From assembly GCF_001570585.1 (NCBI RefSeq), contig NZ_BBXF01000010.1, positions 131,873 to 195,872 of the forward strand: a DNA stretch of 64,000 nt. The letters are read 5' to 3'. Positions within the stretch are counted from its first letter, which is position 1. Every line of letters starts with the position of its first letter. Both the position numbers and the translations under genes were made by a program. Under the pieces are notes generated by a model. That model worked only from the letters and a program-made list of their open reading frames with translations. It did no database searches and was not told the DNA's origin. The DNA is from Herbidospora daliensis. Lineage in GTDB: Bacteria; Actinomycetota; Actinomycetes; Streptosporangiales; Streptosporangiaceae. Positions 1 to 64,000 of this stretch are shown piece by piece.

Positions 1-805
1 GGTCCTTGATCGTCGCGACGTCCCAGGGGCCGGAGATCATCATGCCGGCGAGGCCGTTGGCGAACGCCTGGTCGGAGTCGGTGATCTCACGCGGCGAGGA
101 GGGCAGCAGGTCGACCCAGAGCTGGAGGGCCTCGACGGCCTGCGGCTGGTCGAACAGGATCTTCTTGTTCGCCTCGTCGACCATCTGGCCGCCGTTGCCG
201 CCGACCACGCCCGGCCACATCCAGGCGCCGTAGCCGTCGCCCTTCGGCACCACGATGCCGGCCACCTTCGGGTCCTTCTGGTGGATGCCGGCGCTGATCG
301 ACTTGAGCTCGTCCCAGGTCTTCGGCGGGGTCGGCACCAGGGCCTTGTTGTAGAAGAGGGCGACCGCGGTGTGGTCGATCGGGAAGCCGTAGAGCTTGCC
401 GCCCACCTTGTTGGTGTTGAGCGCGCCCTCCCAGAAGTCGGCCTCGTTGAGCGTGCCGGCCGGGACCTCCTTGATGGTGCCCTCCTGCGCGAAGCGGGAG
501 ACCAGGGGCTGGTCGAGGATCCCGACGTCGGGGACCGTGTTCCCGGCGAGGGCGGACCCGAGCTTGGTGTTGTAGTCGTCCTTGGGGATCTTGACGATGT
601 TCACCTTGACCCCGGGGTTGGCCTTCTCGAAGTCGGTGCGGATCTTCTCGACCACTTCGCCGGCCTGAGGGGTGCGGTCCTGGAACATCCAGTAGGTCAA
701 CTCCGTGGCAGACCCCGCGCCGCCCTCCTCGGAGCCGCCGCCGCAGGCGGCGAGCCCGGCGAGCAGCACCGCTGCGGCAGCCGCCCCAGTGACTCTCCTG
801 ATCAT
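1..805 (-). CDS. Sugar ABC transporter substrate-binding lipoprotein (family 1), 3' end outside window
   Basis: This gene encodes the extracellular receptor of a carbohydrate ABC importer. The reverse-strand reading starts with a short basic N-terminus, a hydrophobic stretch and a lipobox LAAC with the lipidated Cys at residue 21, followed by a Gly/Ser/Glu linker. The next roughly 240 residues read like SBP_bac_1 proteins, including the motif ending in WDELK and a typical Gly/Trp-rich central region. The ATG at 805 is chosen because AAGGAGA lies 5 nt upstream; an ATG two codons earlier would overlap that site. The permease and other operon members must lie left of the window. It diverges from a ROK repressor, which probably controls it. 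The sugar is unknown. Confidence 0.88.
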   Translation of the reverse strand, partial: MIRRVTGAAAAAVLLAGLAACGGGSEEGGAGSATELTYWMFQDRTPQAGEVVEKIRTDFEKANPGVKVNIVKIPKDDYNTKLGSALAGNTVPDVGILDQPLVSRFAQEGTIKEVPAGTLNEADFWEGALNTNKVGGKLYGFPIDHTAVALFYNKALVPTPPKTWDELKSISAGIHQKDPKVAGIVVPKGDGYGAWMWPGVVGGNGGQMVDEANKKILFDQPQAVEALQLWVDLLPSSPREITDSDQAFANGLAGMMISGPWDVATIKD

Positions 806-985
806 TTCCATCTCCTTCTCGGGGGGTTGAACAGACGATAATGTAAGACGCAAAAAAAGATCAGCCCCTCGTCGGAAACGCTTTGGTAACGCGGCACCCG
901 CTACCCTGTGCGGCGGCACTTGCCTGGTAGCCGTTTCGTTCACGCATTGAACTAACATGTCGGCAGAAAACGGGAGGACAGGCCC
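806..985. promoter_or_regulatory. Divergent promoter region between sugar-binding protein and ROK regulator, with TTGAAC motifs
   Basis: This 180-nt spacer must hold the promoters of both genes. It contains TTGAAC at 827-832 and TTGAACTAA at 947-955. A further TTGAACTAA sits at 2193-2201, just after the ROK gene, where it overlaps the stop codon of a convergent gene. An A-run and a lower-GC patch lie at 840-860. The repeated TTGAAC could be half-sites for the ROK repressor. This is inference from position and repetition only. Confidence 0.35.
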
Positions 986-2176
986 ATGGCAAGGCCGGAG
1001 CGCAAGACGGTCAGGGACGTCCGGAAGGGGAACCGCGGCATGCTGCTGCGGACCCTGTACTTCGGCGGTCCCCGCAGCCGCCATGAGCTGACCGGCCTGA
1101 CCGGCCTGAGCGCGGCCACCATCAGCACCATGACCGGCGACCTCCTCACCGAGAAGATCCTCATGGAGGCCGGCCAGGTCGAGAGCGACGGCGGCCGGCC
1201 GAGGGTGCTGCTGCGGGTCAATCCCGTGTACGCCTACCTCATCGGCGTCGACGTCGCCGAGACCCACGTCCGGGTCGAGCTCTTCGACCTCGAGATGGCC
1301 GAGAAGGCCAGGGTCGACTACACCCTCCGCCCCTCCCACCACGACATCGAGCTGGTCGCGCGGCGCATCCTGGCCGGGATCGACGTGGTTCTGGCCGACG
1401 GCCAGGTGGACGCGTCCCAGGTGCTCGGCGTCGGCATCGGGGTGCCCGGCATCGTCGAGCGCGGCGCCCCCGACGCGCTCATCCACGCCAAGACCTTCGG
1501 CTGGGACGGCGTCCCGCTGGGCGCGCTGATGCGGGCCGGCACCTCGCTGCCGGTCTTCATCGACAACGGCGCCAAGACCATGGGCCAGGCGGAGTTGTGG
1601 TTCGGGGCCGGGCGGGGGGCCGACCACGCGGTGATCGTGCTGATCGGGTCGGGGGTCGGGGCCACCGTGGTGGCCGACGGCCAGGCCGTGCGCGGCACGT
1701 CGAACTCGGCCGGCGAGTGGGGCCACACCAAGATCGAGATGAACGGCCGCCCGTGCCGGTGCGGGTCGCGGGGGTGCCTGGAGGCGTACATCGGGGCCGA
1801 AGGGCTGCTGGCCAGGGCCGGGGTGCCGGTCCAGACGACCGACTGGCCGTCGGCGCTGGGCCGGGTGCTGCACGACGGCGGTCCGGTCGTCGACGAGACG
1901 GTCACCTACCTGGGGACCGGCCTGGCGAACCTGATCAACATGCTGAACCCGGAGCGCATCCTGATCGGCGGCTGGGCCGGCCTGATGATCGGCGAACGCC
2001 ACCTCGACCAGATCCGCGTCGTGGTGGGGGAGAACTCTCTTACCCAGCCCTACAACGCGACCTCGATCGTGCTGGGAGAACTGGGGCCCGACGCGGTCGC
2101 GATGGGCGCGGCGACGCTGGTGCTGGAGGAGTTCCTCGACACGAGCGCTCCACTGCGGCTGCACGCCGCCAGTTGA
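986..2176 (+). CDS. ROK family transcriptional regulator
   Basis: This 396-residue protein is a sugar-responsive repressor. Residues about 15-75 form a winged helix-turn-helix (the SAATISTMTGDLL stretch is the recognition region). Residues about 85-385 form the ROK sugar-kinase-like fold with glycine-rich phosphate loops. The ROK zinc signature is present as CRCGSRGCLE preceded by a His in GEWGHTK. The ATG at 986 follows GGGAGGAC. It is divergent from a sugar-binding lipoprotein gene, the usual arrangement for local control of a sugar importer. An active glucokinase is unlikely because of the DNA-binding domain. Confidence 0.92.
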   Translation: MARPERKTVRDVRKGNRGMLLRTLYFGGPRSRHELTGLTGLSAATISTMTGDLLTEKILMEAGQVESDGGRPRVLLRVNPVYAYLIGVDVAETHVRVELFDLEMAEKARVDYTLRPSHHDIELVARRILAGIDVVLADGQVDASQVLGVGIGVPGIVERGAPDALIHAKTFGWDGVPLGALMRAGTSLPVFIDNGAKTMGQAELWFGAGRGADHAVIVLIGSGVGATVVADGQAVRGTSNSAGEWGHTKIEMNGRPCRCGSRGCLEAYIGAEGLLARAGVPVQTTDWPSALGRVLHDGGPVVDETVTYLGTGLANLINMLNPERILIGGWAGLMIGERHLDQIRVVVGENSLTQPYNATSIVLGELGPDAVAMGAATLVLEEFLDTSAPLRLHAAS

Positions 2177-2197
2177 TGCTTATGTCAAAGGGTTGAA

Positions 2198-3511
2198 CTA
2201 AGGTTCCGGCCAGATCATCAGGAGGACGACCTGCGGGGTCCGCCTCCGCTCGTCGGGCTTGGCGTAGTGGAACCTGATCCGGTGGCGGCCCGGCCGCAAC
2301 CCCGGCACCGTGAGGCCCTCGGCGGCCGACATCGTGTCGCCCAGCACCATGCGGCCCGTGGGGCTGGTGTAGCCGACCTCGACGACGCGGTCCCAGCCCG
2401 TCGGCTCCTTCGGGGGCCGCTTCGTGTAGACCTCGACCTGGACGCAGTTCTCGAAGTCGGAGTGGGTGTTCAGCACCAGGTGGCCCCGGCTGGTCGCGAT
2501 GCCCGTGTCGAGCGACCGCTCGACGAGGCCGTCTTCGTAGTAGTCGCCCTCGAGTGACTCGATCACGCCGTAGTCGGGCCAGATCACGTCGCGCACCACG
2601 TGGCGGGCTCTGATCTTCGGCTGATGGCGGCGGCCGTCGCAGAAGATCCGGTTCGCGGCGTCGGCGGCCGCGCCGGAGGCCACCTGGGCCGCCTTCACCG
2701 CCTCGACCTGGCGCCGGGCCGCCGGGCAGATCGGGGCCAGGTCGTGGACGGAGAACTCCTCGACCGGGTATCGCGCGCAGGCCGCCCGGCCGTGGGCCAG
2801 CACGTCGCGGTCGGCGATCCCGGTGAAGCGGTTCTCCCGGCGCATCTCGCACAGGAACACCTCGGCGGGCGTCCAGGCGGACTCCTGGAACTCGTCGCAG
2901 GTCACGCGCTCGGCCCCGGCCTGGCTCAGGTCGGTCTGGACAACGGCCAGGACCAGGGTGACGGCGGCCAGCCCGGCGAGGATCCGGCCGGCCGTGCGCG
3001 CCTCGCCGCGCGCTGGGCGGGCCGCCAGCAGCATCAGCAGGCTGGTCGCGACCGCCGAGGGGCCACTGGGGACGATGATCATCCACATGCCCTCCGGGCC
3101 GCCCCACACCCCGAGGCAGTGGGGGGCGGCGACCAGGTCGTACAGGGCGAAGGCGGGGGTGTAGCCCCCGGTCACCAGCACGGCCAGGGCCAGCGCCCGG
3201 ACGCTCGCGCGGCCCAGCCGCCGGCGCCCGCCCATCGTGGCCACGACCAGGACGATCACCGAGATCACGACGGCGATGGGGGCCTGGTGGGTGAGCAGGG
3301 AGGTGAACACGGTGTCGGGGAACCCGGAGCCGGCGACGCCGGACCAGATCGCCGCCGACACCGCGTGGGTGAGGTCGTTGCCCGGGCAGGGCTCCATCGG
3401 GCCGATGTGGGCGAACGAGTACACCTCGTCGCGGGCCAGGATCAGGTAGACGAGCTCACCGACCGAGACGACGAAGGCCAGCGTGAGGTAGATCCATGAG
3501 CTCCGGGACAC
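2198..3511 (-). CDS. Multi-spanning membrane protein of unknown function
   Basis: The 437-residue product has a hydrophobic N-terminal segment at about 6-27 and further membrane helices at about 75-92, 100-120, 140-160 and 175-190. A large soluble C-terminal half of about 240 residues follows, with several cysteines, probably extracytoplasmic. I do not recognise a named family. The gene is convergent with the ROK regulator (21 nt between the stops) and its 5' end faces the ArsR operon. No neighbouring gene suggests a function. Confidence 0.75.
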   Translation of the reverse strand: MSRSSWIYLTLAFVVSVGELVYLILARDEVYSFAHIGPMEPCPGNDLTHAVSAAIWSGVAGSGFPDTVFTSLLTHQAPIAVVISVIVLVVATMGGRRRLGRASVRALALAVLVTGGYTPAFALYDLVAAPHCLGVWGGPEGMWMIIVPSGPSAVATSLLMLLAARPARGEARTAGRILAGLAAVTLVLAVVQTDLSQAGAERVTCDEFQESAWTPAEVFLCEMRRENRFTGIADRDVLAHGRAACARYPVEEFSVHDLAPICPAARRQVEAVKAAQVASGAAADAANRIFCDGRRHQPKIRARHVVRDVIWPDYGVIESLEGDYYEDGLVERSLDTGIATSRGHLVLNTHSDFENCVQVEVYTKRPPKEPTGWDRVVEVGYTSPTGRMVLGDTMSAAEGLTVPGLRPGRHRIRFHYAKPDERRRTPQVVLLMIWPEP

Positions 3512-3613
3512 GAGCGCACACCCTAACCAAACAGGTCATCCGGCCTGATCGACGGCGTGGGCGGCAACCCTAGCGAGGGCGTCCGATGGAGTGGTATAAA
3601 ACCATCCTGTTAC

Positions 3614-3629
3614 ATAACTGAAAGGTTAT
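3614..3629. promoter_or_regulatory. Candidate ArsR-type operator
   Basis: An inverted repeat ATAAC-6 nt-GTTAT lies 6 nt before the ArsR start codon, directly after a TATAAAA-like AT-rich stretch at 3594-3600. Position and symmetry fit an autorepressor site that would block transcription or early elongation. Binding is inferred. Confidence 0.5.
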
Positions 3630-3635
3630 TCGAGC

Positions 3636-3944
3636 ATGCTGGACGCCACGTTCGCCGCCCTGGCCGATCCCACTCGCCGGGCGATCCTGGCCCGGCTCGC
3701 GCAGGGCGAGGCCACGGTGGGCGAGCTGGCCGCCCCGTTCGCGATGAGCCAGCCGGCCGTATCCAAGCACCTCAAGGTGCTGGAGAAGGCGGGTCTGATC
3801 ACCCGGGGGCGAGACGCCCAGCGCCGCCCCTGCCGCCTGGCCGCCGAGCCGCTGCGGGAGGCGACCGAATGGCTGGCCGGGTACCGCGACTACTGGGAGG
3901 AGAGCTTCCAGCGGCTCGACGTGCTGCTGCGGGAGGGCGAGTGA
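3636..3944 (+). CDS. ArsR/SmtB family transcriptional regulator
   Basis: This 102-residue winged-helix protein has the ArsR family start (LADPTRRAILARL) and a recognition helix around SQPAVSKHLKVLEKAG. No metal-binding ELCV(C)DL box is visible, so it belongs to the metal-independent subgroup usually found with AHSA1/SRPBCC proteins. Its stop codon overlaps the GTG start of the next gene by 4 nt (GTGA), so the two are translationally coupled. It very likely represses its own operon through the inverted repeat just upstream. Confidence 0.93.
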   Translation: MLDATFAALADPTRRAILARLAQGEATVGELAAPFAMSQPAVSKHLKVLEKAGLITRGRDAQRRPCRLAAEPLREATEWLAGYRDYWEESFQRLDVLLREGE

Positions 3945-4408
3945 CCGAGGTCGTCGCGCGGGGCGACCGGGAGATCGTCGTCACCCGCCGGTTCGCCGCG
4001 CCGCGTGAGCGGGTGTTCGCCGCGCTGACCGTGCCCGAGCTGCTCGTGCGGTGGTACGGGGCGAAGGGGTGGCGGCTGGTGGAGTGCTCGTTCGAGGCGG
4101 CGGCCGGGGGCGCCTACGTGTTCGTCTCCGAAGGACCGGGCGGGGCGCGCATGACGCAGCGCGGGGAGGTGCGGGCCGTCGAGCCGCCCGCGTCGATCAC
4201 GCTCAGCGAGGTCTTCGACGAGCAGTCGTATCCCGGGGTCACCCTGATCACCCACGACCTGGCCGAGGAGGGGCCCGCGACCCTGCTCACCACCACGATC
4301 CGCTACGCCACCCCCGACGGGCGGGCGACCGCGCTGCGGTACCCGATGGCCAGGGGGATGGCCGAGTCGTACACGAGATTCGATCTGCTGTTGGAAGGAC
4401 AGGCATGA
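3941..4408 (+). CDS. SRPBCC / AHSA1 domain protein
   Basis: This 155-residue protein has the START-like SRPBCC fold: an N-terminal strand ending in RRFAAPRERVF, a WYGAKGW motif, and a long C-terminal helix. Such proteins bind small hydrophobic ligands. Next to ArsR regulators they are common but mostly uncharacterised. The start is the GTG at 3941 inside the ArsR stop overlap. The same frame is open further upstream, but that part runs antiparallel to no known domain and overlaps ArsR fully. The stop overlaps the next gene's ATG by 4 nt. Confidence 0.9.
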   Translation: MTEVVARGDREIVVTRRFAAPRERVFAALTVPELLVRWYGAKGWRLVECSFEAAAGGAYVFVSEGPGGARMTQRGEVRAVEPPASITLSEVFDEQSYPGVTLITHDLAEEGPATLLTTTIRYATPDGRATALRYPMARGMAESYTRFDLLLEGQA

Positions 4409-4812
4409 ACTGGACCCTCGAAGTGGTCGTCGTGCCCGTGTCGGACGTCGACCGGGCCAAGGCCTTCTACGCCGACCGGCTGGGCTTCGCCGTCGACCAC
4501 GACACCGCGTTCGGCGACGACGTCAGGATCGTGCAGCTGACCCCGCCGGGGTCAGGGTGCTCGATCGTGATCGGGAAGGGGGCGGTGCCGCAGATGCCGC
4601 CGGGGTCGCTCAAGGGGCTCCAGCTCGTGGTGCCGGACATCCGGAAGGCGCACGCGCTGCTCGTGGAGCGGGGGGTCGCGGTGAGCGACGTCCAGAAGAT
4701 CGGGGAGAACCCCCATGAGGTGCCCGATCCCCTCGACAACGTCGGGTTCGTGTTCTTCGACGACCCCGACGGGAACGGGTGGGCGGTGCAGCAGATCTCC
4801 TCGCGCGGCTGA
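4405..4812 (+). CDS. VOC family (glyoxalase/bleomycin-resistance fold) protein
   Basis: The 135-residue product has two beta-alpha-beta-beta-beta halves. It starts with VVVVPVSDVDRAKAFYADRLGF and ends in VFFDDPDGNGWAVQQ, both characteristic of the vicinal-oxygen-chelate superfamily. The substrate cannot be deduced. It is the third gene of the ArsR-SRPBCC-VOC operon, coupled by an ATGA overlap. Its 3' end faces the convergent molbindin gene 13 nt away. Confidence 0.9.
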   Translation: MNWTLEVVVVPVSDVDRAKAFYADRLGFAVDHDTAFGDDVRIVQLTPPGSGCSIVIGKGAVPQMPPGSLKGLQLVVPDIRKAHALLVERGVAVSDVQKIGENPHEVPDPLDNVGFVFFDDPDGNGWAVQQISSRG

Positions 4813-4825
4813 CCGCCCACGGTTC

Positions 4826-5032
4826 TCAGTCGGTCGCCAGGATCATGTCGGACGCCTTCACGTAGGCCGTGACCCGGCTGCCGACGCCCAGGCCGAGCTC
4901 CTCGGCCGCCTCGGTGGTGATCGACGCGACCAGCCGCAGGCCGCCCGCCGACAGTTCGACGTTGGCGGTGGCCTCGCCCCGCGTGAGCCCGGTGACCTCG
5001 GCCGGGATCGCGTTCCGTGCACTCAGTTTCAT
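4826..5032 (-). CDS. Molbindin: TOBE/Mop domain molybdenum-pterin binding protein
   Basis: The 68-residue protein is a single Mop/TOBE domain. It begins with the typical MKLSARN, followed by the conserved ITTEAAEELGL region. Such molbindins form hexamers that store or buffer molybdate in the cytoplasm. No molybdate transporter gene is adjacent. It is divergently transcribed from the SDR gene, with 76 nt between the two start codons. Confidence 0.93.
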   Translation of the reverse strand: MKLSARNAIPAEVTGLTRGEATANVELSAGGLRLVASITTEAAEELGLGVGSRVTAYVKASDMILATD

Positions 5033-5108
5033 GATCGTCCTTTGCCCGGGCTTACGGTCGCGGAATCACCGGGTCCGTAGAGTGGGAACCGGACGAAAGG
5101 GGTAAGTC

Positions 5109-5867
5109 ATGCGCCTTGACGGCACGGTCGCCCTGGTCACAGGGGCGTCGAGCGGAATCGGGGAGGCCGCCGCGGTGGCGCTCGCCCACCAGGGCGCCGC
5201 GGTCGCGGTGGTCGCCCGGCGGCGAGAACGCCTGGAGGAACTGGCCGCCCGGATCGGCAAGGACGGTGGCCGGGTCCTGGTGATCGAGGCCGACGTGACC
5301 GACGAGGCGCAGGCCCGCGCGGCCGTCGAACGCACCGCCGTCGAGCTCGGCCGCATCGACACCCTGGTCAACAACGCCGGCGTCATGCTCCTCGGGCCCG
5401 CCCAGCACGCGCCGATCGCCGAATGGCAGCGCATGGTCGAGGTCAACGTGCTGGGCCTGCTCTACTGCGCGCACGCCGCGCTGCCGCACCTGATCAGGGC
5501 CGCCGACGACGGCCCCCGCTACGTCGCCGACATGGTCAACGTCTCGTCGGTCGCCGGGCGCATCGCCCGCAGCGGCAGCGGCGTCTACAACCTCACCAAA
5601 CACGGCGTCGGCGCGTTCAGCGAGTCCCTGCGGCAGGAGGTCACCAGGAAGCACGTGCGGATCTCGCTGATCGAGCCGGGCGCGGTCGAGACCGAGCTCG
5701 CCGGGCACAACCGGCCCGAGGTGCTGGAGGGCATCCGGAGCACCTTCGGCGACGTCGAGCGCATGCAGCCCGAGGACATCGCCGACGCGATCGCCTACGT
5801 CGTCACCCGGCCCCGGCACGTCGCGATCAACGAGGTGCTCATCCGGCCGACGGAGCAGGAACGGTAA
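5109..5867 (+). CDS. SDR family NAD(P)-dependent oxidoreductase
   Basis: This 252-residue classical short-chain dehydrogenase has the cofactor motif TGASSGIG near the N-terminus, NNAG at about residue 87, and the catalytic Ser-Tyr-Lys set (NVSSVAG, then YNLTK). The PG motif after the active site is present as EPGAVETE. GAAAGGGG precedes the ATG. A 29-nt gap separates it from the next oxidoreductase, so the two are probably one transcript. The substrate is unknown. Confidence 0.92.
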   Translation: MRLDGTVALVTGASSGIGEAAAVALAHQGAAVAVVARRRERLEELAARIGKDGGRVLVIEADVTDEAQARAAVERTAVELGRIDTLVNNAGVMLLGPAQHAPIAEWQRMVEVNVLGLLYCAHAALPHLIRAADDGPRYVADMVNVSSVAGRIARSGSGVYNLTKHGVGAFSESLRQEVTRKHVRISLIEPGAVETELAGHNRPEVLEGIRSTFGDVERMQPEDIADAIAYVVTRPRHVAINEVLIRPTEQER

Positions 5868-5896
5868 GCCAGGAACGGCAAGCCAGGGAGGGCGAG

Positions 5897-6811
5897 ATGC
5901 CGAAAGCCTACGTGTACCGGGAATACGGCGGCCCCGAGGTCGAGGAGTTCGCCGACCTGCCGAAACCGACCGCGGGTCCCGGCCAGGTGGTCGTCAAGGT
6001 CAGGGCCGCCGGGGTCAACCCGGCCGACTGGAAACGCCGCACCGGCTGGCGCCGGCCGGGCGTCACGCCCGACCACTTCCCCGCCGTCTTCGGCAACGAG
6101 GTCGCCGGGGTCATCGCCGAGATCGGCCCCGGCGTCACCGGCCTCAAGCCGGGAGAGGCCGTCTTCGGCAGCCCGCTGAAAGGCGGTTACGCCGAGTACG
6201 CCCTCCTCCCGGCGTCCGGCCTGGCCCGCAAGCCCGACGTGGTCTCGTTCGAGGACGCCGCCACCCTGCCGGTCGCCGCCGCCACGGCCTACGACGGCCT
6301 GCGCCAGCTCGGCCTGCCGGCCGGGGGCACCCTGCTGATCACCGGCGTCGGCGGGGGCGTCGGCACGGCCGCCGCGCAGATCGCCCGGCACGCCGGGGTG
6401 CGCGTGGTCGGCACCGCCGACCCGGCCAAACGGGAGTTCGTCGAGTCGCTGGGGGCGGCCTACGTGGAACCGGGCCCCGGCGTCGCCGAGCGGGTGCGCG
6501 CGGCGGCCCCGCAGGGCGTCGACGGGATCTACGACCTGGTCGGCGGCGACGCGCTGCGCGAGGTCGCGCCGCTGCTCGACGACCACTCGAAGCTGATCTC
6601 CGCCGGAGACCAGAGTACGGCCGAGGACCTCGGCGGCGGGCCGGTCGCGCGGGCCCGCACCAAGGAGGTGCTGGGCGCGGTCGCCGACCTGGTGGCCGAG
6701 GGCGTGCTCGACCCCCACGTGACCGCGACCTACCCGCTCGACCAGGCCGACCGGGCGCTGAGGGAGGTCGAGAACGGACACGCGCGAGGCAAGATCGTCA
6801 TCACCGCGTGA
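5897..6811 (+). CDS. NADP-dependent quinone-oxidoreductase-like alcohol dehydrogenase (MDR superfamily)
   Basis: This 304-residue medium-chain dehydrogenase has an N-terminal GroES-like domain with the GVNPADWK motif and a Rossmann domain with GVGGGVGTAAAQIAR. Zinc-ligand cysteines are absent, as in zeta-crystallin/quinone oxidoreductases. The ATG follows GGGAGGGCGAG. It follows the SDR gene in the same direction. Its end touches the remnant 5' region of the F420 oxidoreductase reading frame. Confidence 0.9.
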   Translation: MPKAYVYREYGGPEVEEFADLPKPTAGPGQVVVKVRAAGVNPADWKRRTGWRRPGVTPDHFPAVFGNEVAGVIAEIGPGVTGLKPGEAVFGSPLKGGYAEYALLPASGLARKPDVVSFEDAATLPVAAATAYDGLRQLGLPAGGTLLITGVGGGVGTAAAQIARHAGVRVVGTADPAKREFVESLGAAYVEPGPGVAERVRAAAPQGVDGIYDLVGGDALREVAPLLDDHSKLISAGDQSTAEDLGGGPVARARTKEVLGAVADLVAEGVLDPHVTATYPLDQADRALREVENGHARGKIVITA

Positions 6812-6830
6812 GCGGTTCGCGGCGGCCCGG

Positions 6831-7178
6831 GTGGCCCGGCTGGCCACCTCGGGCCCGCACGTCGTGCCGGTGACGTTCGCCCTGGAGGGCGAGGTGATCG
6901 TGACGGCGGTCGACCACAAGCCGAAGTCGACGCGGCGGCTGCGCCGATTGGAGAACATCGCGGCCGATCCCCGGGTGAGCGTGCTCGTCGACCACTACGA
7001 CGAGGAGTGGGAGCGGTTGTGGTGGGTGCGGGCCGACGGGACCGCCCGGGTCGTCGAGGAATGGCCGGTCGATTCGTTGACGGCAAAATATCCGCAATAT
7101 CGAGAAATTCCGCCTGACGGGCCATTCATCGTGATTGACGTACATCTATGGCGGCATTGGGCGGCGCTGCCAGACTAG
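6831..7178 (+). CDS. TIGR03668-like PPOX-class F420-dependent oxidoreductase, 5' end probably truncated
   Basis: The visible product has the flavin/F420-binding split barrel: VVPVTFALEG, the KPKSTRRLRRLENI motif, and a VDHYDEEWERLWWVRADG block. Homologs begin with an ERFAAARVARLAT-like helix. Here that helix is encoded from 6810, but no ATG, GTG or TTG exists in frame between the stop at 6759-6761 and the GTG at 6831. The only start therefore lies inside the conserved helix, and no good ribosome site precedes it. The last 80 nt use rare A/T-rich codons (AAA TAT, CAA TAT, GAA ATT). The gene may be decaying or use a non-canonical start. Confidence 0.6.
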   Translation: MARLATSGPHVVPVTFALEGEVIVTAVDHKPKSTRRLRRLENIAADPRVSVLVDHYDEEWERLWWVRADGTARVVEEWPVDSLTAKYPQYREIPPDGPFIVIDVHLWRHWAALPD

Positions 7179-7182
7179 GCGC

Positions 7183-8013
7183 ATGCCGTTATGGGGGAGA
7201 CGCCTGCTGGTCGCGCTGGCGATCTGGGTGGCCACGCTCGTGTCCAGCATGTGGGTCCTGGCGGAAGACGACATCGGCAGCCTCGTGCCGGCCATCGCGG
7301 CTCCCGTCACGCTGGGGCTGATCCTCGGCTGGCTGGCACGACTGCCCTGGTGGTTGCCCGTCGGCCTGCTCGCGTTCCCCGGCGCCTACTTCCTGCTGGT
7401 CACCGCGCTGGAATGGAATCTGCTGCTCGACCACGACGTGGGGTGGCCGGTCATCATGGCGTATCCGGCGCTGGGTTTCCTGATCGTCTCCTGGTTCTTC
7501 TCCCCCGGGCTCCCGTGGCCGAAGATCGGCCTGGGCGTGCTCCTGATCGCGGGTTTCGCCGTGACGGGCCCGTTGGGGGAGCTCAAATCCGACCGCGAGT
7601 TCGAGGACATGATCGCCGCGGCCGAAGTCCCGCTGGTCGCGCCGGTCATCTCCGGGCACGAGCTGGTCTCGTCGAGCAGTATCCCGGGCTACGGGGAGAT
7701 CGCGCTGACCTACGCGTCGCCCGACGGCAGGACGCGGGTCGAGGCCTCCCTCCACTCCGGGGCCAGCGATCCCGAGGAGATGTGCCTCGACCCGGTCTTC
7801 TGGTATCCGAACGACGCGGCCGCCGGCTGCCGCCAGGCCGCGCCGGGGGTGTGGGTCAGGTCCTCGGCCGGCTACACCGTGGCGACCGGCCGGGCGGGCG
7901 GCGTGACGATTCAGATGAGCGCCCGCGACGTGCCCGAAGCCGTTCTGGTGGGCGGCTTCGCGCGGACCCGGACGCTGACGGCGGAGGAACTGGTCGCGGT
8001 CAGGGACGTCTGA
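7183..8013 (+). CDS. Membrane protein of unknown function
   Basis: The 276-residue product has about five hydrophobic helices in its first 145 residues, followed by an extracytoplasmic domain of about 130 residues carrying two cysteines near CLDP and GCRQ. The start at 7183 puts the first helix at residues 6-22. An upstream in-frame ATG at 7135 would lie inside the previous gene. The 3' end overlaps the convergent hydrolase gene by 14 nt. I do not recognise a family. Confidence 0.7.
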   Translation: MPLWGRRLLVALAIWVATLVSSMWVLAEDDIGSLVPAIAAPVTLGLILGWLARLPWWLPVGLLAFPGAYFLLVTALEWNLLLDHDVGWPVIMAYPALGFLIVSWFFSPGLPWPKIGLGVLLIAGFAVTGPLGELKSDREFEDMIAAAEVPLVAPVISGHELVSSSSIPGYGEIALTYASPDGRTRVEASLHSGASDPEEMCLDPVFWYPNDAAAGCRQAAPGVWVRSSAGYTVATGRAGGVTIQMSARDVPEAVLVGGFARTRTLTAEELVAVRDV

Positions 8014-8923
8014 AGGCCGCTCGCAGGTTCCGGGCCACGTGCTCCCTGGCCTCGCCGGCGGCGTCGAAGAAGCCCGGGTAGGTGACGAACCCGTGCAGCG
8101 CGCCCGCGTAGTCGTGGTGGTCGACCGCCACCCCGGCGTCGGCCAGCGCCTTCGCGTAGGCCCGTCCCTCGTCGCGCAGCACGTCGTACTCGGCGGTGAT
8201 GACGGTCGCCGGGGCCAGGCCCGACTTGTCCTCCAGATGAAGGGGGGACAGGCGCGGGTCGCGGGGGTCGGCGTGGGGGGCGTACTTGCGGACGACCCAG
8301 GCCATGTCGGTCACGCTGAGGCCGAAGCCGTGGGCGAACTCGGTGTAGCTGGGGGTGTCCATGGCCACGTCGACAACCGGGTAGATCAGGGCCTGGTGGA
8401 CGAGCGGCAACCCGGAGTCGCGGGCCAGCCAGGCGGTCACGGCGGCCAGGTTGCCTCCGGCGCTGTCGCCCGCGACCGCGACCTGTCCGGGCACGGCGTC
8501 GTAGAAGGCGGGGCGGTCGAAGACGTCGCGGAGCACCGCCCAGGCGTCGTCGACGGCGGCCGGGAAGGCGTGCTCGGGGGCCAGCCGGTAGTCGGCCATC
8601 ACGACCACCGCTCCGCTGCGAACGGCCAGGTCACGGCCGAGGGGGTCGAGCTGGGGGAGGGTACCGTAGACCCAGCCGCCGCCGTGCAGGTAGACCACGA
8701 CGGGAAGCGGTCCTCCGCCGGTGGGGCGATAGATCCGTACGGGCACGCCCGCGGCCGTGGCGTCGACGGCGGAGAAGACCTCGACGGGGGCTCCGCGCTC
8801 GACGCTCTTGTTGTCGAGCTGACGCAGGACGGCGACCTCGTCGTCGGTGAGCGCGTCGAGGTCGGCGCCGGCGACGGGCGGGAAACGGTCGAGGAAGAAT
8901 TGGGACTGCGGGTGCAGCGGCAT
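8000..8923 (-). CDS. Alpha/beta hydrolase, hormone-sensitive lipase (HSL) family
   Basis: This roughly 307-residue esterase has the HSL oxyanion-hole motif HGGGW, the DYRLAPE block, the nucleophile elbow GDSAGGN, and a C-terminal catalytic Asp/His pair (AEYDVLRDE and ALHGF). It likely hydrolyses acyl esters of small or lipid alcohols in the cytoplasm. The start is placed at MPLHPQ; another ATG lies four codons earlier at 8935. It is convergent with and overlaps the preceding membrane protein gene. Confidence 0.92.
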   Translation of the reverse strand: MPLHPQSQFFLDRFPPVAGADLDALTDDEVAVLRQLDNKSVERGAPVEVFSAVDATAAGVPVRIYRPTGGGPLPVVVYLHGGGWVYGTLPQLDPLGRDLAVRSGAVVVMADYRLAPEHAFPAAVDDAWAVLRDVFDRPAFYDAVPGQVAVAGDSAGGNLAAVTAWLARDSGLPLVHQALIYPVVDVAMDTPSYTEFAHGFGLSVTDMAWVVRKYAPHADPRDPRLSPLHLEDKSGLAPATVITAEYDVLRDEGRAYAKALADAGVAVDHHDYAGALHGFVTYPGFFDAAGEAREHVARNLRAAFRRP

Positions 8924-9093
8924 GCGCGAGAACATACTCGACTTCGAGGGACGAATCTGCTCTGACGGTGAGCAATCGTCCAGACACCAAGAGGTCATCC
9001 ACGGCAGGTAAGCGGACCCTAACGAACGACCTGATCACAAGTGAACTTCGGTGGGTCCCCCTGAAGAAGAACTGTGAGAGACTCCAGCATTGC

Positions 9094-9167
9094 GGGGCGG
9101 TAGCTCAGCCGGTCAGAGCATCGGACTCATAATCCGTGGGTCGTGGGTTCAAGTCCCACCCGCCCTA
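9094..9167 (+). tRNA. tRNA-Met (CAT), elongator type
   Basis: The cloverleaf can be drawn completely: acceptor stem GGGGCGG pairs with CCGCCCT (first pair G-U), D-arm GCTC...GAGC, anticodon loop CTCATAA with anticodon CAT, and T-arm GTGGG-TTCAAGT-CCCAC with discriminator A. The outermost anticodon-stem position is a T-T mismatch. CCA is not encoded. A CAT anticodon could also be tRNA-Ile2, but the loop resembles actinobacterial elongator Met tRNAs, and the initiator CCC/GGG anticodon stem is absent. Confidence 0.95.
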
Positions 9168-9255
9168 CTCAAAACCCCAGGCCAACCCGCCGATGCGCGG
9201 ACGGCCCTCCACAGGATATCCGGTGATCAAGGCAAGATGATCATTGGACCGTGCC

Positions 9256-9289
9256 GGAGAGCGGCCCGGTGGCACACCGGGCCGTCTCC
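9256..9289. terminator. Strong hairpin between tRNA-Met and the DUF5107 gene
   Basis: CGGCCCGGTG-GCA-CACCGGGCCG forms a perfect 10-bp stem, and the flanking GGAGA/TCTCC adds five more pairs across one bulged G. It sits 88 nt after the tRNA and 9 nt beyond the 3' end of the minus-strand DUF5107 gene, so it may terminate both. There is no U-tract, as is common in actinomycetes. Confidence 0.7.
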
Positions 9290-9297
9290 ACGCCCGA

Positions 9298-11874
9298 TCA
9301 GAGGCCCGATTCGGCCGTCAGCAGAGTCGTGTCCCCTTCGGTGAGCACCAGCCGGGCTTGTCCGCCCGGATCGACCGTCCCGCCCAGCCGCACCGCGGTG
9401 TCGGCCGAGCCCGTGAACGTTTCAGAGTCGAGGGTCGCGCCCGTCGCCGCGTCGACCAGCGTCGCCCGCAGGCGCTTGCCGATCGCCGTGGCGAACAGGC
9501 GGCCGGTGACCGCGCCCGACGGGTCGACCTTGACCTCGGCCGCGCCGTGGGCGTTGGCGTTGGTGACGCCGCCCAGATCCATGGTGGGCAGGTAGGTCTC
9601 CGTCCACGACAGGGTCTCGCCGGCCTTCAGGACGGCCGGGGTGAAGAACTTCGGCGACGCGCCCGCCCACAGTTCGATGTACGGGCGGGCCGAGTTGCCC
9701 TTGCTGTAGACGTTGGTGTCGAAGGAGTTGTTCTGGCCCCACTCCCAGAACTTCATGCCCGGCGTCTTCTTGTTGTCGCCGACCCTGATGACGCCCTCGT
9801 TGTTCTCGTGGTTGATCACGCCCCACCAGTCGCCCTGCGGCAGGGTGGCGAGGTCCTGGCCGTAGGCGATGCCGTCGCGGGTCCAGTTGGACATCTGGTT
9901 GAGCCGGTCGAGCTTGAGCAGGCCCGACCCGGCCGGTCCGGCCGGTTCCTCGACGCTCTCCATCCACCGGTAGCCGGGGTCGCGGTAGATCGTCTTGACG
10001 GGGGAGACGACCGACATGGTCGGCGATCCCTCGTGGGAGGGCGCGCCGGGGGCCAGGGTGGTGCAGGTCCAGTATTCGAAGCGCCGGTCCTCGGCGCCCG
10101 GGTTCTCGATGCTGACGGTCATGTCGAGGGTCGGCTTCCTGGCGTCGATCGTGTAGGTGACCGAGGTCTTCAGGCCGGTCGCGCCGTAGACGTACCGGCT
10201 GGGTTTGAACGGGTAGTCGACGTCGTCGGTCTTGGTGACGGTCAGCGCGAAGCGGCCGTTCTCCTGCTTGATCGAGTAGTCCCACGGGACGTTCCAGAAC
10301 TTGCCGTGCTCGGCCTCGGTGAGCGTGGGGAACACGCCGCCCCAGACCATCAGCCAGTTCTGGTAGAAGGGCGAGTTGCCGGGGGTGCCGGGGGCGGCGC
10401 TGGAGAAGCCGTAGGGGGTGCCGACCGGGTTGGTGTAGAAGAGGTCGTGGCCGGTGGGCTTGTAGATCATCGAGACCAGGCGGCCGCCGTACTCCGGGGC
10501 GAAGACGGCCTTCAGGTACTTGGTGTCGACCTCGACGGTCTTGATCGTCTGGCCGGTGACCTTGTCGGCCACGCCGTCGCGGCGGACCGAGACGCCGTCG
10601 GCGCTGACCGTGTGGTCGTAGCGCTGGAAGACCGTGGTGGCGCGGGTGTTCACCTTCAGGTGGTCGGGGCCGTGGGGGGTGAAGCCGGGGGCGGCGGGTC
10701 TCGGGTGGCGGGGGGCCTGCACGGGCACGGTGGCGGTGCCGGTGCTGACCGTGCCGGTGACGTCCTTCAGCGCGCCCTCGACGAGGGCGACGGTGCCGCG
10801 CGCGCCGGGCTTGAGGGGGTCGTCGAGCTTGACGACCAGGGTCGAGGCGTCGGGGAAGTAGGCGGCGTCGTCGCGCAGCGTCTCCCGCAGGCCGGTGAAC
10901 CGCAGCAGGGCGCGGACCTGGGCGGCGGTCACGTTCGTGCCGCTCACGCCGGTCCGGGTCTCCTTGACGGGCAGGGTTCCGGCGGTCGCGATCCGGCGGC
11001 TGAACCGGATCGTGATCCGGTCGCCGGTGTCGGCGACCTCGACCCCGGTGATCTTCGGGGCGGCGTAGGCTCCGCCGCCCGCCGTCACGTCGGCGGCGAC
11101 CTTGGTGGCGGCCGCTCCCGCGTTGGTGGTCAGGCGCAGCGCCGGGGCCAGCGCGAGCCGGGACGGGCCGGTCAGGTCGGCGCCGAAGTAGAGGCGGTGG
11201 ACACGCTGGGCGGTGCCGGGGACGCTCTCGACGTACACGGGCCTGGAAACGGTGTCGCCACTGGTCAGCGTGATGTCCGCGCCCGTGTAGGCGCCGGCGG
11301 GCAGGCCCGACCAGAGGGTGTCGGCGAAGGCGACCTCGATCGTGCGCGAGTCGAGCTGTTTCGCCGAGGCGATCCGGGCGAACGCGGCGTCGGCGGCGGT
11401 GCCGGTGAACGCGACCGGTCTGGTCGAGGTGCCGGGCAGGGCGCGGCCGTCGGCGGAGCGGAAGAACAGGTCGCCGAGCCGGTCGGCGCCGCCGTCGAAC
11501 CAGAGTTCGTAGCTTTCGGCGTCGAGGGTGACGCCGGGGCCCAGGACCACCCGCAGGGTCCGGTGGCCGGGGGAGTCGACGGGACGCACGGTCGTGCCGG
11601 TGATCTGGGAGACGGGGCGGCCGTCGAGCGCGCCGCCGCTGATCCTGACGAACTGCCCGGCGTACGCCGGGTTCGCCGCCGTGAACTGGAGGAGGTCGGG
11701 CCCGAGGGTGGTGCTGAAGGTGATGTCGATCGAGCGGTCGTCGACCGCGGTGATCCCGCTGACCCGCAGCGGCGCGTGCTGCGGCGCCGCCAACGCGGGC
11801 GCGGGGAGCGCCACGAGCGTGGCTCCCACGGAGGTCATCGCCAGGGCCAGGGCTAAGAGGGCGCGGTTCGGCAC
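9298..11874 (-). CDS. Secreted DUF5107 protein with N-terminal Ig-like domains
   Basis: This 858-residue exported protein has a Sec signal peptide ending near ALA-AP at about residue 29. Residues about 35-390 look like several beta-sandwich (bacterial Ig/SbsA-like) repeats, each starting with a T/S-IDITF or IEVAF-type strand. Residues about 415-750 resemble DUF5107, a galactose-mutarotase-like beta fold with the EYGGRL and YQNWLMVWGGVFPT motifs. Related proteins are linked to carbohydrate metabolism. A divergent IclR regulator lies 89 nt away and probably controls it. The exact activity is unknown. Confidence 0.8.
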   Translation of the reverse strand: MPNRALLALALAMTSVGATLVALPAPALAAPQHAPLRVSGITAVDDRSIDITFSTTLGPDLLQFTAANPAYAGQFVRISGGALDGRPVSQITGTTVRPVDSPGHRTLRVVLGPGVTLDAESYELWFDGGADRLGDLFFRSADGRALPGTSTRPVAFTGTAADAAFARIASAKQLDSRTIEVAFADTLWSGLPAGAYTGADITLTSGDTVSRPVYVESVPGTAQRVHRLYFGADLTGPSRLALAPALRLTTNAGAAATKVAADVTAGGGAYAAPKITGVEVADTGDRITIRFSRRIATAGTLPVKETRTGVSGTNVTAAQVRALLRFTGLRETLRDDAAYFPDASTLVVKLDDPLKPGARGTVALVEGALKDVTGTVSTGTATVPVQAPRHPRPAAPGFTPHGPDHLKVNTRATTVFQRYDHTVSADGVSVRRDGVADKVTGQTIKTVEVDTKYLKAVFAPEYGGRLVSMIYKPTGHDLFYTNPVGTPYGFSSAAPGTPGNSPFYQNWLMVWGGVFPTLTEAEHGKFWNVPWDYSIKQENGRFALTVTKTDDVDYPFKPSRYVYGATGLKTSVTYTIDARKPTLDMTVSIENPGAEDRRFEYWTCTTLAPGAPSHEGSPTMSVVSPVKTIYRDPGYRWMESVEEPAGPAGSGLLKLDRLNQMSNWTRDGIAYGQDLATLPQGDWWGVINHENNEGVIRVGDNKKTPGMKFWEWGQNNSFDTNVYSKGNSARPYIELWAGASPKFFTPAVLKAGETLSWTETYLPTMDLGGVTNANAHGAAEVKVDPSGAVTGRLFATAIGKRLRATLVDAATGATLDSETFTGSADTAVRLGGTVDPGGQARLVLTEGDTTLLTAESGL

Positions 11875-11891
11875 GGGGATCCTCTCCGAGT

Positions 11892-11908
11892 GTTCCGTCT
11901 GGCGGAAC
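11892..11908. promoter_or_regulatory. Candidate IclR operator 1 (inverted repeat)
   Basis: GTTCCG-5 nt-CGGAAC is a perfect inverted repeat 18 nt before the DUF5107 start codon, in the divergent region shared with the IclR gene. Spacing and arms resemble operators of IclR-family dimers. Binding is inferred. Confidence 0.55.
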
Positions 11909-11942
11909 GCTGGCTTGCGTGATGGAATGGTTGAGACGCTAA

Positions 11943-11957
11943 GTTGAAGGGATCAAC
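11943..11957. promoter_or_regulatory. Candidate operator 2 before the IclR gene
   Basis: GTTGA-5 nt-TCAAC is a perfect inverted repeat with the same arm spacing as the one at 11892, ending 6 nt before the IclR ATG. It could mediate autoregulation. Confidence 0.45.
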
Positions 11958-11963
11958 CTGTCA

Positions 11964-12710
11964 ATGGACCCCAAATCGGGTAATGCGGTCACCAAGGCAG
12001 TGAAAGTGCTGGAAGCGGCGGTCGCCGGACCGGGTCCGCGCCGGTTCGCCGAGATCTGCGCCGACGCGGGGCTGCCGAAGGCGAGCGTGCACCGCATCCT
12101 GTCGACGCTGGTGGAGCTCGGCTTCGTGGCCGGCGAGGGCGGCGGCTCCTACCGGGCCGGGATCCGGATGCTGGCGCTGGCCGAGGAGGTCAAGGCCGCC
12201 GGGGCCGACGGGGTCGGCGAGGTGCTGACCCGGCTCTGCGGGGAGGTCCGGCAGACCGTGCACTTCGCCCTGCGCAGCGGCGACCACGCGGTCTACGTGC
12301 ACAAGGCCGAGGGCGACCGGCCCTACCGGATGGCCTCGCGGGTGGGCATGCGGCTGCCGCTCCACTCGACGGCGATCGGCAAGTGCGTGCTCGCGCACCT
12401 GCCCCCGGGCGAACTCGCCGACGTGCTGGCCGCCGCCGGGCTGTCCGCCCGGACTCCCGCCACCTTCGTGTCGGCCGACCTGCTGGCGGTCGAACTGGCC
12501 GGGATCCGCGACCGAGGGTACGCCGTCGACGACGAGGAGAACGAGACGGCGATCAGGTGCATCGGGGCGCCGGTCTTCGACCGGGCCGGGCAGGTGGTGG
12601 GCGGGGTCAGCGTCTCCACGGTCGCGCCGCTGCTGCCGCGCGAGGAGCTGCTCGCCTTCGTCCCGGCCCTGCGGGCGGCCGCCTCGGCCGTGACCCGCCT
12701 GCTGCACTAG
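11964..12710 (+). CDS. IclR family transcriptional regulator
   Basis: This 248-residue protein has a winged helix-turn-helix at residues about 5-65 (the GLPKASVHRILSTL recognition part) and an IclR ligand-binding GAF-like domain from about 80 to the end. The conserved LPLHSTAIGK and GYAVDDEENE motifs are visible. It diverges from the secreted DUF5107 gene, and two inverted repeats lie between them. The likely effector is a sugar or small organic acid, but nothing in the sequence identifies it. Confidence 0.93.
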   Translation: MDPKSGNAVTKAVKVLEAAVAGPGPRRFAEICADAGLPKASVHRILSTLVELGFVAGEGGGSYRAGIRMLALAEEVKAAGADGVGEVLTRLCGEVRQTVHFALRSGDHAVYVHKAEGDRPYRMASRVGMRLPLHSTAIGKCVLAHLPPGELADVLAAAGLSARTPATFVSADLLAVELAGIRDRGYAVDDEENETAIRCIGAPVFDRAGQVVGGVSVSTVAPLLPREELLAFVPALRAAASAVTRLLH

Positions 12711-12715
12711 GCGCG

Positions 12716-13699
12716 TCAGCCCAGGTGGGCGACGATCTTCGGGCGCAGCACCATGGCCGTCAGGGCCGCCGCGGCGGTCGTGCCCGCCACCGCCAGGATC
12801 GCCGGCGTGGTGATCTCCAGGCCCGCCGACGCCACGATGACCGCCGCCGTCGCCGTCAGGCTCAGCACCGTCGTCGTCAGCAGCAGGCTAGTGGTGGTCG
12901 CCGTCTGCCTGCCCGTGTACGCCGTCAGCGCCGCCCCCATCACCAGCAGCGAGCCCACCACGCCGAGCACCGGCGGCAGGGTCTCGGCCGTCACGTCGCC
13001 GCCGGCCAGCATCTCCGTGTGGGTCACGACGTCGTAGTCGCTGCCCAGGGAGGTCTGCAGGCGGTCGCGCAGCTCGCCGGGGTCGACGTCGGAGGCGGCC
13101 CGGACGTGCACCGCCTCGGTCTCCAGCGACCCGACCAGGTCGGCCGCCGACATCGGCAGCACGCCCAGGGTGCCCCGCACGTCGAAGGTCGGGTTGCCCC
13201 GGGAGGCGGTCACGCCGGTGATCTCGAAGGCGCGGTCGGCCCCGTTCCCGTGCACGGTGATCGTGTCGCCGAGTTCCAGATGCAGCTGGTCGGCGGTGCG
13301 CTTGTCGAGGACCGCGTCGGAGGCGCTGCGCGGGGCCTCGCCCTCCATGCCCGACGACGACAGCAGCGCCATGTCGAGGGCGACCGCCTCCAGCGGGACC
13401 AGGGTGCCGAACCCGACCAGGCCGACCTCGCCGCCCTGGACGGGGACGGCCTCGGCGACGCCGGGCACCGCGCGGATCTGGGGGACGGCCGTCGCGGGCA
13501 GGGACGGGATGGTGCCGAGCCCCGGATAGCCTGCGGGGAGGACGGCCGCGTCAAAGGGGGATTCGTCGCCCGACAGGCACCGGGCGAGGTGCCAGCCGGC
13601 GCCGGAGAGGTGGAGCCCCGTGCCGATCAGGAGCAGACCGGCGAGTGCTGCGACGATGCAGCCCGCCAGCGTCCTGAGAGCGCGGCTGGTGCCCGGCAT
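12716..13699 (-). CDS. FtsX-like / MacB-core membrane protein, orphan
   Basis: The 327-residue protein has one N-terminal membrane helix (about 8-30), then a periplasmic region with MacB-core features (LDKRTADQLHLELGDTITV followed by FEITGV), then three hydrophobic helices at about 230-320. This resembles one half of an FtsX-type ABC permease. No ATPase gene is nearby, and the sequence is shorter than a full MacB/FtsX permease. It may be a non-transporting homolog or a degenerate transporter subunit. Its 3' end lies 5 nt from the convergent IclR stop. Confidence 0.65.
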   Translation of the reverse strand: MPGTSRALRTLAGCIVAALAGLLLIGTGLHLSGAGWHLARCLSGDESPFDAAVLPAGYPGLGTIPSLPATAVPQIRAVPGVAEAVPVQGGEVGLVGFGTLVPLEAVALDMALLSSSGMEGEAPRSASDAVLDKRTADQLHLELGDTITVHGNGADRAFEITGVTASRGNPTFDVRGTLGVLPMSAADLVGSLETEAVHVRAASDVDPGELRDRLQTSLGSDYDVVTHTEMLAGGDVTAETLPPVLGVVGSLLVMGAALTAYTGRQTATTTSLLLTTTVLSLTATAAVIVASAGLEITTPAILAVAGTTAAAALTAMVLRPKIVAHLG

Positions 13700-13745
13700 T
13701 GACGTCCCCCATACGAGTTATCCGAAAAGGTCTCAAAATGGTCAA

Positions 13746-13777
13746 CACCGCCGGGCCGCAAATAAAGCCCGACGGTG
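13746..13777 (-). terminator. Hairpin downstream of the S1 protease gene
   Basis: CACCGCCGGGC and GCCCGACGGTG pair over 11 positions with one mismatch around a 10-nt A-rich loop. It begins 25 nt after the protease stop on the minus strand, a typical intrinsic terminator position. Confidence 0.6.
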
Positions 13778-13802
13778 CTGAATTGGCCGAAAGCTTTACT
13801 TT

Positions 13803-15233
13803 CTACGGGCGGGTGTAGGTCAACGAGAAGGAGCCCGAGCCGCTGTAGGCGTGGACGCGGTAGCGGTAGGTGCCCGCACTCCCGGTGTAGGTGACGGACT
13901 CGTCGGGGCCGGAGCTGGTGCCGCTGGCCACGGTGGTCCAGGTCGAGCCGCTCAGGCGCTGGAGGTAGAGGTCGAAGTCGGTGCCGTTCGGGCCGTCGAG
14001 GCAGACGGTGTGGGTGCCGGCGTTGGCGGTGAACTGGCTGCTGTTGCCGTACTGGCCGCTGCTCAGCGAGCCCGTGAGGGTGCCGCCGTTGCAGGTGCCG
14101 CCCCCGCCGCCGCCCGTGGTGGTCAGGGTCAGGCCGTAGGCCGAGAGGATCTCGTTGACCGGCTGGAAGTAGGTCGTGCCGCCGACGGAGCAGTTGCCGC
14201 TGCCGCCGGAGGTGACGCCCTGCGCCTGGGTGCCGGAGATCCACGAGCCGCCCGAGTCGCCGGGCTCGGCGCAGACGTTGGTGCGGGTCACGCCCGAGAC
14301 GGTGCCCTGCGAGTAGGTGACCGACGTGCCGATCTGCTGGACGGTGCCGCAGTGCCAGCCGGTGGTGGAGCCGGAACGGCAGATCGAGCCGCCGACGACC
14401 TGCGCCGTCGAGCCCGACACGGTGGCCGAGGTGCCGGCCACGGTCGGCGTCGGAGTCCAGTTGGCGTTCACCGCGACCCAGGCGTAGTCGTTGCCGGGGA
14501 ACGAGGAGCCCTGGAAGGTGCCCTGCGCGACCCGGTTGTAGCCCTGGGTGGAGGCGCCGACGTTGCCGCAGTGCCCGGCGGTCACGAAGCCGGGGGTGCT
14601 GCCGCGGGTGATCGAGAAGCCGATGGAGCAGCGGCCCGAGTTGTTGATGTAGTAGGCGTCGCCGCCGCGCAGGTTGTAGTAGGTCTGCGGCACCTCGGTG
14701 CTGGCGACGTACGTCACGGCCGCCTTGTCGACTCCGGCGGCGGCCACGAACGCCTCGGCGGCGGCCTGGTCGCGGGTCTCGACGACGACCGAGTTCGACT
14801 TCACGTCGACGTAGTAGACGGGCACGGTCTGCGGGGCCGCGGCGGCGTCGAGCTTGTCTTTGAGCGCGGTCAGGTCGCCCAACGACCGGGTGACGAGCTG
14901 GGCCTTGGCGCCGCCGGCCTGGATGGCGGCGATCTTGGAGGCGTCGGAGGTGGCGACCGTCAGCGAGTTCGCGGTGTCGCCGCTGAGCCACGAGCCGCCG
15001 AAGGCGGCGCCGAGGTCGGTGCGGACCTTGCCTTCGAGCTTGCCGAGCCGGGCCTCGTTGACGAGACGGAGCTGGGCCTGCTCGGCGGAGAGGTTGAGGT
15101 CGCGCTGGAGGGCGTCCAACATCGACGGTGCCGGTTTCGCCGGCGCCGCGACGGCGGCCGGGGCGGAGGACAGGACGAGGGCGACGCCCATGGTGAGGGC
15201 GCTCGCCGCGCTCAGGATGTGCCTGCTGCGCAT
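13803..15233 (-). CDS. Secreted S1-family (alpha-lytic/streptogrisin type) serine protease with PPC domain
   Basis: This 476-residue preproprotease has a signal peptide ending around AVAAPA, an alpha-lytic-type pro-region up to about residue 185, and a chymotrypsin-fold domain beginning near residue 190. Catalytic residues are the His in TAGHC, the Asp in GNDYAW and the Ser in GDSGGS. Several cysteine pairs match streptogrisins. After a Gly-rich linker, the last roughly 95 residues are a bacterial pre-peptidase C-terminal (PPC) domain used in substrate or cell-surface binding. ATG 15233 is chosen because AAGGAG lies 6 nt upstream. Confidence 0.95.
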   Translation of the reverse strand: MRSRHILSAASALTMGVALVLSSAPAAVAAPAKPAPSMLDALQRDLNLSAEQAQLRLVNEARLGKLEGKVRTDLGAAFGGSWLSGDTANSLTVATSDASKIAAIQAGGAKAQLVTRSLGDLTALKDKLDAAAAPQTVPVYYVDVKSNSVVVETRDQAAAEAFVAAAGVDKAAVTYVASTEVPQTYYNLRGGDAYYINNSGRCSIGFSITRGSTPGFVTAGHCGNVGASTQGYNRVAQGTFQGSSFPGNDYAWVAVNANWTPTPTVAGTSATVSGSTAQVVGGSICRSGSTTGWHCGTVQQIGTSVTYSQGTVSGVTRTNVCAEPGDSGGSWISGTQAQGVTSGGSGNCSVGGTTYFQPVNEILSAYGLTLTTTGGGGGGTCNGGTLTGSLSSGQYGNSSQFTANAGTHTVCLDGPNGTDFDLYLQRLSGSTWTTVASGTSSGPDESVTYTGSAGTYRYRVHAYSGSGSFSLTYTRP

Positions 15234-15330
15234 CGATTCTCCTTGGGGGCTGGGAGTGCCCTGAACGTAAACTGCGGGCACACCCCCAGAGGAGCCGTCG
15301 TTTGCCCCCTATCACCGTGTTATGACCCGG

Positions 15331-16290
15331 TCACGGCATGGTGCCGTATCCCGGGTTCCGGGCCAGCCAGTTCGAATACGACGTGCTCTGCCTGACCGCG
15401 TCCAGGTGGGAGAACTTGGCGTGGCTGACCACGGCCGGCGCCGAGAGCGCGGCCGGGGTCTCCGGATGCCAGCCGAGCAGCTGCCGCCAGCGCAGCGGCG
15501 CCCCGCGCAGGGGTAAGGCCACCATGCCCTCGCTCCGGCGGAAGGTGGCCTGGCACAACGCCACGGCGCGGCCGACCCGCACCAGGTGGACGCAGGTCGC
15601 GACGTCGGTCTCGTAGATCGCCTCCGGGGCGAAGCCCGCCCGCGACGCGGCCACGGCGAAGCACTCGCCGAAGCAGCCGTCGCCGGGGGTGACCGCCCAC
15701 TGCTCCCTGGCGAAGTCGCCGAGCTCGACCTCCCGTTCCCCGGCCAGCGGATGCGACTCGGCGACCAGCACGAACACCGGGTCGTTGGCGACCAGCGCCC
15801 ACGACAGCGCCTCGTCGCCGGGCGGCCGGGAGTCGCCGCAGACGCCGAAGAGCACGAAGTCGAGCCGGCCGAGCATCACCTTGGTGGCCAGTTCCCCGGT
15901 CGACCACGAGGTGGCGGTGGTGATCACCGCGCCGGGCTCGGCGGCGGCCAGCCGGTCGACCAGGCCGCCCAGGATCGGCCCGTTCGCGGCGCCGATCCGG
16001 TAGCGGCGGCCGTCGGGTTCGCCGTTGGCGAGCCGGGCGGCCTCCTCCTGCAGTTGCTGCACGGCGGGCAGCAGCACCTGCGCGCGGGCGAGCACCAGCT
16101 CCCCGAGCGCGGTCGGGCGGGAACCGGTGTGGTCGCGCTCGAACAGGCTGCCTCCGAGTGCCCGTTCGATCCGCTTCAGCTGTGCGGTGAGCGCGGGCTG
16201 GGCGAGCCCGAGCGCACTGGCCGCCTTGGTGACGCTGCCGGTCTCGGCGACCATACGCACGATTCTCAAGTGGCGGAGCTCCAGGTCCAT
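15331..16290 (-). CDS. LysR family transcriptional regulator
   Basis: This 319-residue protein has an N-terminal LysR helix-turn-helix (MDLELRHLRIVRMVAETGSV, then AQPALTAQLKRIE) and a periplasmic-binding-protein-like effector domain from about residue 90. The effector domain has two cysteine-rich spots (FGVCGD and DGCFGECF). It is divergent from the orphan sugar-binding lipoprotein gene, with 154 nt between. It may therefore regulate that gene, although LysR proteins usually control enzymes. Confidence 0.93.
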   Translation of the reverse strand: MDLELRHLRIVRMVAETGSVTKAASALGLAQPALTAQLKRIERALGGSLFERDHTGSRPTALGELVLARAQVLLPAVQQLQEEAARLANGEPDGRRYRIGAANGPILGGLVDRLAAAEPGAVITTATSWSTGELATKVMLGRLDFVLFGVCGDSRPPGDEALSWALVANDPVFVLVAESHPLAGEREVELGDFAREQWAVTPGDGCFGECFAVAASRAGFAPEAIYETDVATCVHLVRVGRAVALCQATFRRSEGMVALPLRGAPLRWRQLLGWHPETPAALSAPAVVSHAKFSHLDAVRQSTSYSNWLARNPGYGTMP

Positions 16291-16444
16291 AACGCGAAGG
16301 TATGACCCTCGAATAACTCCAGCAATGATGATTTGTCACACATTCTGACTAGTCATGTCGGAAAAGGTCCATCAAGACTCCTCCGCCGCCGTTAGCCCTC
16401 GGCAACGCGCAGGGTAGGCCTCCCCAGACGAACGGGGGACATGA

Positions 16445-17518
16445 GTGAGGACCTTTCTCGCGCTGGCGCTGGTTGTCGGCATGGCCGCCTGCGCCGCCGA
16501 GAAGCCCAGGGCGACGGGTCCCGCCGAGATCATCGCGCGAGGGTTCAAGATCGGGCTGATGCTCCCCGACCTGACGACGCCCCGGTGGGAGAAGTTCGAC
16601 CGTCCGTACATCACCTCGTCGGTCGCCCAGCTCTGCCCCAACTGCGAGATCGTCCCGGTCAACGCCGAGGGCGACCCCGTCGCGCAGGGCCGCCAGCTCG
16701 ACCAGCTGACCGCGCAGGGCGTCAAGACCGTCATCCTCACCCCGGTGGACGCCCGCGGCATCCAGCCGTCGGTCGACCGCGCCGCCGCACGGGCGGTCAG
16801 GATCGTCTCGTACGACCGCCTCGCCGAAGGCCCCATCGACGCCTACACCTCCTTCGACAACGTCGAGGTGGGCCGCCTCCAGGGCCAGGCCCTGGTCGAC
16901 GCCATCAGGGCGCGCGGCCGCAGGGGCCAGATCATCATGCTCAACGGCCCCGTCACCGACCCCAACTCCGCCGAGTTCAGGGCCGGCGCCCACGCTGCCC
17001 TCGACGGGCGGGTCCGCATCGGCGCCGAGTACGACACCCCCGGCTGGAGCGCCGAGGAGGCCGAACGCGAGTCGGAGATGGCCATGGACCGCCTCGGCCT
17101 CGACAGCATCGTCGGCGTGTACGCCGCCAACGACGGCCTCGCCGGCGGCGCCGCGGGCTCGATCCGCGACTCGGGCCTGCCCCCCGACACCCCGCTGACC
17201 GGCATGGACGCCGACCTGGACGCCATCCACCGCATCATGCTCGGCACCCAGACCATGACCATCTACAAGCCGATCCAGCCCGAGGCGCAGAACGCCGCGC
17301 AACTGGCCGTCGACCTCGGCGCCGGACGGCCGATCCGGGGCACCAGCACGGTGAACAACGACACCGAGGCGGACATCCCCGCCATGATCACCAAGGCGAT
17401 CGTGGTCACCCGGTCGACCATCAAGGACACCGTCGTCAAGGACGGCTTCTGGACCGCCAACGAGGTCTGCAACCCCGCCCAGATGCGGCCGATGTGCCTG
17501 GAGCTAGGCATCGCCTGA
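16445..17518 (+). CDS. Sugar-binding (XylF/RbsB-like) lipoprotein without transporter partners
   Basis: This 357-residue protein has a lipoprotein signal (VVGMAAC, Cys16) and the periplasmic-binding fold type I: LTTPRWEKFDRPYI, the VKTVILTPVDARGIQ pentose-binding segment, and YAANDGLAGG. This is closest to xylose/ribose receptors. The GTG at 16445 is the start; the overlapping ATG at 16441 is in another frame. No ATPase or permease gene lies in this window. The neighbouring uptake gene is instead a sodium symporter on the opposite strand, whose small partner overlaps this gene's 3' end by 15 nt. Confidence 0.88.
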   Translation: MRTFLALALVVGMAACAAEKPRATGPAEIIARGFKIGLMLPDLTTPRWEKFDRPYITSSVAQLCPNCEIVPVNAEGDPVAQGRQLDQLTAQGVKTVILTPVDARGIQPSVDRAAARAVRIVSYDRLAEGPIDAYTSFDNVEVGRLQGQALVDAIRARGRRGQIIMLNGPVTDPNSAEFRAGAHAALDGRVRIGAEYDTPGWSAEEAERESEMAMDRLGLDSIVGVYAANDGLAGGAAGSIRDSGLPPDTPLTGMDADLDAIHRIMLGTQTMTIYKPIQPEAQNAAQLAVDLGAGRPIRGTSTVNNDTEADIPAMITKAIVVTRSTIKDTVVKDGFWTANEVCNPAQMRPMCLELGIA

Positions 17519-17737
17519 GTTCTCGTCGGACGGGTCGGGCACGTCCTTGGGCCGCAGCCGCTCCCACAGCAGGAACACCCCCGCCAGCACCAGCATGCCG
17601 ATCCCGGTCCACAGGTTGATGCGCACCCCCTCGGCCTTCGCGATCTCCTCGGCCCCGTCGAGGAGGCCGGCCACGACCAGGATCACGCCGTAGACGGCGA
17701 ACAGGCCGCCCAGGATGCGGCGGATGTCGAACAACAT
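17504..17737 (-). CDS. Small membrane protein downstream of the sodium/solute symporter
   Basis: The 77-residue product has two hydrophobic helices (about 8-26 and 44-60) and a charged C-terminus with a RLRPKDVPDPSDE tail. It starts 12 nt after the symporter stop, so it is probably co-transcribed and may be an accessory subunit. The 3' end overlaps the convergent sugar-binding lipoprotein gene by 15 nt. Confidence 0.75.
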   Translation of the reverse strand: MLFDIRRILGGLFAVYGVILVVAGLLDGAEEIAKAEGVRINLWTGIGMLVLAGVFLLWERLRPKDVPDPSDENSGDA

Positions 17738-17749
17738 CGGGTGTCCCCC

Positions 17750-19414
17750 TTACAGGAAAGGCAGGTAGAAGGCGGCGGCCAGGACCAGCGCGCCGGAGCC
17801 GAGCACCACGGGCGAGCGGTACCACGCCTTGTCCCCGGCGATGGAGTCGTCCTTGAGGTCGACGTCGGTCAGGCCGTACACCAGACCCCGCAGCTCCTCC
17901 TCCGGCTTCGGCGTGGTCACCAGCGTGATCGCGACCGACACGATCGCGTCGACCAGGAAGGCCGCCCCCGCCGCGACGAACGACGCGTTCAGGTCGGTGC
18001 CCAGGTCGATCAGCTCGGCCCGGTAGGGGATGTAGACCGCGAACGCCGCCAGGGTGCCCGCGATGATGCCCCAGAAGCCGGCCCACGGCGTCATCCGCTT
18101 CCAGAACAGGCCGATGATGAACGTCGCGAACAGGGGCGCGTTGAAGAACGCGAACAGCGCCTGCAGGTAGTTCATGATGTTGGAGAACCCGGCCGCGATG
18201 AACGCGGTCCCGATGCCCGCCACCACACCGCCGATGGTGGCGACGCGGCCCAGGCGTACATAGAACTCGTCGGGCTTGTCGCCGTTCACGTGGCCTTTCC
18301 AGATGTCGTACGTGAACACGGTGTTGAAGCCCGAGATGTTGGCCGCCATGCCGGCCATGAACGACGCGAGCAGACCGGTCACCGCGACGCCGAGCACGCC
18401 GTTGGGCAGGAACTCGTTCATCAGCAGCGGGATCGCGTAGTTGTACGCCGGCCCGCCGTCCTTGCCGAGGTCGGAGAACAGCACGAGCGCGACCAGCCCC
18501 GGGATCACCGTGACCACCGGGATCAGCAGCTTCGGATACGCCGCCACGATCGGCGTCAGCCGCGCCGCGTTGGTGTTCCGCGCCGACAACCCGCGCTGCA
18601 CCTCGGCGAAGTTGGTCGTCCAGTAGCCGAACGACAACACGAACCCGAGGCCGAACACGATCCCGATCCAGCTCGCCCCCAGCGGATTGTCCGTGGACGC
18701 GGTCGTCGACCACGTGTGCAGCCCGCCGTCGCCGAGCACGCTCTCGCGCACCTTCTGGCCGAGCCCCTCGAACCCGCCGACCCGGATCAGCCCCAGCACC
18801 ACCACGGGCACCAGCCCCGCGATGATCACGAAGAACTGCATCACCTCGTTGTAGATCGCCGACGACAACCCGCCCAGCGTGATGTACGCCAGCACGATCG
18901 CCGCCGACACGATCACCGACAACCACAGGGGCCAGCCGAGCAGCGCCTCCATCACCAGGGCCAGCGCGTAGAGGTTGATCCCCGCGATCAGCACCTGCGC
19001 GACCGCGAACGCGATGGCGTTGAACAGCTGGGTCGCCGGATTGAACCTCCTTCGAAGGAATTCCGGGACGCTGTGCACCTTCGACCGGTAGTAGAACGGC
19101 ATCATCACGATGCCGAGGAACACCATGGCCGGAACAGCGCCGATCCAGTAGTAGTGCACGGTCATGAGGCCGTACTGGGCTCCGTTGGCGGCCATGCCAA
19201 GGATCTCGATCGCCCCGAGGTTGGCGGAGACGAACGCGAGACCCGTGATCCACGCGGGCAGGGCACGCCCGGCGAGGAAGAAGTCGCTGGAGGAGCGGAT
19301 GGCGCGGCGGGCGGCGAAACCGATGCCCACCACGACGGCGAAGTAGAGCGCCAGGATCAGATAGTCCAGCGCGTTGACATCCAGGCGGAGGTCCTGGGGA
19401 GCGAGTGCGAGCAC
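17750..19414 (-). CDS. Sodium:solute symporter (SSS family, sugar/SGLT-like)
   Basis: This 554-residue integral membrane protein has about 14 helices with the LeuT-like SSS fold. The family signature region FFLAGRALPAWITGLAFVSA in the first cytoplasmic loop, the GGLSSAIYNEVMQFF block, and an SGLT-like central part with FWKRMTPWAGFW are present. It most likely imports a sugar or sugar acid with sodium. The GTG at 19414 is the start. It forms an operon with the 77-residue membrane protein. The nearby xylose-type receptor is suggestive of pentose use, but the two are on opposite strands. Confidence 0.92.
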   Translation of the reverse strand: MLALAPQDLRLDVNALDYLILALYFAVVVGIGFAARRAIRSSSDFFLAGRALPAWITGLAFVSANLGAIEILGMAANGAQYGLMTVHYYWIGAVPAMVFLGIVMMPFYYRSKVHSVPEFLRRRFNPATQLFNAIAFAVAQVLIAGINLYALALVMEALLGWPLWLSVIVSAAIVLAYITLGGLSSAIYNEVMQFFVIIAGLVPVVVLGLIRVGGFEGLGQKVRESVLGDGGLHTWSTTASTDNPLGASWIGIVFGLGFVLSFGYWTTNFAEVQRGLSARNTNAARLTPIVAAYPKLLIPVVTVIPGLVALVLFSDLGKDGGPAYNYAIPLLMNEFLPNGVLGVAVTGLLASFMAGMAANISGFNTVFTYDIWKGHVNGDKPDEFYVRLGRVATIGGVVAGIGTAFIAAGFSNIMNYLQALFAFFNAPLFATFIIGLFWKRMTPWAGFWGIIAGTLAAFAVYIPYRAELIDLGTDLNASFVAAGAAFLVDAIVSVAITLVTTPKPEEELRGLVYGLTDVDLKDDSIAGDKAWYRSPVVLGSGALVLAAAFYLPFL

Positions 19415-19454
19415 GGACCCCCGCTACCCCCGAACCTCACCGCATCACGTGGGT

Positions 19455-19829
19455 TCAGTCGAGCAGACCGAGGTACTGGGCCAGCCGCGCCTGGACCTGG
19501 GTCAGCAGGTTCTCGTCGAGGGCGCCGGTCCGGTCTTCCAGGACCGACTTCATCAGCGGCTGGACCGCCGGGATCCTGATCCAGCATTTCTTGGTGGCAC
19601 CGCCCTGACCCCTGGCGAGCTGGATGTCGAAGGCGGTGCGCTGCCTCGTCGAGCCCGAGATCGGGCAGATCAGGACGACTGGCCAGTCGGGGTCACGGTT
19701 CGGCCCTCCACCCGTGACGACGACGACCATGCGGCGCTCGTCGTGGACGACACGCTTGTCCTCCGGGAGCAGGCGGACGACCTTGTCGTTCACGAGGTAG
19801 ACGCCACCGGCCACATAGGGACCCGGCAC
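19455..19829 (-). CDS. PemK/MazF-like toxin (type II toxin-antitoxin)
   Basis: This 124-residue protein has the PemK/MazF beta-barrel pattern: a G-VYLV first strand, the DERRMVVVVTG strand with the conserved Arg, PVVLICPISGSTRQRTAFDI with the Thr-x-Phe-Asp region, then GATKKCWIRIPAVQPLMKS and a C-terminal helix. Members are mRNA endonucleases that stop translation. The GTG start directly abuts the TAA stop of the upstream gene, and GAGGA lies about 8 nt before it, so it is translationally coupled to the antitoxin. Classification is by motif pattern; activity is untested. Confidence 0.8.
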   Translation of the reverse strand: MPGPYVAGGVYLVNDKVVRLLPEDKRVVHDERRMVVVVTGGGPNRDPDWPVVLICPISGSTRQRTAFDIQLARGQGGATKKCWIRIPAVQPLMKSVLEDRTGALDENLLTQVQARLAQYLGLLD

Positions 19830-20498
19830 TTATTCTTCCTCCATGAGGTGGCGGGTCGCCTCGGCACGGTGGTCGGCGAGGTGGGAGATCTCCTCGACCA
19901 GATCGTCGACACCGCCGGGCTCGTGGTCGGGCAGGGGGTTGTCGGCCACCCACCGGCGGAGCCGGTCGAGACCTGAACCCAGATCGGGGAGCGGCGCCCC
20001 GCCGGCCAGGTCGAGCCGGTGATTGTGCTCGACCGCCATTCTCATGGGGGGCGTCTGGAAGGTGTAGCTCGTCAGCTGGTTCGCCGACCACCGGCCGAAT
20101 TCGGCCAGGACGCCGTCGATGATCTCGGCGATCCCGTCGTCGACGGCCGTTTCCGGTGTGTCGATCAAGTGGATGACACGTTCGCGGTTTCCGGTGAAGG
20201 GATCGACGCTCTCCGCCACGAGGATGACGTGGGCTTCGGAGAGGTCGCGCTCGATCTCGGCGAGGCGGACGCTGTGGGGGCCGTGGTCGCTCCATCGCCA
20301 CTCGACTCCGGACCCCGGCGGCACACCGCGTTCGAAGGCGCTGAGGTCGGCTAGGTAGAGGAGGTTGGCCAGTTTGCTGTGGTTGACGCGCATGCCGCTG
20401 GTGCGGGCCGCCGCGAGCAGGTAGGCGACGGCCGCGGCGGGTCCGCGGAGAGGCGCAGAGGCCGACACGGTGCCCAGTTTAAGGACCGGCTGCGCCAT
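19830..20498 (-). CDS. Panacea/DUF4065 (SocA-like) domain antitoxin
   Basis: This 222-residue protein carries the Panacea pattern: a Lys-Leu then LLYLADLSAFE helix near residue 45, a WRWSDHGPHS motif near residue 65, then a helical body. Known Panacea proteins are antitoxins that pair with many unrelated toxins. The C-terminus from about residue 150 (charged, GGVDDLVEEISHLADH) may be the toxin-neutralising part. ATG 20498 is preceded by GGGAGG at 8 nt spacing. The stop abuts the toxin start with no gap, the classic antitoxin-first order. An alternative is a SocA-like proteolytic adaptor. Confidence 0.75.
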   Translation of the reverse strand: MAQPVLKLGTVSASAPLRGPAAAVAYLLAAARTSGMRVNHSKLANLLYLADLSAFERGVPPGSGVEWRWSDHGPHSVRLAEIERDLSEAHVILVAESVDPFTGNRERVIHLIDTPETAVDDGIAEIIDGVLAEFGRWSANQLTSYTFQTPPMRMAVEHNHRLDLAGGAPLPDLGSGLDRLRRWVADNPLPDHEPGGVDDLVEEISHLADHRAEATRHLMEEE

Positions 20499-20605
20499 GA
20501 CCAGTGCCTCCCGCCTGTCACGCCATCGAATGCATGTTCTGTTTTGTCCGGCCGATTGCCGTAACGATACGCTACGGCTCGGTCGCGGGCTGTGTGAATG
20601 GCGGT

Positions 20606-21028
20606 TCAGGTACGTTCGAGTGCCACCACCGGGATCCGGCGGCCGGCCGCCTTCTCGTGTTCGCCGAAGAACGGGAAGTTCTTCTTGATCTCCGACCACA
20701 CCGCGTCGTACTCCGCGCCCTCCGTGGGCCGGGCCTCGGCGATGTAGACCTGGTCGCCGACCTCGACGGTGACCTCCGGGGTCTTCAGCAGGTTCCGGTA
20801 CCACTCCGGGTCCTCCGGGGCGCCGGCCGCCGAGGCCATGACCAGCAGGTGGTCGCCCTCGATGACGTACATCATCGGGGTCGTGTGGGGGCGGCCGGTG
20901 ACGCGGCCGCGGGTGGTGAGGATCAGCAGGGCGCGGCCCTCGAAGGGGCCGCCGCCCTTGTGGGCGCGGAACTCCTCGATCGTCTTGCGGTTGATCTCAC
21001 GGATGTCGCCGTCGGCGGGGTTGCTCAT
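20606..21028 (-). CDS. Nitroreductase-type deazaflavin (F420)-dependent oxidoreductase (DDN family)
   Basis: This 140-residue protein has the DDN split-barrel: the ALLILTTRGRVTGRPHTTPM strand pair with its GRxxGxxRxxPx-like motif, EGDHLLVMASAAGA, and PEWYRNLLKTPEVTVEVG. Such enzymes use reduced F420 to reduce quinones or other acceptors. ATG 21028 is used; an alternative ATG lies three codons upstream. It follows the patatin gene by 29 nt in the same direction, so co-transcription is likely. Confidence 0.92.
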   Translation of the reverse strand: MSNPADGDIREINRKTIEEFRAHKGGGPFEGRALLILTTRGRVTGRPHTTPMMYVIEGDHLLVMASAAGAPEDPEWYRNLLKTPEVTVEVGDQVYIAEARPTEGAEYDAVWSEIKKNFPFFGEHEKAAGRRIPVVALERT

Positions 21029-21057
21029 GCGCCCCATACTTGCCGGAAAAGCGGCTC

Positions 21058-21882
21058 TCAGTCCCAGATCTCGGCGACCCGCGTGGCGACCGCGGGCGCC
21101 TGGGCGAGGCCGGCCTTGAAGGCGGGCGCCCACAGGCCCGGGTCGAGCACGTTGTCGCCGAACACGGCCTTGGCCGCGGCGTCGGGGCCGATCGAGACGG
21201 TGCGCGACGCGCCCGTCTTCTCCAGTTCCCGCGCCAACCGCTCGGGCGGGACCATGCCGGTGAGCGGTTCGAGCACGACGACCGCGTCGGCGCCCCTGGC
21301 CAGGTCGGCGTTGGTGCCGCTGCGCACGCCGCCGTCCATGTAGCGGGCGCCGTTGATCTCGACCGGCGGGTAGACGCACGGGACGGCGCAACTGGAGGCG
21401 ACCGCGAGGGCGAGCTCGACGCCCGATTGGCCGGTCCAGACGACGAACTGGCCGGTGGCGGCGTCGACGGCGGTGACCTGGAGGTCGCGGTCGGGCCAGA
21501 CCTTCACCGGCAGCCGGTCGCCGACCGACTCGATGCGGGCCATGCCGTCGACGACGGGCAGCGCCAGGGCCAGCTCGCCGACCCTCCTGCGCGCCTCCTT
21601 CGGCTCGACGTGCGGGTCGAAGAGGATCGCGAACGCCTGCATGACCGGGGCCATGTCGACCACCGGGCGCGGTCCGTGGTCGGAGGTCGACTGGCGGGCG
21701 ACGGCCTTCTCCAGGTCGGCGCCGGTGGCGATGAGGGTGCCGACGACCGATCCGGCGGACGTGCCGATGATCGTGTCGGCGGCCCCGAGGTCGACGCCCT
21801 CACGGCGCAGACCGGTGACAATCCCTGCTTCCCAGGCGATTCCGGCGATGCCCCCGCCGCCCAGGACCAATGCTCTCGTCAT
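21058..21882 (-). CDS. Patatin-like phospholipase family protein
   Basis: This 274-residue protein has the patatin catalytic layout: oxyanion motif GGGGIAG at residues 8-14, nucleophile GTSAGS with Ser42, and the dyad Asp in MDGG followed by VRSGTNADL. It probably hydrolyses acyl chains from membrane lipids. It lies between the methyltransferase (28 nt upstream) and the F420 reductase, on the same strand. The physiological lipid is unknown. Confidence 0.92.
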   Translation of the reverse strand: MTRALVLGGGGIAGIAWEAGIVTGLRREGVDLGAADTIIGTSAGSVVGTLIATGADLEKAVARQSTSDHGPRPVVDMAPVMQAFAILFDPHVEPKEARRRVGELALALPVVDGMARIESVGDRLPVKVWPDRDLQVTAVDAATGQFVVWTGQSGVELALAVASSCAVPCVYPPVEINGARYMDGGVRSGTNADLARGADAVVVLEPLTGMVPPERLARELEKTGASRTVSIGPDAAAKAVFGDNVLDPGLWAPAFKAGLAQAPAVATRVAEIWD

Positions 21883-21910
21883 GTACCGAATTATGTTCTA
21901 TCGGAGCCGG

Positions 21911-22477
21911 CTATGGGAGGGCGACCACGGCGTATCTCTCGTCGTGGATCGGGCCGCCCCACAGGGTCGGGTCGGTGAGGGGCTCGACGGTGACGTCTCC
22001 GGCCAGCGGGCCGACCATGCTCAGCACCTGGGCGGCGGTCAGCCCGGCGCCGGTGGACCAGCGGCCCTCGATCAGGACCAGCCGCCCGCCGGGACGCAGC
22101 GCGGCCGCCCAGCGGCGCAGGACCGCGGCGGGGTCGTCGAAGACCCACAGCAGGTGGCGGCAGAGCACCACGTCGAAGCGGCCGGGCGGGTCGGCGGCGT
22201 CGCCGACCGTGATCTCCGGGGTGAAACCGGCCCCGGCGAGCTTGCGGCGGGCCAGCCCGGCCATCTCCGCCGACCGGTCGACGCCGACCGGGCGGTGGCC
22301 CTGCTCGGCGGCCAGGAGCGTCAGGGAGCCGGTGCCGCAGCCGGCGTCGAACACGTCGGACGGCGCGGCGGGGAGCCAGGCGGCCAGGCGGGCGGCCCAC
22401 GCCGCTCTCACCGACGGGTCGCGCAGCCCGTGGTCGGGCTGGTCGTCGAAGGCGGCGGCCGCGTCGTCCCAGTTCAC
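21911..22477 (-). CDS. Class I SAM-dependent methyltransferase
   Basis: This 188-residue protein has motif I VFDAGCGTGSLTLLA, the acidic end of strand 2 (GVDRSAEM), and the LRPGGRLVLIEGRW segment typical of class I methyltransferases. The GTG at 22477 overlaps the stop of the deformylase gene by 4 nt (GTGA), so it is translationally coupled to it. The acceptor substrate is unknown; the short length suggests a small-molecule methyltransferase. Confidence 0.9.
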   Translation of the reverse strand: MNWDDAAAAFDDQPDHGLRDPSVRAAWAARLAAWLPAAPSDVFDAGCGTGSLTLLAAEQGHRPVGVDRSAEMAGLARRKLAGAGFTPEITVGDAADPPGRFDVVLCRHLLWVFDDPAAVLRRWAAALRPGGRLVLIEGRWSTGAGLTAAQVLSMVGPLAGDVTVEPLTDPTLWGGPIHDERYAVVALP

Positions 22478-22992
22478 GGCTGCTGGAGCTGGCGGAACTC
22501 CGTCATGACGGCTTCGCGGGCCTCCGGCGTCAGGTGGTCGATGTAGAGGATGCCGTTCAGGTGGTCGGTCTCGTGCTGGAAGCAGCGGGCCAGGACGCCC
22601 GTGCCGACCACGCTGATCGGCTCGCCCGTGAGGTCGAAGCCGTGGACGGTCGCCACGTTGGGGCGGCCCAGGGCGGCGCGCGGGCCGGGGACCGACAGGC
22701 AGCCCTCGCCGCCGACGTCGAACTCCTGCTCGTCGGCGGGCGGCAGTTCCAGCGTGGGGTTGACGACCACGCCCTTCTGGAAGACCTCGTCGGCGTCGGG
22801 GCAGTCGTAGACGAAGACGCGCAGGTCGACGCCGATCTGGTTGGCGGCCAGGCCGACGCCTTCGGCGGCGTACATGCTCTCGAACATGTCGTCGGCCAGG
22901 GCGGCGAGCTCGTCGTCGAACTTCTCGACCGGGCGGCACGGGGTGTGCAGGACGGGTGTGCCGACGATCGTGATGGGTCTCATGTGGTCCAT
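22474..22992 (-). CDS. def: Peptide deformylase
   Basis: This roughly 172-residue metalloenzyme removes the N-formyl group from nascent proteins. All three family motifs are present: GVGLAANQIG, EGCLS with the metal-binding Cys, and HETDHLNG with the catalytic Glu and metal-binding His residues. Starts at 22992 and 22983 are both possible; GGTGGAG lies 12 nt before the first. It is probably one of several deformylase paralogs. A 21-bp palindromic operator sits about 28-48 nt upstream, which suggests regulated expression. Confidence 0.93.
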   Translation of the reverse strand: MDHMRPITIVGTPVLHTPCRPVEKFDDELAALADDMFESMYAAEGVGLAANQIGVDLRVFVYDCPDADEVFQKGVVVNPTLELPPADEQEFDVGGEGCLSVPGPRAALGRPNVATVHGFDLTGEPISVVGTGVLARCFQHETDHLNGILYIDHLTPEAREAVMTEFRQLQQP

Positions 22993-23019
22993 TGTCGCAG
23001 CGGTCTCCACCTGAGATAG

Positions 23020-23040
23020 TTGGTTTGGTAATCAAACCAA
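23020..23040. promoter_or_regulatory. Palindromic operator between deformylase and GH74 genes
   Basis: TTGGTTTG-5 nt-CAAACCAA is a perfect inverted repeat (8-bp arms). It is an A/T-rich island in a GC-rich intergenic region and resembles MarR/HxlR-type sites. It could control either divergent gene. No matching regulator gene is adjacent. Confidence 0.65.
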
Positions 23041-23043
23041 GTT

Positions 23044-23093
23044 CCATGCACGCGCTGGGCGGACGGTCAGGGTCCCCACCTGATCGTGCATGG
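23044..23093. other. Long-range inverted repeat in the GH74 5' region
   Basis: CCATGCACG (23044-23052) and CGTGCATGG (23085-23093) are perfect 9-bp complements enclosing 32 nt that contain a smaller CAGG/CCTG stem. It lies 33 nt before the GH74 start. It could be a leader structure or a second operator. Confidence 0.45.
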
Positions 23094-23125
23094 CCGGTTA
23101 TCCATTCACGGAGGAGAAACCGTCC

Positions 23126-25855
23126 ATGCGAAGAAAGATCGTCAGCCTGCTCGCGATCGTCGCCCTGGTGGTGGTCGCGGCGGTGGTGCGGATGGCGCCG
23201 GCGGGGGCGGTCGCCTCCGATCCGTACACGTACAAGAACGTGCGGATCGACGGCGGCGGGTTCGTGCCGGGCATCGTGTTCAACCAGACCGAGCGGAACC
23301 TGATCTACGCCCGGACCGACATCGGCGGCATGTACCGCTGGGACCAGTCGGGATCCTCGTGGAAGCCGCTGCTCGACTGGGTCGGCTTCACCAACTGGGG
23401 CTACAACGGGGTCGACAGCATCGCCACCGACCCGGTGCAGACCAACCGCGTCTACGCGGCCGTCGGCATGTACACCAACTCGTGGGACCCGAACAACGGC
23501 GCGATCCTGCGGTCGACGGACAAGGGCGACTCGTGGGCGGTCACCCCGCTGCCGTTCAAGATGGGCGGCAACATGCCCGGCCGGGGCATGGGGGAGCGGC
23601 TCGCGATCGACCCCAACCGCAACTCCGTGCTCTACCTGGGCGCGCCGATGGGCAACGGCCTGTGGCGCAGCACCGACTACGGCGCGACCTGGGCCAAGGT
23701 GACCGCCTTCCCGAACGCCGGCAACTACAGCGACGACCCCAGTGACCCCAACGGCTACACCAGCCACCAGCCCGGCGTCGTCTGGGTCACCTTCGACAAG
23801 CGCACCGGCAGCTCCGGCAACGCCACCCAGACGATCTACGTCGGCGTCGCCGACAAGAACAACACCGTCTACCGGACGACCAACGGCGGTTCCACCTGGG
23901 AGCGGCTGCCCGGCACCCCGACCGGCTACATCGCCCACAAGGGCGTGCTCGACCACGTCAACGGCTACCTCTACCTCGCCACCTCCGACACCGCCGGGCC
24001 CTACTCGGGCGCGAAGGGCGACGTCTGGCGCTACGCCACCGCGACCGGCGCCTGGACGCAGATCTCGCCGATCCCGTCGAGCAGCGGCGACGCCTACTTC
24101 GGCTACTCGGGCCTGACGATCGACCGGAGCAACCCGGGCACGATCATGGTCGCCACGCAGATCTCCTGGTGGCCCGACGTGATCTTCTGGCGGTCGACCA
24201 ACTCGGGGGCCACCTGGACGCGGATCTGGGACTACACCTCGTACCCGAACCGTAGTTTCCGCTACAAGATGGACATCAGCTCCGCGCCGTGGCTCAGCTG
24301 GGGAGCCAACCCGCAACCCCCCGAGGTCACGCCCAAGCTGGGCTGGATGACCGAGTCGATGGAGATCGACCCCTTCGACGGCAACCGCTTCATGTACGGC
24401 ACGGGCGCCACCATCTACGGATCGACCGACCTGAAACTGTGGGACAGCGGCGGGCAGCTCACCATCAAGCCGATGGTCAAGGGCCTGGAGGAGACGGCCG
24501 TCCTCGACCTGGTCAGCCCGCCCACCGGCAGCGCCCCGCTGATCTCCGGCCTGGGCGACGTCGGCGGCTTCCGGCACACCAACCTCGACGCCGTGCCGCC
24601 GATGATGTTCCTGCAGCCCAACTTCGTCTCGACGACCTCCCTCGACTACGCCGAGCTGAACCCCTCGACGATGGTCAGGGTCGGCAACTTCACCGAGTCC
24701 GACAGGCCGGGCGACAACCACGTCGCCTTCTCCACCGACGGCGGCGCCAACTGGTTCCAGGGTTCGGAGCCCGGCGGCATCAACAACGGCGGCACGGTCG
24801 CGGCGGCGGCCGACGGCAGCCGGTTCGTCTGGGCCCCCGCCGACAGCGGGGCCTCGGTCGTCTACTCGGTCGGGTACGGCAACTCGTGGGCGACCTCCAG
24901 CGGGGTCCCGTCGGGCGCCCGGATCGAATCCGACCGGGTGAACCCGTCGAAGTTCTACGCCTTCAGCAACGGCCGTTTCTACGTCTCCACCAACGGCGGC
25001 CAGACCTTCACCGCCTCCAGCGCCTCCGGCCTGCCGACGTCGGCGCGCTTCAAGGCGGTGCCGGGACGCGAGGGCGACATCTGGCTGGCCGGCGGCTCGG
25101 GCCTGTGGCGGTCGACCAACTCCGGGACGTCGTTCACGAAGCTCTCCAACGTGGAGGAGTCGGACAACGTCGGCTTCGGCAAGGCGGCCCCCGGGCAGTC
25201 GTACATGGCGATCTTCACGATCGCCAGGATCGACGGCGTGCGCGGCGTCTTCCGCTCCGACGACGCGGGCGCGTCGTGGGTGCGCATCAACGACGACCAG
25301 CACCAGTACGGCAACATCGGCGAGGCCATCACGGGCGACCCCCGGATCTGGGGCCGCGTCTACCTGGGCACCAACGGCAGAGGCATCCTGTACGCCGACC
25401 GCACCGGCGCCACCCCGTCGCCCTCGCCCTCCCCGTCGCCCTCCCCGTCACCTTCGCCTTCGCCCAGTCCTTCTCCGTCGCCCTCGCCCTCGCCTTCGCC
25501 GAGTCCGTCGCCGTCGCCCAGCCCGAGCCCGTCTCCGTCTCCCAGCACGGGTAAGGCCTGCGCGGCGACGTACACGATCACGAACTTCTGGCCCGGCGGG
25601 TTCGGCGCGAACGTGACCGTCAGGAACAGCGGGACCAGCGCGATCACCGGCTGGACCGTGCGCTGGACCTGGGCCAACGGGCAGACCGTCAGCCAGCTCT
25701 GGAACGGCGTGCACTCCGCCAGCGGCGCGCAGCAGACGGTGACGAACATGAACTACAACGGCAACCTGAGCCCGAACGGCACGACCTCGTTCGGCTTCAA
25801 CGCCAGTCAGTCGGGCACCAACCCGGTCCCGGCCCTCACCTGCACCCCCGCCTGA
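23126..25855 (+). CDS. GH74 xyloglucan endo-glucanase with C-terminal CBM2
   Basis: This 909-residue secreted enzyme has a signal peptide (residues 1-30, ending near AGAVA), two seven-bladed propeller domains (about 40-750) with repeated WRSTN/S-G-TW blade motifs, a Pro-Ser linker, and a C-terminal family 2 carbohydrate-binding module with its flanking cysteines (CAAT and LTCTPA). The GH74 catalytic aspartates are in ARTDIGG and GLGDVGG. GH74 enzymes cut xyloglucan of plant cell walls; CBM2 binds cellulose. ATG 23126 follows GGAGGAG. A strong hairpin terminator follows the stop. Confidence 0.96.
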   Translation: MRRKIVSLLAIVALVVVAAVVRMAPAGAVASDPYTYKNVRIDGGGFVPGIVFNQTERNLIYARTDIGGMYRWDQSGSSWKPLLDWVGFTNWGYNGVDSIATDPVQTNRVYAAVGMYTNSWDPNNGAILRSTDKGDSWAVTPLPFKMGGNMPGRGMGERLAIDPNRNSVLYLGAPMGNGLWRSTDYGATWAKVTAFPNAGNYSDDPSDPNGYTSHQPGVVWVTFDKRTGSSGNATQTIYVGVADKNNTVYRTTNGGSTWERLPGTPTGYIAHKGVLDHVNGYLYLATSDTAGPYSGAKGDVWRYATATGAWTQISPIPSSSGDAYFGYSGLTIDRSNPGTIMVATQISWWPDVIFWRSTNSGATWTRIWDYTSYPNRSFRYKMDISSAPWLSWGANPQPPEVTPKLGWMTESMEIDPFDGNRFMYGTGATIYGSTDLKLWDSGGQLTIKPMVKGLEETAVLDLVSPPTGSAPLISGLGDVGGFRHTNLDAVPPMMFLQPNFVSTTSLDYAELNPSTMVRVGNFTESDRPGDNHVAFSTDGGANWFQGSEPGGINNGGTVAAAADGSRFVWAPADSGASVVYSVGYGNSWATSSGVPSGARIESDRVNPSKFYAFSNGRFYVSTNGGQTFTASSASGLPTSARFKAVPGREGDIWLAGGSGLWRSTNSGTSFTKLSNVEESDNVGFGKAAPGQSYMAIFTIARIDGVRGVFRSDDAGASWVRINDDQHQYGNIGEAITGDPRIWGRVYLGTNGRGILYADRTGATPSPSPSPSPSPSPSPSPSPSPSPSPSPSPSPSPSPSPSPSPSPSTGKACAATYTITNFWPGGFGANVTVRNSGTSAITGWTVRWTWANGQTVSQLWNGVHSASGAQQTVTNMNYNGNLSPNGTTSFGFNASQSGTNPVPALTCTPA
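25414..25550 (+). repeat. Pro-Ser linker-coding repeat in the GH74 gene
   Basis: About 23 alternating Pro-Ser dipeptides are encoded by mixed CCG/CCC/CCT and TCG/TCC/TCT/AGT/AGC codons. The codon mixing keeps the DNA from being an exact repeat. It is a flexible, probably glycosylated linker joining the propeller domains to the CBM2. Confidence 0.9.
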
Positions 25856-25870
25856 TCCGGAACGACGGCC

Positions 25871-25902
25871 ACCGGCCAGGATGAACGATCATCCTGGCCG
25901 GT
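25871..25902. terminator. Perfect 14-bp hairpin terminator between convergent genes
   Basis: ACCGGCCAGGATGA and TCATCCTGGCCGGT pair perfectly around an ACGA loop. It is centred between the GH74 stop (25855) and the CU044_5270 stop (25918), so it can serve both directions. Confidence 0.88.
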
Positions 25903-25917
25903 CCGAGTGCCGGGACG

Positions 25918-26817
25918 TCACTCGGCGGTGGGCGGAACCACCTCGGGAAGGTCGTCGGTCCACTCGGCGGTGGCGATGTCGATCTTGTAGTCGGGCGAGG
26001 TGACGATGCTGCGCAGCAGGCCCGTCTCCGGGTCGACGACCAGCGTGTACGACGAGTCCCCGGCGTCCACGGTCACCCCGTGGCCGCCGTCGACGTCGCC
26101 GGTGTTCGACACGATCGGCAGCCCCGCGATGGCCCGCAGCACGCCAGCCCTGACCTGCGGCGGGATCGGCACGTCATAGAGCAGGTAGGACATCGAGAGG
26201 GCCACGTAGCCGTCTTCGCCGATCCGGGGCGGCTCGCCCTTCAGGCCCTCGCGCATGCCCTTCAGCGCCAGTTCCTTCAGCGCCGCGGGGTCGGTCGGGA
26301 GCTCCTGGAGCTCCTGGTAGGTGAACGACTGGTCGAACGCCCAGAAGTCGCCGGACTTCGGGTTGTCCATGGCCTTGCCGTCGGGGGTGCCGCCGAACAG
26401 GTGCCCGTCGGACCGGCGGTACCACCACTCGGCCCGCCACGTCTCGTCCTCGCGGCCCTTCAGGATCTTGCCGGTTCCGGGGTGCTCGATGACGACGTGC
26501 CAGTACTTCCCGGGCTCCTCGGCGGCCCGCTGGGCGGTGTCGGCCGCGGCGAGCAGGATCTGCCGGCCGGTGAGCTGGACCGGCGTGCTCGCGGCGGGCC
26601 GCGCCCCGATGGGGGCCGGCTGCGGGGTGGCCGAGGGCAGCAGGGTGATCACCGCGGCGGCCGACGCGCCGAGGGCGAACACCCCCGCGGCCAGCAGGCC
26701 GCGCCTCCGGGGGGCGGGCCGGCGGGCGGCGTTCATGAGCCGGTGCCGGCCCTCGTCGACGGTGTCCTGCGAGGGGTCCTTGGCCAGCGCGACGCGCAGG
26801 GACTCAAGGTCATCCAT
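25918..26817 (-). CDS. CU044_5270 family protein (sigma-factor partner, membrane-anchored)
   Basis: This 299-residue protein has a cytoplasmic N-terminus (about 1-40), a single membrane helix at about 40-62, and an extracytoplasmic domain typical of CU044_5270 proteins, with GRQILLAAADTA and a C-terminal TLVVDPETGLLRS strand. Its start overlaps the end of the sigma factor gene by 8 nt. The pairing is recurrent in actinomycetes and suggests an anti-sigma or sensor role, but this is inferred from context. Confidence 0.85.
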   Translation of the reverse strand: MDDLESLRVALAKDPSQDTVDEGRHRLMNAARRPAPRRRGLLAAGVFALGASAAAVITLLPSATPQPAPIGARPAASTPVQLTGRQILLAAADTAQRAAEEPGKYWHVVIEHPGTGKILKGREDETWRAEWWYRRSDGHLFGGTPDGKAMDNPKSGDFWAFDQSFTYQELQELPTDPAALKELALKGMREGLKGEPPRIGEDGYVALSMSYLLYDVPIPPQVRAGVLRAIAGLPIVSNTGDVDGGHGVTVDAGDSSYTLVVDPETGLLRSIVTSPDYKIDIATAEWTDDLPEVVPPTAE

Positions 26818-27415
26818 GGAACGACTCCTTGCCGATCAGTTTGCGAAGCTTCGTGCGCGCCCGGCTCAGGCGGGAGCCGACCGTGCCGTAGGAGATGCCG
26901 AGCGCCTCGGCGACCTCCTCATGGGAGAGCTGGGCCAGGGCCACGAGGAGCAGCACGTCGCGTTCCCCCCGGTTCAGCGACGCCAGCGCCCGCACCAGGT
27001 CGGCGTGCAGCCGTCCGGCGGCGACGGAGGCGAGCACGCGGGTCTCGTGGCTCTCGGTGTCGGGCTCGGCCCCCGTACGGGCCAGCGCCTGGTAGTGCCG
27101 TGCCTCCTTGCGCCGGTGGCGGGCGACCAGGTTGGTCGCGATCCCGAACAACCAGGGCCGCAGGGCCCCGCGTTCGGGTTCGAACCTGGCCCGCAGGCGG
27201 AAGGCGGTGAGGAAGGTCTCCGCCGCGACGTCGTCGGCTGCGGATTCGCCGAGCCGTCCGGCCACATAGCGGTAGACGTCTCGGAAGTAGTGGTCGTAGA
27301 CGCGGGTGAACGCCTCCGGATCCCGCCGGAATCCGGCGACGAGCTCGGCGTCTCCCACCTGCTCGCCGATATCGGCCGTCATGGGTGCCCCCCGGGCGGT
27401 GCGGTCATCTGACAT
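26810..27415 (-). CDS. RNA polymerase sigma factor, ECF subfamily
   Basis: This 201-residue protein has region 2 (YDHYFRDVYRYVAGRL, then DDVAAETFLTAF) and region 4 with the helix-turn-helix HEEVAEALGISYGTVGSRL. There is no extra C-terminal domain. The ATG at 27415 has GGAG five nt upstream; a GTG two codons earlier is also possible. The downstream CU044_5270 membrane protein overlaps it by 8 nt and may control its activity. Confidence 0.94.
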   Translation of the reverse strand: MSDDRTARGAPMTADIGEQVGDAELVAGFRRDPEAFTRVYDHYFRDVYRYVAGRLGESAADDVAAETFLTAFRLRARFEPERGALRPWLFGIATNLVARHRRKEARHYQALARTGAEPDTESHETRVLASVAAGRLHADLVRALASLNRGERDVLLLVALAQLSHEEVAEALGISYGTVGSRLSRARTKLRKLIGKESFHG

Positions 27416-27583
27416 CTGCACTCCGCCGCAGGCGCGAATCGCTTTCCCGCATTCTCAGAGGACCATCCTTGGGGCGGATCACGACATGTCGGTATGCGAC
27501 CAAGGGATCAGGGCGAATGGTCCATCTGGCTGAAAGTCTGCTGCAAGACCTCTGGTTATGCTGGCCGTGGGGGTGACACCTAT

Positions 27584-28030
27584 ATGGCTATGGCCGGGCC
27601 CACCGATCCCGACGTCGATCCGAAGACGCCGGTCGCGGTGGACAACAGTGGAATAAGGGGACGGCTCGACCGTTTCCGCGCGACCCGCACGGGCGCTCTG
27701 ACCCTGAAGATCGTGATCGGCACGATCGGCGGGGCCATGGTGATCGGCGGGCTCATCATGGTGCCGTTCCCGGGACCGGGATGGCTGGTCGTGTTCGCCG
27801 GGCTGGCCCTGCTGGCGACCGAGTTCAGCTGGGCCCACCGGGTGCTGGAGTTCGCCAAGCGTTACGTCACCATCGCGACCGACTGGCTGAAGCGGCAGAA
27901 CTGGGCGGTGCGCATCATCGCCGGGGTCCTGACCTTCGCGGTGGCCTTCGCGATCGTGTGGGGCTGCCTGAAGCTGACGCTCGGCTTCGACATGGTCGAA
28001 TACGGGCTGAACTTCCTAAACCTGAAGTAG
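27584..28030 (+). CDS. TIGR02611 family (PGPGW) membrane protein
   Basis: This 148-residue protein has the actinobacterial PGPGW signature in VPFPGPGWLVVFAGLALL, flanked by membrane helices, with a further helix near the C-terminus (about 115-135). The function of the family is not known. The ATG at 27584 is preceded by GGGGGTG; a second ATG follows two codons later. The 3' end overlaps the convergent M20 amidohydrolase gene by 15 nt. Confidence 0.88.
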   Translation: MAMAGPTDPDVDPKTPVAVDNSGIRGRLDRFRATRTGALTLKIVIGTIGGAMVIGGLIMVPFPGPGWLVVFAGLALLATEFSWAHRVLEFAKRYVTIATDWLKRQNWAVRIIAGVLTFAVAFAIVWGCLKLTLGFDMVEYGLNFLNLK

Positions 28031-29191
28031 GCGCCGCTCCGCGAGGGCGGCCAGCACGCGTGACCCGTCGGCCAGCACCGAGTCGTCGAACTCGGTCTCG
28101 GGGGAGTGGTTGGTCGCACAGGTCGCCGGGTCGGCCCCCTTCGCGTGGGCGCCCAGCACCAGGAACGCGCCCGGCACCTCGTCGAGGACGAACGAGAAGT
28201 CCTCCGACCCGGTGGCCGGGCGCGGCATCGTCAGGTAGCGGTCGGCGCCGACGATCTCCGGCACCACCTCTCCGGCGAAGGCCGCCTCGGCGGCGTCGTT
28301 CACCGTGACCGGGTAGCCGATCCCGAACGAGCACTCGGCGCGCAGCCCGTGGGCCTCGGCGACGCCGGTCGCCAGCCGGACCACCCCTTCTTTGACCTTC
28401 GCCCTGGTCTCGGCGGAGAAGGCCCGGATCGTGGCCTGGAACCAGGCGTCGTCGGGGATCACGTTGTCGGCCGTGCCGGCGTGGAACTGGCCGACGGTGA
28501 TCACCACCGGGTCGAACACGTCGAAGGCCCGGGTCGTGTACGTCTGCAGCTGGCTCACGATCTCGCAGGCCACCTGGACCGGGTCGAGTGCCCGGTGGGG
28601 CGTGGAGCCGTGGCCGCCCCGCCCGCGCACGGTCACGTTGAAGGTGTCGGCGGCGGCCAGGATCGGGCCGGGTTTGGTGACGAACCAGCCGCTCGGCACG
28701 ATCGCCGAGAAGACGTGCAGGCCGTAGGCGGCTTTGACGCGGGTGCCCGAGGCGTCCAGCACCCCTTCGTCGATCATCAGTTTGGCGCCCTCGTGGCCCT
28801 CCTCGCCGGGCTGGAACATGAAGACGACGTCGCCCGCCAGGTGGTCGCGGCGTTCCGACAGCAGGCGGGCGGCCCCGACGAGCATGGCGGTGTGCAGGTC
28901 GTGGCCGCAGGCGTGCATCGCGCCGTCGACCGCCGAGCGGAAGTCGACCGGCACCCGCTCCTGGATCGGGAGGGCGTCCATGTCGGCCCGCAGCAGCACG
29001 CTGCCGCCCTCGCTCCGCCCGCCGCGCAGCACGGCGGTGACGGAGGTGAGCCGCTCGCCGGTGGTGACCTCCAGGGGCAGCCCGTCGAGGGCGGCCAGCA
29101 CCTTCTCCTGCGTACGCGGCAGATCGAGGCCGATTTCGGGGTCCCGGTGGATGGATCGACGGAGTTGTGCAAGCTCGTCCTGAAAGGTCAT
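28016..29191 (-). CDS. M20 family metallo-amidohydrolase
   Basis: This 391-residue enzyme resembles hippurate hydrolase or N-acyl-L-amino acid amidohydrolase. Metal ligands are visible in DGAMHACGHDLHTAM, the catalytic Glu pair is in QPGEEGHEG, and the dimerisation (lid) domain with GRGGHGSTPH lies around residues 190-300. It likely deacylates N-acyl amino acids in the cytoplasm. It overlaps the convergent TIGR02611 gene by 15 nt at the 3' end. Confidence 0.93.
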   Translation of the reverse strand: MTFQDELAQLRRSIHRDPEIGLDLPRTQEKVLAALDGLPLEVTTGERLTSVTAVLRGGRSEGGSVLLRADMDALPIQERVPVDFRSAVDGAMHACGHDLHTAMLVGAARLLSERRDHLAGDVVFMFQPGEEGHEGAKLMIDEGVLDASGTRVKAAYGLHVFSAIVPSGWFVTKPGPILAAADTFNVTVRGRGGHGSTPHRALDPVQVACEIVSQLQTYTTRAFDVFDPVVITVGQFHAGTADNVIPDDAWFQATIRAFSAETRAKVKEGVVRLATGVAEAHGLRAECSFGIGYPVTVNDAAEAAFAGEVVPEIVGADRYLTMPRPATGSEDFSFVLDEVPGAFLVLGAHAKGADPATCATNHSPETEFDDSVLADGSRVLAALAERRLLQV

Positions 29192-29304
29192 GCCTCATCC
29201 TCGGCCGGGTGCGGATCGTCTTCAACGCGGCGCGCCTTTTCGCCCGCGTTCCGTCACCGCCTGCGATTCTTGGTGACGTCCTGTCACCGTCGCCGGGAGG
29301 AATC

Positions 29305-29820
29305 ATGATCGTTCCGCTCGTTCTCACCGCGTTGCTCTCGGGCGGTGTCTCCATCACCATCGAGAACGGCGTGACCGAGTTGTCGGGCCGGGTGGAGTAC
29401 ACGGTCCAGGTGGTCAACCGGGAGCCCCGGCCGGTCCAGGCCGACGTGCGGATCGCGTTCCCGCCGGGCCTGACCCAGCTGCGGGCCGAGGGGGCGACCC
29501 TGTCGGCGGCCCACGCCGGGTGGGAGGCGCTGCTGCCGACCGGCACGAGCACCTTCCGGCTGAGCGGCCAGGCCGACGGCGGCCGGCCGACCGACGCCGT
29601 CGCCGCGACCGCCTGCGTCTACCTCGACAACCCCACGCGGCCCGAGGTGTGCGCGAGCGACATCGACACCATCGGGGTCAAGGGCGACTGGAGCGTGCTC
29701 GGCGTGGTGGCGCTGCTGATGGCGCTGACCGGGGGCGCGGGCGCGGCCTACCTGCTGATGCGGACGCGGCGTACCGTCACGGAGCTGGCGGCGCCGAACC
29801 GGGAGCCGGAGCGGGTCTGA
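29305..29820 (+). CDS. Membrane-anchored extracytoplasmic protein of unknown function
   Basis: The 171-residue product has a signal peptide (about 1-16), a beta-rich middle domain resembling DUF11-type repeats (EYTVQVVNREPRPVQADVRI), two cysteines, and a C-terminal membrane helix (about 133-155) with an RTRR stop-transfer signal. The ATG follows GGGAGG with proper spacing. It overlaps the 3' end of the convergent kce gene by 44 nt. Confidence 0.75.
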   Translation: MIVPLVLTALLSGGVSITIENGVTELSGRVEYTVQVVNREPRPVQADVRIAFPPGLTQLRAEGATLSAAHAGWEALLPTGTSTFRLSGQADGGRPTDAVAATACVYLDNPTRPEVCASDIDTIGVKGDWSVLGVVALLMALTGGAGAAYLLMRTRRTVTELAAPNREPERV

Positions 29821-30628
29821 CGCCCAGGAAGGCGCGGGCCTCGGCGGTGGTCATCGGGGGCCGCTGGGCCAGCCGGGCCGCCTCGGCCGCGCGGGCGACG
29901 AGCTCCTCGTTGCCGTGCACCGGGCGGCCCTTGGCGTAGGTGAGGGTGTCCTCCATGCCGACCCGCAGGTGGCCGCCCCCGGCGAGGGCGGCGAACATCA
30001 CCGGGAGGCAGGCGCGGCCGATGCCGGTCGCCGACCACGTCGCTTCGGCCGGCAGCTGGGCGACGGCGGCGGCGACCGTGCGCAGGTCGCCGGTGAACCC
30101 GCCGGGCACGCCCATCACCAGGTCGCAGTGGATCCGGCCGCCCGCGGGCGGGCCGTAGCGGTCGAGCAGGCGGTTCATGGTGGCGACGTGGCCGAGGTCG
30201 AACAGCTCGAACTCCGGCACGACGCCCTTCACCTGGGTCTCCCGGTAGAGCTCGGCGACGAAGCCCCACGGGTTCATGAAGACGTCGTCGCCGAAGTTCA
30301 CGGTGCCGCAGGTGAGGGAGCAGGCGTCGGGGGCGGCGTCCAGGACCTTCAGCCGGTCCTCGTAGGGGTCGTGCACCGACCCGCCGGTCGAGAGCTGGAC
30401 GACCAGGTCGGTCTCCCGGAGCGCGGCGACCGTCTCCCTGAGCAGCCCCAGGTCGAGCGTGGGCCGGGCCGCCGCGTCCCTGATGTGGACGTGGACCACC
30501 GCCGCGCCCGCCGCCTCGCAGGCGCTCGCCGTGGCGACCAGTTCGGCGAGGGTCACCGGCAGGGCGGGCACGTCGGCCTTGGCCGATTCCGCGCCGGTCG
30601 GGGCGACGGTGATGAGGGTGCTGGACAT
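29777..30628 (-). CDS. kce: 3-keto-5-aminohexanoate cleavage enzyme (BKACE/Kce family)
   Basis: This 283-residue TIM-barrel enzyme belongs to the BKACE family. The zinc ligands are in VVHVHIRD, the substrate loop in QLSTGGS, and LTCGTVNFGDDVF is well conserved. Kce condenses 3-keto-5-aminohexanoate with acetyl-CoA to give acetoacetate and 3-aminobutyryl-CoA. The BKACE family has other substrates, but its position divergent to kdd-kamD-kamE-kal supports the lysine-degradation role. The start is ATG 30628. Two inverted repeats lie in the shared promoter region. Confidence 0.9.
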   Translation of the reverse strand: MSSTLITVAPTGAESAKADVPALPVTLAELVATASACEAAGAAVVHVHIRDAAARPTLDLGLLRETVAALRETDLVVQLSTGGSVHDPYEDRLKVLDAAPDACSLTCGTVNFGDDVFMNPWGFVAELYRETQVKGVVPEFELFDLGHVATMNRLLDRYGPPAGGRIHCDLVMGVPGGFTGDLRTVAAAVAQLPAEATWSATGIGRACLPVMFAALAGGGHLRVGMEDTLTYAKGRPVHGNEELVARAAEAARLAQRPPMTTAEARAFLGVRPAPAPGSAPPAP

Positions 30629-30644
30629 ACCCGGATATTGCCCC

Positions 30645-30665
30645 CTTGTTCCGGGGCGGGACAAG
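30645..30665. promoter_or_regulatory. Inverted repeat in the kce/kdd divergent promoter (TTGT-TCC / GGACAA)
   Basis: CTTGTTCC and GGACAAG pair with one bulged T across a 6-nt GC spacer. The outer arms match those of the two repeats found inside kdd (TTGTCC ... GGGAC). It could be a regulator site. This is an inference. Confidence 0.45.
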
Positions 30666-30672
30666 ATGCTTT

Positions 30673-30690
30673 CCTGAGTCGAGACTCAGG
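30673..30690. promoter_or_regulatory. Perfect 18-bp palindrome upstream of kdd
   Basis: CCTGAGTC-GA-GACTCAGG is perfectly symmetrical, 5 nt before the first possible kdd start. Its position would let a bound dimer block kdd transcription or translation initiation. No regulator gene is immediately adjacent. Confidence 0.6.
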
Positions 30691-30695
30691 GAAGG

Positions 30696-31751
30696 GTGGT
30701 GGGACCATTGCCGACGGCCTCTCCGATCGGGCTGCACCGGGTGTTGTCGCCACCGGGCGTGCTGCCCCAGGCGGCCCGGCGGCTCGACGCCTCGCCGGGC
30801 CTGTGGCCGGGGGAGACCCGGCTCCGGGTCGAACGGCTCAACCTCGACGCGGCGTCGTACCGGCAACTGCACGACAAGCACCACGGCGACGGCGCGGCGG
30901 TGCGCGGCGAGGTGCTGGAGATCATCCGAACCCGCGGCAAGATGCACAACCCGGTCACCGGGTCGGGCGGCATGCTGGTCGGCGTGGCCGAGGAGGGCCC
31001 GGCCTTCCCGGCCGGCACCCGGGTCGCCACCCTGGTCTCCCTGACGCTGACCCCGCTGGTCATCACCTCGACGACCTGGGACGGCCTCTCGGAGCAGATC
31101 CCGTGCGACGGCCACGCGATCCTGTTCGAGCGGTCGGTCGCGGCGGAACTGCCCGGCGACCTGCCCGTTCCGTTGGCACTCGCGGTCATGGACGTCTGCG
31201 GCGCACCCGCGCTGACCGACCGCGTTGTCCGGAAATATCGGGACAGTGAGGTGGGTGCCGGTGGGGCATCCGAGCCAGCCGAGGGCGTTGTCCGGAAATA
31301 TCGGGACCCTGTGGTGGCGGTGCTCGGGGCGGCCGGGAAGAGCGGGTCGCTCTCGCTGGCCGCCGCGCGCCGGGCCGGGGCGCGCACGATCGGGGTGGTG
31401 CTCGACGAGCGGGAGGCCGCCACCGTCAAGGGGCTGGCCGACGAGGTGGTGGTCGCCGACGCCCGCGACGCCGTGGCCCTGTCGGAGCTGGGCGCCGACG
31501 TCACGGTCGTGTGCGTGGACGTCCCGGGGTGCGAGCACGCCGCGATCCTGGCCACCCGTGACGGCGGGACGGTGGTCTTCTTCTCGATGGCGACCTCGTT
31601 CCCCGCCGCCGCGCTGGGCGCCGAAGGGCTCGGGGCCGACGTCACGATGCTGATCGGCAACGGCTACGCCCCCGGCCACGCCGAACTGGCGCTGCGGCTG
31701 CTGCGCGAGGAGCCGGGTGTGCGGGCCGCGTTCGAGGAGCGGCTGCGATGA
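30696..31751 (+). CDS. kdd: L-erythro-3,5-diaminohexanoate dehydrogenase (Kdd) with internal repeat insertion
   Basis: This 351-residue enzyme oxidises 3,5-diaminohexanoate to 5-amino-3-oxohexanoate with NAD(P). Family features include the N-terminal SPIGLHRV, the ALAVMDVCGAPA helix and a Rossmann motif VLGAAGKSGS. Just before that motif lies a segment of about 25 residues that contains VVRKYRD twice, encoded by a 63-bp direct repeat; homologs are expected to have only a short RPGDT-like turn here. Possible starts are GTG 30696, GTG 30699 or TTG 30708. The stop overlaps kamD by 4 nt. Confidence 0.9.
   Translation: MVGPLPTASPIGLHRVLSPPGVLPQAARRLDASPGLWPGETRLRVERLNLDAASYRQLHDKHHGDGAAVRGEVLEIIRTRGKMHNPVTGSGGMLVGVAEEGPAFPAGTRVATLVSLTLTPLVITSTTWDGLSEQIPCDGHAILFERSVAAELPGDLPVPLALAVMDVCGAPALTDRVVRKYRDSEVGAGGASEPAEGVVRKYRDPVVAVLGAAGKSGSLSLAAARRAGARTIGVVLDEREAATVKGLADEVVVADARDAVALSELGADVTVVCVDVPGCEHAAILATRDGGTVVFFSMATSFPAAALGAEGLGADVTMLIGNGYAPGHAELALRLLREEPGVRAAFEERLR
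31222..31307 (+). repeat. Two 23-bp direct repeats, period 63 bp, inside kdd
   Basis: The 23-nt sequence starting GCGTTGTCCGG and ending ATCGGGAC occurs exactly at 31222-31244 and 31285-31307. The 63-bp period is 21 codons, so the frame is kept. Each copy is A/T-rich in the middle and semi-palindromic (TGTCC ... GGAC arms), unlike the surrounding codons. Confidence 0.95.
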
Positions 31752-33247
31752 AGCTCGGGCTCGACCCCGCCGTGGTGCGCAGGGCGCGCGAGCTGGCCGC
31801 CCGCGCCGCCGAGCCGGTCATCGAGATGGCCCGCACGCACACGACCGTCTCCGTCGAACGGGCCGTGCTCCGGCTGGCGGGCGTCACCGGCGCCGACGCC
31901 GACGGCATCCCGTGGGTCAACCGGATCGTGGACGCCGTCCGCGACCAGGTCGGCCTCGAACACGGCGTCGCGCTGCCGTTCTTCGCCTCCGAGAACTGGC
32001 GCTCCATGAAGTTCGCGCTGCCGGCCGGGACCGAACGGGACCTGGCCCTCATGCGGGCCCGCGAGGCGGTCGGGGCGGGCGTCGCCCGGATCGACCGCAA
32101 CCGCGCCGACCGCGACCGGCTGCTCGCCCGGCACGGCGACCCGGAGAAGCCGTGGATCTACCTGATCGTCGCGACCGGCGACATCCACGAGGACATCCCG
32201 CAGGCCCAGGCCGCCGCCCGCGAGGGCGCCGACGTCATCGCGGTCATCCGCTCGACCGGGCAGTCGCTGCTCGACTACGTGCCGGAGGGCGCGACCCGCC
32301 AGGGGTACGCCGGGACGTACGCGACCCAGGAGAACTTCCGCCTCATGCGGGCCGCCCTCGACGAGGTGTCGGCGGAACTGGGCCGCTACGTGCGGCTGAC
32401 GAACTACGCCAGCGGCCTGTGCATGCCCGAGATCGCCGCGCTGGCCGGGCTCGAACGGCTCGACATGATGCTGAACGACTGCATGTACGGCATCATCTTC
32501 CGCGACATCAACCCGCGCCGGACCTTCGTCGACCAGCGCTTCTCCCGCCAGATCCACGCGCGGGCCGGGATCGTCATCAACACCGGCGAGGACAACTACC
32601 TCACCACGGCCGACGCGATCGACGCCGCCCACACCGTGGTCGCCTCGCAACTGCTCAACGAGCGCTTCGGCCACGAGGCGGGCCTGGCCGACGCCCAGCT
32701 CGGCCTCGGCCACGCCTTCGAGATCAATCCGCGGATCCCCGACTCGTTCCGCCTGGAGCTGGCGCACGCCCAGCTGGTGCGCGAGCTCTTCCCGGCCGCG
32801 CCGCTGAAGTACATGCCGCCGACCAAGCACATGACCGGCAACATCTTCGCCGGGTACCTGCTCGACGCGTTCTTCAACCTGGCCGGGGTGATGACCGGCC
32901 AGTCGATCATCCTGATCGGCATGATGACCGAGGGCATCCACACCCCCTGGCTCTCCGACCGCGACCTCGCGCTGGAGAACGTCCGGTACGTCCGCCGCGC
33001 GGCCGGGGACCTGTCGGAGGACTTCACCCCCGGGCCCTTCATCCGCGAGCGCGCCGCGCGGGTGCTCTCGGAGACCGTCGACCTGCTGCACCGGGTCGCC
33101 GACGACGGCCTGCTCGACGCCATCGCCGACGGCGTCTTCGGGGTGACCAGACGGCCCGCCGACGGCGGCCGGGGCCTCGACGGCGTCGTCGAGAAGGCGG
33201 CCGGCTACGTGAACCCCGCGACCGAGATCCTGGAGGCGGCCCCGTGA
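31748..33247 (+). CDS. kamD: Lysine 5,6-aminomutase alpha subunit (KamD)
   Basis: This 499-residue subunit forms the TIM barrel of the AdoCbl/PLP-dependent lysine 5,6-aminomutase, which moves the terminal amino group of D-lysine or L-beta-lysine to C5. The sequence matches the family throughout, including VIAVIRSTGQSLLDYVPEGA, the NYASGLCMPEIAALAG block and MPPTKHMTGNIF. Length is as expected. It overlaps kdd by ATGA and kamE by GTGA, which implies balanced translation of the cluster. Confidence 0.96.
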   Translation: MKLGLDPAVVRRARELAARAAEPVIEMARTHTTVSVERAVLRLAGVTGADADGIPWVNRIVDAVRDQVGLEHGVALPFFASENWRSMKFALPAGTERDLALMRAREAVGAGVARIDRNRADRDRLLARHGDPEKPWIYLIVATGDIHEDIPQAQAAAREGADVIAVIRSTGQSLLDYVPEGATRQGYAGTYATQENFRLMRAALDEVSAELGRYVRLTNYASGLCMPEIAALAGLERLDMMLNDCMYGIIFRDINPRRTFVDQRFSRQIHARAGIVINTGEDNYLTTADAIDAAHTVVASQLLNERFGHEAGLADAQLGLGHAFEINPRIPDSFRLELAHAQLVRELFPAAPLKYMPPTKHMTGNIFAGYLLDAFFNLAGVMTGQSIILIGMMTEGIHTPWLSDRDLALENVRYVRRAAGDLSEDFTPGPFIRERAARVLSETVDLLHRVADDGLLDAIADGVFGVTRRPADGGRGLDGVVEKAAGYVNPATEILEAAP

Positions 33248-34008
33248 CCGTCGAGACGATGAAACAGATCATCCGCCCCTACGGCGACACGACCGGCGAC
33301 GCGATGATCCAGGTCAGCTTCACCCTGCCGGTCCCGCACGGCCCCCGTGCCGAGCTGGCCGCGCTCCAGCTCGCCGGGAAGATGGGCCTCGACCCGGCGA
33401 GCGTCGTGCACAGCAAGGCGATGGGCCCCGACTTCACCTTCTTCATCGTGTACGGCAAGGCGACGCACCTGATCGACTACGCGGGCATCGAGGCCCCCGA
33501 GGGCAGGGAGTTCGAGCTGCTGACCCCGGCCCAGGTCAACGCGGCGGTGAAGGCAGGGCTCGGCCGGCGGCTGGTCGTCGTCGGGGCGTGCATCGGCACC
33601 GACGCCCACACGGTCGGCATCGACGCGATCCTCAACGTGAAGGGGTTCGCGGGGGAGAAGGGCCTGGAGTACTACCGGGAGATCGAGGTCCACAACCTGG
33701 GCGCCCAGGTGGCCGTCCCCGATCTCGTGGCGCGGGCGAAGGCGGTGGACGCCGACGCGGTGCTCGTCTCCCAGGTGGTGACCCAGAAGAGCGCGCACAT
33801 CCACAACACCAAGCAGATGGCCGCCGCCTTCGCCGAGGAGTACCCGACCTCCCTGACCGGCGGCCTCGGCCGCCCGCTGCTGATCGTGGGCGGCCCGCGC
33901 TTCGACACGGTGACCCCGTCGGACCTGGGCGTCGACCGGATCTTCGGCAAGGGCACCACCCCGGGTGAGGTGGCGAGCTATCTCGTCCACGCGCTGGTGC
34001 GGGAATGA
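33244..34008 (+). CDS. kamE: Lysine 5,6-aminomutase beta subunit (KamE), B12-binding
   Basis: This 254-residue subunit carries the base-off cobalamin motif D-x-H-x-x-G at D120-H122-G125 (GTDAHTVGID). A Lys at about residue 133 in NVKGFAGEKG likely corresponds to the PLP-binding lysine. The N-terminal dimerisation region includes IRPYGDTTGDAMIQVSF. The start is GTG 33244 in the 4-nt overlap with kamD. AdoCbl supply may depend on the riboswitch-controlled importer at 57-60 kb. Confidence 0.96.
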   Translation: MTVETMKQIIRPYGDTTGDAMIQVSFTLPVPHGPRAELAALQLAGKMGLDPASVVHSKAMGPDFTFFIVYGKATHLIDYAGIEAPEGREFELLTPAQVNAAVKAGLGRRLVVVGACIGTDAHTVGIDAILNVKGFAGEKGLEYYREIEVHNLGAQVAVPDLVARAKAVDADAVLVSQVVTQKSAHIHNTKQMAAAFAEEYPTSLTGGLGRPLLIVGGPRFDTVTPSDLGVDRIFGKGTTPGEVASYLVHALVRE

Positions 34009-34373
34009 GGGTCACCCACCGGCGCTACGTGCCGGCCTCGCACGCCCACTACGGCGGGTCGCTGGTCGACGGCGCCTACGTGCTGGGCCTGTTCGGCGAC
34101 GTGGCGACCGAGGTGTGCGTGCGGATGGACGGCGACGAGGGGCTGTTCGCGTCCTACCAGGACGTGCAGTTCCGGGCCCCGGTGATCGCGGGCGACGTGA
34201 TCGAGGTGACGGCGGAGGTGACCCGCGTGGGCACCCGCAGCAGGACGCTGGCGTTCGAGGCCCGGGTGGTCTGCCGGGCCCGGCCCGATCGGTCGCCGTC
34301 GGCGAGCGAGGTGCTCGACCCGCCCCTCGTGGTCACCACGGCGGTCGGCACGGTCGTGGTGCCCGCGAAATAG
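34005..34373 (+). CDS. kal: 3-aminobutyryl-CoA ammonia-lyase (Kal), hotdog fold
   Basis: This 122-residue hotdog-fold protein removes ammonia from 3-aminobutyryl-CoA to give crotonyl-CoA. Family motifs HAHYGGSLVDGAYVLGLFGD and the ASYQDVQFRAPV strand are present. The ATG overlaps the kamE stop (ATGA). It completes the set Kce-Kdd-KamDE-Kal. The acetoacetate:CoA transferase step is not encoded here. Confidence 0.94.
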   Translation: MRVTHRRYVPASHAHYGGSLVDGAYVLGLFGDVATEVCVRMDGDEGLFASYQDVQFRAPVIAGDVIEVTAEVTRVGTRSRTLAFEARVVCRARPDRSPSASEVLDPPLVVTTAVGTVVVPAK

Positions 34374-34380
34374 TATCGAA

Positions 34381-34393
34381 CGAGAATGTCTCG
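34381..34393. promoter_or_regulatory. Candidate operator in front of the MarR gene
   Basis: CGAGA-ATG-TCTCG is a short perfect inverted repeat 14 nt before the MarR ATG, preceded by the half-site GTATCGA (34373-34379), which recurs in the palindrome after the gene. An A/T-rich GGTTAATATC stretch follows. Autoregulation by the MarR protein is the simplest reading. Confidence 0.5.
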
Positions 34394-34407
34394 GTTAATA
34401 TCATTTC

Positions 34408-34848
34408 ATGAGTACTGAGCATCCCTCGTCCGGTCCGTTCGCCCTCGGCCTGCTGCTGCGGCAGGCCCACTGGCGCGCGGTCACGGTGATGTCCGAGGCC
34501 TTCCGGCCCCTCGGCATCGAGTTGCGGCACTTCGCCGTGCTGGTCGTGCTGGTCGAGCAGGGCGCCACCGTGCAGCGCGACCTGGCGGCGGCGACCGGGT
34601 CGGACAAGGCCGGGATCATGCGGGTCGTCGACGACCTGGAGCGTATGGGGCTGGCCGTGCGCAAGGCGGTGCCGGGAGACCGGCGGGTGCGGGCCGTGGA
34701 GATCACCGAGAAGGGGGTCGAGCTCTTCGGCGCGGCCCAGGCGGCGGCGGAGCCGCTGGCTGAACGGCTGGTCGCCGGCCTGGGGCCCGGCGAGGCCGAG
34801 CGGCTGACGGACCTGCTGACCCGGGTGGCGTATCCCACACCAGATTAG
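34408..34848 (+). CDS. MarR family transcriptional regulator
   Basis: This 146-residue winged-helix protein has the MarR core: GIELRHFAVLVVLVEQGA, the recognition helix GSDKAGIMRVVDDLERMG and the wing PGDRRVRAVEITEKG. It is separated from kal by 34 nt and from the nitroreductase gene by 74 nt, all on one strand. Perfect palindromes on both sides suggest that it represses itself and the following operon. The effector may be a phenolic or electrophilic compound, as for relatives. Confidence 0.93.
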   Translation: MSTEHPSSGPFALGLLLRQAHWRAVTVMSEAFRPLGIELRHFAVLVVLVEQGATVQRDLAAATGSDKAGIMRVVDDLERMGLAVRKAVPGDRRVRAVEITEKGVELFGAAQAAAEPLAERLVAGLGPGEAERLTDLLTRVAYPTPD

Positions 34849-34874
34849 TATCGATCGATACCATCACATGTGAT
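34848..34874. promoter_or_regulatory. Two adjacent perfect palindromes upstream of the nitroreductase operon
   Basis: GTATCGATCGATAC (34848-34861) and ATCACATGTGAT (34863-34874) are perfect palindromes separated by one base. The first begins in the MarR stop codon. A further GTAT ... ATAC pair spans 34880-34902. They are likely operators for the MarR protein and control of the following operon. Confidence 0.65.
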
Positions 34875-34922
34875 ACCGTCGTATATGTAACGAATCGGAT
34901 ACGCGGTGGGCGAGGTGTGATC

Positions 34923-35612
34923 ATGAACGTCTACGAGGCGGTCACCAGCAGGCGGGCGGTGCGGGGATTCACCGGCCGGCCGGTCCGCAGAGAGGTGCTG
35001 GAGCGGGTCCTGGCCGCCGCGGCCTGGTCGCCCTCGGGGTCGAACCTCCAGCCGTGGCACGTCTACGTGCTGACCGGCGCGCCCCTGGCCGAGCTCAAGC
35101 GGCGCGCGGGCGAACGCGTGGCCTCGGGCGACCCCTGGGACGAACGCGAATACCCGATGTACCCGCCCGAGCTGAAGTCGCCCTACCGCGAGCGCCGGTC
35201 GGCCTTCGGCCGGGAGCGCTACGGCGCGCTCGGCGTCGGCCGCGACGACTGGGAGGCGCGCCAGCGGGCCGCCGCCGCCAACTGGCAGTGCTTCGGCGCG
35301 CCCGCCGCCCTGTTCTGCTACATCGACGGCGACATGGGCCCGCCGCAGTGGGCCGACGTGGGCATGTACCTGCAGACCGTCATGCTGCTGCTGCGCGAGG
35401 AGGGCCTGCACAGCTGCCCGCAGATGGCCTGGTCGGTCTACCGCTCGACCGTCGCCGAGGTCCTGAAGCCCCCTGAGGGGCTGGTCCTCTTCTGCGGCCT
35501 GTCGATCGGCTACGAGGACGTCACGGTGAAGCACCCCCGCACGGGCCGCGCACCGCTCGGCGAGACGGTCACGTTCGTCGGGGATCCGGCACGACGGCTA
35601 CAGGCGGCGTGA
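34923..35612 (+). CDS. Nitroreductase family protein (FMN-dependent)
   Basis: This 229-residue enzyme has the nitroreductase FMN-binding starts SRRAVRGFTGRPV and AAWSPSGSNLQPWHVYV, an insertion of about 40 residues rich in charged/aromatic residues (DEREYPMYPPE), and the conserved C-terminal GLSIGYED turn. It reduces nitro compounds, quinones or related electrophiles with NAD(P)H. ATG 34923 is chosen, with GAGG 7 nt upstream. It heads a five-gene run controlled by the palindromes just upstream. Confidence 0.93.
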   Translation: MNVYEAVTSRRAVRGFTGRPVRREVLERVLAAAAWSPSGSNLQPWHVYVLTGAPLAELKRRAGERVASGDPWDEREYPMYPPELKSPYRERRSAFGRERYGALGVGRDDWEARQRAAAANWQCFGAPAALFCYIDGDMGPPQWADVGMYLQTVMLLLREEGLHSCPQMAWSVYRSTVAEVLKPPEGLVLFCGLSIGYEDVTVKHPRTGRAPLGETVTFVGDPARRLQAA

Positions 35613-35623
35613 GAGGACGGATC

Positions 35624-36493
35624 ATGAAGGTCACCTACGGCCTGCGCGGCCTGCCGCGCCCGGTGGCGGTCGCGGTGGGCGGCGGGGGCGTGCTCGGGGC
35701 CGCCCAGGTCGGCATCGGCTACGCGCTGGAGCAGCGGGGCTTCGTCCCCGACCTGATCGTCGGGACGTCGGTGGGCGCGCTCAACGGCGCGATCGCCGCC
35801 GCCCACCCCGGCCACGCCGCGCCCTGGCTCCATCGGGTGTGGACGCGGGCCCGGCGCCGCACCGTCTTCCCCTTCGGCTACCTGACCTCACGGGCCAGCG
35901 TCTTCGCCGACAGCGGCCTGCGCGGCCTGATCGCCGCCGCCGGGCTGCCGGCGCTGATCGAGGAGCTCCGGGTGCCGTTCACCGCCGTCGCCATGGACCT
36001 GGCCACTGGAGCGCAGATCCCGCTCGACCACGGCGACCTCGAATCGGCGCTGCTGGCCAGCGCCGCGATCCCGGGGGTGCTGCCCCCGGTCGACCGCGAC
36101 GGCCTGACCCTCGTCGACGGCGGGGTCGTCGCCTACCTCCCGGTGCTGGCGGCCCTGCGCGCGGGCGCGGCCAGCGTGGTCGTGCTCTCGGCCGGACCGG
36201 CGAGCGTGCCGCAGCGCCCGGCCGGTCCGCCGCGCCGGGCCGGCGCGGTCGCCGCCCGCGCGGGGTTGTTGTTGTGGCAGCACCAGATCGAGCGCGACCT
36301 CCGCGAGGCGGCCGGCCACGTCCCGACCGTCGTGCTCCCGACCGGCATCGACTCCTGGCCCGCGCCGTGGGACTTCGGCCACGCCCAGCGGCTGATCGAC
36401 ACCGCCGCCCGCACGGCGGGCCGCTTCCTCGACGGGCTGCGCGTCGGCGGGCCCGGTCTCTACGGCGCGGTCAGGATGGAGGTCGGCCGATGA
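35624..36493 (+). CDS. Patatin-like phospholipase family protein (second paralog)
   Basis: This 289-residue protein has the patatin motifs GGGGVLGAA (about 19-27), GTSVGA with Ser49, and the dyad Asp in LVDGGVVAYLPV. It belongs to the NTE/RssA-like patatins. ATG 35624 follows AGAGGACG; a GTG at 35609 overlapping the previous stop is the alternative. Its stop overlaps the glycosyltransferase ATG by 4 nt, so the pair is coupled. Unlike the patatin at 21 kb, it sits in a lipid/glycolipid-type operon. Confidence 0.9.
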   Translation: MKVTYGLRGLPRPVAVAVGGGGVLGAAQVGIGYALEQRGFVPDLIVGTSVGALNGAIAAAHPGHAAPWLHRVWTRARRRTVFPFGYLTSRASVFADSGLRGLIAAAGLPALIEELRVPFTAVAMDLATGAQIPLDHGDLESALLASAAIPGVLPPVDRDGLTLVDGGVVAYLPVLAALRAGAASVVVLSAGPASVPQRPAGPPRRAGAVAARAGLLLWQHQIERDLREAAGHVPTVVLPTGIDSWPAPWDFGHAQRLIDTAARTAGRFLDGLRVGGPGLYGAVRMEVGR

Positions 36494-37686
36494 GCACCGT
36501 CGCGTTCGTCAACCTCGCCATGCACGGGCACGTCAACCCGACGCTGCCGCTGGCGGCCGAGCTGGTCCGGCGGGGCCATTCGGTCGGCTACCACACCGCG
36601 CCCGCGTTCGCCGGGAGCGTCGCGGCCACCGGCGCGCGGGTGTTCCTCTACACCGGGGGCGACCGGCCGCTGCCCGGCCCGCCGATGCCGCTCACGATGC
36701 TCGACGGGCTCGCCCGCACCACCGCCGACCTGCTGCCCTCGGTGCTCGCCGACCTGCGGGAACTGCGGCCCGACCTGGTCGTGCACGGCGCGGCCTGCCC
36801 GTGGGGGGCGGTCGCGGCCCGCGAACTCGGGGTGCCGGCGGCGGCGCTGTTCACCACGTTCGCCTTCGACCGGCGTACGCCCAGCCCGACCCGCGCTTCG
36901 TGGGACCTGCTGGCGCAGGCGGCGGCCCGGCCCGCGAACGCCGGGAGCTACCTGCGGTCGCGGTGGCGGCTGCGCCGTCGCGGTCTGCCGCTGCTCGACC
37001 TGGCCGACGTGCGCGAGCCGCTCAACCTGGTCTTCACCTCACGCGCGTTCCAGCCCGGCGCCGACGCCTTCGACGGCTCCTACCGGTTCGTCGGCCCGAG
37101 CCTGGGCGCGCGCCCGGCCGACCCGTCGTTCCGCGCCGGCCTGCTGCGCCCGCCGGTGCTGTACGCCTCGCTCGGCACCGTGTTCGACGGCGGACCCCGG
37201 CTGCTGCGCACCTTCGCCGACGCGCTCGCGCCGCTCGGCGGCACCGTCGTCGTCGCCACCGGGGCCACCGATCCGGCCGCGCTGGAGCCGCTGCCGGGCA
37301 ACGTGCTCGCCCGCCGGTTCGTGCCGCAACCGGAGGTGCTGGCCCGCGCCGCGCTGTTCGTCACCCACGGCGGGATGAACAGCGTGAACGAGGCCATGTA
37401 CGCCGGGGTGCCGATGCTGGTCGTCCCGCAGGGCGCCGACCAGCCGCTGGTGGCCCGCCGGGTCGCCGAGCTCGGGGCGGGCCTGTCGATCGACCCGGCC
37501 GGCGTCACCGAGGAGGCCGTGCGCGCCCTCGCCCGGCGGCTGCTGCGCGAGCCCTCCTTCCGGGCCGCGGCGGCCACGCTGCGCCTCGCCCAGCACGAGG
37601 CCGGCGGCTACGCGCGCGCGGCCGACGAACTCGAGCACCACCTGAGCCGGGGGAGCGCCGACGCATGTCGCCTGTCGTCGTCGTGA
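36490..37686 (+). CDS. GT1 (MGT/macrolide-type) glycosyltransferase
   Basis: This 398-residue GT-B enzyme has the N-terminal acceptor domain start FVNLAMHGHVNPTLPLAAEL and the C-terminal nucleotide-sugar block with FVTHGGMNSVNEAMYAGVP and VPQGADQ. It would transfer a sugar from UDP- or TDP-sugar to a lipophilic small molecule or lipid. The start overlaps the patatin stop by ATGA. The next gene starts 22 nt before this one ends. Confidence 0.92.
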   Translation: MSTVAFVNLAMHGHVNPTLPLAAELVRRGHSVGYHTAPAFAGSVAATGARVFLYTGGDRPLPGPPMPLTMLDGLARTTADLLPSVLADLRELRPDLVVHGAACPWGAVAARELGVPAAALFTTFAFDRRTPSPTRASWDLLAQAAARPANAGSYLRSRWRLRRRGLPLLDLADVREPLNLVFTSRAFQPGADAFDGSYRFVGPSLGARPADPSFRAGLLRPPVLYASLGTVFDGGPRLLRTFADALAPLGGTVVVATGATDPAALEPLPGNVLARRFVPQPEVLARAALFVTHGGMNSVNEAMYAGVPMLVVPQGADQPLVARRVAELGAGLSIDPAGVTEEAVRALARRLLREPSFRAAAATLRLAQHEAGGYARAADELEHHLSRGSADACRLSSS

Positions 37687-38120
37687 TGCTGCTGCTCGCC
37701 GGGTTGTCGGAGGCCGCCGGGCGGCTGCTGCCCGTGGTCGCCCGGCGGCCGGGCCATTCGCGGTCGCACGCGGTGCTGCTGCTGGCCTCCGGCGCGGTCG
37801 TCGAGGGCACCGCGTTCGCGTTGTGGCCGCTGACCGCGTGGACCCTCGCCGGGCTGGTGCGGCCGGCCCCGGCGGCCGACGTCGCCGCGCTCACCTGGAC
37901 GCCCGGCCTGCTCGCGCCCCTGCTGCTGGCCGCCGTGCTGGCGTTCCCGCTGCTCGGGCCGGTGCTGCACCTGCTGCTCTTCGTGAAGGTCGGGCTCGAC
38001 CTCGTCGGCCCGCTCGCCGCCGCGACGGGGCTGGGGTGGTGGGCCGCCACGGGCTGCGTCGCGGTCGCCGGAGCCGGGCTGGGCGTCGCCATCGAGGCGG
38101 TCAGGCGGGTGGTCGCGTGA
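37665..38120 (+). CDS. Small membrane protein, about four helices
   Basis: The 151-residue product is very hydrophobic, with helices at about 2-16, 32-52, 68-105 and 118-140. I do not recognise a family. The start is ATG 37665, nine nt after GGGGGAG and inside the 3' end of the glycosyltransferase gene. It overlaps the next gene by GTGA. Its position suggests a membrane partner for lipid processing by the neighbours. Confidence 0.75.
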   Translation: MSPVVVVMLLLAGLSEAAGRLLPVVARRPGHSRSHAVLLLASGAVVEGTAFALWPLTAWTLAGLVRPAPAADVAALTWTPGLLAPLLLAAVLAFPLLGPVLHLLLFVKVGLDLVGPLAAATGLGWWAATGCVAVAGAGLGVAIEAVRRVVA

Positions 38121-39040
38121 TCGAGTTCCCGGTGTTCCTGCTGGTGCTCGGCCCGGTGCTGCTCGCCGAGGCGCTGCTCGCCCGCTACGAGGTGCTGGCC
38201 TACACCGCCGGGTGGCGCACCCCCGCCACCGCGTTGCCCCACGGCATGCCGTACGCCCGGGGCGCCGACCCCGGCCGCCCGCCGGCCGCCTACCTGGTCT
38301 ACCTCGACGGCATCGGCAAACGCCGTTTCCGCGACACCCGCGACGGCGGCCAGCTGGTCAAGGCGATTCTCGACGGGGCGCCGGAACTGCGGGTGCTGGG
38401 CCAGGTGCAGCCCTACTCGCCGCTGGCCGACCCGCTCGCCGACCGGCCCGCGTGGGACTGGATCCGCCACCACGCCGGGCTCCTGCTGTTCCTGCACAAC
38501 GTCATGCAGATCTTCGTGGCGGCCGACCGGCGGTACCGTCCGCTCTACAACGGCGCGGTGGGCGGGCAGATCGCCGAACAGCTGCGCCTGGCCGGCTACC
38601 GGCCCGGCGACGGCACGCCCGTGGTGCTGCTCGGCTACAGCGGCGGCGCGCAGGTCGCCACCGGCGCGGTCGGGGAGCTGCGGGCGCGGCTCGGCGTCCC
38701 GATCCTGGTGATCACCATCGGCGGGTTCCACAACGGCGCCAACGACCTCACCCACGCCTGCCGCCTGCACCGGCTCACCAGCGCCGCCGACGTCATCGAG
38801 CGCGTCTCCGGCTGGATCTTCCCCCAGCGCTGGCGGCTGCTGCGCCGCAGCGGCTGGAACCGGGCGGTGCGCGCCGGGAAGGTCACCGTGCACCGGCTCG
38901 ACCCGGCCACCCACATGGGGCGGCGCAGCTACATCAGCTCGGCGGTACGGCTGCCCGACGGCCGCACCCATCTGGCCCGCACCGCCGACCTGGTGATCGC
39001 GCTGATCCGCGTACACGCGGGGACTAGCGCCCCTCCATGA
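38117..39040 (+). CDS. Membrane-anchored alpha/beta-hydrolase-like protein
   Basis: This 307-residue protein has one N-terminal hydrophobic segment (about 5-20) and a soluble domain with YLVYLDGIGK and the nucleophile elbow LLGYSGGAQVA, followed by ITIGGFHNGAN and a conserved His-rich end (DPATHMG). This fits an alpha/beta hydrolase acting on lipids at the membrane. The GTG at 38117 overlaps the preceding stop by 4 nt. The 3' end overlaps the convergent SHOCT gene by 17 nt. Confidence 0.75.
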   Translation: MIEFPVFLLVLGPVLLAEALLARYEVLAYTAGWRTPATALPHGMPYARGADPGRPPAAYLVYLDGIGKRRFRDTRDGGQLVKAILDGAPELRVLGQVQPYSPLADPLADRPAWDWIRHHAGLLLFLHNVMQIFVAADRRYRPLYNGAVGGQIAEQLRLAGYRPGDGTPVVLLGYSGGAQVATGAVGELRARLGVPILVITIGGFHNGANDLTHACRLHRLTSAADVIERVSGWIFPQRWRLLRRSGWNRAVRAGKVTVHRLDPATHMGRRSYISSAVRLPDGRTHLARTADLVIALIRVHAGTSAPP

Positions 39041-39629
39041 CGTCGGACTTCAGCCGGTGGAACTCCTCGTCGGAGATGGCGCCCGACTGCCGCAGCCCGT
39101 CGAGCTGGGTCAGCCGCTGGATGACCGCGTCGGCGCCCGTCGCCAGCGGCGGCACCGGGCCGACCCGCATGCGGTGGGCCACCGTCTTGAGGTCGTCCAG
39201 GATCAGCGGCTTGCCCGGACGGTCGGTGCTGTAGGCGACCGTCAGCCGGGTGCCCGGCGGCACCGGCCACAGGGTCGACTGCCGCAGCTCCATGCCCGGC
39301 ACGTCGGGCACGTGCCCGATCAGCCGGTACATGAGCTGGTTGTTGACCCGCACGCCGGTCGGCACCACGTCGGTGACCACGGCCTCGGCGCGCAGGCCGT
39401 TCTCGCGCAGCTCGCGTTCGCGCGCGTCGGCACGCCGCCACGCCGTGATGGTGAGCGCGAGCGCCACGACGACGGCGAGCGAGAGCGTTCCAAAGACGAG
39501 GGACAGGGTGAGGTTGACCTGCGCGCCGCTGTTCGTCCACAGGACATACATGAAGACCGCCAGGGGCAGGCTCCAGATCAGCTGGAGCCCGACCGACAGA
39601 CCGATCCAGACACGTGCACCTTTGGGCAT
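39024..39629 (-). CDS. Membrane protein with C-terminal SHOCT domain
   Basis: This roughly 201-residue protein has two membrane helices (about 10-32 and 42-65), a beta-rich middle (about 80-150, with VTDVVPTGVRVNNQ) and a C-terminal SHOCT motif, LTQLDGLRQSGAISDEEFHRLK. SHOCT domains are oligomerisation motifs on many unrelated proteins. The start is the ATG at 39629; a second ATG lies three codons earlier. Function is unknown. Confidence 0.8.
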   Translation of the reverse strand: MPKGARVWIGLSVGLQLIWSLPLAVFMYVLWTNSGAQVNLTLSLVFGTLSLAVVVALALTITAWRRADARERELRENGLRAEAVVTDVVPTGVRVNNQLMYRLIGHVPDVPGMELRQSTLWPVPPGTRLTVAYSTDRPGKPLILDDLKTVAHRMRVGPVPPLATGADAVIQRLTQLDGLRQSGAISDEEFHRLKSDVMEGR

Positions 39630-39715
39630 GTGCCGCACATTACCTCGGCAAGCATCGGTATCTACAAGAACTCGGGCGTCGGCTTGTGCCCCGGCTCGAA
39701 CCTTTCACCACAAAG

Positions 39716-39744
39716 CTACGGTAGCGTAGGTTACGAAAACGTAA
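39716..39744. promoter_or_regulatory. Tandem operators upstream of acyl-ACP desaturase
   Basis: CTACG-4 nt-CGTAG (39716-39729) and TTACG-4 nt-CGTAA (39731-39744) are perfect inverted repeats of the same TACG-N4-CGTA pattern, centred 15 bp apart and 18 nt before the desaturase ATG. This resembles TetR-family sites known at actinobacterial fatty-acid genes. No TetR gene is adjacent. Confidence 0.7.
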
Positions 39745-39761
39745 GTATGTGGGGAGCTGAG

Positions 39762-40694
39762 ATGGCGCGCGCACTGACGCAGACGGAATTCCTCATCGAG
39801 CTGGAACCCGTCGTCGAGGAGAATCTCAACCGGCACCTGGGCGTGGCCAAAGAGTGGTTCCCGCACGAATACATCCCGTGGGACGACGCCCGCACCTTCG
39901 ACGGCATCCTCGGCGGCACGCCCTGGCGGCCCGAAGACTCCACCATCCCCGAGGTCGCCCGCACCTCGCTGCTGGTCAACCTGCTGACCGAGGACAACCT
40001 GCCGAGCTACCACCACGAGATCGCGACCACCTTCGGCCGCGACGGCGCGTGGGGCACCTGGGTCGGGCGCTGGACGGCCGAGGAGGGCCGCCACGCGATC
40101 GTCATCCGCGACTACCTCATCGCCTCGCGCGCCCTCGACCCGACCGCGCTGGAGCGGGCCCGCATGGCGCACATGGAGAACGGCTTCCAGACCGAGTACG
40201 GCACGATGCTCGGCCAGCTCGCCTACGTCTCCTTCCAGGAGCTGGCGACCCGCATCGCCCACCGCAACACCGGCAAGGCGTCGGGCGACGAGACGTGCGA
40301 GCGCATCCTGGCCCGCGTCGCCGCCGACGAGAACCTGCACATGCTCTTCTACCGCAACCTGCTCGGCGCGGCCCTGGAGCTCGACCCCAACCAGACCATG
40401 CGCGCCATCACCGACGTGGTGACCTCCTTCCAGATGCCCGGCGCCGGCATGGCCGGGTTCGCCCGCATGTCGATGGCCATCGCCCACGCCGGCATCTACG
40501 ACCTGCGCTCGCACAAGGACGAGGTGCTGATGCCGGTCCTGCGCCAGTGGAAGGTCTTCGAGAAGGAGGGCCTCGACCCCGAGGGCGAGAAGGCCCGTCA
40601 GGAGCTCGCCGAGTTCCTCGACAACCTCGAGGTCACCGCCCGGAAATTCGAGGAGCGGAGAGAGGCCCGGCGCGCCCGGGAAGCGGCAAAATAG
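39762..40694 (+). CDS. Acyl-ACP desaturase (ferritin-like diiron)
   Basis: This 310-residue soluble desaturase introduces a double bond into acyl-ACP. The diiron ligands lie in two motifs, WTAEEGRHA and AADENLHM, plus a Glu in the first helix (IELEPVVEENLNRH). Length and pattern match the actinobacterial DesA group. ATG 39762 follows GGGGAG; an ATG five codons upstream is less well placed. Expression is probably controlled by the tandem TACG-N4-CGTA sites. Confidence 0.94.
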   Translation: MARALTQTEFLIELEPVVEENLNRHLGVAKEWFPHEYIPWDDARTFDGILGGTPWRPEDSTIPEVARTSLLVNLLTEDNLPSYHHEIATTFGRDGAWGTWVGRWTAEEGRHAIVIRDYLIASRALDPTALERARMAHMENGFQTEYGTMLGQLAYVSFQELATRIAHRNTGKASGDETCERILARVAADENLHMLFYRNLLGAALELDPNQTMRAITDVVTSFQMPGAGMAGFARMSMAIAHAGIYDLRSHKDEVLMPVLRQWKVFEKEGLDPEGEKARQELAEFLDNLEVTARKFEERREARRAREAAK

Positions 40695-40699
40695 CCCAT

Positions 40700-41236
40700 A
40701 TGACGTGGATCAACGAGCCTTCGAGCTGGACCGCCGACGGAGACACCCTGGCCTTCTCCGTCACCGGTGAGACCGACCTGTGGCGGCAGACCCACTACGG
40801 CTACACCTACGACACCGCGCCGATGTACGGCCGCACCGTCGAGGGCGACGCCAAGGTACGGGTCACCTTCACGGCCGACTACGCCGAGCAGTACGACCAG
40901 GCCGGGGCCATCCTGCGCGCCGACGAGAACAACTGGATCAAAGCCGGAGTCGAGTTCGTCGACGGCGACGTCCAGATCAGCGCCGTCGTCACCCGCGACT
41001 TCTCCGACTGGTCGGTGATGCGCGCCCCCGAGGGCACCACCTCGGTCACGTTCGAGCTCGTCCGCGAGGGCGACTCCGTGCACATCTACTGGGGCGTCAA
41101 CGGCGGCGACCCCGTCACGCTGCTCCGGCTGGCCTACTTCCCGCCGGGCGTGCCCGCCCTCGCGGGCGCGATGGCGGCGGCCCCGGTGGGCAAGGGCTTC
41201 CAGGTCGACTTCTCCGAAGTCGTGATCACCGGCTAG
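40700..41236 (+). CDS. DUF1349 domain-containing protein
   Basis: This 178-residue protein starts with the typical WINEPSSWTADGDTL and contains TDLWRQTHYG and DQAGAILRADENNWIKAG, hallmarks of DUF1349 (concanavalin-like beta sandwich). Members are often annotated as regulators of enolase, but their biochemical role is unclear. It starts 5 nt after the desaturase stop and may be co-transcribed with it. Confidence 0.9.
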   Translation: MTWINEPSSWTADGDTLAFSVTGETDLWRQTHYGYTYDTAPMYGRTVEGDAKVRVTFTADYAEQYDQAGAILRADENNWIKAGVEFVDGDVQISAVVTRDFSDWSVMRAPEGTTSVTFELVREGDSVHIYWGVNGGDPVTLLRLAYFPPGVPALAGAMAAAPVGKGFQVDFSEVVITG

Positions 41237-41252
41237 GTACCAGAACACCCTT

Positions 41253-41296
41253 CCGGACCCGCATACTGTGATGCGCACATGAGCGGGAAGGTCCGG
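41253..41296 (+). other. Leader hairpin overlapping the ribosome site of the penicillin acylase gene
   Basis: CCGGACC (41253-41259) pairs with GGTCCGG (41290-41296), with an inner CGCAT-6 nt-ATGCG hairpin. The 3' arm adjoins GGAAGG, the ribosome site, two nt from the ATG. Pairing could hide the start. Confidence 0.4.
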
Positions 41297-41298
41297 GA

Positions 41299-43794
41299 AT
41301 GGTGAGATTCGCTCCGTACAAGAGGTTCTCGTGGCCGCTCCGCTGGGCGTTGCGGCTGCTCACGACGCTTCTCGTACTCGCGCTCGTCGCGGTCGGCGGG
41401 GTCGTCTGGGTGGTCCGCGCGTCGTTCCCCCAGACCGGCGGTGAGCTGCGGCTACCCGGGCTCGCCAAGGCGGTCGTCGTGCGGCGCGACGCCCACGGCG
41501 TGCCGCAGATCTACGCCGACACCGCCGCCGACCTGTTCCGGGCGCAGGGCTACGTCCACGCCCAGGACCGGTTCTGGGAGATGGACTTCCGGCGCAAGAC
41601 CACGGCCGGCCGCCTGTCGGAGCTGTTCGGCGACTCCACCCTGGACATCGACAAGGTGGTCCGCACCCTCGGCTGGCGCCGCGTGGCCGAGCAGGAGATC
41701 AACCTCCTCACCCCGGAGGCCAAGGCGGGCCTCGACGCCTACGCCGCCGGGGTGAACGCCTGGATGCGGGACAACGCGGGCTACACGTCCAGAAGCCTGG
41801 AGTACGCGGTCCTCAAGCTCACCAACGCCGACTACGAACCCGAGCCGTGGACGCCCGTCGACTCGTTGTCGTGGCTGAAGGCGATGGCCTGGGACCTGCG
41901 GTCGAACATGGACGACGAGATCGAGCGCGCCGTCGACGCCGCGACCGTGCCCAGGGAACGCGTCGAGGAGCTGTTCCCGCCCTACCCCTACGACCGGCAC
42001 CGCCCCATCGTGACCTCGGGCGGCGTCCGCGACGGCGCGTTCACCTCGGGCGAGCGCCCGGTCGCCGCGGCCGACGCCCTGCGGCGCGTCTCCGCGACGC
42101 TGAACACGGTGCCGTCGCTGCTGGGCGGCGAGGGCGACCTGAAGGGCATCGGCTCCAACTCGTGGGTGGTGTCGGGGAAGCACACCGACACCGGCAAGCC
42201 GCTGCTCGCCAACGACCCGCACCTCGGGCCGAAGATGCCCTCGATCTGGTACCAGGCGGGCCTGCACTGCCGGACCCTGTCGGCCGACTGCCCCTACGAC
42301 GTCTCCGGCTTCACCTTCTCGGGCCTGCCCGGCGTCGTCATCGGCCACAACCGCACGATCGCGTGGGGCTTCACCAACCTCGGCCCCGACGTGGCCGACC
42401 TCTATCTGGAGCGGGTGCGCGAGAACACGTACGAGATCTCCGGCACCTGGGCCCCCCTGGAGACCCGCACCGAACGCATCGAGGTCGCGGGCGGGACCCC
42501 GGTCGACCTGACCGTGCGCACCACCCGCCACGGCCCGATCGTCTCCGACGTCTTCGAACCCGTAGCCGGACTGAAGACCACGGGAGTCGAGGTCGCACTG
42601 CGCTGGACCGCCCTGGACCCCGGCAAGACCGGCAACGCCATCTTCCTGCTCGGCAGAGCCACGAACTGGGAGGAGTTCCGCAAGGCCGCGGCCCAGTTCG
42701 AGGTCCCGTCACAGAATCTCGTGTACGCCGACACCTCCGGCAACATCGGCTACCAGGCCCCCGGCAAGATCCCGGTCAGGTCGGGCGGCGACGGCAAGTG
42801 GCCCGCCGAGGGCTGGACCGGCGAACAGGAGTGGACCGGCTTCATCCCGTTCGACGAACTGCCGACGGCGTACAACCCCGAAGCGGGCTTCATCGCCACC
42901 GCCAACAACGCCGTCGTCGGCCCCGGCTACAACCACTTCCTCACCGACGACTGGGCCTACGGCTACCGCTCGCAGCGCATCGCCGACCGCCTCACCCAGG
43001 CGATCGCGGCCGGCAAGGTCACCAAGGACGTCATGTCGGCCATCCACCAGGACTCCTTCAACGGCCTGGCCCCCATCCTGGTCCCGCACCTGGCGCGGAT
43101 CGGCGGCGCCGACACCCGGCTGTTCACCGGCTGGGACTTCACCCAGGAGAAGGACAGCGCGGCGGCGGCCTACTTCAACGCGGTCTGGCGCAACCTGCTG
43201 ACCCTGACCTTCGACGACGAACTTCCCGAAGACCTGCGCCCCGGCGGCAACGACCGCTGGTTCGAGGTGATCCGCCGCCTCCTCGACGCCCCCTCGGACA
43301 CGTGGTGGGACGACGTGCGGACCCCCAAGGCGGAACAGCGCGACGACATCCTCCGCGCGGCCCTGACGGCCGCCTCGGCGGAACTGCGCCGCACCCTCGG
43401 CGACGACCCCCAGGCGTGGAAGTGGGGCGACCTGCACACCCTGGAACTCACCAACGAGACCTTCGGCACCAGCGGCATCGGCCCCATCGAATGGTTGTTC
43501 AACCGCGGCCCCTACCACCTGTCGGGAAGCAAGGACGCGGTCAACGCCACCGGCTGGGACGCGGCGTCGGGCGGCTACGAGGTGAACTGGGTGCCGTCGA
43601 TGCGCATGGTCGTCGACCTGGCCGACCTCGACGCGTCGACCTGGGTCAACCTGACGGGCGCGTCGGGCCACGCCTTCAACGCCAACTACGCCGACCAGGC
43701 CGACCTGTGGGCCGAGGGCAGGACGACCCCATGGCCGTTCACGGAGGAACGGGTGAAAAGCGCCACGAGCGACGAACTCACCCTGACGCCCTAG
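41299..43794 (+). CDS. Penicillin acylase family protein (Ntn hydrolase)
   Basis: This 831-residue enzyme has an N-terminal membrane helix or signal anchor (about 16-38), an A-chain beginning near ARRDAHGVPQIYAD-type sequence and the autocatalytic site GIGSNSWVVSG, where Ser286 would become the N-terminal nucleophile of the B-chain. A spacer of about 60 residues before it is expected to be removed. It would hydrolyse amides such as acyl-homoserine lactones, lipopeptides or beta-lactams outside the membrane. Its stop overlaps the convergent GIDE gene by 4 nt (CTAG). Confidence 0.93.
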   Translation: MVRFAPYKRFSWPLRWALRLLTTLLVLALVAVGGVVWVVRASFPQTGGELRLPGLAKAVVVRRDAHGVPQIYADTAADLFRAQGYVHAQDRFWEMDFRRKTTAGRLSELFGDSTLDIDKVVRTLGWRRVAEQEINLLTPEAKAGLDAYAAGVNAWMRDNAGYTSRSLEYAVLKLTNADYEPEPWTPVDSLSWLKAMAWDLRSNMDDEIERAVDAATVPRERVEELFPPYPYDRHRPIVTSGGVRDGAFTSGERPVAAADALRRVSATLNTVPSLLGGEGDLKGIGSNSWVVSGKHTDTGKPLLANDPHLGPKMPSIWYQAGLHCRTLSADCPYDVSGFTFSGLPGVVIGHNRTIAWGFTNLGPDVADLYLERVRENTYEISGTWAPLETRTERIEVAGGTPVDLTVRTTRHGPIVSDVFEPVAGLKTTGVEVALRWTALDPGKTGNAIFLLGRATNWEEFRKAAAQFEVPSQNLVYADTSGNIGYQAPGKIPVRSGGDGKWPAEGWTGEQEWTGFIPFDELPTAYNPEAGFIATANNAVVGPGYNHFLTDDWAYGYRSQRIADRLTQAIAAGKVTKDVMSAIHQDSFNGLAPILVPHLARIGGADTRLFTGWDFTQEKDSAAAAYFNAVWRNLLTLTFDDELPEDLRPGGNDRWFEVIRRLLDAPSDTWWDDVRTPKAEQRDDILRAALTAASAELRRTLGDDPQAWKWGDLHTLELTNETFGTSGIGPIEWLFNRGPYHLSGSKDAVNATGWDAASGGYEVNWVPSMRMVVDLADLDASTWVNLTGASGHAFNANYADQADLWAEGRTTPWPFTEERVKSATSDELTLTP

Positions 43795-44600
43795 AAGACC
43801 AGCGTGAGCCCGTAGAAGAGCAGGGACAGGCCCGCGATCACGAGCAGGGCGATTCTGCCGGCGCGGGCCAGCCGCTGGTTCTGCTTGTAGTCCGCGATGA
43901 GCCGGTTCCGGCCGATGACCGAGACGATCAGCCGTCCGCCCTTGCGCGGGCGGCCGATGACGACCTGCCCGGCACGGTCGGTCGCCTCACCGTGGACGAA
44001 CAGCGGCACCCCCGGCGGCAGGATCCGCTCGTCGATCCGGTAGGAGATGGTGCTGGAGTCGTCGCGTGTCATGGCGGCGGCGTCGAGCACCTCTTTCGGG
44101 ATCTCCCGGACGCTCCACTTGGTCAGCTCCTTGCGGGCGTACGCGGCGTGGTGGGAGCTCGTCGTGCCCTCGGGCCTGTCGTTCCCCATGGAGACCGCCA
44201 CGGATCCCGTCTCGTCCTGAACAAGGAAACGCTCCTCGCTGCGCCCGCCGGTGACGTAATGGGTCTGCCGGGTGGGTTTCGCCTTGTCCGACTGCTCCTT
44301 GGGCACCTGCCAGTAGACGCGGCTGACGCTGAACTCCCACCAGACGCACTTCCGCCCGCTGAGCGGTGCGACCAGGGGCTCGCCGGGACCCTCCGCCGTC
44401 ACTCCGTTCACCTGAACGACGTCGGCGAAGAACTCACCGCCGCCGGCGCTCCGGGCGGTCGCGGCCAGTTCGTCGAGTTCGGCGCAGGTCGCCTCCCGCC
44501 CTCGCGCGATCGCCTGCCATCTCGACTGGTAGACCAGTTCGGCGATGGAGGCCAGTCCGGCGAAGAGCAGGAAGGCCACGGCCGTGACGATCCACCACAT
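43791..44600 (-). CDS. GIDE-domain membrane protein (E3 ubiquitin ligase-like family)
   Basis: This 269-residue protein has an N-terminal membrane helix (about 3-24), a GIDE-type central domain (about 60-225) with the LSGRKCVWWEFSV and SHHAAYARKELT segments, and a C-terminal helix (about 245-266). GIDE is named from mitochondrial MUL1. Bacterial members lack the RING finger, and none is visible here. Its role in bacteria is unknown; membrane-protein stress has been proposed by analogy only. It is convergent with the penicillin acylase. Confidence 0.8.
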   Translation of the reverse strand: MWWIVTAVAFLLFAGLASIAELVYQSRWQAIARGREATCAELDELAATARSAGGGEFFADVVQVNGVTAEGPGEPLVAPLSGRKCVWWEFSVSRVYWQVPKEQSDKAKPTRQTHYVTGGRSEERFLVQDETGSVAVSMGNDRPEGTTSSHHAAYARKELTKWSVREIPKEVLDAAAMTRDDSSTISYRIDERILPPGVPLFVHGEATDRAGQVVIGRPRKGGRLIVSVIGRNRLIADYKQNQRLARAGRIALLVIAGLSLLFYGLTLVF

Positions 44601-44759
44601 GTCGGTCCCCGTTCTCCGGTGGACTCCATCGTGCGCCGGGGGCCGAGGTGACGGGAGGACGGAGCCGGTCGCCCGGGAGTGGTAAATGCCTTTCGCGACC
44701 GTCCGGAAGGGCGGCGCGGCGCGGCGTCCGTTCGGGCGCCGCCGCCGTAGAACGGAGCC

Positions 44760-45146
44760 ATGAGCAGGGAAGTGATCGAGGCCGCCGACGGCGTGCCCGC
44801 GCCCGGGGGCGCCTACTCGCAGGCCGTCGTCGCCAACGGGTTCCTCTACACCGCCGGCACCGGGCCGCACGACCCCGTCACCGGGGAGGTCGTCGGCGAC
44901 GACGTCGGCGCGCAGACGCGGCAGGTGCTCGACAACCTGCGGGCGCTGCTGGCCGCGCGCGGGCTCGACTTCTCCGACGTCGTCAAGGTGACCGTGCACC
45001 TCGCCGATCTGGGGCGCGACTACGCGGCGTACAACGCCGTCTACGAGTCGGCGATGGCGCGGCCGTTCCCCGCCAGGACCACCGTCGGTTCGACGCTCGA
45101 CCACAAGCTCGTGGAGATCGACCTGGTGGCCGTGCTGCGCGGTTAG
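44760..45146 (+). CDS. RidA/YjgF family enamine/imine deaminase
   Basis: This 128-residue protein has the RidA core: GVPAPGGAYSQAVVANGFLYTAG near the start, the VVKVTVHLADL strand-helix, and a C-terminal ARTTVGST with the conserved Arg. RidA proteins hydrolyse reactive enamine/imine intermediates from PLP enzymes. The stop overlaps the convergent hydrolase by 4 nt. It is divergent from the GIDE gene. Confidence 0.92.
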   Translation: MSREVIEAADGVPAPGGAYSQAVVANGFLYTAGTGPHDPVTGEVVGDDVGAQTRQVLDNLRALLAARGLDFSDVVKVTVHLADLGRDYAAYNAVYESAMARPFPARTTVGSTLDHKLVEIDLVAVLRG

Positions 45147-46081
45147 AGCAGCCGGTCGAGCCAGGCGGTCCGGGTGCGGCGGGCCTCCGCCGAGAGGGCG
45201 GCGGCCGGGTAGAGGGCGTCGAAGCCGTGGAAGCCGCCGTCCCACACGTGCAGGTCGGCGCGGCCGCCGGCGGCCCAGATGCGGGTGGCGTAGGCGACGT
45301 CCTCGTCGCGGAAGACCTCGGCCGAACCGGCGTCGACGTAGGCGGGCGGCAGGCCCGACAGGTCGGCGGCGACGGCGGGGGAGACGTAGGCCGGGACGTC
45401 GTCGCCCGTCAGGCCGCCGAGCAGGGCCCGCCAGCCGTAGGCGTTCATCTCGCGGCTCCACACCCCGGGTCCGGTGAACTGCAGAGTGGACGTCGTCGCG
45501 TCGCGATGGTCGAGCATGGGGCAGATCAGCACCTGCCCGGCGAGCGCGGGCCCGCCTCGGTCGCGGGCCATCAGGGCGACCCCGGCGGCCAGCCCGCCAC
45601 CGGCGCTGATGCCCGCCACGACGATCCTCGCCGGATCGACGCCCAGGTCTCCGGCGTTCTCGGCGGCCCAGGTCAGTGCGCGATGACAGTCCTCGACCAG
45701 GGTGACGCCGGTGACGTCGGGCGCGAGCCGGTAGTCGACGGTGACGACGACCGCCCCGAACCGGTCGAGCCACTCCAGCGGGATGTCCAGGTTCGCGAAC
45801 CGGTCCCCCATGATCATGCCGCCGCCGTGGATCCACACCACACACGGCGCGTCGACGGCCCCGGGCGGCACCAGCACGGTCAGCGCGATCTCCGCGCCGT
45901 CGCCGGTGGCGACCGTCACCTCCCGCCGCTCGACCTCCCGCCCGGCGAGCAGGACGTCGAGGGGAGGGGACGGCATGCCGCGCAGCATCGCGACGACGTC
46001 AGGGGTCAGCTCGGGCATGAGCGGCAGATCGGCGGACAGAGCCAGCAGTTCGGCGTCGACGCCGGGCCGGACGGGGGTCAT
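45143..46081 (-). CDS. Alpha/beta hydrolase, HSL family (second)
   Basis: This 312-residue esterase has the HSL motifs WIHGGGM, DYRLAPDV, and nucleophile GISAGGG, with the catalytic His in GGFHGF near the C-terminus. ATG 46081 has AAAGGACC upstream. It lies 120 nt downstream of the monooxygenase gene on the same strand. The gap has no visible gene. Confidence 0.92.
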   Translation of the reverse strand: MTPVRPGVDAELLALSADLPLMPELTPDVVAMLRGMPSPPLDVLLAGREVERREVTVATGDGAEIALTVLVPPGAVDAPCVVWIHGGGMIMGDRFANLDIPLEWLDRFGAVVVTVDYRLAPDVTGVTLVEDCHRALTWAAENAGDLGVDPARIVVAGISAGGGLAAGVALMARDRGGPALAGQVLICPMLDHRDATTSTLQFTGPGVWSREMNAYGWRALLGGLTGDDVPAYVSPAVAADLSGLPPAYVDAGSAEVFRDEDVAYATRIWAAGGRADLHVWDGGFHGFDALYPAAALSAEARRTRTAWLDRLL

Positions 46082-46201
46082 GAGAGGTCCTTTCAGTGGT
46101 GGGGGGAAAGAGCTCGGCCGGCCCGCCACGCGATGGGAGGCCGCAGGGACGGGATGCCGGGCGGCTCGGCGGCGAATGCCAGGCCTTCGGTTGTCGTGAG
46201 G

Positions 46202-46519
46202 TCAGAAGGCGGCTTTGCCGGCCACCGGGGTGAGGTCGGTGTAGGCGGATTCGCCCGCCAGCAGGGGGGCGATGCGGGCGACCATCGCCTGAGCTCGCTC
46301 GCCGGCGAACAGGCGGTGGTGGTCGGCCTCGGTGGTCCAGCCTTCGGTGACCTGGACGACGTCCGGGTCGGTGGCCGAGCGGCTGACCAGGTAGACCAGG
46401 CAGTGGTCGCTCGCGGCGGGGGAGCCCTCGTCGAGGCCGGTCAGCAGCAGGGCGATCAGGTCGTCGCCCCGGCCGGGCAGGGCGGTCATCGTGGCGGTGA
46501 AGCCGTAGGCGGGGGTCAT
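46202..46519 (-). CDS. Antibiotic biosynthesis monooxygenase (ABM) domain protein
   Basis: This 105-residue dimeric alpha-beta barrel (ABM) protein contains YGFTATMTALPGRGDDLIALL and VVQVTEGWTTEADHHR. Such cofactor-free monooxygenases act on quinols or polyketides. ATG 46519 is preceded by GAGAGGAA. It diverges from an AraC regulator gene (about 105 nt), which probably controls it, and it may share a transcript with the downstream hydrolase. Confidence 0.9.
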   Translation of the reverse strand: MTPAYGFTATMTALPGRGDDLIALLLTGLDEGSPAASDHCLVYLVSRSATDPDVVQVTEGWTTEADHHRLFAGERAQAMVARIAPLLAGESAYTDLTPVAGKAAF

Positions 46520-46627
46520 GCTCGTTCCTCTCGTCGGTGATGCAATTACATCGCCGCCGATGGCTCTGAGGTAGCACGATGCTCGCCCGCCCTTGCCTGA
46601 TCCTCTCGACCACGGTGTAATCGGGTG

Positions 46628-47512
46628 ATGGACGAACTGCGTGCGCTGTTGAACCGGCATGCCCGGCCCGACATGACCACCCCCATCGACGGGGTGCTCG
46701 TCTCCCGGGTCGAGCGGTCGGAGCCGCCCGAGACGTCCATGTCCGGGACCGTGCTGGCGCTCATCGCGCAGGGGGAGAAGCGGCTCGCACTCGGCGACCG
46801 CGTCTACGACTACCGGGCCGGGCAGTATCTCGTCGCCTCCGTCGACCTCCCCGTCACCGGGCACTTCGTCGGGGCCACCCGGGAGACGCCCGCGCTCGGG
46901 TTCGGGCTGGTGTTGCGGCCCGAGGCGGTGGCCGAGGTCCTGCTGGCGGGTGAGGTGCCCAGGCAGCCGGGCGGCGCGGTGCCGGGGCTGGCCGTGAGCG
47001 AGGCGTCGGCCGAACTGCTCGACGCGGTCGTGCGGTTGTTGCGGCTCATCGAGCGGCCGCGCGACCGCGCGGTGCTCGCGCCGCTGGTCGTCAAGGAGAT
47101 CCTGTGGCTGGTCGCCAGCGGGCCGCAGGGCGCGGCGGTGCGGCAGCTCGGGCTGGCCGACAGCGGGCTCAGCCACGTCGCGCGGGCGGTGCGGTGGATC
47201 CGGGAGCACTACGCGCAGCCGTTCCGGGTGGAGGAGGTGGCGCGGTTGTCGGGGATGAGCGTGTCGGCGTTCCACCGGAACTTCCAGGCGGTGACCGCGA
47301 TGAGCCCGATCCAGTTCCAGAAGCAGATCCGGCTCCAGGAGGCGCGGCTCATGCTGGCCGCGGGGAACGGCGACATCGCCGGGGTGGGGCATCGGGTCGG
47401 CTACGACAGCCCGTCGCAGTTCAGCCGGGAGTATCGCCGCCAGTTCGGGACGCCGCCCAGTCAGGACGCCACGCTCCGCCCGGTGTCCCGGGCGGTGGCG
47501 GCGCTGCCGTGA
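46628..47512 (+). CDS. AraC family transcriptional regulator
   Basis: This roughly 294-residue regulator has an N-terminal AraC_N (DUF4479-like) cupin domain (GTVLALIAQGEKRLALGDRVYDY) and two C-terminal AraC helix-turn-helix motifs (EVARLSGMSVSAFHRNFQ and VGHRVGYDSPSQFSREYRR). ATG 46628 or GTG 46625 may be used. It is divergent from the monooxygenase gene. A strong hairpin follows the stop. Confidence 0.94.
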   Translation: MDELRALLNRHARPDMTTPIDGVLVSRVERSEPPETSMSGTVLALIAQGEKRLALGDRVYDYRAGQYLVASVDLPVTGHFVGATRETPALGFGLVLRPEAVAEVLLAGEVPRQPGGAVPGLAVSEASAELLDAVVRLLRLIERPRDRAVLAPLVVKEILWLVASGPQGAAVRQLGLADSGLSHVARAVRWIREHYAQPFRVEEVARLSGMSVSAFHRNFQAVTAMSPIQFQKQIRLQEARLMLAAGNGDIAGVGHRVGYDSPSQFSREYRRQFGTPPSQDATLRPVSRAVAALP

Positions 47513-47534
47513 CGGCGGGCCGCCCGCGCGGCCG

Positions 47535-47560
47535 GTTCCGCGCCGGATGCGGCGCGGGAC
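47535..47560 (+). terminator. Hairpin terminator after the AraC gene
   Basis: CCGCGCCG-GATG-CGGCGCGG is a perfect 8-bp stem, extended by three pairs (one G-U) to about 11. It starts 22 nt after the AraC stop. No U-tract follows. Confidence 0.65.
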
Positions 47561-47594
47561 CCGCGACGGCGGGCGGCGGCGGGGTAGGCGGGAG

Positions 47595-47619
47595 CCGTAA
47601 CGCTAAGAAGCCGTTACGG
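47595..47619 (-). terminator. Hairpin spanning the stop codon of the helicase-associated protein gene
   Basis: CCGTAACG and CGTTACGG pair perfectly (8 bp) across a 9-nt loop that contains the stop codon itself at 47603-47605. The 3' part of the stem on the minus strand lies beyond the gene end. It may terminate transcription or protect the mRNA end. Confidence 0.5.
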
Positions 47620-49978
47620 ACGCTATCTCGTTGAGGGGGAACTCCAGGTAGTCGCCGGCCTCCTCGCACCAGGCGTCGAGGACGCCGCTGTGGAGTTCGC
47701 CGTGGCTGACCGTCGCGGTCACGCCGTCGGACAGGGTGATGAGCGCGCGCACGCCCCGGTCGACGACGAAGCCCAGGAGCGACTGCTGGGCGGTCGGGAG
47801 GCGGCTGGCCAGACGGCCGATCAGGGCCCACGTGTGGCCGCTCTGGCGGCCGTCGTCGCGGCTCTTGATCAGGCGCTTGGCGTGTTCGTGGGGGTCGGGC
47901 GGGGGCTCGGTGAACATGGGCGGCGGTTCGAGCTCGGCGACCCGGCCGCCGGGCAGCAGGATCAGCCGGCCGCCCGCCGGTTCGCGGCGGATCTCGATGT
48001 CGCCGGTGTCGTTCACCGGGACGGGGGCGTAGCCGGCCTCGCGCAGCGAGCGGAGGGTGCGGTCGGCGGGGGCGTTGCTGGCCAGCACCGTCGGGGCGAG
48101 CTGGCGCAGGCCCAGTTTGGCCAGCTTGCGGTGGCCGGCGATCTCGGCCAGCAGGCCGGGGTCGGAGCCCTGCACGATGCAGCCGACCGAGGTGACGGTC
48201 ACCTCGCCGTGGCGGCGGGCGACGTCGTTGATGAGGTAGACGAGCGGCTGCGGGAGGGTGCCGACCTGGGACAGCTCGTCGAGCAGCTCGTCGGCGCTCG
48301 ACCCGGCGTCGAGCGCGCGGCGCACCGTCGCGGGGCTGAACCGCCAGATCGACGCCGCGCCCTTGGCCTCGCGGGTGGCGACCCGGTCGAGCAGCGAGGC
48401 GAGTTCGACCGCGGGCGGGCCGGTGACCACGGCGGTCAGGTCGGCGCCGAACAGGGCGGTGCGCTGCGCGCTGGCCAGCGCCCGGGTGGAGGTCTCGGCC
48501 AGCGCCGGGTCGTGTTCGACCTCGGGGGCGCAGTCGTCGTGCTCGTCGCCCGCGACCGAACCCAGTGACGCCAGGGCGCGGCCCAGGTCGGTGAGGGAGT
48601 CGCAGGCGGTCAGGCCGAGCAGCCGCGACTCCTCCAGGATGCCGGGCGCCGACTCGGCCAGCAGCTCGCGGTCGAGCAGCGGCGCCCGCCAGTGCACCGA
48701 CTGCACCAGCTCCTGCAAGGTGGCGAAGCCCTGGCCGGCCTCGACGTCGGTCAGGGCGCCGAGAACGGCCCGGCGGATGCGGGCGAGGGTCTCGCCGGCG
48801 GGGTCGTCGCCGAGCACGACCGGATATCGGCCGTCGACGCGGCGCAGCGGCGAGCGTTCCATCCGCCACCAGGCCGCCAGCAGCACCCGCAGCCGGTGGG
48901 GGGCGTCTTCGAGCCGCCAGGCGTCGAAGCGCTCGGTCGGCACCAGGCCGCCGGCCTTGTCATCGAGGGCGAGCAGCCGGGCCACCGCGCAGACCTCGAT
49001 GAGCAGCCGGGTCTCGTCTTCGGTGGTGCCGGTCTCCTTGGCCACGCGGCGGATCTCGCGCACGCCCACGCCGCCGTTCTTCAGCAGCGGCAGCGTGGTC
49101 TTGTCGGTGTTCTCCAGCAGCGCCGTGGCGCGGTCGAGCAGGTGGGGCGCGGCCAGCGCCATCGCCAGGTCGACGGCGTCGCGGTCGACCGGGATCGTCG
49201 CCAGGTCGGGCGGATAGGGGGTGAAGGGGCCGTGGTATTCGGGGCCGCGCAGGCCGAGGGCGACCTCGCGGGGCATCTCGGCGACGTCCCATTGGGTGCG
49301 GAACAGCAGGCCGCGGTCTTGGGCCCACTTCTCGGGGGTGCCGGGGTTGACGAAGCGGTTGCCGTCGACGCTGCGGACCGGGCCGTCCCAGGCGAAGTCG
49401 TCGAGCAGGCCGACGGTGCCCTCGGGGGCCGAGGAGAGCAGGTCGCCGAGTTTGTCGGGATCGCCGAGCAGCGCGGTCACCCGGGCGGTCATCTGGCGTT
49501 TGCCGCCCGCCGGGGCGATGCCCAGCGTGCGGCACATGCGCCGCAGCCCTTCGGCGTTGAGCGCCCACGATTCGAGGTAGTGGGCCAGCGGTTCGCCCAG
49601 GCCGCACGGGGCGGTCCACCAGCGGGCCACCGCCTCGGCGAGGTGGATGCGGCCGTCGGGGCCGGGCCAGGCCAGGGCGCAGTCGTAGAGCCGGTCGAGC
49701 CACGGGATGACCTCGGAGGTGGACACGCCGAGGAACCGGGCCAGTTCGTCCTCCGTCGGGCGGCCGCCGATGACCAGGCACGCCTGAAGGAGCTCCAGAG
49801 GGGGCAGCGGGAGGCCGCGCATGACCTCCATGACCGCGAACGTGTTGCCGAGCCGCTGCGCGAGCGCATCGATCCGCCGGGGCCAGGGCGGGGCGATGGC
49901 GTCCGGGCGGTTGGCCAGGACACGCGCGAGACGGTCTTCGTCGAGAGTTGTCAGCCAGGCGATTAGGTGATCGTCCAT
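47603..49978 (-). CDS. Helicase-associated (XPB/Ssl2-like, helicase C-terminal domain) protein
   Basis: This 791-residue protein begins with a leucine-rich helical domain (DDHLIAWLTTLDEDRLARVL, then winged-helix-like repeats) and ends with a domain of the helicase_C_3/XPB_DRD type (GLLAEIAGHRKLAKLGLRQLAPTVLAS and ALITLSDGVTATVSH). No Walker A GKT or DEAH box is visible, so it is not itself a helicase. In actinomycetes such proteins often lie beside an XPB-like DNA repair helicase, which is not next to it here. ATG 49978 is chosen. Confidence 0.85.
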   Translation of the reverse strand: MDDHLIAWLTTLDEDRLARVLANRPDAIAPPWPRRIDALAQRLGNTFAVMEVMRGLPLPPLELLQACLVIGGRPTEDELARFLGVSTSEVIPWLDRLYDCALAWPGPDGRIHLAEAVARWWTAPCGLGEPLAHYLESWALNAEGLRRMCRTLGIAPAGGKRQMTARVTALLGDPDKLGDLLSSAPEGTVGLLDDFAWDGPVRSVDGNRFVNPGTPEKWAQDRGLLFRTQWDVAEMPREVALGLRGPEYHGPFTPYPPDLATIPVDRDAVDLAMALAAPHLLDRATALLENTDKTTLPLLKNGGVGVREIRRVAKETGTTEDETRLLIEVCAVARLLALDDKAGGLVPTERFDAWRLEDAPHRLRVLLAAWWRMERSPLRRVDGRYPVVLGDDPAGETLARIRRAVLGALTDVEAGQGFATLQELVQSVHWRAPLLDRELLAESAPGILEESRLLGLTACDSLTDLGRALASLGSVAGDEHDDCAPEVEHDPALAETSTRALASAQRTALFGADLTAVVTGPPAVELASLLDRVATREAKGAASIWRFSPATVRRALDAGSSADELLDELSQVGTLPQPLVYLINDVARRHGEVTVTSVGCIVQGSDPGLLAEIAGHRKLAKLGLRQLAPTVLASNAPADRTLRSLREAGYAPVPVNDTGDIEIRREPAGGRLILLPGGRVAELEPPPMFTEPPPDPHEHAKRLIKSRDDGRQSGHTWALIGRLASRLPTAQQSLLGFVVDRGVRALITLSDGVTATVSHGELHSGVLDAWCEEAGDYLEFPLNEIASVTAS

Positions 49979-50215
49979 CACAGATCTCTCAGGGCCTCGG
50001 GAAGCCGCGGTGGTGGAGACGCACGTGAGATCAAGATATTCGGCACCCTGGGCGACGAAAAGGTCATTCTCCTGTTCTCCCTCCTCCCCGCGAAGAGTGC
50101 TGGACTCCACCTCAGCACAGGATCACGCGATCGGAAGGCGATCCCGGATACTCGATGGGGAATTCCTGGCTGGGGGATAACAGTGGTCCCAGAGGCAACA
50201 AGAGATCGTCGGCCA

Positions 50216-50257
50216 AGGGGTGTCCCCGCACAGTCCGGGCTGCACGGGGACACCCCT
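50216..50257 (-). terminator. 13-bp perfect hairpin after the ATP-binding protein gene
   Basis: AGGGGTGTCCCCG and CGGGGACACCCCT pair perfectly with a 16-nt loop; flanking GGCC/GGCC extends it. It starts 16 nt beyond the stop of the minus-strand ATP-binding gene. The remaining 294-nt gap to the helicase-associated gene shows no coding signal. Confidence 0.8.
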
Positions 50258-50272
50258 CGGCCGGCGAGGCCC

Positions 50273-50791
50273 TCAATTCAGGACGGCCCAGACGGCCTTC
50301 CCGTGCGGGGAGAGGGGCGACCAGCCCCACCGCACGCTGATCGACTCGACGATGTGGAGACCGAGCCCGCCGGGTTCGAAGGGGTTGGCCTCGCGCATGA
50401 CGGGGGTGGCCGAGCCGGGGTCGGTGAGCGCGCAGGTGACGAACCCGCCGCGCCTGATGAGGGCGAGCCTGATCACCTCGCGCCGGTGCCGGTGGCCGAT
50501 CTCCAGGCCGTGGCGCAGGGCGTTGGTGGCCAGTTCGGAGACGACGAGTTCCATGCCGTCGCACAGGTCGCCGAGTTCCCAGCCGGTCAGGGTGCCGGTG
50601 GCGAAGCTGCGGGCGCTGTGGACCGAATCGGCTTTGGGCGGGAGGACGAACGTGGCCGCCTGCGTGGGGGAGACGGCAGGCGGGAGGTCGCGCGCGGGTT
50701 CGGGCCACCAGCCGACCGGGGGCCACCAATCGAGTGCCGACCATTCGAGGACCGAGTGCACGAGATCATGATGGGGCACGGTCTCGTGCAT
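50273..50791 (-). CDS. ATP-binding protein, RsbW-like anti-sigma kinase fold
   Basis: This roughly 172-residue protein has the GHKL ATPase core: SELATNALRHG with the N-box, DPGSATPV, and GGLGLHIVESISVRWGW. It resembles the serine-kinase anti-sigma factors abundant in actinomycetes. The start is uncertain: ATG 50791 lacks a clear ribosome site. It is divergent from the XRE-DUF5753 regulator, forming with it and DUF397 the abaA/whiJ-like set. Confidence 0.88.
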   Translation of the reverse strand: MHETVPHHDLVHSVLEWSALDWWPPVGWWPEPARDLPPAVSPTQAATFVLPPKADSVHSARSFATGTLTGWELGDLCDGMELVVSELATNALRHGLEIGHRHRREVIRLALIRRGGFVTCALTDPGSATPVMREANPFEPGGLGLHIVESISVRWGWSPLSPHGKAVWAVLN

Positions 50792-50873
50792 GTGCAACAG
50801 CGGATGCACGTGCAGATGGTCGTTGCAGGCGCTACGGTTACCCAAAACGACCCTGGGACGAAAGGGGCGATCT

Positions 50874-50902
50874 TTGACAGACTGTAGTTCAGTCCACATA
50901 CC
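50874..50902 (+). promoter_or_regulatory. Sigma-70-like promoter with inverted repeat in its spacer (XRE gene)
   Basis: TTGACA (50874-50879) is followed after 17 nt by CATACC (50897-50902). The spacer contains GACTG-5 nt-CAGTC (50880-50894), a perfect inverted repeat that would overlay RNA polymerase. The XRE GTG is at 50916. Autoregulation is likely but inferred. Confidence 0.65.
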
Positions 50903-50915
50903 GGAGGAATGACTC

Positions 50916-51797
50916 GTGTCCATCGACCCGCCAGGTTCCGGCTCCACCGTCCGGCGCATCATGCTCGGCGCCAGTCTCCGGAGGCTGCGCGAGGAGCGGG
51001 ACCTGACCCGCGAAGAGGCCGGATTCCACATCCGCGCCTCCGAATCCAAGATCAGCCGGATGGAACTCGGCCGGGTCGGATTCAAGACACGAGACGTCGA
51101 AGACCTGCTCACCCTGTACGGCGTCGTCGACGACGCGGAGCGACGGCAGCTCCTGGAGATGGTCCGGGAGGCCAACACGCCCGGTTGGTGGCACAAGTTC
51201 GGCGAGGTGCTGCCGGGCTGGTTCGTCACCTTCATCGGACTGGAGGAGGCGGCCAGCGTGATCCGCACCTACGAGGTGCAGTTCGTGCCCGGCCTGCTCC
51301 AGACGTCGGCGTACGCCCGCGCGGTCATCCGGCTCGGGTTCCCCGACGCCGCCGATGACGAGATCGAACGCCGCGTGCATGTGCGGATGCAGCGACAGGA
51401 GCGGCTGGCCCATGCGGGCGGCCCGCGCCTGTGGGCGGTCATCGACGAGGCCGCGCTTCGCCGGCCGATCGGGGGGCCGAAGATCATGCGCGAGCAGATC
51501 GAGCATCTGCTCGACGTGGCCCGGCTGCCCAACATCACCCTGCAGGTGATGCCGTTCCGCTTCGGCATGCACGCCGCCGAGGGCGGGGCCTTCACCATCC
51601 TGCGGTTTCCGGAGTCCGACCTTTCGGACGTGGTCTACGTCGAGCAACTCTGGGGCGCTCTGTACCTCGACAAACGCGAGGACATCGATCCGTACCTCAC
51701 GGCCATGGAACAACTCTGCGTGGAGAGCACCACGCCGGGCGGGACCAGGGACCTGCTCGATGATCTTCTCAGAGAGAAAGTGTATGCAGACTTATAA
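50916..51797 (+). CDS. XRE-family helix-turn-helix regulator with DUF5753 domain
   Basis: This 293-residue protein has an XRE helix-turn-helix (residues about 18-75, with LRREERDLTREEAGFHIR-type sequence and the recognition region SESKISRMELG) and a C-terminal DUF5753 domain with GLLQTSAYARAVI, WAVIDEAALRRPIGG and LPNITLQVMPF. It is the WhiJ/Scr1-like type that works with DUF397 partners in development or antibiotic control. GTG start with GGAGGA 8 nt upstream. Its end overlaps the DUF397 gene by 14 nt. Confidence 0.93.
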   Translation: MSIDPPGSGSTVRRIMLGASLRRLREERDLTREEAGFHIRASESKISRMELGRVGFKTRDVEDLLTLYGVVDDAERRQLLEMVREANTPGWWHKFGEVLPGWFVTFIGLEEAASVIRTYEVQFVPGLLQTSAYARAVIRLGFPDAADDEIERRVHVRMQRQERLAHAGGPRLWAVIDEAALRRPIGGPKIMREQIEHLLDVARLPNITLQVMPFRFGMHAAEGGAFTILRFPESDLSDVVYVEQLWGALYLDKREDIDPYLTAMEQLCVESTTPGGTRDLLDDLLREKVYADL

Positions 51798-52017
51798 CGG
51801 GATGCCCGCCACCGCCCTTTCCGGGGTCCAGTGGCGGAAGAGCCTGCACAGCAACTCCACGGGCAACTGCGTGGAACTCGCGGAGCTGCCCGACGGCGGG
51901 GTCGCCGTCCGCAACTCCCGGTTCCCCGAGGGGCCGGCGCTCATCTACACGCGGGACGAGATCCGCGCGCTCGTGCTGGGCGTCAAGGACGGGGAGTTCG
52001 ACGGCCTGGTCGCGTGA
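51784..52017 (+). CDS. DUF397 domain-containing small protein
   Basis: The 77-residue protein is a DUF397 domain, with WRKSLHSNSTGNCVELAEL, VAVRNSRFPEGP and TRDEIRALVLGVKDGEFD. DUF397 proteins are encoded next to XRE-DUF5753 regulators and act with them, possibly as antitoxin-like or anti-regulator partners. It overlaps the regulator gene by 14 nt, so co-translation is likely. Confidence 0.93.
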   Translation: MQTYNGMPATALSGVQWRKSLHSNSTGNCVELAELPDGGVAVRNSRFPEGPALIYTRDEIRALVLGVKDGEFDGLVA

Positions 52018-52096
52018 CGTGTCTCACCACGACTTTTAACACGAGGTTCACGCACTTAACGGCTTTGGGCCAGGTGTGTAACACGGGTCCGGCAGC

Positions 52097-52378
52097 ATGG
52101 TTCCCATGCTGGACCAGATGACCTTGTACCCCGTCGCCGACGACGTGCTCTTCGCACCGGGCGGGCGGGTCGTGATCAGGACGTACGGCGTCGCCTCGGC
52201 GGCCGATCCCCATGACGGCAAGCCGCGGCCGGTGGCGTACCGGACGTGGGTCACCGGGGTGCGCGACCAGCCCCGCTACTGGCGTTGGGGACACTTCGAA
52301 GACGCCCGCCGGGGGCACCGCAAGGTCCTCGAATGGCTCACCGGGCGCGGACCGCAGCCCGCGCCCGTCAACTCCTAG
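52097..52378 (+). CDS. Hypothetical protein
   Basis: The 93-residue product is rich in Arg and Trp toward the end (YRTWVTGVRDQPRYWRWGHFEDARRGHRKV). It has no signal peptide or membrane helix. I do not recognise a family. A DUF397-like downstream position (80 nt after DUF397) suggests co-transcription. Its stop overlaps the convergent phosphatase by 4 nt (CTAG). Confidence 0.6.
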   Translation: MVPMLDQMTLYPVADDVLFAPGGRVVIRTYGVASAADPHDGKPRPVAYRTWVTGVRDQPRYWRWGHFEDARRGHRKVLEWLTGRGPQPAPVNS

Positions 52379-52974
52379 ATCGGGCAGTTCCAGCTCAGCA
52401 CGACCCGTTCGCCGTGCTCGTAGCCGAGTGAGCAGTAGGTGCCGGTGTCGAGCCGGAGCAGTCTGCCCTCGGAGGCGGGCAGGCCGAGCCAGCGGGCCGC
52501 CAGCACCCGCAGGAAGTGGCCGTGCGCCACGAGCAGCACCGCGCTGTCGCCGCCGGTGAGCGCGTCGACGGCCCGGGTGATCGCCCGGTCGGCGCGCTCG
52601 CCGACATGGTCGACGCTCTCCCCCGGGTGGGCCGAGTCTCCCGGGATCACGCCGTCGCGCCAGATGTACCAGCCGGGGATCGACTCCCTGATGGTGGCCG
52701 TGGTGACGCCCTCGTAGCCGCCGTAGTCCCACTCCCACAGGTCGGGGTCGGTCTCCCAGCCGGTGAGCCCGGCCAGCTCGGCCGTCTTCTCGGCCCGCTG
52801 GGCCGGGCTGACCAGCACCAGCGCGAAGTCGCGGCCTCCGACCACGGTGTTCAGGGCACGGGCCTGCGCCTCGCCGTGGGGGGTCAGCGGGATGTCGGTC
52901 CGCCCGGTGTGGCGGCCGGCTCTGCTCCATTCGGTCTCGCCGTGGCGCAGCAGGATGATGTTCACCAGCCCCAT
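52375..52974 (-). CDS. Histidine phosphatase family protein (phosphoglycerate-mutase-like)
   Basis: This 199-residue enzyme has the RHGETEW active-site motif near the N-terminus, the second-half LVAHGHFLRVLAARWLG with the catalytic His, and an acidic WEWDYGGYEG. It removes phosphate from a small metabolite. ATG 52974 is chosen; a GTG at 52965 is possible. It diverges from the Gfo/Idh gene (64 nt between the starts). Confidence 0.93.
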   Translation of the reverse strand: MGLVNIILLRHGETEWSRAGRHTGRTDIPLTPHGEAQARALNTVVGGRDFALVLVSPAQRAEKTAELAGLTGWETDPDLWEWDYGGYEGVTTATIRESIPGWYIWRDGVIPGDSAHPGESVDHVGERADRAITRAVDALTGGDSAVLLVAHGHFLRVLAARWLGLPASEGRLLRLDTGTYCSLGYEHGERVVLSWNCPI

Positions 52975-53038
52975 GGTGCCCGGTGGTCGGTCGATAGTCT
53001 CTGATCGCCGACGTGTCGCGACAAAGGGGAGTTGGCAG

Positions 53039-53911
53039 ATGGAACCGGTATCTGTGGGACTGATCGGAGCCGGGCCCTGGGCCGGCATGATCCACGCCCC
53101 CAAGCTCGCCGCCGGGCCGGACACCCGGCTGGCCGGGATCTGGGCGCGCCGCCCCGAGGCCGCGCGCGAGCTCGCCGCCCGCCACGGCACCCGCGCGTTC
53201 GAGCTGCTCGACGAGCTGTTCGACCACTGCGACGCGGTGGCGTTCTGCGTGCCCCCGGGCGTGCAGGCCGAGCTCGGGGTGCTGGCCGCCCAGGCCGGCA
53301 AGGCCCTGCTGCTGGAGAAGCCCCTGGCCGACAGCCTCGACGGCGCCCGGCGGCTGGCCGACGCCGTCGCCGAGACCGGCGTGGCGACGCAGATGGTGTT
53401 CTCCTTCCGGTACGCCACCGCGACCGCCGCCTTCCTGGAGAGGGCGGCCGGGATCGAGCCCTTCGGCGGCTACGCGGCCAACATCGGCGGCGCGCTGCAC
53501 GGCGGCCCGTTCGCGACGCCGTGGCGGCTGGAGCGCGGCGCGATCCTCGACGTCGGCCCCCACATGCTCGACCTGCTCGACGCGGCGCTCGGCCCGATCG
53601 CCGGGGTGCGCGCCCACGGCAACTCCCTCGGCTGGGTCGGCCTGCTGCTGGAGCACGAGACCGGCGCGGTCAGCGAGGCGTCGCTGACCATGGCCGCCAC
53701 CGGCGACCTGCCCGACGCCCGCGTCGAGGTGTTCGGCCGGAAGGGCTCGGCCACCCTGTTCGGGGCCATGCTCGGCGACGACGCCTTCGAGCGCATGGTC
53801 GCGCAGTTCGCCCAGACGGTCAGGAACGGCGGCGGCCACCCGCTCGACGCGGCCCACGGGCTGCGCCTCCAGCGGGTCATCGCGGAAGCGGAGCGGCAGC
53901 TCGCCGCCTGA
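53039..53911 (+). CDS. Gfo/Idh/MocA family NAD(P)-dependent oxidoreductase
   Basis: This 290-residue protein has the Rossmann GLIGAGPWAGMIHAP, the EKPLADS motif that marks the family active-site lysine, and the C-terminal DVGPHMLDLLDAAL with the conserved catalytic His. The substrate is likely a sugar or cyclitol. GGGGAG lies 9 nt before the ATG. The 3' end overlaps the convergent acyltransferase gene by 35 nt. Confidence 0.92.
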   Translation: MEPVSVGLIGAGPWAGMIHAPKLAAGPDTRLAGIWARRPEAARELAARHGTRAFELLDELFDHCDAVAFCVPPGVQAELGVLAAQAGKALLLEKPLADSLDGARRLADAVAETGVATQMVFSFRYATATAAFLERAAGIEPFGGYAANIGGALHGGPFATPWRLERGAILDVGPHMLDLLDAALGPIAGVRAHGNSLGWVGLLLEHETGAVSEASLTMAATGDLPDARVEVFGRKGSATLFGAMLGDDAFERMVAQFAQTVRNGGGHPLDAAHGLRLQRVIAEAERQLAA

Positions 53912-55124
53912 GCAGCAGGGCGAGCCCCAGGGCGAGCGCGGCGCTGCCGGCGGCCGGCACGAACGTGCCCGGCGTGAACCCGGTGACGGTCAGGGTGAGC
54001 AGCCCGGCCGCCGACAGCACGGTCGCCGCGATCGTTCTGGCGCGGGTCGGGCTCGCCGGGGGCGCGGCCTCGAACCGGGCCAGCAGCGCCGTCAGCACGG
54101 CCAGCACCAGCGACAACCAGCCCAGCCAGACGGGCAGCAGCAGCCACCACGTGACCGACCACGGTTCGGGGGTCTGCGCGCCGAAGCCGACGAACGCGAC
54201 GCCGCCGACGGTGATGAGCGCCGTCATGTGCCAGAGGTAGAAGGTCATCATGCGGGGCGCGAGCCAGGCCAGCACCGGCGCAGGCAGCGCCCGGTTCAGC
54301 CGCTCGCGCGCCCACAGGGCCAGGCCGAGCTGACCGGCGAAGACCACCAGCATCACGGCGCTCGGCGGGGCCATGTTCGACGGCATGCCGGGCATGCCGA
54401 TCATGCTGGCCGGATAGGGGCCGGCCAGCACCATGGCCGCCGTCATGCCGAACCCGGCGGCGGCCAGCCCCAGGGCCCTGCGTCCGGTCAGGCGGGCGAG
54501 CCTGCCCTGGGCGTACAGGAACCCGATCTGGTGGACGGCGAGCCAGACGAACACGACGTTCAGGTAACCGGCGGCCTCGAACCCCGAGAACCGGACGACG
54601 TCGACGGCGAGCGCCCCGGCGGCGCACAGCGGCAGCAGCACCCCGGCGGGCGCCCGCGACAGCAGCGGCGTGGTCACGACGGCGAGCAGGTAGACGGCGA
54701 GGAACCAGAGCAGCTGGCCGACCAGCCGCGACGCCACCTCCACCGGCTGCGCCGGCAGGCCCAGCGCGCCCAGCAGGTAGGGCAGCGGCAACCACACGGC
54801 GATCAGCGGCAGCACCGGCCAGCCGAGCCGCACGATCCGCTTGCCGATCCACTTCTCTGCGCTCTGCGGCCTGCCCTTCCAGCTCAGGTAGTTGGCCGCG
54901 CCCCCGGCGAAGAACACCAGCGGCATGACCTGGCTGACCCACGTCACCAGCGGCACCGACGCCAGCGCGTTGCCGGTGACCAGGTCGCCGCCGCGGTCGG
55001 TCAGCACCGGCATCGTCCAGTGCTGCACCACGACGAGCACCATGCCCAGCACCCGCAGGACGTCGACGAACGGGTCGCGCGGCGAGGCGACGGGATGGAC
55101 GGGATGGGGGTGGGTCATCGACAT
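53877..55124 (-). CDS. Acyltransferase family (acyltransferase 3) membrane protein
   Basis: This 415-residue protein has about ten membrane helices and the acyltransferase 3 start region DVLRVLGMVLVVVQHW with the conserved His in the first helix loop. The middle has FYLWHMTALI, also typical. It transfers an acyl group to a sugar or lipid at the membrane. The ATG is 55124. The 3' end overlaps the Gfo/Idh gene by 35 nt. Confidence 0.9.
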   Translation of the reverse strand: MSMTHPHPVHPVASPRDPFVDVLRVLGMVLVVVQHWTMPVLTDRGGDLVTGNALASVPLVTWVSQVMPLVFFAGGAANYLSWKGRPQSAEKWIGKRIVRLGWPVLPLIAVWLPLPYLLGALGLPAQPVEVASRLVGQLLWFLAVYLLAVVTTPLLSRAPAGVLLPLCAAGALAVDVVRFSGFEAAGYLNVVFVWLAVHQIGFLYAQGRLARLTGRRALGLAAAGFGMTAAMVLAGPYPASMIGMPGMPSNMAPPSAVMLVVFAGQLGLALWARERLNRALPAPVLAWLAPRMMTFYLWHMTALITVGGVAFVGFGAQTPEPWSVTWWLLLPVWLGWLSLVLAVLTALLARFEAAPPASPTRARTIAATVLSAAGLLTLTVTGFTPGTFVPAAGSAALALGLALLLRRRAAAPLPR

Positions 55125-55245
55125 GGGGGGCCGCCTCCGGGGGGAATCGAGTCCCCTTGAGCCTCCCGAAACGGCCCGCCGAAGTCGGTCCCGCGGGCAC
55201 CCGACTTGATCGACGGGTCTCCGCCACCCCGGATGGTGGTGCTGG

Positions 55246-55890
55246 CTACACCCCGCTGAGATAGGCCAGGACCGCCAGCACGCGGCGGTGCCCGCCGTCG
55301 CTCGGCGGCAGGCCGAGCTTGGCGAAGATGTTGCCCACGTGCTTGTGCACGGCCCGTTCGGTGACCACGAGCGTGGTCGCGATGTCGGTGTTGGAGTGGC
55401 CCTCGGCCATCAGCGACAGCACCTCGCGCTCGCGCGGGGTGAGCGAGTCGATCGGGTGGGCGTGCCGGCGCACCAGCAGCTGGGCGATGACCTCCGGGTC
55501 CATGGCGGTGCCGCCCTTGGCCACCCGCTCCAGCGCGTCGACGAACTCCGACACCCGGGCCACCCGGTCCTTCAGCAGGTAGCCGATGCCGCCGCCGCCC
55601 CCGGCCAGCAGCTCGGTCGCGTAGGTCTGCTCGACGTACTGGGAGAGCACCAGGATCGGCTGGCCGGGGTGGACGCGGCGCACCTCCACGGCGGCGCGCA
55701 CGCCCTCGTCGCGGAAGGTCGGCGGCAGCCGGATGTCGACCACGGCGATGTCGGGGCGGTGCTCGGCGACGGCCGTGTGGAACTCCTCGGCGGTGCCCAC
55801 GGTGGCGACCACCTCGTGCCCCTCGGTGGTGAGCAGCAGCGTCAGGCCCTCGGCCAGCAGCACGCTGTCCTCAACGATGATCACTCGCAC
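55246..55890 (-). CDS. NarL/LuxR-type response regulator
   Basis: This 214-residue regulator has a receiver domain (IIVEDSVLLAEGL, phospho-acceptor Asp in VVDIRLPP, Lys in YLLKDRV) and a LuxR helix-turn-helix (LTPREREVLSLMAEGHSNTD, ending in HVGNIFAKLGL). GTG 55890 has GGAG six nt upstream and overlaps the kinase gene by 10 nt. GTG 55884 is an alternative start. It is the partner of the kinase upstream. Confidence 0.94.
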   Translation of the reverse strand: MRVIIVEDSVLLAEGLTLLLTTEGHEVVATVGTAEEFHTAVAEHRPDIAVVDIRLPPTFRDEGVRAAVEVRRVHPGQPILVLSQYVEQTYATELLAGGGGGIGYLLKDRVARVSEFVDALERVAKGGTAMDPEVIAQLLVRRHAHPIDSLTPREREVLSLMAEGHSNTDIATTLVVTERAVHKHVGNIFAKLGLPPSDGGHRRVLAVLAYLSGV

Positions 55891-57080
55891 GGCAGCTCCA
55901 CCCGCAGGGTCGTCGGCCCGCCGGGCGGGCTGGTCAGTGTGGTCACCCCGTCGAAGGCGCTGACCCGGCGGCGGATCCCGGCCAGGCCCGATCCGCCGTC
56001 CTCGTCGGCGCCGCCCCGGCCGTCGTCGGTGACCTCGGCGGTCAGCCGGTTCTCGGTACGCCGGACGACGATCGTCGCCTTCGCGGCGGAGCTGTGCCGG
56101 GCCACGTTCGTCAGCGCCTCGGCGATGACGAAGTAGGCCGCCGCCTCGACCGCCGCGGGGAGCCGTCCGACGTCGTCGGTCTCGGTCTCGACCGGCACCG
56201 GCGAGCGGGCCGCCAGCGCCGCGACCGCCCCCGGCAGGCCCCGGTCGGCCAGGATCGGCGGGTACATGCCCCGGATGAGGCCGCGCAGCTCGGTCATCGT
56301 CTCCTCGGTGCTCAGCCGGGCCTCGGTGATCAGCGCGGCGGCCTTGCCGGGGTCGGTGGCCAGCACGCGTTCGGCGATGCCGAGCCGCATCGCGATGGAG
56401 ACCAGCCGGGCCTGCGCGCCGTCGTGCAGGTCGCGTTCGATGCGGCGCAGCTCGTAGCCGTGCGCGTCGAGCGCCTCGGCCACCCGCTCGGCCAGCCGCA
56501 CGTGCTGCGGCGTCGCGAGCAGCGACCGGGCCAGCTGGGCCAGCCCCTCGGCGACCAGCGGCACGACCCGGAACCCGACGGCCGCCACCACCGCCATGAA
56601 CAGCGGGACGGTGACCGCCACCATCCACCACGAGTCGAGCGCCCACGGCAGGTAGACGTAGCGGCCGGGCCCGAACGCGTCCCACCACAGCGGGAGCGAC
56701 AGCGCCCAGCCGAGCGCGCCCCACAGGGCGACGGCCGGGATCGCGCCGAACGGGCCGGTGAACACGTGCTGGGCCAGGAAGGCGAGGTCACGCCAGGTCT
56801 GCGGGTCGCCCATGACCACGCGCACGCGCGTGAGGATGCCGCCCCTGATCGGATGGTAGGACGCCGTCACCGGCCGGCCGAGCCACGCCCCCGCGTTCCG
56901 CCGGGCCAGCGACGCCACGGCGCGGTTGAGCCGGATCGCGAAGGGGAGCAGGACCAGCCCGAGGTAGGTCGCCGAGAAGACCAGGGTGAAGACGGTGACG
57001 GCGATGGCCAGCAGGCACAGGGGGACGAGCAGGAGCCCCAGCAGAAGCCGCCCGGTCGCCGTGACGGTCCGCCGCACCAT
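55881..57080 (-). CDS. Sensor histidine kinase (HisKA_3 type)
   Basis: This 399-residue kinase has two N-terminal membrane helices, a loop, and two more helices (about 115-175) followed by the HisKA_3 dimerisation motif RIERDLHDGAQARLVSIAM with the phospho-His, and an HATPase domain (ALTNVARHSSA and DDGRGGADEDGGSGLAGI). No periplasmic sensor domain of note is visible, so it may sense membrane stress. It is divergent from the B12 riboswitch. Confidence 0.93.
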   Translation of the reverse strand: MVRRTVTATGRLLLGLLLVPLCLLAIAVTVFTLVFSATYLGLVLLPFAIRLNRAVASLARRNAGAWLGRPVTASYHPIRGGILTRVRVVMGDPQTWRDLAFLAQHVFTGPFGAIPAVALWGALGWALSLPLWWDAFGPGRYVYLPWALDSWWMVAVTVPLFMAVVAAVGFRVVPLVAEGLAQLARSLLATPQHVRLAERVAEALDAHGYELRRIERDLHDGAQARLVSIAMRLGIAERVLATDPGKAAALITEARLSTEETMTELRGLIRGMYPPILADRGLPGAVAALAARSPVPVETETDDVGRLPAAVEAAAYFVIAEALTNVARHSSAAKATIVVRRTENRLTAEVTDDGRGGADEDGGSGLAGIRRRVSAFDGVTTLTSPPGGPTTLRVELPCE

Positions 57081-57117
57081 GCGGTCAGCATAGCCTCACG
57101 TTCCCGGCGAAAAGGCT

Positions 57118-57245
57118 GTTGGTAACGTATGGGGCGCGTGACGCCGCAGCGAAGTCCGGTGCGAACCCGGCGCTGTTCCCGCAACTGTGATCCCCCGGTC
57201 GTGATCTCCCGGCCGAGGGTCAGCCAGGTCGCCTGCGTCGTCGCC
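57118..57245 (+). promoter_or_regulatory. Cobalamin (AdoCbl) riboswitch
   Basis: The leader contains the core elements GAAGTCCGGTGCGAACCCGG at 57151-57170, GCTGTTCCCGCAACTGTGA at 57172-57190 and the 3' B12 box CAGCCAGGTCGCCTG at 57221-57235. Stems P3-P6 can be drawn around them. It lies on the plus strand before the B12-type ABC genes and should reduce their expression when cobalamin is abundant. The outer boundaries are approximate. Confidence 0.95.
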
Positions 57246-57305
57246 GACGTCGTCCGCCCTCGTGGAAAGGGTGATCCGTCCCCGGGTCTCTCGTTTCCCG
57301 GCAAC

Positions 57306-57317
57306 TCCTCCGGAGGA
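57306..57317 (+). promoter_or_regulatory. Palindrome containing the ribosome site of the B12 receptor gene
   Basis: TCCTCCGGAGGA is a perfect 12-bp palindrome whose second half is the Shine-Dalgarno GGAGGA, 5 nt before the GTG start at 57323. The CCTCC half is an anti-Shine-Dalgarno that could be part of the riboswitch expression platform controlling translation. Confidence 0.6.
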
Positions 57318-57322
57318 AACTC

Positions 57323-58255
57323 GTGAGGCCCCTTCGCACGGCCCTCGCGGGCGTGTTGCTGGGTGTCGCCCTGCTGTCCGGTTGCGGCAGCAGCGACACC
57401 GCCACCCCCGCCCCCGCCGCCTCGGCCGCTCCCAGCGGCCCCTTCCCGGTGACGGTCCAGGCCGCCAACGGATCGGTGACGATCGCCGCCAGGCCGCAGC
57501 GGATCGTGTCGTTGTCGCCCACCGCCACCGAGTCGCTGTTCGCGATCGGCGCCGGGCCGCAGGTCACCGCCGTCGACGACCAGTCGAACTTCCCGGCCGA
57601 GGCCCCCAAGACCGACCTGTCGGGCTTCAAGCCCAACGTCGAGGCCATCACCGGGCGCAACCCCGACCTGGTGATCGTCTCCAACGACCTCGAAGGCGTC
57701 GTCGCCGGGCTCGGCAAGGTCGGCGTGCCGGTGCTGGTGCTCAGCGCCGCCACCAAGATCGACGACGCCTACGCCGAGATCGAGAAGCTCGGCACCGCCA
57801 CCGGCAACCGGGCCAAGGCCGACGAGGTCGTGGCCGGCATGAAGCGCAAGCTCGCCGACCTGGCCGCCGCCGCCCCCAAGACGGAGCTGACCTACTACCA
57901 CGAGCTCGACGTCACCCCCTACGCCGCGACCTCCACCACCTTCATCGGCCAGATCTACGCCCTGTTCGGCCTGGTCAACATCGCCGACGAGGCCCCCGAC
58001 GCGGCGGGCGGCTACCCGAAGCTCTCGGCCGAGTTCGTGGCCAAGGCCGACCCCGACCTGATCTTCCTGGCCGACGTGAAGTGCTGCGCCCAGAACGCCG
58101 AGGCGCTGGCGGAACGCCCCGGCTGGGGCGGCCTGAAAGCGATCAAGGACGGAGACGTGGTCGAACTCGACGACGACGTCGCCTCGCGCTGGGGCCCCCG
58201 GGTGGTCGACCTGGCCGAGGCCATCGGCGCCGGGGTGGCCAAGGCCGCGGGCTGA
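57323..58255 (+). CDS. btuF: B12 (BtuF-like) ABC transporter substrate-binding lipoprotein
   Basis: This 310-residue lipoprotein (lipobox SGC, Cys21) has the iron-siderophore/B12 receptor fold: PQRIVSLSPTATESLFAIGAG, the long helix in VVAGLGKVGVPVLVLSA, and a C-terminal GDVVELDDDVASRWGPR. The cobalamin riboswitch directly upstream decides the substrate. GTG start after GGAGGA. It is 166 nt from the permease gene, with no other ORF in that gap. Confidence 0.9.
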   Translation: MRPLRTALAGVLLGVALLSGCGSSDTATPAPAASAAPSGPFPVTVQAANGSVTIAARPQRIVSLSPTATESLFAIGAGPQVTAVDDQSNFPAEAPKTDLSGFKPNVEAITGRNPDLVIVSNDLEGVVAGLGKVGVPVLVLSAATKIDDAYAEIEKLGTATGNRAKADEVVAGMKRKLADLAAAAPKTELTYYHELDVTPYAATSTTFIGQIYALFGLVNIADEAPDAAGGYPKLSAEFVAKADPDLIFLADVKCCAQNAEALAERPGWGGLKAIKDGDVVELDDDVASRWGPRVVDLAEAIGAGVAKAAG

Positions 58256-58421
58256 TGGCTGAGATCATCTCCACGGCCGGGGCTCTTTCCCGAGACCTCC
58301 GCCCGGCAGGGCGAACCGGTCGCGCGGTCCTGTCCCGGGAGGTCCGCATGGCGAGGGTGCGGGCCGATCGCGCCGATCTCTGCCAGGGCTTTCCCGCGGC
58401 CGCATTCAGAGCTGCCTGTTG

Positions 58422-59429
58422 ATGCGCAAGGGCGTGGTGTTCGCGGGGGCCGCCGTGGTGCTGGCCGCCTGCATGACCGCCGGGCTCATGGTCGGCGCGG
58501 CCGGGTTGCCGCTCAAGGGCGTCGTGCTGGCGCTGGCCGACCGGCTGCCGTTCGTGTCGGCCCACTCCGGGCTGACGCCCCTGGAGACCGGGGTGCTGTT
58601 CGAGCTCCGGCTGCCGCGTGTGCTGCTCGGCGCGATGGTCGGCGGGCTGCTCGCCGTCGCGGGCGCCGGGTACCAGGGCGTGTTCCGCAACCCGCTCGCC
58701 GACCCCTACCTGCTCGGGGCCGCCGCCGGGGCCGGGCTCACGGTCACGCTGGTCATCGTGGCCGTGGGCGACGGGGCGGCGGTGCCGCTCGCGGCGTTCT
58801 GCGGGGCGGCCGGCGGGGTGCTGCTCGCCTACGGGCTCGGGCACACCGCCACCCGGGGCGGCGGCACGGCCACGCTGGTGCTCGCCGGGGTGGCGGTCAC
58901 GTCGTTCCTGACCGCCATCCAGACCTTCCTCCAGCAGCTCAAGGTCGAGGAGCTGCAGCGGGTCTACGCGTGGATCCTCGGCGACGTCGGCGGCGGCTGG
59001 GAGCAGGTCGCCATGTGTGCGCCCTACGCCGTGGTGGCCGCCGCGATCCTGCTGCTGCACGGGCGGCTGCTCGACGTGTTGTCGGTCGGCGACGACGAGG
59101 CGAGCGCGCTCGGCGTGCGGGCCGGGCGGGTGCGGCTGGTCGTGCTCGTCGCGGCCTCGCTGGCGACCGCCGCCGCCGTGTCGGCGGGCGGGCTCATCGG
59201 GTTCGTCGGCGTCGTGGTGCCCCACGCGGTCCGGCGGCTGGCCGGGGGCTCCTACCGGGTGGTGCTGCCGCTGTCGCTGCTGGCGGGCGGCGCGTTCCTG
59301 GTGACGGCCGACCTGATCGCCCGGACCGTGCTGGCCCCCGCCGAACTGCCCATCGGGGTGGTCACCGCGTTCGTCGGCGCGCCGTTCTTCGTCACCATCC
59401 TGCGCGCCACCCGGAAGGTGGAGACGTGA
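58422..59429 (+). CDS. btuC: B12-type ABC transporter permease (FecCD/BtuC family)
   Basis: This 335-residue permease has about ten membrane helices and the FecCD motifs LRLPRVLLGAMVGGLLAVAGA, FRNPLADPYLLGAAAGAG and GLIGFVGVVVPHAVR. It transports cobalamin with the ATPase encoded next. ATG 58422 is used; an adjacent TTG is possible. It overlaps the ATPase by GTGA. The gap before it (58256-58421) contains only a weak GACCTCC/GGAGGTC pairing. Confidence 0.93.
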   Translation: MRKGVVFAGAAVVLAACMTAGLMVGAAGLPLKGVVLALADRLPFVSAHSGLTPLETGVLFELRLPRVLLGAMVGGLLAVAGAGYQGVFRNPLADPYLLGAAAGAGLTVTLVIVAVGDGAAVPLAAFCGAAGGVLLAYGLGHTATRGGGTATLVLAGVAVTSFLTAIQTFLQQLKVEELQRVYAWILGDVGGGWEQVAMCAPYAVVAAAILLLHGRLLDVLSVGDDEASALGVRAGRVRLVVLVAASLATAAAVSAGGLIGFVGVVVPHAVRRLAGGSYRVVLPLSLLAGGAFLVTADLIARTVLAPAELPIGVVTAFVGAPFFVTILRATRKVET

Positions 59430-60202
59430 CCGTCGAGATCACCGGCGTGGACGTGGACCTCGGCGGCCGGCCGGTCCTGCGCGGCGTCACCGCCACCGCC
59501 CGCGAGGGCCGCTGGCTGGCCGTCATCGGGCCCAACGGGGCCGGGAAGTCGACCCTGCTCAAGGCCGTCATGGGACTGCTGCCGCACACGGGGCTGATCA
59601 CCGTCGGCGGGCGTCCGGTCCGCGACCTCGCGCCCCGCGACCGCGCCCGGGTGCTGGCCTACGCGCCGCAGAGCCCGCTGCTGCCGCCCGACATGACCGT
59701 CCACGAGTACGCCCTGCTGGGGCGGACGCCGTACATCCCCTATTGGGGGCGCGAGAGCGCCCGCGACACCGAGACCGCCCGCGCGGTGCTCGACCGCCTC
59801 GACCTGACGGCCCTGGCCGCCCGGCCGCTGGAACGCCTCAGCGGCGGCGAACGCCAGCGGGTGGTGCTGGCCCGCGCGCTCACCCAGCAGGCGCCCGTGC
59901 TGCTCCTCGACGAGCCGACGACGGCCCTGGACCTCGGTCACCAGCAGCAGGTGCTGGAACTGGTCGACCGGCTGCGCCGCGACGACGGCCTCACCGTCGT
60001 CAGCACCCTGCACGACCTCACCCTGGCCGCCCAGTACGCCGACGACCTGCTCCTGATGAGCGGCGGCACGGCCGTGGCGGCCGGCAGCCCCGGAGAGGTG
60101 CTCACCGAGGACCTCGTCACCCGCCACTTCGGCGCCCGCGTGACCATCGGCGCCGGACCGGCCGGACGGCCGGTCGTGCACCTGCGCCGCCCTACGGGGT
60201 GA
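59426..60202 (+). CDS. btuD: B12-type ABC transporter ATP-binding protein (BtuD/FepC-like)
   Basis: This 258-residue ATPase has Walker A GPNGAGKS, the Q-loop APQSPLL, ABC signature LSGGERQRV, Walker B VLLLDEPTTALD and the H-loop HDLTLAAQYAD. The GTG overlaps the permease stop. The 3' end overlaps the convergent kinase by 11 nt. Together with the receptor and permease it makes a complete importer. Confidence 0.94.
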   Translation: MTVEITGVDVDLGGRPVLRGVTATAREGRWLAVIGPNGAGKSTLLKAVMGLLPHTGLITVGGRPVRDLAPRDRARVLAYAPQSPLLPPDMTVHEYALLGRTPYIPYWGRESARDTETARAVLDRLDLTALAARPLERLSGGERQRVVLARALTQQAPVLLLDEPTTALDLGHQQQVLELVDRLRRDDGLTVVSTLHDLTLAAQYADDLLLMSGGTAVAAGSPGEVLTEDLVTRHFGARVTIGAGPAGRPVVHLRRPTG

Positions 60203-61835
60203 ACTTCACGCTCGTGACGATCGTGGTGATCGTCGTGTCGTCGCACTTGGACGTCGGGCAGAAGAACGTCATCAAAGCCGACGGCTGACCGGGCCGGGTC
60301 ACCAGGAAGCTGCGGAAGTCGAGCCGCCCCGCGCCGGTCGCGTCGCTCAGGAAGCCGCTGACCTTGAAGCCCGGCTGGCCGCCCACCGACGTCGGCTCGG
60401 GCGCGCCCGGGATCGACACCACCCCGGGCAGCGTCGCCTGCAGCCCGGCCTGCACCGACTCCAGCGCGTCGCCCGTCGAGATCGTGTCGGTGGTCTGCGC
60501 GACCACGCCGCTCGACTTGTCGGGGGAGCCGGTGATGATCGGGTTGACCGCCGTCCAGTCGGGGTTGCCCGGCACGCTGAACAGCGCGTCGAACGCGTCG
60601 GCCGAGGCCGCGATGGTGACGTGCTGGTCGGAGTAGTCCTTGCGGGTCCAGGTCGACGGATAGCTGAAGCTGTAGGGGGCCGCGACGTTGCCCGGGAAGC
60701 TGTCCCACGACGCCTGCCCGTCGCCGCCGCTCTGGCTGACGATGTAGACCGCGCCCGCCGCGATCAGCCCCAGCGCCAGCACCCCGCCGACCACCGGGAC
60801 CAGCGGGAACCTCTTGTTCTGCGGCACCCCGGCCGGGGCCGTCGACACCTGCGACACCCGCGAGGGATACGACGACGGGTGCGAGGGATGCGTGTAGGGC
60901 GGGTTGGAGACCGGGTTCTGGTAGGCGGTGCCCGGAGGCTGCGACGGCCAGGAGTTGCGCGGGCCCGAGATCGGGCTGGGCAGGTCGCCCTCGGTGCCGC
61001 TGATCGCGTCGCGCAGCGCCGAGACGAACGCCGTGCACGTCGGGTAGCGGTCGAGCGGCGACTTCGACAACGCTCGCGACAGCACCTGGTTCACCGTGTG
61101 GGGCAGGTCGGGCCGGTAGGGCGTCAGCGGCGGCGGGTCGTGGGAGACGTGGGCGTAGAGCAGCGCCAGCTCGGTGTCGCGCTGGAACGGCGGCAGCCCG
61201 GCCAGGGCCTCGTAGACGACGCACGCGAAGGCGTAGCCGTCGGCGCGGCCGTCGACCGGCAGGCCGCGGATCTGCTCCGGCGCGACGTAGCGCGGGGTGC
61301 CCATGAAGTGGCCGTGGCTGGTCAGGCCGGTGTCGGCCGAGGAGCTCTTGGTCAGCCCGAAGTCGGTCAGGTAGACGTGGTCGTTGCCGGTCACCAGGAT
61401 GTTGGCCGGCTTCACGTCGCGGTGCACGAGCCCGTTGGCGTGGGCCTCGTCGAGCGCCGAGGCGATCTGCGAGAACAGGTGGTTGGCCCGCGCCACCGGC
61501 AGCGGGCCGTTCGACTGCACCAGCTTGCGCAGGTCGCTGCCGCCGTCGACGTAGCGCATCGCGATGAACAGCAGCCCGTCGTGCTCGCCGGCCTCGTAGA
61601 TCGGGATGATGTGCGGGTGGTCGATCGAGGCGACCAGCCGCGACTCGCGCACGAACCGGTCGCGGAACCGGTTGTCCTCGGCGAGCTGCGGGGCCAGCAC
61701 CTTGAGCGCGACCGCGCGGCCGAGCCGCTGGTCGCGCGCGCGGTAGACGGTGGCCATACCGCCCCGGCCGACCACCGCCTCGATCGTGTAGTCGCCGATC
61801 CGCTGCCCCACCAGCGCCGGCAGTTCAGCGCTCAT
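60192..61835 (-). CDS. PknB-type Ser/Thr protein kinase with extracytoplasmic domain
   Basis: This 547-residue kinase has a catalytic domain (about 13-280) with GRGGMATVYRARD, HRDVKPANIL, DFGLTK and MGTPRYVAPEQ. A Pro/Ser-rich linker (about 285-340), one membrane helix (about 345-367) and an extracytoplasmic domain of about 170 residues with two cysteines follow. The ATG overlaps the upstream gene's stop by 4 nt (ATGA), so it is translationally coupled to the degenerate protease-like protein. Confidence 0.95.
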   Translation of the reverse strand: MSAELPALVGQRIGDYTIEAVVGRGGMATVYRARDQRLGRAVALKVLAPQLAEDNRFRDRFVRESRLVASIDHPHIIPIYEAGEHDGLLFIAMRYVDGGSDLRKLVQSNGPLPVARANHLFSQIASALDEAHANGLVHRDVKPANILVTGNDHVYLTDFGLTKSSSADTGLTSHGHFMGTPRYVAPEQIRGLPVDGRADGYAFACVVYEALAGLPPFQRDTELALLYAHVSHDPPPLTPYRPDLPHTVNQVLSRALSKSPLDRYPTCTAFVSALRDAISGTEGDLPSPISGPRNSWPSQPPGTAYQNPVSNPPYTHPSHPSSYPSRVSQVSTAPAGVPQNKRFPLVPVVGGVLALGLIAAGAVYIVSQSGGDGQASWDSFPGNVAAPYSFSYPSTWTRKDYSDQHVTIAASADAFDALFSVPGNPDWTAVNPIITGSPDKSSGVVAQTTDTISTGDALESVQAGLQATLPGVVSIPGAPEPTSVGGQPGFKVSGFLSDATGAGRLDFRSFLVTRPGQPSALMTFFCPTSKCDDTTITTIVTSVKFTP

Positions 61836-63295
61836 GGCGCGTCCGACGGATGACCGCAGAACCCGCAGAACCGGTGGGCGTGGCCCAGCCGCATGCCGCA
61901 CTGGGTGCAGAACTTCTTGGACGCCCCGCCCGGGTTGGAGCCCGGGTTGGAGACGTGCTGCCGCCCCCCGGGCGGCGAGAGGTCGACCACCGGCTGCCCC
62001 GGGTTCGGGGTGCGGTAGACCTCCGTCTGGGCCGGCCATGACGTGACCAACGCGTGATTCTCCCCCGATGTGTCCTGCTGATCCTCCCCGTTGCGCCGGC
62101 GCCGCAGCAGGAACGGCACCGACCCGGCCACGACGGCCCCCACGAGCACGACACCCCCGGTGATCCAGATCCACGACGCCACCCCCGACGTGGGCGCCGG
62201 GACGGGGACGGGCGCGGACTTCTTCGTCGCCGCGTCTTCGGCCGTGCCGGCCTTGGCCTTCGAGACGCGGAGGTACTCGAGCGCCACGGCGTGGTCCTGG
62301 CGCAGGGTCAGCACCTGCTGGAGCACCGGGGCCGCGTTGCCGTAGAGCTTGTTGTGGTAGGCGGCGAGCGCCTGTTCGTAGACGACGTCGACGGGACCCC
62401 GGCGGGGCGTCACCCCGGCCGCCACCAGGGCGGTGCGGATCTCGTCGACGGGCGTCACGGTCGCGGGCAGGCTGCCGCCCCCCGACAGCACCCCGACCAC
62501 CTCGCTCTTGCCGTCGTCGATCACCGCGGCGCCGACGGCGCCTGCTTCGATGAGTTTGTCGATTTTGTCACGTTCCGCCGCTTTGAAGTTGCGGCTGCCC
62601 GGCGGGTCGAAGTGGGCCGTGTCCATCTTCGGCGGCGCCTTCGCCGACGGGCGGGCGGCCATCGTCATGACGTCGACCGACTCGACCTTGGCGCTGATCG
62701 TGGTGCCCATCGGCACGGTCGGCAGGTTGTTCTTCGGGCCCGCGTTCACCTTCAGCACCGCCGGGGCCGACGGGGCGTCGCCCGCCGACAGCACCTCGGC
62801 GGCGAGGCCGTCGGGCAGCGCCGGGTCGAGGAACGGGAAGGCGGTCACCTTCGTCTCGACCGTGGCGTTGCAGGTCGAGTTCTGGGTGCGCGGCGGATAA
62901 CAGGCCTGCAGGCGGATGTTCAGGTCGGGGTCGTCGACCGTGTGCCGGTCGAAGTCGGCCGGGATGTCGACCTTGAAGTACTCGGCGAAGACCCGGTTGG
63001 CGGCGTACACCTGCAGGTCCTTGTCGGGCCGGACGACCTGGGTCGCGGTCACGATCACGCCGTCGGGCGTGACGGTGAATCCGCTGCCGGTCGCCAGTTC
63101 GACCTCGTATTCGCGCTCGAAACGCTGAAGACGGGCGCGGTCGTCGATGAGGGTGACGGAGACCGTGGACTCGGACTCCACCCGGACGGCCCCCGGGGTG
63201 ACCCGGTCGGTCGATCCGCTGGGGTGGGGATGCAACAAGGGCATGCCCAGGACACCGAGGGCACCGAGCCCCGCGATGACGGCCAGGCGGGGCAT
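61832..63295 (-). CDS. Membrane protein with degenerate trypsin-like domain and C-terminal zinc ribbon
   Basis: This 487-residue protein has an N-terminal signal anchor (about 5-20), a trypsin-like beta-barrel start (GSGFTVTPDGVIVTATQVV) where proteases have a catalytic His in N-AHVV, and no GNSGG. A TPR-like helical segment (AYHNKLYGNAAPVLQQVLTL) follows, then a membrane helix (about 380-402), then a cytoplasmic tail ending in a zinc ribbon CTQCG ... CGFCG. AAGGAGG precedes ATG 63295. It overlaps the kinase by ATGA, which suggests that the two form one signalling unit. Confidence 0.85.
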   Translation of the reverse strand: MPRLAVIAGLGALGVLGMPLLHPHPSGSTDRVTPGAVRVESESTVSVTLIDDRARLQRFEREYEVELATGSGFTVTPDGVIVTATQVVRPDKDLQVYAANRVFAEYFKVDIPADFDRHTVDDPDLNIRLQACYPPRTQNSTCNATVETKVTAFPFLDPALPDGLAAEVLSAGDAPSAPAVLKVNAGPKNNLPTVPMGTTISAKVESVDVMTMAARPSAKAPPKMDTAHFDPPGSRNFKAAERDKIDKLIEAGAVGAAVIDDGKSEVVGVLSGGGSLPATVTPVDEIRTALVAAGVTPRRGPVDVVYEQALAAYHNKLYGNAAPVLQQVLTLRQDHAVALEYLRVSKAKAGTAEDAATKKSAPVPVPAPTSGVASWIWITGGVVLVGAVVAGSVPFLLRRRRNGEDQQDTSGENHALVTSWPAQTEVYRTPNPGQPVVDLSPPGGRQHVSNPGSNPGGASKKFCTQCGMRLGHAHRFCGFCGHPSDAP

Positions 63296-63489
63296 GTCCG
63301 CCTCCTTACCGAATGACGACGAATTCCAGCGTCTCAGTGGCCGGAAACCCCGGCAAGGGTTCACACGGTCACCGAAACTCATCTGATACCGGCCAAGGAT
63401 CACGGCAAGGCTTGCATTTCACTTGCAATCGGATCGAAGGTGGCGACCTGTCGCTTCGCGGGGCGACCAGGACACACTAATCTGCCACC

Positions 63490-64000
63490 ATGGCCCTCCG
63501 CATCCCCGCGCCCTCACGGAGCGACCTCCTCATCGGCGCCGCCGTCGCGGCCGTCGGCATCCTTGAGGCCTTCACCTCCGCGACCTCCTACGGCGCCGCC
63601 CAGAATCCGGAACTCTGGTGGATCCCGCAGGCCCTGATCGCCGGCGGCCTGCTCTGCTTCATGCGCGGGGCGCCGGTCCTGGTGTTCCTCGGCACGGTGC
63701 TGCTCCAGTTCCTCTGGCACCGCCAGGGATACGAGGCCTGCCAGGTCCACCAGCTGATCGCCCTCCTCATCGGCTTCCACGGCCTGGGCGCCCGGCTGAG
63801 CTTCCGCCGGGGCGGCCCCTGGGCCGGCGGCGGCATCCTGATCTTCGACGTGGGCGCCGTCGACATGCGGGTGCTGCCGTTCCCCGAGGCGATCTACCTG
63901 ACGGTGATGTTCGGCTTCGCCTATCTGACCGGCGTGACCGTGCGGGCGTGGCTGGTGCGGGCGCAGCGGGCCGCGAAGGAGGCCGCGCTGGCCGAGGTCG
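63490..64000 (+). CDS. Sensor histidine kinase, N-terminal membrane part only (runs off window)
   Basis: The visible 170 residues contain about four or five membrane helices (from about 12 to 150) and end in a coiled charged helix (RAQRAAKEAALAEV) that usually precedes a HisKA_3 domain. The catalytic domains lie beyond the window. It is divergent from the zinc-ribbon protein gene across 194 nt that contain TTGCAT and TTGCAA. Confidence 0.75.
   Translation, partial: MALRIPAPSRSDLLIGAAVAAVGILEAFTSATSYGAAQNPELWWIPQALIAGGLLCFMRGAPVLVFLGTVLLQFLWHRQGYEACQVHQLIALLIGFHGLGARLSFRRGGPWAGGGILIFDVGAVDMRVLPFPEAIYLTVMFGFAYLTGVTVRAWLVRAQRAAKEAALAEV

Follow-up and report, generated by a model that had tools for sequence, protein, structure and literature searches.

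A chromosomal Panacea-MazF gene pair of Herbidospora daliensis and the C-terminal tail of its antitoxin, a candidate toxin-binding element

The soil actinobacterium Herbidospora daliensis encodes, within the 64,000 nucleotides of DNA analysed here (the window), an antitoxin with a divergent Panacea domain and, directly behind it, a toxin of the MazF/PemK family, a pair which is a new actinobacterial subfamily of the known PanAT kind of toxin-antitoxin system. The antitoxin runs approximately 60 residues beyond its Panacea match, and this C-terminal tail recurs on differently built proteins beside the same toxin subfamily, which, judged against the open-access literature, is the new part. The reading we favour, and hold to be fairly likely, is that of a chromosomal type II PanAT module in which the tail, and not the Panacea domain, would bind and block this MazF subfamily, with the Panacea domain as an exchangeable platform.

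Both genes are located on the minus strand. The SocA-type antitoxin gene (19830..20498; ATG start, TAA stop) comes first and encodes 222 amino acids, followed by the toxin gene (19455..19829) for 124 amino acids, the GTG start codon of which abuts the antitoxin stop codon. Coordinates, gene order and lengths had been given correctly, without the strand, in an earlier note on this DNA; its description of the two genes as directly fused has to be corrected, as the TAAGTG junction (19827..19832, minus strand) consists of two abutting open reading frames (ORFs) and creates no protein fusion. A purine-rich GGAGGAA is found just upstream of the junction, and stop and start codons abut or overlap also in those relatives of the pair that were compared; judged from the sequence, translational coupling of the two genes at this site is probable. 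A scan of positions 19300-20700 detected zero promoters and zero terminators, a result that is weakly informative in a GC-rich actinobacterium.

The Pfam model PF02452 (PemK_toxin) matches the 124-residue protein with an E-value of 4.3e-9 and 37 bits, above the cut-off of 23.1, and was found in all five toxin-family members of the first alignment, the window protein included. In a search against solved structures with a toxin-family profile of 14 members, MazF6 (2.5e-7) and MazF9 (4.9e-7) were recovered. The catalytic residues of MazF are an arginine and a threonine or serine. R33 of the toxin is aligned to an arginine in both structures, whereas S58 stands opposite the threonine of PVTS in MazF9 and the threonine of MazF6 is aligned to I57 instead; R33, P56, W83 and Q90 are invariant in 33 of 33 toxins and S58 is found in 32 of them, with proline in one. 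The AlphaFold2 model of the toxin, calculated from a two-sequence alignment (window and L008), was poor (pLDDT 47.9), and a PDB fold search with it gave no match at E<=0.001. Among mobile elements, tblastn with the toxin-subfamily queries P0002, P0006 and P0008 against plasmids and phages, and with P0004 against plasmids, gave no match (limits E 0.01 or 0.001), and pattern searches of viral contigs gave 11 and 13 matches with no relative among them.

Assignment of the antitoxin goes through its family. The SocA_Panacea model PF13274 covers residues 45-148 of the window protein (Panacea core; 20055..20366, minus strand) at E 0.0021 and with 19.4 bits, short of the 25.7 required by the cut-off; the homologous antitoxin of locus L107 passes the cut-off with 33.3 bits, and the model is found at E<=0.1 in nine of the 15 aligned members, window included, with a best value of 1.1e-7. 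The core contains LLYLAD and a GP motif, the latter within WSDHGP and part of the published GPV motif of Panacea (Kurata et al. 2022, PMC8832971); GP is invariant in 15 of 15 members, while the third position of the motif is variable. The two families named in the earlier note are thus borne out, PemK/MazF directly and Panacea, for which it had cited LLYLAD and WSDHGP, via the family, as in the profile searches it had proposed the toxin reaches its cut-off, the antitoxin alone does not, and the L107 homologue does. Likewise in agreement with that note, which had seen no AbrB or RHH domain in the antitoxin, no AbrB, RHH or HTH domain was found with Pfam up to E 10, Panacea being the only match. 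The SocA equivalog model NF047745 scores the antitoxin at 18.7 bits, with a cut-off of 190. Again from a two-sequence alignment with L008, the AlphaFold2 model was poor (pLDDT 44.4). Single-sequence PDB searches of toxin and antitoxin gave chance matches only, among which a likeness of the antitoxin to haemagglutinin HA2 (E 0.043) was rejected.

The tail of the antitoxin (residues 161-222; 19833..20018, minus strand), a candidate toxin-binding element, has no match in Pfam and no credible match in the PDB (best E 0.47). A tail model was built from 27 non-redundant tails, the equivalents of residues 161-222 of the window protein, and searched against 3056 ORFs, in part redundant, from the loci. 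Outside the antitoxins of the same subfamily and their fragments, it found a 113-residue non-Panacea ORF just upstream of the toxin of locus L112 at 3.7e-11, a score helped by L107 being part of the model, and, weakly, at 0.0074 with the best unrelated ORF at 0.14, a 105-residue ORF just upstream of the toxin of genome G145 (L108/L022). At a further toxin locus, L123 in genome G1182, the model recognises the C-terminus of a canonical Panacea antitoxin (Pfam 83.1 bits) at 2.4e-6; the toxins of L123 and L108 are 41% identical. Since the toxins of L112 and L107 are 72% identical and the 113-residue ORF shares 34 of 52 positions with the L107 antitoxin tail, one with and one without a Panacea domain, the two loci come close to a natural experiment. 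Shuffle tests gave 0 in 2000 for L112 versus L107, L112 versus the window protein and L108 versus L107, and 3 in 2000 for L108 versus L112; for L108 versus the window protein the count was 446 in 2000, which is the chance level and no signal.

Tail carriers of the non-Panacea type are known from two loci only, L112 and L108, and it has to be considered that their small ORFs are remnants of Panacea antitoxins which have lost the domain, the tail likeness then reflecting descent and no exchange of a module. Truncated, tail-bearing remnants with no toxin match nearby do exist (L146, L147 and L148), and L112 derives from a draft genome (84% complete, 7% contamination). On the other hand, both ORFs are open and lie close to an intact toxin gene, with a one-base overlap in L112 and a three-base gap in L108; Pfam gave no match to either at E<=0.1, and a search of the two stretches for pieces of Panacea was negative at E<=0.01, so that we regard descent by domain loss as unlikely, albeit worth serious consideration. 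Remnants that still neutralise the toxin would leave the conclusion on the tail unchanged. In L112, a further ORF of 123 residues (1268-1639, plus strand) overlaps the start of the tail-bearing ORF, possibly forming a three-gene operon.

With a tail profile, matches were obtained in at least 44 of 51 genomes, which had been chosen as toxin carriers or close relatives. These comprise at least 48 matches, 45 of them strong (E<=3.5e-12), whereby a match is a given for those sequences from which the profile was made; 41 of the strong matches are at toxin loci, and the four off toxin loci are a toxin-less antitoxin of G011 and the three truncated remnants L146 to L148. No match to the profile was found in the toxin-bearing genomes G478 and G682, where the loci are decayed, and G338, the tail of which (L021), missed by the profile search, is scored by the tail model with 21.4 bits. 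Among Panacea controls the tail was found in none of 11, namely ten plasmid loci hand-chosen from 36 records and L009, with a best score of 0.6 bits. L009 (G000 C4:77808-78083) is a second, canonical Panacea protein encoded in the genome of the window, which matches at 61.1 bits and is devoid of the tail. The Panacea protein of L123 is covered to 80% in none of the 36 plasmid records, which fits the absence of the tail there and is a weak control, as is its coverage to 80% in none of 135 phage records, 40 of the 135 being among the matches listed.

In the mechanism that we propose, the free toxin would act as a MazF/PemK endoribonuclease which cuts RNA and thereby halts translation, its family being assigned from the sequence. 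The antitoxin would be bipartite, with a divergent Panacea domain and the C-terminal tail, which would bind the toxin and block it, and the Panacea domain would be an exchangeable platform, which may act as a sensor and release the toxin upon phage infection or other stress. Binding of the toxin by the tail is suggested by the recurrence of the tail beside the same toxin subfamily and its absence from the 11 controls, following the logic of the elements Phd-C, PAD1 and ZBD; the study of these elements is a precedent for Panacea antitoxins with separate neutralising parts, and its authors prefer a sensor role for Panacea (Ernits et al. 2023, PMC10440598).

Alternatively, the Panacea domain itself may neutralise the toxin, the tail being a stabilising or dimerising appendage only. 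Direct neutralisation by Panacea has been reported for PanA of Bartonella (Ernits et al. 2023, PMC10440598), and co-variation failed to single out the tail, as over 29 loci toxin distances are tracked by those of the Panacea core (Spearman 0.89, partial 0.58) no less closely than by those of the tail (0.86, partial 0.41). The strength of this co-variation of the core is compatible with contacts of both parts to the toxin or simply with a history common to all three. Neutralisation by the Panacea domain alone nevertheless appears rather improbable, considering that in L112 the tail is encoded in the absence of Panacea next to a closely related toxin, that it is also carried by the canonical Panacea protein of another subfamily in L123 and that it is absent from all controls.

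Beyond a toxin-binding role of the tail, its distribution raises the possibility, tentatively put forward here as somewhat short of an even chance, that the tail is a so far undescribed MazF-neutralising module which moves between platforms, namely Panacea domains, divergent as well as canonical, and at least one small protein that has no Panacea. If this were true, the toxin subfamily would keep its tail while the sensing platform is swapped, and one MazF subfamily could be wired to different triggers.

Conservation of the pair was assessed with profile searches, the genome counts of which are lower bounds for the class, family and phylum samples, as approximately 7-13 candidates were scored per genome out of up to hundreds found. 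In the class, at least 46 of 394 genomes match the toxin profile, and a relative of this antitoxin is encoded upstream of nine of the ten strong matches, among which the window is counted. Counted among the nine is L021 (G338), where the antitoxin, by the starts used, is located approximately 100 bases away and is without a Pfam match to Panacea. Of the weaker MazF matches in the class, none of 20 examined has this antitoxin upstream, with 19 further weak matches outside the count. In the family (341 genomes), at least 42 loci with the toxin or pieces of it were found in 42 genomes and 14 of 68 genera, 40 of the 42 with a match to the Panacea model, so that the survey of relatives which the earlier note had suggested shows the pair to be conserved. 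In the phylum sample, at least four of 396 genomes match the toxin. The pair is present in the window and in G782, and no Panacea accompanies the toxin match of G145 or the weak one of G815. Conversely, searching with the antitoxin profile gave matches in at least 11 of 394 class genomes, the one in G193 being only weak. An open antitoxin ORF of G011 has no toxin match around it in the DNA examined; contig C7 of this genome (L007, L054) carries two antitoxin copies, one of them with two in-frame TAG codons, and a DUF433 protein is encoded just downstream of the open copy.

Both genes are intact at 28 of the 42 family loci. The toxin is broken or partial with an intact Panacea gene at seven and neither gene is intact at five, while at one locus each the toxin is intact with the Panacea gene broken (L088) or without Panacea (L112); L088, from the fragmented draft genome G504, has its Panacea split over two frames. 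The excess of toxin-broken over antitoxin-broken loci (7 versus 2) was considered as evidence for a toxin-antitoxin relationship and set aside, the difference being too small to carry weight. In six pairwise comparisons each, dN/dS ranged from 0.14 to 0.36 in the antitoxin and from 0.085 to 0.33 in the toxin; these values, well below 1, indicate purifying selection and speak for real genes and against chance ORFs in both cases. That the pair is inactive, as decaying genes or accidental neighbours, is very improbable, as, although the toxin is broken or partial at 12 of the 42 family loci, the window pair is intact, both its genes are under such selection and the majority of loci have retained both genes. 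The Panacea-MazF module is, on these grounds of sequence, probably functional.

The chromosomal position of the pair is variable in the genus. The two-gene cassette (approximately 19451..20605, minus strand), delimited by comparison with empty sites in congeners, is flanked by genes assigned with Pfam to an F420H2-dependent quinone reductase (20606-21025, minus strand) and a sodium:solute symporter (17750-19414, minus strand). Among seven Herbidospora genomes, the gap between reductase and symporter is empty and 30 bases long in G001, G005 and G006, and holds the toxin-antitoxin pair in the window, G002 and G003 (1191, 1193 and 1220 bases), filled and empty sites parting ways at the reductase stop codon. 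In G004 the gap of 1705 bases holds a different cassette with an ATPase-like protein of 503 residues, for which the PADLOC models HEC-04 (2.3e-17) and ATPase-Toprim_I-B (1.5e-13) were found, with Pfam AAA matches below the cut-off. Uptake of defence-like cassettes at a variable site is compatible with a role in phage defence and no proof of it; PADLOC models gave no match to either protein of the pair up to E 1. The variable junction extends over positions 19415-20608 of the window and 818-2329 of L073. Elsewhere in the window, an ORF of 921 residues (23090-25855, plus strand) has a long Ser-Pro repeat linker before its C-terminal segment and looks, by eye, like a secreted glycoside hydrolase with a carbohydrate-binding module.

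The pairing of Panacea with PemK/MazF as such is not new. PemK is listed among the Panacea-associated toxins, and the MazF-like PanT toxins of Pseudomonas moraviensis and Bifidobacterium ruminantium, both of which inhibit protein synthesis, are among the tabulated PanAT pairs (Kurata et al. 2022, PMC8832971), while MazF/PemK ranks with the most frequent folds in the NetFlax network (Ernits et al. 2023, PMC10440598). With these reports and an annotated pair on a Rhodococcus plasmid, the combination can no longer be called unusual, and the pair, proposed in the earlier note as the best candidate for a new system, belongs to the known PanAT kind, to which it adds, as such, one more actinobacterial subfamily. 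The tail provides a concrete case for the open question whether the Panacea domain neutralises, or senses while a separate, toxin-matched part neutralises.

The PanAT pairs of B. ruminantium and P. moraviensis likewise combine a Panacea antitoxin gene with a predicted MazF/PemK-like toxin; compared by description only, their toxins differ in that CDD gave no hit and HHPred provided the link to MazF (Kurata et al. 2022, PMC8832971). On the plasmid of Rhodococcus sp. DMF-1 (NZ_CP090444.1), a Panacea gene is also followed by a PemK/MazF gene, annotated as SocA-domain protein and PemK, but the toxin, with 15.8 bits in the model of the family described here, is of another MazF subfamily, and the Panacea protein does not have the tail. 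In this plasmid pair (L124 1501-2793), the PemK match covers residues 10-108 of the annotated 241-residue toxin. The toxin family (PF02452) is shared with mazEF and pemIK, the AbrB or RHH antitoxin domain of which was not found here; compared with the type VI system SocAB, this antitoxin is far below the SocA equivalog cut-off and the partner gene is of the PemK family. In PanA:Doc of Corynebacterium doosanense, a C-terminal extension after the Panacea core, Phd-C, has similarly been proposed as the neutralising element; there the toxin is Fic/Doc and the element has been tested, whereas here the toxin is of the MazF family and the element is a predicted one (Ernits et al. 2023, PMC10440598). 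The same work describes with PAD1, of the PAD1/D27 antitoxins of toxSAS, a toxin-matched element which occurs both joined to Panacea and without it, as does the tail; PAD1 is N-terminal and tested, and the candidate element of the Herbidospora antitoxin is C-terminal.
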